Source: Deltaproteobacteria bacterium | GTDB lineage: Bacteria; JAMCPX01 | DNA length: 9,728 nucleotides | Direction: 5' to 3' | NCBI GenBank assembly: GCA_023489065.1 | Contig: JAMDCL010000028.1 | Location: 1 to 9,728, forward strand | Shown here: piece after piece, positions 1 through 9,728 of the stretch | Layout of the letters: every line of letters starts with the position of its first letter | Numbering within the stretch: position 1 is the first letter of the stretch | The notes under the pieces: generated by a model | Seen by the model: only the letters and a program-made list of their open reading frames with translations | Databases searched by the model: none | What the model was told of the DNA's origin: nothing | Position numbers and translations under genes: made by a program

Positions 1-593
1 ACAGCGGCATCCTCGAACTCCCGGTCGGTAAGCCGGTAAAACTCGACATAACGTCCGCCGATGTAATCCATGGATTTTTTATACCCGCGTTCAGGATAAA
101 ACAGGATGCGGTACCGGGTGTCGTCAATAGCGTATGGTTCATACCGGATAAAACCGGTACGTATGAGATATTGTGTACCGTTTACTGCGGGATCGGACAC
201 GCACACATGCTGTCGAAGGCCGTTATTGTGCCGGAAGCTGATTTCGACACGTGGTATAACGAAAAGCAGCAGGTGCCCGAACAGGCCAATGCTGCGGCTG
301 AACGGGGTGAAGGGCTTATCAAGCAGTACGGCTGTACGGGATGTCACACCGTCGATGGTTCACCTCTTGTCGGGCCGACCTACAAGGGGCTGTACAACAG
401 CAGGATTACAGTTATCACAAACGGGAAGGAACGGACGGTAACGGCAGATGATGCGTATATAAAACTCTGTATTCTGGATCCCGGGGTCAATCTGGTAAAA
501 GGTTTCCCGCCGCACGTTATGCCGTCATTCAAGGGCAGGCTTACCGGCCGGGACATCAAAGATATCATCGCGTACCTGAAAACATTGAAATGA
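1..593 (+). CDS. ctaC: Cytochrome c oxidase subunit II with fused cytochrome c domain (caa3-type), 5' end missing
   Basis: The frame is open from base 3, giving 196 residues of the C-terminal part; the N-terminal membrane hairpin lies outside the window. The product takes electrons from a quinol-cytochrome c chain and passes them through a dinuclear copper (CuA) site to the oxidase core on the outer face of the inner membrane. CuA ligands visible, in partial numbering: His23 in ADVIHGF, Cys58, Cys62, His66 and Met69 in CTVYCGIGHAHM. A cytochrome c domain follows, with heme motif CTGCH (Cys111, Cys114, His115) and probable axial Met173 in HVMPSF. CuA plus fused heme c is the hallmark of caa3 oxidases. 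The residue normally Glu between the two CuA cysteines is Val60, which is unusual. The stop overlaps the ctaB start (ATGA at 590-593). The symbol is by analogy; coxB is equally used. Confidence 0.93.
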   Translation, partial: SGILELPVGKPVKLDITSADVIHGFFIPAFRIKQDAVPGVVNSVWFIPDKTGTYEILCTVYCGIGHAHMLSKAVIVPEADFDTWYNEKQQVPEQANAAAERGEGLIKQYGCTGCHTVDGSPLVGPTYKGLYNSRITVITNGKERTVTADDAYIKLCILDPGVNLVKGFPPHVMPSFKGRLTGRDIKDIIAYLKTLK

Positions 594-1474
594 TCCAGCA
601 CATCAGGAATTACTTAAGGTTGTTTGTCGAGCTGAGTAAAGTACGGATCGCCCTGCTTGCCGCATTCTCGGCTGCAGCCGGGTTTATGACGGCGGCGGAC
701 AGGCTTTCCTCCGGTATCATAGCACCCGTGAGCGGCATTTTCCTTCTTGCATGCGGTGCGCTTTCCCTGAATCAATATCAGGAAAGAAATTCAGACGCAT
801 TGATGGACCGTACCAGGTCAAGGCCCCTTCCCTCGGGCAGGGTGAAATCCGTTACCGTAATCTTATTTTCATTGTCATGCATTGCCGCAGGTTTCCTTCT
901 CCTGTTCTTTTCTGTAAGTCTCGAGACGGCAGGTGTCGGCCTGTTTGCGGTTTTCTGGTACAACGCTGTTTATCTTATAATAAAGAGAAAGAATGCATTC
1001 GCATCCATTCCAGGCTCCATAACCGGGGCTGTTCCTCCTGTAGCGGGGTTTGAAGCCGGCGGCGGGCATTTAACAGACCCGCGTCTGCTGGTACTGGTGG
1101 TATTTATGGTTGTTTGGCAGATGCCGCATTTCTGGCTGATAGTTATGAAGTACGGAAAAGATTACGAAAAAGCGAGGCTCCCATCGCTGAGTCGAGTCTT
1201 TACAAAACGTCAATTGTCGAGGATCACGTTTCTCTGGATTATTTCCACGGCGATGATCCCGCTCATGATGCCCCTCTACGGCATAATAAGCCTGCGGGTG
1301 GCTGCACTCCTGCTTTTCCCCGTTACCCTGATACTATTAGGAGATATGGCGGAACTATTGATATTCAGGGTCCGGGAATATCCGGGCAAATATGATTTTA
1401 TGATTATAAACGCCTATGCCCTTATGGTTATGCTGCTGATGATAATGGATAAAATTCTGAAGCCCGTGAGTTAA
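590..1474 (+). CDS. ctaB: Protoheme IX farnesyltransferase (heme O synthase)
   Basis: This 294-residue polytopic membrane enzyme of the UbiA prenyltransferase family transfers farnesyl diphosphate to the 2-vinyl group of heme b, making heme O, the precursor of heme A for cytochrome oxidases. The first prenyl-diphosphate/Mg motif runs from Asn61 (NQYQERNSD, then MDRTRSRPLP), with the N-x3-E-x7-D arrangement seen in Cox10-like members. Further family signatures are IIKRKNAFASIPGSITGAVPPVAG (quoted in parts: KRKN at 132-135, GSITGAVPP at 142-150) and WQMPHFW (176-182) followed by KDYEKARLPSL. About eight or nine hydrophobic segments are visible and the length is normal. The start is fixed by the ATGA overlap with the oxidase gene; no clear Shine-Dalgarno is present, so translation is probably coupled. 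The gene ends on a TTAA that is also the ubiX stop. Confidence 0.94.
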   Translation: MIQHIRNYLRLFVELSKVRIALLAAFSAAAGFMTAADRLSSGIIAPVSGIFLLACGALSLNQYQERNSDALMDRTRSRPLPSGRVKSVTVILFSLSCIAAGFLLLFFSVSLETAGVGLFAVFWYNAVYLIIKRKNAFASIPGSITGAVPPVAGFEAGGGHLTDPRLLVLVVFMVVWQMPHFWLIVMKYGKDYEKARLPSLSRVFTKRQLSRITFLWIISTAMIPLMMPLYGIISLRVAALLLFPVTLILLGDMAELLIFRVREYPGKYDFMIINAYALMVMLLMIMDKILKPVS

Positions 1475-2052
1475 TTACCCCAGCGCGCGGAGAGCTCATT
1501 GGGAATGTCCAGTGCATCGAGTATCTTCGACACCATGAAGTTTATGATATCGTCCACGGACCCGGGCTTCTGATAAAACCCCGGCATAGCGGGCAGTATC
1601 ACGGCACCGGCCGATGCAAGCTCCAGCATGTTTTTCAGGTGCAGGGAGTGCAGGGGTGTTTCCCGCGGTACGATGACAAGTCTCCTCCGCTCTTTCAGTG
1701 CAACGTCGGCAACCCTTTCAATGAGTTTCGAGCCGCTTGCCGCGGCTATCCTGCCGAGTGTCCCCATGGAACACGGAACGATAACAACCTTGCTGGATTT
1801 ACCCTGTTTCGACGAACCGCTCGATAAAGAAGAAAATAGATTGTCGTTGTCATGGATGGTGAGAAGGCCCTTGCCGTTCGTGATTGCACGTACCGTGAAT
1901 TTTCTGCCTGTTTCATACTCAAACACTTTTTTCCCGGTCTCCGACGCTATTGCATCAACCGGGTATCCGTTGCCGGCAAGCCACCGGATCAGCGTCAGCG
2001 CATACACGGATCCGCTTGCGCCGGTGATTGCCACCACAACATGCCCTTTCAT
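1471..2052 (-). CDS. ubiX: Flavin prenyltransferase UbiX
   Basis: This 193-residue soluble flavoprotein joins dimethylallyl phosphate to FMN to give prenylated FMN, the cofactor of UbiD-type decarboxylases in quinone biosynthesis or aromatic-acid metabolism. Flavin-binding motif VVVAITGASGS is at residues 5-15, SETG at 38-41, the conserved PCSMGT at 93-98, LKERRRLVIVPRETPLHSLHL at about 119-139 (key residues Arg130, Glu131), and the PAMPGFY segment at 154-160. The family's C-terminal Arg-Trp is present (190-191). I chose ATG at 2050-2052, because family members begin just before the first strand; the frame stays open to 2127, but that upstream ATG falls inside the likely -35 box. An AGGA lies only 3 bases upstream, closer than ideal. 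No ubiD partner is visible in the window. A Ser/Lys-rich loop at about 74-88 is slightly longer than I expect. Confidence 0.93.
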   Translation of the reverse strand: MKGHVVVAITGASGSVYALTLIRWLAGNGYPVDAIASETGKKVFEYETGRKFTVRAITNGKGLLTIHDNDNLFSSLSSGSSKQGKSSKVVIVPCSMGTLGRIAAASGSKLIERVADVALKERRRLVIVPRETPLHSLHLKNMLELASAGAVILPAMPGFYQKPGSVDDIINFMVSKILDALDIPNELSARWGN

Positions 2053-2097
2053 TTGTCCTGTTTTATCGATGATCAAGGTCAACAGCCTCTTCTGACT

Positions 2098-2127
2098 ACG
2101 ATACATGAAACCGTAAAAGAATGTCAA
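2098..2127 (-). promoter_or_regulatory. Probable sigma70-type promoter for ubiX
   Basis: On the minus strand a perfect TTGACA (plus positions 2122-2127) is followed after 18 bases by TATCGT (plus 2098-2103; four of six consensus bases). Transcription would start near 2091, leaving an untranslated leader of about 40 bases before the ATG at 2052. The position supports the shorter UbiX start. Confidence 0.5.
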
Positions 2128-2159
2128 CCCTTCAAACCCGGTAATTCCTTAAGCATCTG

Positions 2160-2189
2160 TTGCGTTTTTTTGTGAGCTGTGAATATATT
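2160..2189 (+). promoter_or_regulatory. Weak candidate promoter for the barrel-cyclase-lipoprotein operon
   Basis: TTGCGT (2160-2165) and TATATT (2184-2189) are separated by 18 bases. The -10 is good (five of six) but the -35 matches in only three positions. It sits in the divergent spacer 33 bases before the ATG at 2222. No other better pair was seen in 2128-2221. Confidence 0.3.
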
Positions 2190-2221
2190 CAAAGAAAAGG
2201 CTGGATTGTTTCCGGGGGAAG

Positions 2222-3157
2222 ATGAGAAACGCGAAAAGACCATACATGGTAGTGTTCATAATGATCCTGTTGTTTGTAGCTGTGAATGCGCATGCCCAGC
2301 TTGGAGCAATCGGAGGCATAGCGTCAATCCAGGGACAAAAACAAACAACATTTCCCCTGTTTACGTTGACCGCAAAAACAGGCCAGCCCGATATTCTGGA
2401 CATGGGGTTTTATGTCTACTACGCGCAGGTAGACCGGTATATGGGAAAGGATTTTTACTCGGTTTTCAGCGGCAATACCACGGAACGGCTCCTCTACAAG
2501 ATCCTGAACGTCAGTTATAATTTAACATCAACCATGAATCTCTCCGCAAGCATCCCGTATGTCAATGCCGATGTCGGGCAATTAGTAACAAGCACGGCAA
2601 ATCCAGGAGGTACCTACAATATAACGCGCAGCAGCAGTGGATTGAGCAATCCCGCAGTCCGGTTCATGTATCAGTTCCTCAGTTCCCCGATGCTTGCCGT
2701 GTATGGTACAATCTATTTACCGACGGGTTTTATCGGGGTCGGATCCGGCGGAACGGACCTTGAGGTCGATCTGGCCTATACGAGGAATTTCAGCATTGTT
2801 CAATGGGATTCAAACATCGGATATAGATTCATAGGCGTTGATCCGGTAACACACAGGAAACCCAACAACGATATCCAGGTAGCCAATACTGCCTTCAGCA
2901 TACCTTTTGGTATGTCTCTGTCGGGTTTTTTCGAGATCAATGCGATGTACGAGGGGCAGGTTACGGATATCAATTTTGCAGGTACCAATAAGCCGTACAC
3001 CGTGCAACAGCTCTTGGTGAATCTTGTTCCCGGCATACGGTTAAGTATAACGCCCAATCTGTTCCTTACATCCGCTTTGAGATATTCTGCGTACAATACC
3101 TTCCTTTTCGGCTACCATTATATTTACACCATAGGTCTTGATTATCTTGTACTATGA
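2222..3157 (+). CDS. Outer-membrane beta-barrel protein, probably of the MetA/phenol-degradation-like (transporter) family
   Basis: The 311-residue product starts with a clear signal peptide: Arg/Lys n-region, hydrophobic core VVFIMILLFVA, and a likely cleavage after AHA (residue 25), leaving QLGAIGG. The mature part is rich in alternating polar and hydrophobic or aromatic residues (LYKILNVSYNLTSTMNLSASIPY, cited in parts: SYNLTSTMNLS at about 99-109) and has Gly/Asn-rich turns. It ends in alternating strands, YIYTIGLDYLVL. The repeated IPY, YLPTG and NIGYRF patterns resemble proteins annotated as MetA-pathway-of-phenol-degradation or transporter barrels; the family name is recognition by eye and says little about the real substrate. 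ATG 2222 has a GGGGG tract three bases upstream; ATG 2246 would remove the basic n-region and is less likely. The stop overlaps the cyclase start by ATGA, so the two are probably coupled. Confidence 0.75.
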   Translation: MRNAKRPYMVVFIMILLFVAVNAHAQLGAIGGIASIQGQKQTTFPLFTLTAKTGQPDILDMGFYVYYAQVDRYMGKDFYSVFSGNTTERLLYKILNVSYNLTSTMNLSASIPYVNADVGQLVTSTANPGGTYNITRSSSGLSNPAVRFMYQFLSSPMLAVYGTIYLPTGFIGVGSGGTDLEVDLAYTRNFSIVQWDSNIGYRFIGVDPVTHRKPNNDIQVANTAFSIPFGMSLSGFFEINAMYEGQVTDINFAGTNKPYTVQQLLVNLVPGIRLSITPNLFLTSALRYSAYNTFLFGYHYIYTIGLDYLVL

Positions 3158-4572
3158 ATAAACCGTTACTTCTCAGTCTTAAGGTAAAGCTTGGACTGCT
3201 TGTTGCAATGATCATATTGGTCATCATGGTTATCGTTGCGTATACATCGGTGATACGGCAGGAAAAAAGTATGCGCAATGAGATGAGGGCTAAGGCCATC
3301 AATATGGCGCAGATAACAGGTGCCCTTGCCCTCCTCGGCGGGAATGGAAGCGATCCATGGGCATTTGCAAAACAATTTCTGAAATTTGCGCCCCAGCTTG
3401 ACAATAATATCCTGTACGTCGTCATTACCGATGCAAACAACACAATCATCGATTCAGAGATCAACGCACCGCTGTTGACGAAGATAATCGGTCGCGACAG
3501 CGATAACCTGCAGCATGAAATACCGGAGGCCGTAAAGGCGCACCTCCTGAAATCAGAACGGAGTCAGAGTGAAGCTGTTTTTGAAAGGCTCGGTCACGTA
3601 CTGCCCATAGACGTTGTATTGAAACCCGCGAATAATCTCATAGGGACCATGAGTATAGGTTATTCACTCTACATGTTTGATTCATCCGTAAAAACAGCGA
3701 GGACCGTTACCCTGCTTTTTACCCTGGGTTTTATTGTCCTTGGTATCATGGCGTCCTTTGGACTGTCTCTGAATATAACGAAACCCATTTATAAAATCGT
3801 GGAAGCCATGAAGAATGTAGAGCAGGGGGATCTGAATCAGCACGTTGACGTAAAAACAAGGGACGAGATGCAAATGCTCGCTTCCAGTTTTAACTTCATG
3901 GTCGAAGGTCTGAAAGAACGGGAACACATAAAGCACACCTTTAAAAGGTATGTTTCCGAGCTCGTTGCGGACCGGCTTATCCAGGGAAGGGAGATCTCCA
4001 TTACGGGTGAGAGAAAAAACGCGACAATCCTGTTCCAGGATATACGGGGTTTTACCTCAATGTCGGAACAGATGTCACCCGAAGAAGTCGTCGGTATATT
4101 AAAAGAATACTTTACTGCAATGGTCGATGTGATCTTTGCCTACGAAGGCACCCTGGACAAGTACATAGGCGATGCGATTATGGCTGTGTTCGGGACACCC
4201 TATGCGCATACCGATGATCCCCTGCGGTCTGTCAAAACAGCCATAGACATGCAAAAAGCACTGAAGGCTTTAAATGATACGTGGGCGAAAGAAGGCAAAA
4301 ACAGACATCTTGCCGTTGGTTGCGGCATTGCAACAGGTCCTGTCGTGGCAGGAAGCATGGGTTCGGAGAAAAGGCTTGAATACACGGTTATAGGTGATAC
4401 GGTAAACCTTGCTTCGAGGATAGAGGGGCTGACCAAGGGCGGCCAGATACTGATATGCGAAAATACCTATAAAGCCATTAAAGACGATATGAGCATAAAA
4501 CCGCTGGATAAAGTATATGTAAAAGGCAAGAAAGAGCAGCAGCAGATCTATGAGGTTTTGTATGAATTATAG
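3154..4572 (+). CDS. Membrane adenylate cyclase, class III, with periplasmic sensor region and HAMP
   Basis: This 472-residue protein likely converts ATP to cAMP at the inner membrane in response to an envelope signal. Membrane segments are at about 11-31 and 184-205, enclosing roughly 150 periplasmic residues that may form a Cache-like sensor (inferred from size and position only). A HAMP linker follows (about 204-257, ITKPIYKIVEAMKNVEQGDLN region), then the catalytic domain (about 286-470). Metal-binding Asp296 (FQDIRGFTSMSE) and Asp340 (YIGDAIMAVFG), purine-selecting Lys336 and Thr411 (EYTVIGD), and transition-state Asn418 and Arg422 (NLASR) are all present. Lys with Thr at these places is the ATP-selective pairing of many bacterial enzymes, so an active adenylate cyclase is expected. 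The start overlaps the barrel gene by four bases with no strong Shine-Dalgarno; the 3' end overlaps the lipoprotein gene by 11 bases. Confidence 0.92.
   Translation: MNKPLLLSLKVKLGLLVAMIILVIMVIVAYTSVIRQEKSMRNEMRAKAINMAQITGALALLGGNGSDPWAFAKQFLKFAPQLDNNILYVVITDANNTIIDSEINAPLLTKIIGRDSDNLQHEIPEAVKAHLLKSERSQSEAVFERLGHVLPIDVVLKPANNLIGTMSIGYSLYMFDSSVKTARTVTLLFTLGFIVLGIMASFGLSLNITKPIYKIVEAMKNVEQGDLNQHVDVKTRDEMQMLASSFNFMVEGLKEREHIKHTFKRYVSELVADRLIQGREISITGERKNATILFQDIRGFTSMSEQMSPEEVVGILKEYFTAMVDVIFAYEGTLDKYIGDAIMAVFGTPYAHTDDPLRSVKTAIDMQKALKALNDTWAKEGKNRHLAVGCGIATGPVVAGSMGSEKRLEYTVIGDTVNLASRIEGLTKGGQILICENTYKAIKDDMSIKPLDKVYVKGKKEQQQIYEVLYEL
4552..4555 (+). promoter_or_regulatory. Ribosome binding site that fixes the lipoprotein start
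   Basis: GAGG lies six bases before the ATG at 4562, inside the end of the cyclase gene. It favours this start over the in-frame ATG at 4550, which would sit upstream of the site and add four residues before the basic n-region. Confidence 0.6.
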
Positions 4573-5266
4573 AAAGATTATTGTACTGTGTTCCGTTGCA
4601 ATGATTGCATCTGCAACGGTATTCTCCGCCTGTTCCAAAAAGAAAAATGAAGAAGACATCACCATCACCCTGAAAACAGAGGGTGCTGTTCCTGCCCAGC
4701 CACCGGCCGGACAAACACCCCGGCTGGAGGAGCAACAGGCAAAAGAGAAGCCAAATCCTGTACCGGGTAAAAGAGAAAGTGTTAAAGAGGTACGGCGAGA
4801 GCGGGGTTCGTCTTTGCCGCAGAGGAAGGTGCCCGGAATTAAGACAGAGCCCATACAACAACAAGTTGCAAACGCGGTACCCCAGCCGCCACCTCAGCCT
4901 TCACCCGAAGCTGTTGCACGGGAATTGATACGATCCATTATCAACAGGCAAAAGCAGGCGATGATAACAAAAAATGTGCCGCTTGCGCTTCAGGACATTG
5001 CCGGCAACAATGAGCAAAACAAGAGGGCACTGGAAGATTATTTTAACCGGTATGAAAAAATAGATGTCAATTTTTCGAATATTTCAATAAATGTTTCGGG
5101 CAGCAGCGCAACAGCGGTGATGGACCAGAGGACATCTATCGTTACCAAAAGCCTTATACCGCAGACGATAACGGAATTGACCAGGGTACAATGGACATTC
5201 ATAGAAGAGGACAATCGGTGGCTCATCAGCGGTACCCAGATACTGTCAAAGATGAAAGACAAATAG
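4562..5266 (+). CDS. Lipoprotein with Pro/Gln-rich linker and NTF2-like C-terminal domain
   Basis: The 234-residue product starts MNYRKIIVLC and has a hydrophobic stretch ending in VFSAC, a slightly unusual lipobox (Phe at -3) with Cys24 as the lipidated residue. Ser at +2 predicts outer-membrane sorting in a Lol system. Residues about 40-120 are rich in Pro, Gln, Lys and Arg and look like a disordered tether across the periplasm. The last 115 or so residues (from SPEAVARELIRSIINRQ) show a helix-helix-strand pattern ending VQWTFIEEDNRWLISGTQIL, typical of NTF2/SnoaL-like folds; the fold is inferred from pattern, not homology. The gene overlaps the cyclase by 11 bases and has its own GAGG, so it is very likely the last gene of the barrel-cyclase operon. 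A role in delivering or sensing an envelope signal for the cyclase is plausible but unproven. Confidence 0.8.
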   Translation: MNYRKIIVLCSVAMIASATVFSACSKKKNEEDITITLKTEGAVPAQPPAGQTPRLEEQQAKEKPNPVPGKRESVKEVRRERGSSLPQRKVPGIKTEPIQQQVANAVPQPPPQPSPEAVARELIRSIINRQKQAMITKNVPLALQDIAGNNEQNKRALEDYFNRYEKIDVNFSNISINVSGSSATAVMDQRTSIVTKSLIPQTITELTRVQWTFIEEDNRWLISGTQILSKMKDK

Positions 5267-5299
5267 ATTCTTCTTTCGTTCCAATTAGTATTCCAATGC

Positions 5300-5328
5300 T
5301 GTAGATGCCTACAAGACTGTTCTTTTTT
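5300..5328 (+). terminator. Weak candidate terminator after the lipoprotein operon
   Basis: A perfect but short hairpin TGTAG-ATGC-CTACA (5300-5313) is followed after several bases by a run of T at 5323-5330. The stem is only five base pairs and the T-run does not abut it, so intrinsic termination here is uncertain. Confidence 0.25.
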
Positions 5329-5348
5329 TTAATCAAACAGCAAGCAAA

Positions 5349-5377
5349 CTGACACACCTCTGTCACCAGCATATGTT
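5349..5377 (+). promoter_or_regulatory. Promoter with overlapping inverted-repeat operator before the AAA+ ATPase gene
   Basis: CTGACA (5349-5354) and TATGTT (5372-5377) are spaced by exactly 17 bases, a good sigma70-type arrangement. A perfect inverted repeat TGACA-N6-TGTCA occupies 5350-5365, covering the -35 box and the start of the spacer, where a bound repressor would block polymerase. Transcription would start near 5384, about 39 bases before the ATG at 5423. The WYL protein encoded downstream is the obvious candidate regulator, by inference only. Confidence 0.5.
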
Positions 5378-5422
5378 ATTGTAGCAGCAAAACATCATAA
5401 TAAAAGTAAGCGGAGGTGTAGT

Positions 5423-7219
5423 ATGAATAGCAATACAATGCTGGATGAGAATGCGTTTGAACTTTTGCTTGAGATAAATGATTTATACGAGAAGAAAAAT
5501 GCCGAAGGTATTGATTCTTCGGGCAAAGATACAGCTCTAAATGCAGCATTTCTGATAAAAAGCTCAATTTTTGAAGGGTATAATCTTGATGAAGATGACA
5601 TTAAAATCGTAGCACTTATTCTGGGGAATTATCTTGAAGGCAAAAAAGATATAGAGGCTGTTGAAATTATTAAAAGGATTTGGAAGGATAAAAAGGTTGT
5701 AAAGGCAGAACTAAAAAGGCTCTTAAAAATGAACAAATCAGGGATTCTGGATGTCGTTTGCGGCCCCACGACACACAACGGTAATGAAGTAACACTTTTG
5801 CGGTCAAGCTTAACGTTATCAGATACAATTTTAGGACGGATTTTTGGTACGGAGTCAAAAGCTCTGGAAAACGAAGAATTTGAGCCATACAAGGATAACC
5901 TTGAGTATCTTGCCGACCAGTTTGAAAGGGTAAGAATTCTACGCAAGCGAATAGACACGGAAGCCTCAACCTCAAGGTTGAAGGACAACAAGGCATTGGA
6001 AAGGATTGAAAACAGGATCGATCATCGTCTTAAAATAACCGGCAGTTTATTTCCCATGGAAGCATTTAAAAAAGAAAAGGGTTTGAGCCGGGAAGAAGAG
6101 CTGGTTATACTTGCGTTGCTGCAACAGGAAATAGTCGGGAACAACTTCTTCAATCGTGAAGAAGACATTATTGGTACAACCCAGTATGAAAGACTCTGTT
6201 ACAGGAAACTCCTTGAGGAAGACGGAATATTATTTAAAGAAAGGATTATTGAGCCAGTTTTCAATCCTTTCCAATGCCTTGGCAGCCTGCTCGGATTAAA
6301 GCTGAACAAGGATTTAAAAAACAGACTTTATGAAAAGAGAAAGGCTCGAGAAAATGTATTGGATAACCCCGACAGCTTCTTTGAAATAATAGAGCCATCC
6401 ATACCATTAGATAAGGTTGTTCTTCATATAAAAACCCATGAGCAAATAAACCTTGCGATTGATATGGTTAAAGGTGAGGTATCTGATCTTTTGAATGAAT
6501 GGGGCATAAAAAGTATTAATCTTATTCAGTCCACTTCAAAGAAAAGGCAGCATTCTGTAACAATGCTTTTTTACGGTATACCCGGGACTGGTAAAACCCT
6601 TACTGCAAACGCAGTGGCTTATGCCTTGAAGAAAAGGTTGTTGACCCTTGATTGCTCACGCATGTTAGGCAAATATGTTGGAGAGAGCGAGCAGAATACA
6701 AGAAAGATTTTTGACAGGTATAAAGAAATTTCTGGCATGATGAAAAACCCTCCTGTTCTTCTTTTGGATGAGGCTGACCAATTTTTGCACAAACGTATAA
6801 GTGCTCAGCATTCAACTGATCACATGTATAACCAGATACAAAATATCTTGCTTGAGCAATTGGAAAGGTTTGAAGGGGTGCTAATTGCCACAACAAATCT
6901 TGCAGACAATCTCGACCCGGCCTTTTCAAGGAGGTTTCATTATAAAATTGAGTTTAGACTGCCGGGGGTCAAAGAAAGGCTGAAACTCTGGCAGGTCCAT
7001 ATACCGGACAAGGCACCTGTATCAGAAGATGTTAATCTGCAATATCTTTCAGAAAGATACGGTTTAACCGGCGGACAGATTGCGGTTGTTATAAGGAACG
7101 CAGCCACTATGGCTGCAAAGAGGGGTGATAAAATTTCTATGCATGATTTCATAAGTGCATGTGAAGACGAGGTAAGAGGCGACTTTGGAGAGCGGGCAAA
7201 GGCAGCAATAGGGTTTTAG
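5423..7219 (+). CDS. AAA+ ATPase (classical AAA, SpoVK/Cdc48-like C-terminal module) with unrecognised N-terminal half
   Basis: The 598-residue protein has one complete AAA module from about 375 to 590. Walker A is GIPGTGKT (385-392), a pore-loop-like GKYVGESE is at 416-423 with aromatic Tyr418, Walker B is LLLDEAD (446-452), sensor 1 is TTN (490-492), the arginine-finger region is SRRF (502-505), and the classical C-terminal helix signature GLTGGQI is at 547-553. It should form an ATP-driven ring that threads or remodels a protein or nucleoprotein substrate. Residues 1-370 are charged and mostly helical with no family I recognise; stretches around 225-280 could hold a winged-helix fold, a guess from pattern. 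No protease or zinc motif is present, so it is not FtsH-like. GGAGG six bases before ATG supports the start. It opens the A+T-rich right-hand gene block and has its own promoter. Confidence 0.9.
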   Translation: MNSNTMLDENAFELLLEINDLYEKKNAEGIDSSGKDTALNAAFLIKSSIFEGYNLDEDDIKIVALILGNYLEGKKDIEAVEIIKRIWKDKKVVKAELKRLLKMNKSGILDVVCGPTTHNGNEVTLLRSSLTLSDTILGRIFGTESKALENEEFEPYKDNLEYLADQFERVRILRKRIDTEASTSRLKDNKALERIENRIDHRLKITGSLFPMEAFKKEKGLSREEELVILALLQQEIVGNNFFNREEDIIGTTQYERLCYRKLLEEDGILFKERIIEPVFNPFQCLGSLLGLKLNKDLKNRLYEKRKARENVLDNPDSFFEIIEPSIPLDKVVLHIKTHEQINLAIDMVKGEVSDLLNEWGIKSINLIQSTSKKRQHSVTMLFYGIPGTGKTLTANAVAYALKKRLLTLDCSRMLGKYVGESEQNTRKIFDRYKEISGMMKNPPVLLLDEADQFLHKRISAQHSTDHMYNQIQNILLEQLERFEGVLIATTNLADNLDPAFSRRFHYKIEFRLPGVKERLKLWQVHIPDKAPVSEDVNLQYLSERYGLTGGQIAVVIRNAATMAAKRGDKISMHDFISACEDEVRGDFGERAKAAIGF

Positions 7220-7244
7220 GGATGATGCTAAACAGATCAAACAG

Positions 7245-7271
7245 TTGACGATCACAGAGAGGTTTTATAAA
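7245..7271 (+). promoter_or_regulatory. Weak candidate promoter before the WYL regulator gene
   Basis: TTGACG (7245-7250) and TATAAA (7266-7271) are separated by only 15 bases, shorter than optimal. If used, transcription would start near 7278 and leave about 57 bases of leader before the ATG at 7336. The 116-base gap after the ATPase gene makes an internal promoter plausible. Confidence 0.3.
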
Positions 7272-7280
7272 AGGAAAGAT

Positions 7281-7346
7281 ATGCCACAATCCTTCCTGAG
7301 TTTCATGAAAAGATGCAAACCCTACAGGAGTTTCAATGCCATCTAA
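7281..7346 (+). CDS. Possible 21-codon leader peptide upstream of the WYL gene
   Basis: An ATG at 7281 is preceded by AAAAGGAAAG, a fair ribosome binding site, and opens a 21-codon frame reading MPQSFLSFMKRCKPYRSFNAI. It overlaps the first 11 bases of the WYL gene in another frame, so it could couple translation to that gene. The weak promoter at 7245-7271 would start transcription only about three bases before this ATG, so that promoter and this leader cannot both work as drawn; read-through from the ATPase gene would suit the leader. There is no composition or homology support. Confidence 0.2.
   Translation: MPQSFLSFMKRCKPYRSFNAI
7301..7310 (+). promoter_or_regulatory. Perfect 10-base palindrome upstream of the WYL gene
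   Basis: TTTCATGAAA is identical to its reverse complement and ends 25 bases before the WYL start codon. It is flanked by a direct repeat of GAGTTTCA at 7298-7305 and 7328-7335. It may be an operator for autoregulation; ten-base palindromes also occur by chance. Confidence 0.25.
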
Positions 7347-8340
7347 GTCCGAAAGATTTACCGATAAAACCAATAAGCTGCACAGGCTTATTTCCATCCT
7401 GCGTATGCTTGATATCCGTAATAGATGTACTCCCAAAAGCCTTGCAGAAGCGTATGGTACGACAGAACGCACCATCTATAGAGATATTGATGACCTTAAC
7501 TATGCGGGCTTTGCTATTAGGTTTGATAAGGAAGCAAACATCTATACTTTTGCAGACCCTGACTTTACGCTACGAGACCTTAATCTGAGTGAAGATGAAT
7601 TAACAGTTCTTTTAATCGGCAGGCAGGTTGCTCAAAACCTTGGCAGCCCTTTTGATAGGATATATCAGTCATTGATGAAAAAAGTTCGAAAAGATACAGG
7701 CAGAAAGACACAGGAGGCGGTTAAAAAGATCAATGGAACACAGCGTTTCTGGATAGGGCTTGACCCAATGGAGGAGTTTGAGAGTATCGAGCATCAGTAC
7801 AATATCCTGAACCAGGCAATGGATGAAAAGCATACTGCCGAGATAGTTTATAAGGCAATGTCTTCACAAAAAGAAGAGAAAAGAACTATCGCACCTTATG
7901 GCCTTATATTCAATAAAGGAATATGGTATGCGGTTGCGTATTGCAGCCTTCGCAAAGGGATACGGAGCTTTGCTCTCGATTGTATAAAGGATGCCGTAGT
8001 AACTGATGAATTTTATGAAATACCGTCTGAATTCGATCTGAAAGAATACCTTAAACCTGGCTGGCAAATAATAAGCAGCGGCAAGCCGGTCGAAGTGATG
8101 TTAAGGTTTAACAAAGATATCGCACGGTGGATAAAACGCCGCAAATGGCATCCGACACAGATAATAGAGGAACAAAAAGACGGCTCAAATATATTCAAGG
8201 TGATGGTGTCCGACACAAGTGAGATAAAATGGTGGTCATACAACTGGGCGCCGAACTGTGAGATTCTCTCTCCACCTGAATTGAGGAAAGAAGTAACAGA
8301 GGATATAAAGAAACTGGCAAAGATATATGAGAAAAGTTAA
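7336..8340 (+). CDS. WYL-domain transcriptional regulator (HTH-WYL-WCX)
   Basis: The 334-residue protein has an N-terminal helix-turn-helix (about 12-68; recognition helix around TTERTIYRDIDDL, 42-54). A helical connector leads to a WYL domain (about 165-230; APYGLI, then GIWYAVAYC with Trp197-Tyr198-Ala199, and IRSFALDCI containing the conserved Arg210). A C-terminal WCX extension ends in WWSYNWAPNCEILSPPELR (about 299-317). This is the standard architecture of WYL regulators, which bind DNA as dimers and are thought to sense a nucleic-acid or nucleotide ligand through the WYL pocket; they commonly control CRISPR, BREX and other defence loci. AGGAG (7326-7330) five bases before ATG supports the start. 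The gene lies between the ATPase and nuclease genes, so it probably regulates this cluster. It could act as repressor or activator. Confidence 0.92.
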   Translation: MPSKSERFTDKTNKLHRLISILRMLDIRNRCTPKSLAEAYGTTERTIYRDIDDLNYAGFAIRFDKEANIYTFADPDFTLRDLNLSEDELTVLLIGRQVAQNLGSPFDRIYQSLMKKVRKDTGRKTQEAVKKINGTQRFWIGLDPMEEFESIEHQYNILNQAMDEKHTAEIVYKAMSSQKEEKRTIAPYGLIFNKGIWYAVAYCSLRKGIRSFALDCIKDAVVTDEFYEIPSEFDLKEYLKPGWQIISSGKPVEVMLRFNKDIARWIKRRKWHPTQIIEEQKDGSNIFKVMVSDTSEIKWWSYNWAPNCEILSPPELRKEVTEDIKKLAKIYEKS

Positions 8341-8352
8341 GGAGGATAAATT

Positions 8353-9576
8353 ATGGCCATCTATTCTAACAGCAAATTAGGCATGTATGAAGCATGTCCT
8401 CTCAAATACAAGCTCAGGCATATAGATAAAATACAGGTTCCGGAAGAAGAAGGAATTGAGGCATTCCTCGGGATCCGTGTTCACGAGGCACTTGAGAAAC
8501 TATATAATGATTTAGGCTATTCAAAATTGTTAACACTTGAAGAATTACTCTCTTATTATAATGCAGAATGGGAGAAGAACTGGAATGACTCTGTTGTTAT
8601 AAGGAAAAAAGACTATTCTTCCCAAAACTACAAGGACACCGGCATAAGATGCTTAAAGGCCTATTACGAAAAATATAAGCCTTTTGATAAGGCAACAACC
8701 ATGGGGTCAGAGGTAAAGCTTAATTTTTCGTTAACTAAAGACGAAAGGTATAAAATGACAGGTTATATAGATCGTCTTGATAAGATAAAGGATGGGCAGT
8801 ATGAGATACATGATTATAAAACATCCAATAGTCTTCCATTGCAGGAACACCTTGATAACGATAGGCAATTAGCACTGTATGATATGGGAATAAGAGAGAG
8901 TTTTCCTGACATAAAAGAGGTCAAACTCGTATGGCATTATCTGACATTTGATACGGAGATGTCGTCTAAAAGGACACCCAAACAGATCGAAGATTTAAGA
9001 AAAAAGATGATCGCCCTTATTGATATCATAGAAGCGGACACTGAGTTTAAATATCGGGAGTCTGCTCTTTGTGGCTGGTGCAAATATCCTGAATATTGCC
9101 CTGCGAGAAAGCATCTGGTTAAGGTACAGTCCCTGCCTTCGAATCAAGTCCTGCTTGATGATGGTGTTAAGCTTGTAAGCAAGTATGTTGCAGCATGGGA
9201 AACATCTAAGCGTATAAATGAAGAAATAGGCAGACTGAAAGATGCCCTAATAGGGTATGCCAAAAAAAATGGCATAGAACAAATCGCTGGAAGCGATTAC
9301 GCAGTAAGGGTCAAGATAGGGGAAAAACTTAAATTTCCGGACACAAGCGATCCTCAGCGTTCAGAACTTGAAAAGCTTGTCAAAGCATCCGGTCTCTGGG
9401 AGCAGTTTTCAAAACTTGATACAGGTGAGTTATTAAGGTTTATGGAATCCGATAATGAAAACAAGGCATTAATTGAAAAAATAAAACAGTTCACAAACAA
9501 AGAAGAAAGCATAACAGTAAACAGACCGAAGGTGTTGAAGAAAGAAGGAGGGGGGGAGAATGTTAAAAGCAGATAA
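8353..9576 (+). CDS. PD-(D/E)XK nuclease, Cas4/AddB/RecB-like, with predicted 4Fe-4S cluster
   Basis: The 407-residue protein shows the full Cas4/AddB-type core: Cys15 (MYEACPLKYK), His44 (GIRVHEALE), Asp140 (TGYIDRLD), Asp154-Tyr155-Lys156 (EIHDYKTS), and the motif-IV-like RQLALYD with Gln172. The C-terminal cysteines Cys240, Cys243 and Cys249 (CGWCKYPEYC) would complete an iron-sulfur cluster with Cys15. Metal-dependent DNA exonuclease or endonuclease activity is expected, and all catalytic residues are present. Residues about 255-407 go beyond a minimal Cas4 (usually near 200 residues) and include a helical segment (SKRINEEIGRLKDALIGYAKK) and FP-containing strands of unknown role. No helicase domain is present. 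GGAGGA (8341-8346) directly after the WYL stop and six bases before ATG supports the start and an operon. No cas1, cas2 or CRISPR is nearby, so it is not called cas4. The 3' end overlaps the next gene by 17 bases. Confidence 0.9.
   Translation: MAIYSNSKLGMYEACPLKYKLRHIDKIQVPEEEGIEAFLGIRVHEALEKLYNDLGYSKLLTLEELLSYYNAEWEKNWNDSVVIRKKDYSSQNYKDTGIRCLKAYYEKYKPFDKATTMGSEVKLNFSLTKDERYKMTGYIDRLDKIKDGQYEIHDYKTSNSLPLQEHLDNDRQLALYDMGIRESFPDIKEVKLVWHYLTFDTEMSSKRTPKQIEDLRKKMIALIDIIEADTEFKYRESALCGWCKYPEYCPARKHLVKVQSLPSNQVLLDDGVKLVSKYVAAWETSKRINEEIGRLKDALIGYAKKNGIEQIAGSDYAVRVKIGEKLKFPDTSDPQRSELEKLVKASGLWEQFSKLDTGELLRFMESDNENKALIEKIKQFTNKEESITVNRPKVLKKEGGGENVKSR
9550..9556 (+). repeat. G7 homopolymer at the nuclease/unknown-protein overlap
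   Basis: Seven consecutive G lie inside the nuclease reading frame, just after the AAGGAG of the next gene. Loss of one G would join the nuclease frame to the next gene (GGG-GGG-AGA-ATG) with no stop between. Homopolymers of this kind are prone to slippage, but seven bases is near the lower limit. Confidence 0.6.
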
Positions 9577-9728
9577 ACATGGTAAATTTCCATCAGAAGC
9601 TGATATAGAAGATGTTCTTACATCCGCTGTTTTTGGATCGTTATATTATCTTGACGACAAAGAGGGTTCTCTGGGTCTATGCTTGCTCAAGAAATTTTTT
9701 GAAAAGGCAAGGTTTGGTTGTGAGCTGT
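9560..9728 (+). CDS. Unknown protein, N-terminal 56 codons only (cut by window end)
   Basis: An ATG at 9560 opens a frame that continues without stop past the window end. AAGGAG (9545-9550) nine bases upstream is a strong ribosome binding site. The visible part begins MLKADKHGKFPSEADIEDVL and continues with TSAVFGSLYYLDD, so the stretch reads E-D-x-L-T-S-x-V-F-G-x-L-x-Y-L. This conserved-looking pattern reminds me of the start of large unassigned proteins in restriction or defence islands, but I cannot name the family. The gene overlaps the nuclease gene by 17 bases and lies in the +1 frame relative to it, so it belongs to the same operon. Confidence 0.75.
   Translation, partial: MLKADKHGKFPSEADIEDVLTSAVFGSLYYLDDKEGSLGLCLLKKFFEKARFGCEL

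Follow-up and report, generated by a model that had tools for sequence, protein, structure and literature searches.

Transcriptional regulators with a WYL domain include activators of the response to DNA damage (DriD, PafBC and SiwR) and repressors of phage defence (BrxR and CapW), and the known phage-defence WYL regulators act as repressors according to the available part of PMC10693628. DriD of Caulobacter crescentus has a wHTH-WYL-WCX architecture, controls a small regulon that includes nuclease and repair genes, and reportedly leaves its own gene unregulated. In the accessible part of PMC12340889, the DriD palindrome overlaps the -35 element at a fixed distance from an extended -10, and its half-sites flank -35. 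The mycobacterial activators PafBC and SiwR bind between -35 and -10, whereas the sites of BrxR and CapW lie over or downstream of -10.

Here, a four-gene block at the right end of a 9,728-nt stretch of DNA from a deltaproteobacterium (the window) was compared with related loci. The comparison revealed an empty site in a close relative, a putative operator-promoter cassette before the first gene, and the same cassette in the loci of one WYL clade. The features are listed in Table 1.

Table 1. Features of the island in the window, with coordinates, strand and basis of assignment.
Feature	Coordinates	Strand	Basis
Approximate left island edge	5267..5273	.	directly 3' of lipoprotein-like gene stop; comparison with empty-site relative G009
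Palindromic operator TGACACACCTCTGTCA (TGACA-N6-TGTCA), putative WYL site	5350..5365	+	comparison among loci
Extended -10 element TGTTATTGT	5374..5382	+	11 nt from operator to TAT; 24 oriented sites
Ribosome-binding site GGAGG of AAA gene	5412..5416	+	sequence
AAA+ ATPase, 598 aa, N-terminal winged-helix-variant domain	5423..7219	+	PF00004, PF22977; predicted model, fold search
HTH-WYL-WCX transcriptional regulator, 334 aa	7336..8340	+	PF08279, PF13280, PF25583, weak PF19187; PDB sequence search
RecB/AddB/Cas4-type PD-(D/E)XK nuclease, 407 aa, four Fe-S-type cysteines	8353..9576	+	PF12705; conserved residues
ORF4 start, PD-(D/E)XK-like	9560..9728	+	L085:218-1030, 5-row alignment, PADLOC PDC-M15A 5e-6

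An Accessory Island of Low G+C Content

The preliminary description of this DNA had listed four rightward ORFs with strong ribosome binding sites, an overlap between the last two genes and a promoter of their own, in DNA more A+T-rich than the genes to the left, and all of these were found again: the G+C content was 39.5% at 5274-9728 and 48.1% at 1-5266, and a palindrome and an extended -10 stand ahead of the AAA gene as a promoter predicted from the letters. The AAA and WYL genes are 116 nt apart, so a single transcript is not certain; the gap between the WYL and nuclease genes is 12 nt, and the nuclease gene and ORF4 overlap by 17 nt.

The left flank of the window is 98.4% identical to a close relative (G009) over 579 bp, up to 5270, and this relative has an empty site, where ribD begins 28 bp past the stop of the lipoprotein-like gene. 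The two genes adjoin in four of the eight genomes having both (G009, G010, G007 and G006); in G010, the AAA gene lies on a different contig, and similarity to the window begins at 5346, just before the operator. A relative with 96% identity across 8 kb reveals the genes to the right of the window end, which encode a PD-(D/E)XK-like protein, an orphan, a small ORF and an ORF6N remnant, followed by ribD. At L085, the ORF6N remnant and a 27-nt direct repeat mark the right edge, and the G+C content is 38.9% in the island part against 49.0% in the flank. The low G+C content relative to the flanks and the absence in the close relative support an accessory island with its own promoter, which would have been acquired horizontally, and its genes probably serve the processing of damaged or invading DNA.

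A prophage replication block was rejected, since housekeeping genes flank both sides; a single-protein scan reaching close relatives gave no viral relatives of the nuclease, and the WYL protein matched 12 phage records, with 22-30% identity in the 10 listed. A plasmid module was likewise rejected, since none of the 1991 plasmid records matching the AAA protein covers >80% of it. The nuclease was matched by 8 plasmid records at 22-29%.

The WYL Regulator Resembles DriD

The WYL protein matched the Pfam families PF13280 (2e-18), WCX (5e-17) and HTH_11 (9e-8), with a weak match to HTH_PafC (PF19187) under its cut-off. The best PDB sequence matches were DriD structures (7tzv, 2e-10; 9pfq, 6e-10), while CapW reached 3e-4 at best (7tb5; range to 0.5) and BrxR 0.0095, so close similarity does not place the protein in the BrxR/CapW family, with which it shares palindromic operators and an accessory island with defence-like genes. 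Similarity to PafBC was mixed (6sj9, 1e-9; PafC chain of 7p5x, 0.55); the WYL/WCX similarity, the weak HTH_PafC match and the putative binding between -35 and -10 are shared features, but PafBC is a heterodimer, whereas the window has one such gene, and its palindrome is two-sided.

The likeness to DriD extends to the domain architecture, the position of the palindrome and the kind of gene in the putative regulon. In contrast to the DriD consensus ATACGAC-N7-GTCGTAT, the sites here read TGACA-N6-TGTCA, WYL genes are also preceded by sites, and the regulator sits in an island with AAA and nuclease cargo. Only the first arginine of the DriD stretch R-S-W-R-L-D-R is kept (R210), so the ligand may differ. 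We infer that the window protein works like DriD, although we do not file it as DriD, and a response to single-stranded DNA (ssDNA) and activation are predicted.

A Putative Operator-Promoter Cassette Follows One WYL Clade

The cassette (5350-5382) consists of TGACA-N6-TGTCA and the extended -10 at a fixed distance. Among 24 manually oriented exact sites from loci fetched by protein, TA stands 11 nt past the palindrome in 21, and conservation was 20 for T25, 15 for G26, 23 for T28, 22 for A29 and 22 for T33. The half-sites fall at about -39 to -35 and -28 to -24, flanking -35. The palindrome was absent from the preliminary description. An operator of this sequence was not found in the WYL-regulator literature searched, a set with few subscription papers.

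Genome G001 has three such palindromes, two of them within the island. Besides the window, the operator lies ahead of AAA genes in L001, L105, L004 and L006 and of the nuclease gene in L097. In L158, L159, L171, L245 and L247, the WYL gene has an exact site 37-62 nt upstream. Genes under or near cassettes, also in distant bacteria, encode AAA ATPases, a RecB/AddA-like helicase, ERCC4 and DUF2779 proteins, DNA glycosylases and WYL regulators, and one cassette lies 203 nt upstream of an HsdM gene; by our own tally, the cassette is near DNA-repair/recombination genes at least as often as near known defence genes.

With the motif already settled, forty WYL loci were fetched in order of WYL rank, and the cut between best and next was set before the site search; G215 (rank 6) and G116 were set aside as loci already in the set, and the lower hits G080 and G054 were passed over for G119. 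Exact sites were observed in 6 of the 11 best-ranked loci (8 sites, 152 kb) vs 1 of the next 29 (1 site, 549 kb; Fisher 0.0007), with none for the reversed motif in either group, and L171, the only locus of the next group with a site, belongs to the clade described below. In the tree of 49 WYL proteins, from which L159 (with a site) and L167 (without one) were omitted as too short, every one of the 15 rows with a site belongs to a single clade of 20 rows (support 92/91), and none of the 29 rows outside has one; the other five clade rows are without an exact site in the fetched flank. When rows that had served to define the motif, or had themselves been detected with it, were excluded, the counts were 6/11 in the clade vs 0/27 outside (Fisher 0.0002).

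Scanning for the full cassette gave 18 matches in 12 of 245 genomes vs 1 for the reversed control, and a second scan gave 14 matches in 11 of 395 genomes vs 2 reversed. This second scan rests on the reversed control and on WYL neighbours. Fifty Campylobacterota genomes gave 1 match and 0 reversed, a per-base rate that by a rough sum equals that of the second scan and thus gives no support for specificity. Some of the 32 matches are chance; three are inside ORFs >400 aa, and an ORF start follows 19, hardly over the 45% background, so that this test did not discriminate. The protein searches of the 245- and 395-genome sets were made with proteins other than the AAA.

The AAA ATPase and the Nucleases

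The AAA protein matched PF00004 (E 1.6e-30) and, at its N-terminus, the winged-helix family PF22977 (5e-7). The first Walker-B acid is D449 in the window, and N stands there in every one of the other 24 rows of the alignment, including one with 97% identity to the window protein, indicating that the family norm is N-E, which qualifies the earlier description of the ATPase as intact. In a fold search with the predicted model, the AAA domain grouped with the proteasome/PAN/FtsH motors, and this kinship makes a protein remodeller more likely than a DNA motor. The IetA ATPase of PADLOC shares the AAA domain alone (2.6e-30; 103 of 510 bits, below the curated cut-off), and no peptidase was matched among the scanned island proteins.

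The nuclease belongs to the PDDEXK_1 (RecB/AddB-like) superfamily by both family score (PF12705, E 1e-28, 101 bits vs a cut-off of 22) and catalytic motifs. C15, C243, C249, H44, D140, D154-Y-K156, Q172 and Y176 are invariant in all 30 aligned rows, window included, and C240 is kept in 29, in line with the catalytic completeness and four iron-sulfur cysteines proposed before. The resulting H-D-DYK-QxxxY motifs are shared with AddB/RecB and Cas4 nucleases, as are the one N-terminal and three C-terminal cysteines; unlike them, the window nuclease is a stand-alone protein of ~400 aa under the curated Cas4 and AddB cut-offs. A Cas4 of a CRISPR locus was judged improbable on the scores (TIGR00372, 25.2 bits, cut-off 65; PF01930, 18.3, cut-off 22.7) and because neither 5267-9728 nor L085:1-2700 has regularly spaced repeats; no cas1/cas2 was matched among the scanned island proteins, the ORFs of the ~13 kb on the right side being scanned in part.

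ORF4 has 270 aa in the relative, with D86 and E104-x-K106 invariant in the five-row alignment. Its homology search returned five proteins, one of them identical, no PDB sequence matched it better than 0.09, and its predicted model (mean pLDDT 47) is too poor for a fold search. ORF5 had no Pfam or PADLOC match.

Gene Order and the Defence Reading

A conserved ATPase-WYL-nuclease system, as first suggested, was rejected on the criterion that the preliminary description had itself named, since among the loci compared this order was seen only in the window's own lineage (window and L001). Pairs recur: AAA and WYL genes are close in L004 and L006, and WYL and nuclease genes adjoin in L097, with a remnant in L104. 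In G002, the AAA, WYL and nuclease genes are on separate contigs, the WYL gene being cut by a contig end. The nuclease (E 1e-60) occurs in 9 of 245 genomes, in five without a WYL gene in the fetched flank, two of these five loci being on contigs <8 kb.

Scanning of the AAA, WYL, nuclease, ORF4 and ORF5 proteins with PADLOC gave shared domains and candidate families, and the full marker set of none of its named systems. What stands of the candidate defence module is the accessory island, its promoter and the defence-like neighbours of AAA relatives, and a damage-inducible DNA-processing regulon fits better.

Proposed Mechanism and Alternatives

The reading we put forward, at about even confidence, is a horizontally acquired island whose operon would process damaged or foreign DNA under the control of the WYL regulator that it encodes. 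The WYL protein would bind the palindrome as a homodimer; ssDNA arising at damage, at stalled forks or in phage replication would load onto the WYL domains, as in DriD, and the loaded dimer, straddling -35, would recruit RNA polymerase. The response would be self-amplifying, since the operon includes the WYL gene, downstream of the AAA gene. Remodelling of a protein-DNA complex may then fall to the AAA ring, and trimming or destruction of the DNA to the Fe-S nuclease and ORF4.

The operator over -35 and the closest PDB similarity favour a DriD-like activator that would sense ssDNA, and a repressor-like reading of the operator position was dropped after comparison with the DriD sites in the available part of PMC12340889. 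By sequence, an activator or a repressor would fit, as the palindrome over -35 could also block polymerase. This would suit a phage-defence island in which the WYL protein, like the known defence repressors of PMC10693628 (as far as available), holds the operon off until an infection ligand lifts it and the AAA protein and nucleases attack phage DNA. An integrase in the AAA-relative locus L004, GmrSD-like and DpdE/ZorD-like genes in L003, the cassette before the HsdM gene, and the PADLOC candidates PDC-M15A (ORF4), PDC-S57 (an L004 gene) and PDC-S11 (the gene behind the nuclease in L097) point the same way. We nevertheless consider such an island doubtful, since CapW and BrxR match worse than DriD, their sites are placed differently, and named repair families turn up no less often near the cassette.

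It is unlikely that the palindrome belongs to another host regulator, such as a LexA-like damage repressor or global factor, with the WYL genes as mere targets. Twenty of the 32 cassette matches have no WYL gene in the fetched flanks, which would agree with such an owner, although four of these have a clade WYL elsewhere in the genome (G002, G015 and G215), site presence tracks the WYL tree, exact sites precede the five WYL genes named above, and the only three cassettes of G002 precede small ORFs upstream of its AAA gene (two) and its WYL gene (one). A chance assembly of cargo, for example a decaying mobile element whose nuclease and AAA protein have separate housekeeping roles, would explain why Campylobacterota commonly have AAA relatives, which in many loci lie close to nuo genes and in 10 of 67 are immediately preceded by nfo, why the nuclease is often solitary, and why the right edge carries a remnant and a repeat; we hold it to be very unlikely, since the same operator recurs before the AAA and nuclease genes of other loci and the short gap and overlap tie the WYL gene, the nuclease gene and ORF4 together.

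Returning to the island under its own WYL switch, a wider reading is tentative and somewhat improbable as yet: the cassette (TGACA-N6-TGTCA + N11 + TATNNT) may be a transferable plug for one WYL clade, and the genes carrying it may form an ssDNA-inducible, LexA-independent, SOS-like regulon that unites repair and anti-phage cargo and has spread horizontally over several phyla. If so, its carriers would be an AAA ring, a Cas4/AddB-like or ERCC4 nuclease, a RecB/AddA-like helicase, a DNA glycosylase and a methylase. A single WYL clade whose one readable operator stands over cargo of both kinds would then link the damage and defence roles of WYL regulators, and the cassette would be a homology-free handle, by which scans of poorly studied phyla could yield candidate genes inducible by damage or phage.

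Association of the proposed operator with one WYL clade

Comparison of the island's two ends revealed a repeated palindrome (TGACAYACCTCTGTCA) upstream of the AAA gene and of a 71-aa ORF. Within the window alone the palindrome is weak evidence, because a match with at most one mismatch was also present in 43 of 200 shuffles. Unlike this, the recurrence of TGACA-N6-TGTCA across loci (L-numbers) of other genomes (G-numbers) is not weak evidence. The AAA gene has the site on its 5' side in L001, L105, L004 and L006. In L097 the site precedes both the nuclease gene and a second AAA gene, and in L002, L125 and L126 it stands 5' of other genes.

A WYL search was performed in 245 genomes from the phylum of G002, of which 75 had a match at E 1e-20 or better, and flanks were fetched for 40 matches, comprising the 11 best-ranked loci (29-59% identity) and the 29 next (26-30%). 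Exact sites were present in 6/11 best-ranked loci (8 sites in 152 kb) and in 1/29 of the next group (1 site in 549 kb, located 37 nt 5' of its WYL gene), and the reversed-palindrome control gave zero exact matches in the 40 fetched loci. In a tree of 49 WYL proteins, all 15 site-bearing rows fell within one 20-row clade (support 92/91) and none among the 29 rows outside; when rows used to derive the motif or retrieved with it were excluded, the counts were 6/11 in the clade versus 0/27 outside. The interrupted WYL gene of L006, beside an AAA gene retaining its operator, is likely a pseudogene. In G002, the start of a WYL gene also lies at the end of a contig other than that of L104.

Positions of features in the window and in fetched loci
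Location	Feature
Window 3154-4572	Left of island: membrane protein; HAMP-type region plus, by eye, class III adenylate/guanylate cyclase domain; profile matches are kinases and one kinase/cyclase fusion
Window 5423-7219 (+)	AAA gene
Window 6767-6772	AAA Walker B
Window 7336-8340 (+)	WYL gene
Window 8353-9576 (+)	Nuclease gene
Window from 9560 (+)	ORF4
L003:3969-12956	AAA relative, then 208-aa ORF, DUF2130, GmrSD-like protein, DpdE/ZorD-like SNF2 helicase; candidate defence island
L006:5783-6781	WYL gene interrupted near its start by one in-frame stop
L085:1958-1984 and 2557-2583	27-nt direct repeat (96%) either side of ORF6N remnant, island's right edge; possibly a mobile-element scar
L104:6472-6534	C-terminal WYL remnant immediately 5' of 57% identical nuclease gene (G002)
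L126:11088-17598	Stretch of ~5 kb behind truncated WYL gene, with three exact palindromes and one mismatched palindrome; one palindrome 5' of protein with weak OB-fold match
L162:3619-4650 and L164:3022-3735	FtsZ/tubulin-like genes, one with weak TAT signal, near WYL gene and operator

Promoter geometry and genes under the cassette

In 24 oriented sites, TGNTATNNT stood at a fixed place 3' of the palindrome (T28 in 23, A29 and T33 in 22 each, T25 in 20, T30 in 17 and G26 in 15). If T28 is set at -12, the half-sites fall near -39 to -35 and -28 to -24, flanking -35. The full cassette (CTGACA-N6-TGTCA-N11-TAT) was scanned with its reversed version as control, giving 18 matches in 12 of 245 genomes (reversed 1), 14 matches in 11 of 395 genomes (reversed 2) and 1 match in 50 Campylobacterota genomes (reversed 0). 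The Campylobacterota control gives specificity no support, since its per-base rate, from a rough sum of sizes, equals that of the 395-genome scan. Among 32 cassette matches, 10 had a clade WYL gene or fragment in the fetched flank (L158, L159, L097 and L004 previously known), 2 adjoined a remoter WYL and 20 were without WYL in the fetched flank. The only three cassettes of G002 lie 5' of two small ORFs upstream of the AAA gene and 5' of the WYL gene. Several genes downstream of the cassette had zero matches in the Pfam scan; the DUF2779 protein of L252 is presumably Cas4-like.

Genes under or near the cassette, with the distance from palindrome to start codon
Locus	Gene	Distance (nt)	Remark
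L162	Double-AAA protein	55	
L215	RecB/AddA-like helicase-nuclease	56	
L251	ERCC4	53	
L252	ARPP-1, then DUF2779	59	
L158	82-aa ORF, then SMC/Rad50-like protein	16	
L157	UDG-family protein	37	Looser case; one-mismatch site
L125	UDG-family protein	239	Looser case; match under Pfam cut-off
L216	Ogg glycosylase	169	Looser case
L221	AddB-like protein	198	Looser case
L225	AddB-like protein	119	Looser case; one mismatch
L253	HsdM	203	Looser case
L164	FtsZ-like protein with weak TAT signal, two genes further on		No DNA link
L097	GGACT		No DNA link; one-mismatch site
L242	CoA-binding		No DNA link

The accessory island and its proteins

The low-G+C block (39.5% within the window, 38.9% within L085; 48.1% and 49.0% outside) is an island, ~6.8 kb long by its coordinates. 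The G009 flank matches the window at 98.4% identity across 579 bp, and in this genome only 28 bp separate the stop of the lipoprotein-like gene from the start of ribD. These two genes are adjacent in 4/8 genomes having both (G009, G010, G007, G006) and apart in G011, G012 and G013, while in G001 the island stands between them. In nine genomes of one phylum, including G001 and G010, AAA (E 1e-40) was found in those two, WYL (E ≤ 1e-10) in three and the nuclease in one. The AAA gene of G010 is on a different contig, and similarity to the window begins at 5346, directly 5' of the operator.

The right part of the island was read from the relative L001 (MAG DX4.bin27; 96.0% identity across 8 kb), whose nuclease gene is cut by the contig end and continued at the beginning of contig L085. 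There the nuclease end is followed by ORF4 (270 aa, overlapping the nuclease gene), ORF5 (225 aa), the 71-aa ORF, a remnant showing a trace of ORF6N, ribD and more riboflavin-type genes (named by eye).

The preliminary description had placed four rightward ORFs and named their families correctly, and the four nuclease cysteines it claimed are kept across 30 aligned rows (C240 in 29), as are the RecB/AddB-type nuclease motifs; one of the cysteines is N-terminal and three are C-terminal. The closest NCBIfam models are AddB and Cas4, with scores far under both cut-offs. The AAA protein carries a PF22977 winged-helix-variant domain, and its AAA domain is structurally akin to proteasomal, PAN and FtsH motors (fold search with a predicted model, mean pLDDT 76). 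Its Walker B has D449 (D-E) in the window and N (N-E) in 24/24 other aligned rows, one of them 97% identical, so the atypical N-E is the norm of the family. In ORF4, D86 and E104-x-K106 are invariant (5 aligned rows); it weakly matches a PADLOC candidate family, and only 5 relatives (73-100% identity) were found among 5.8 billion proteins searched.

AAA relatives at 35-40% are common in Campylobacterota (L007-L080), with nuo genes close by in many loci; in 10/67, nfo (endonuclease IV, by eye) lies immediately 5'. These 74 loci contain one palindrome, in a position not 5' of AAA.

Predicted function of the regulator

Known WYL regulators are described as being of two sorts, damage activators and phage-defence repressors (PMC10693628). 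DriD is reported to be activated by ssDNA and, at nuclease and repair gene promoters, to straddle -35 with constant spacing to -10 (PMC12340889), while the CapW site is reported over -10 (PMC9122588) and the BrxR site downstream of it (PMC9122601). The half-sites of the window-type cassette likewise flank -35 with fixed spacing to -10, as reported for DriD. In a PDB sequence search, the window WYL matched DriD entries at 2e-10 (7tzv) and 6e-10 (9pfq), PafBC 6sj9 at 1e-9, PafC of 7p5x at 0.55, CapW at 3e-4 to 0.5 and BrxR at 0.0095. Because of this DriD-like geometry and the match values against DriD, CapW and BrxR, an ssDNA-responsive activator is the favoured reading of the island WYL over a repressor of the CapW or BrxR kind. 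Two points count against this reading: the window WYL retains just the first of the ligand-side arginines, and WYL genes here have the site 5' of themselves, whereas DriD reportedly does not control its own gene.

The earlier suggestion that these genes act together is strengthened, but what stays constant is the regulator with its proposed operator, not the ATPase-WYL-nuclease triplet. Defence, as proposed in the preliminary description, is one possible use of such a DNA-damage-type switch.
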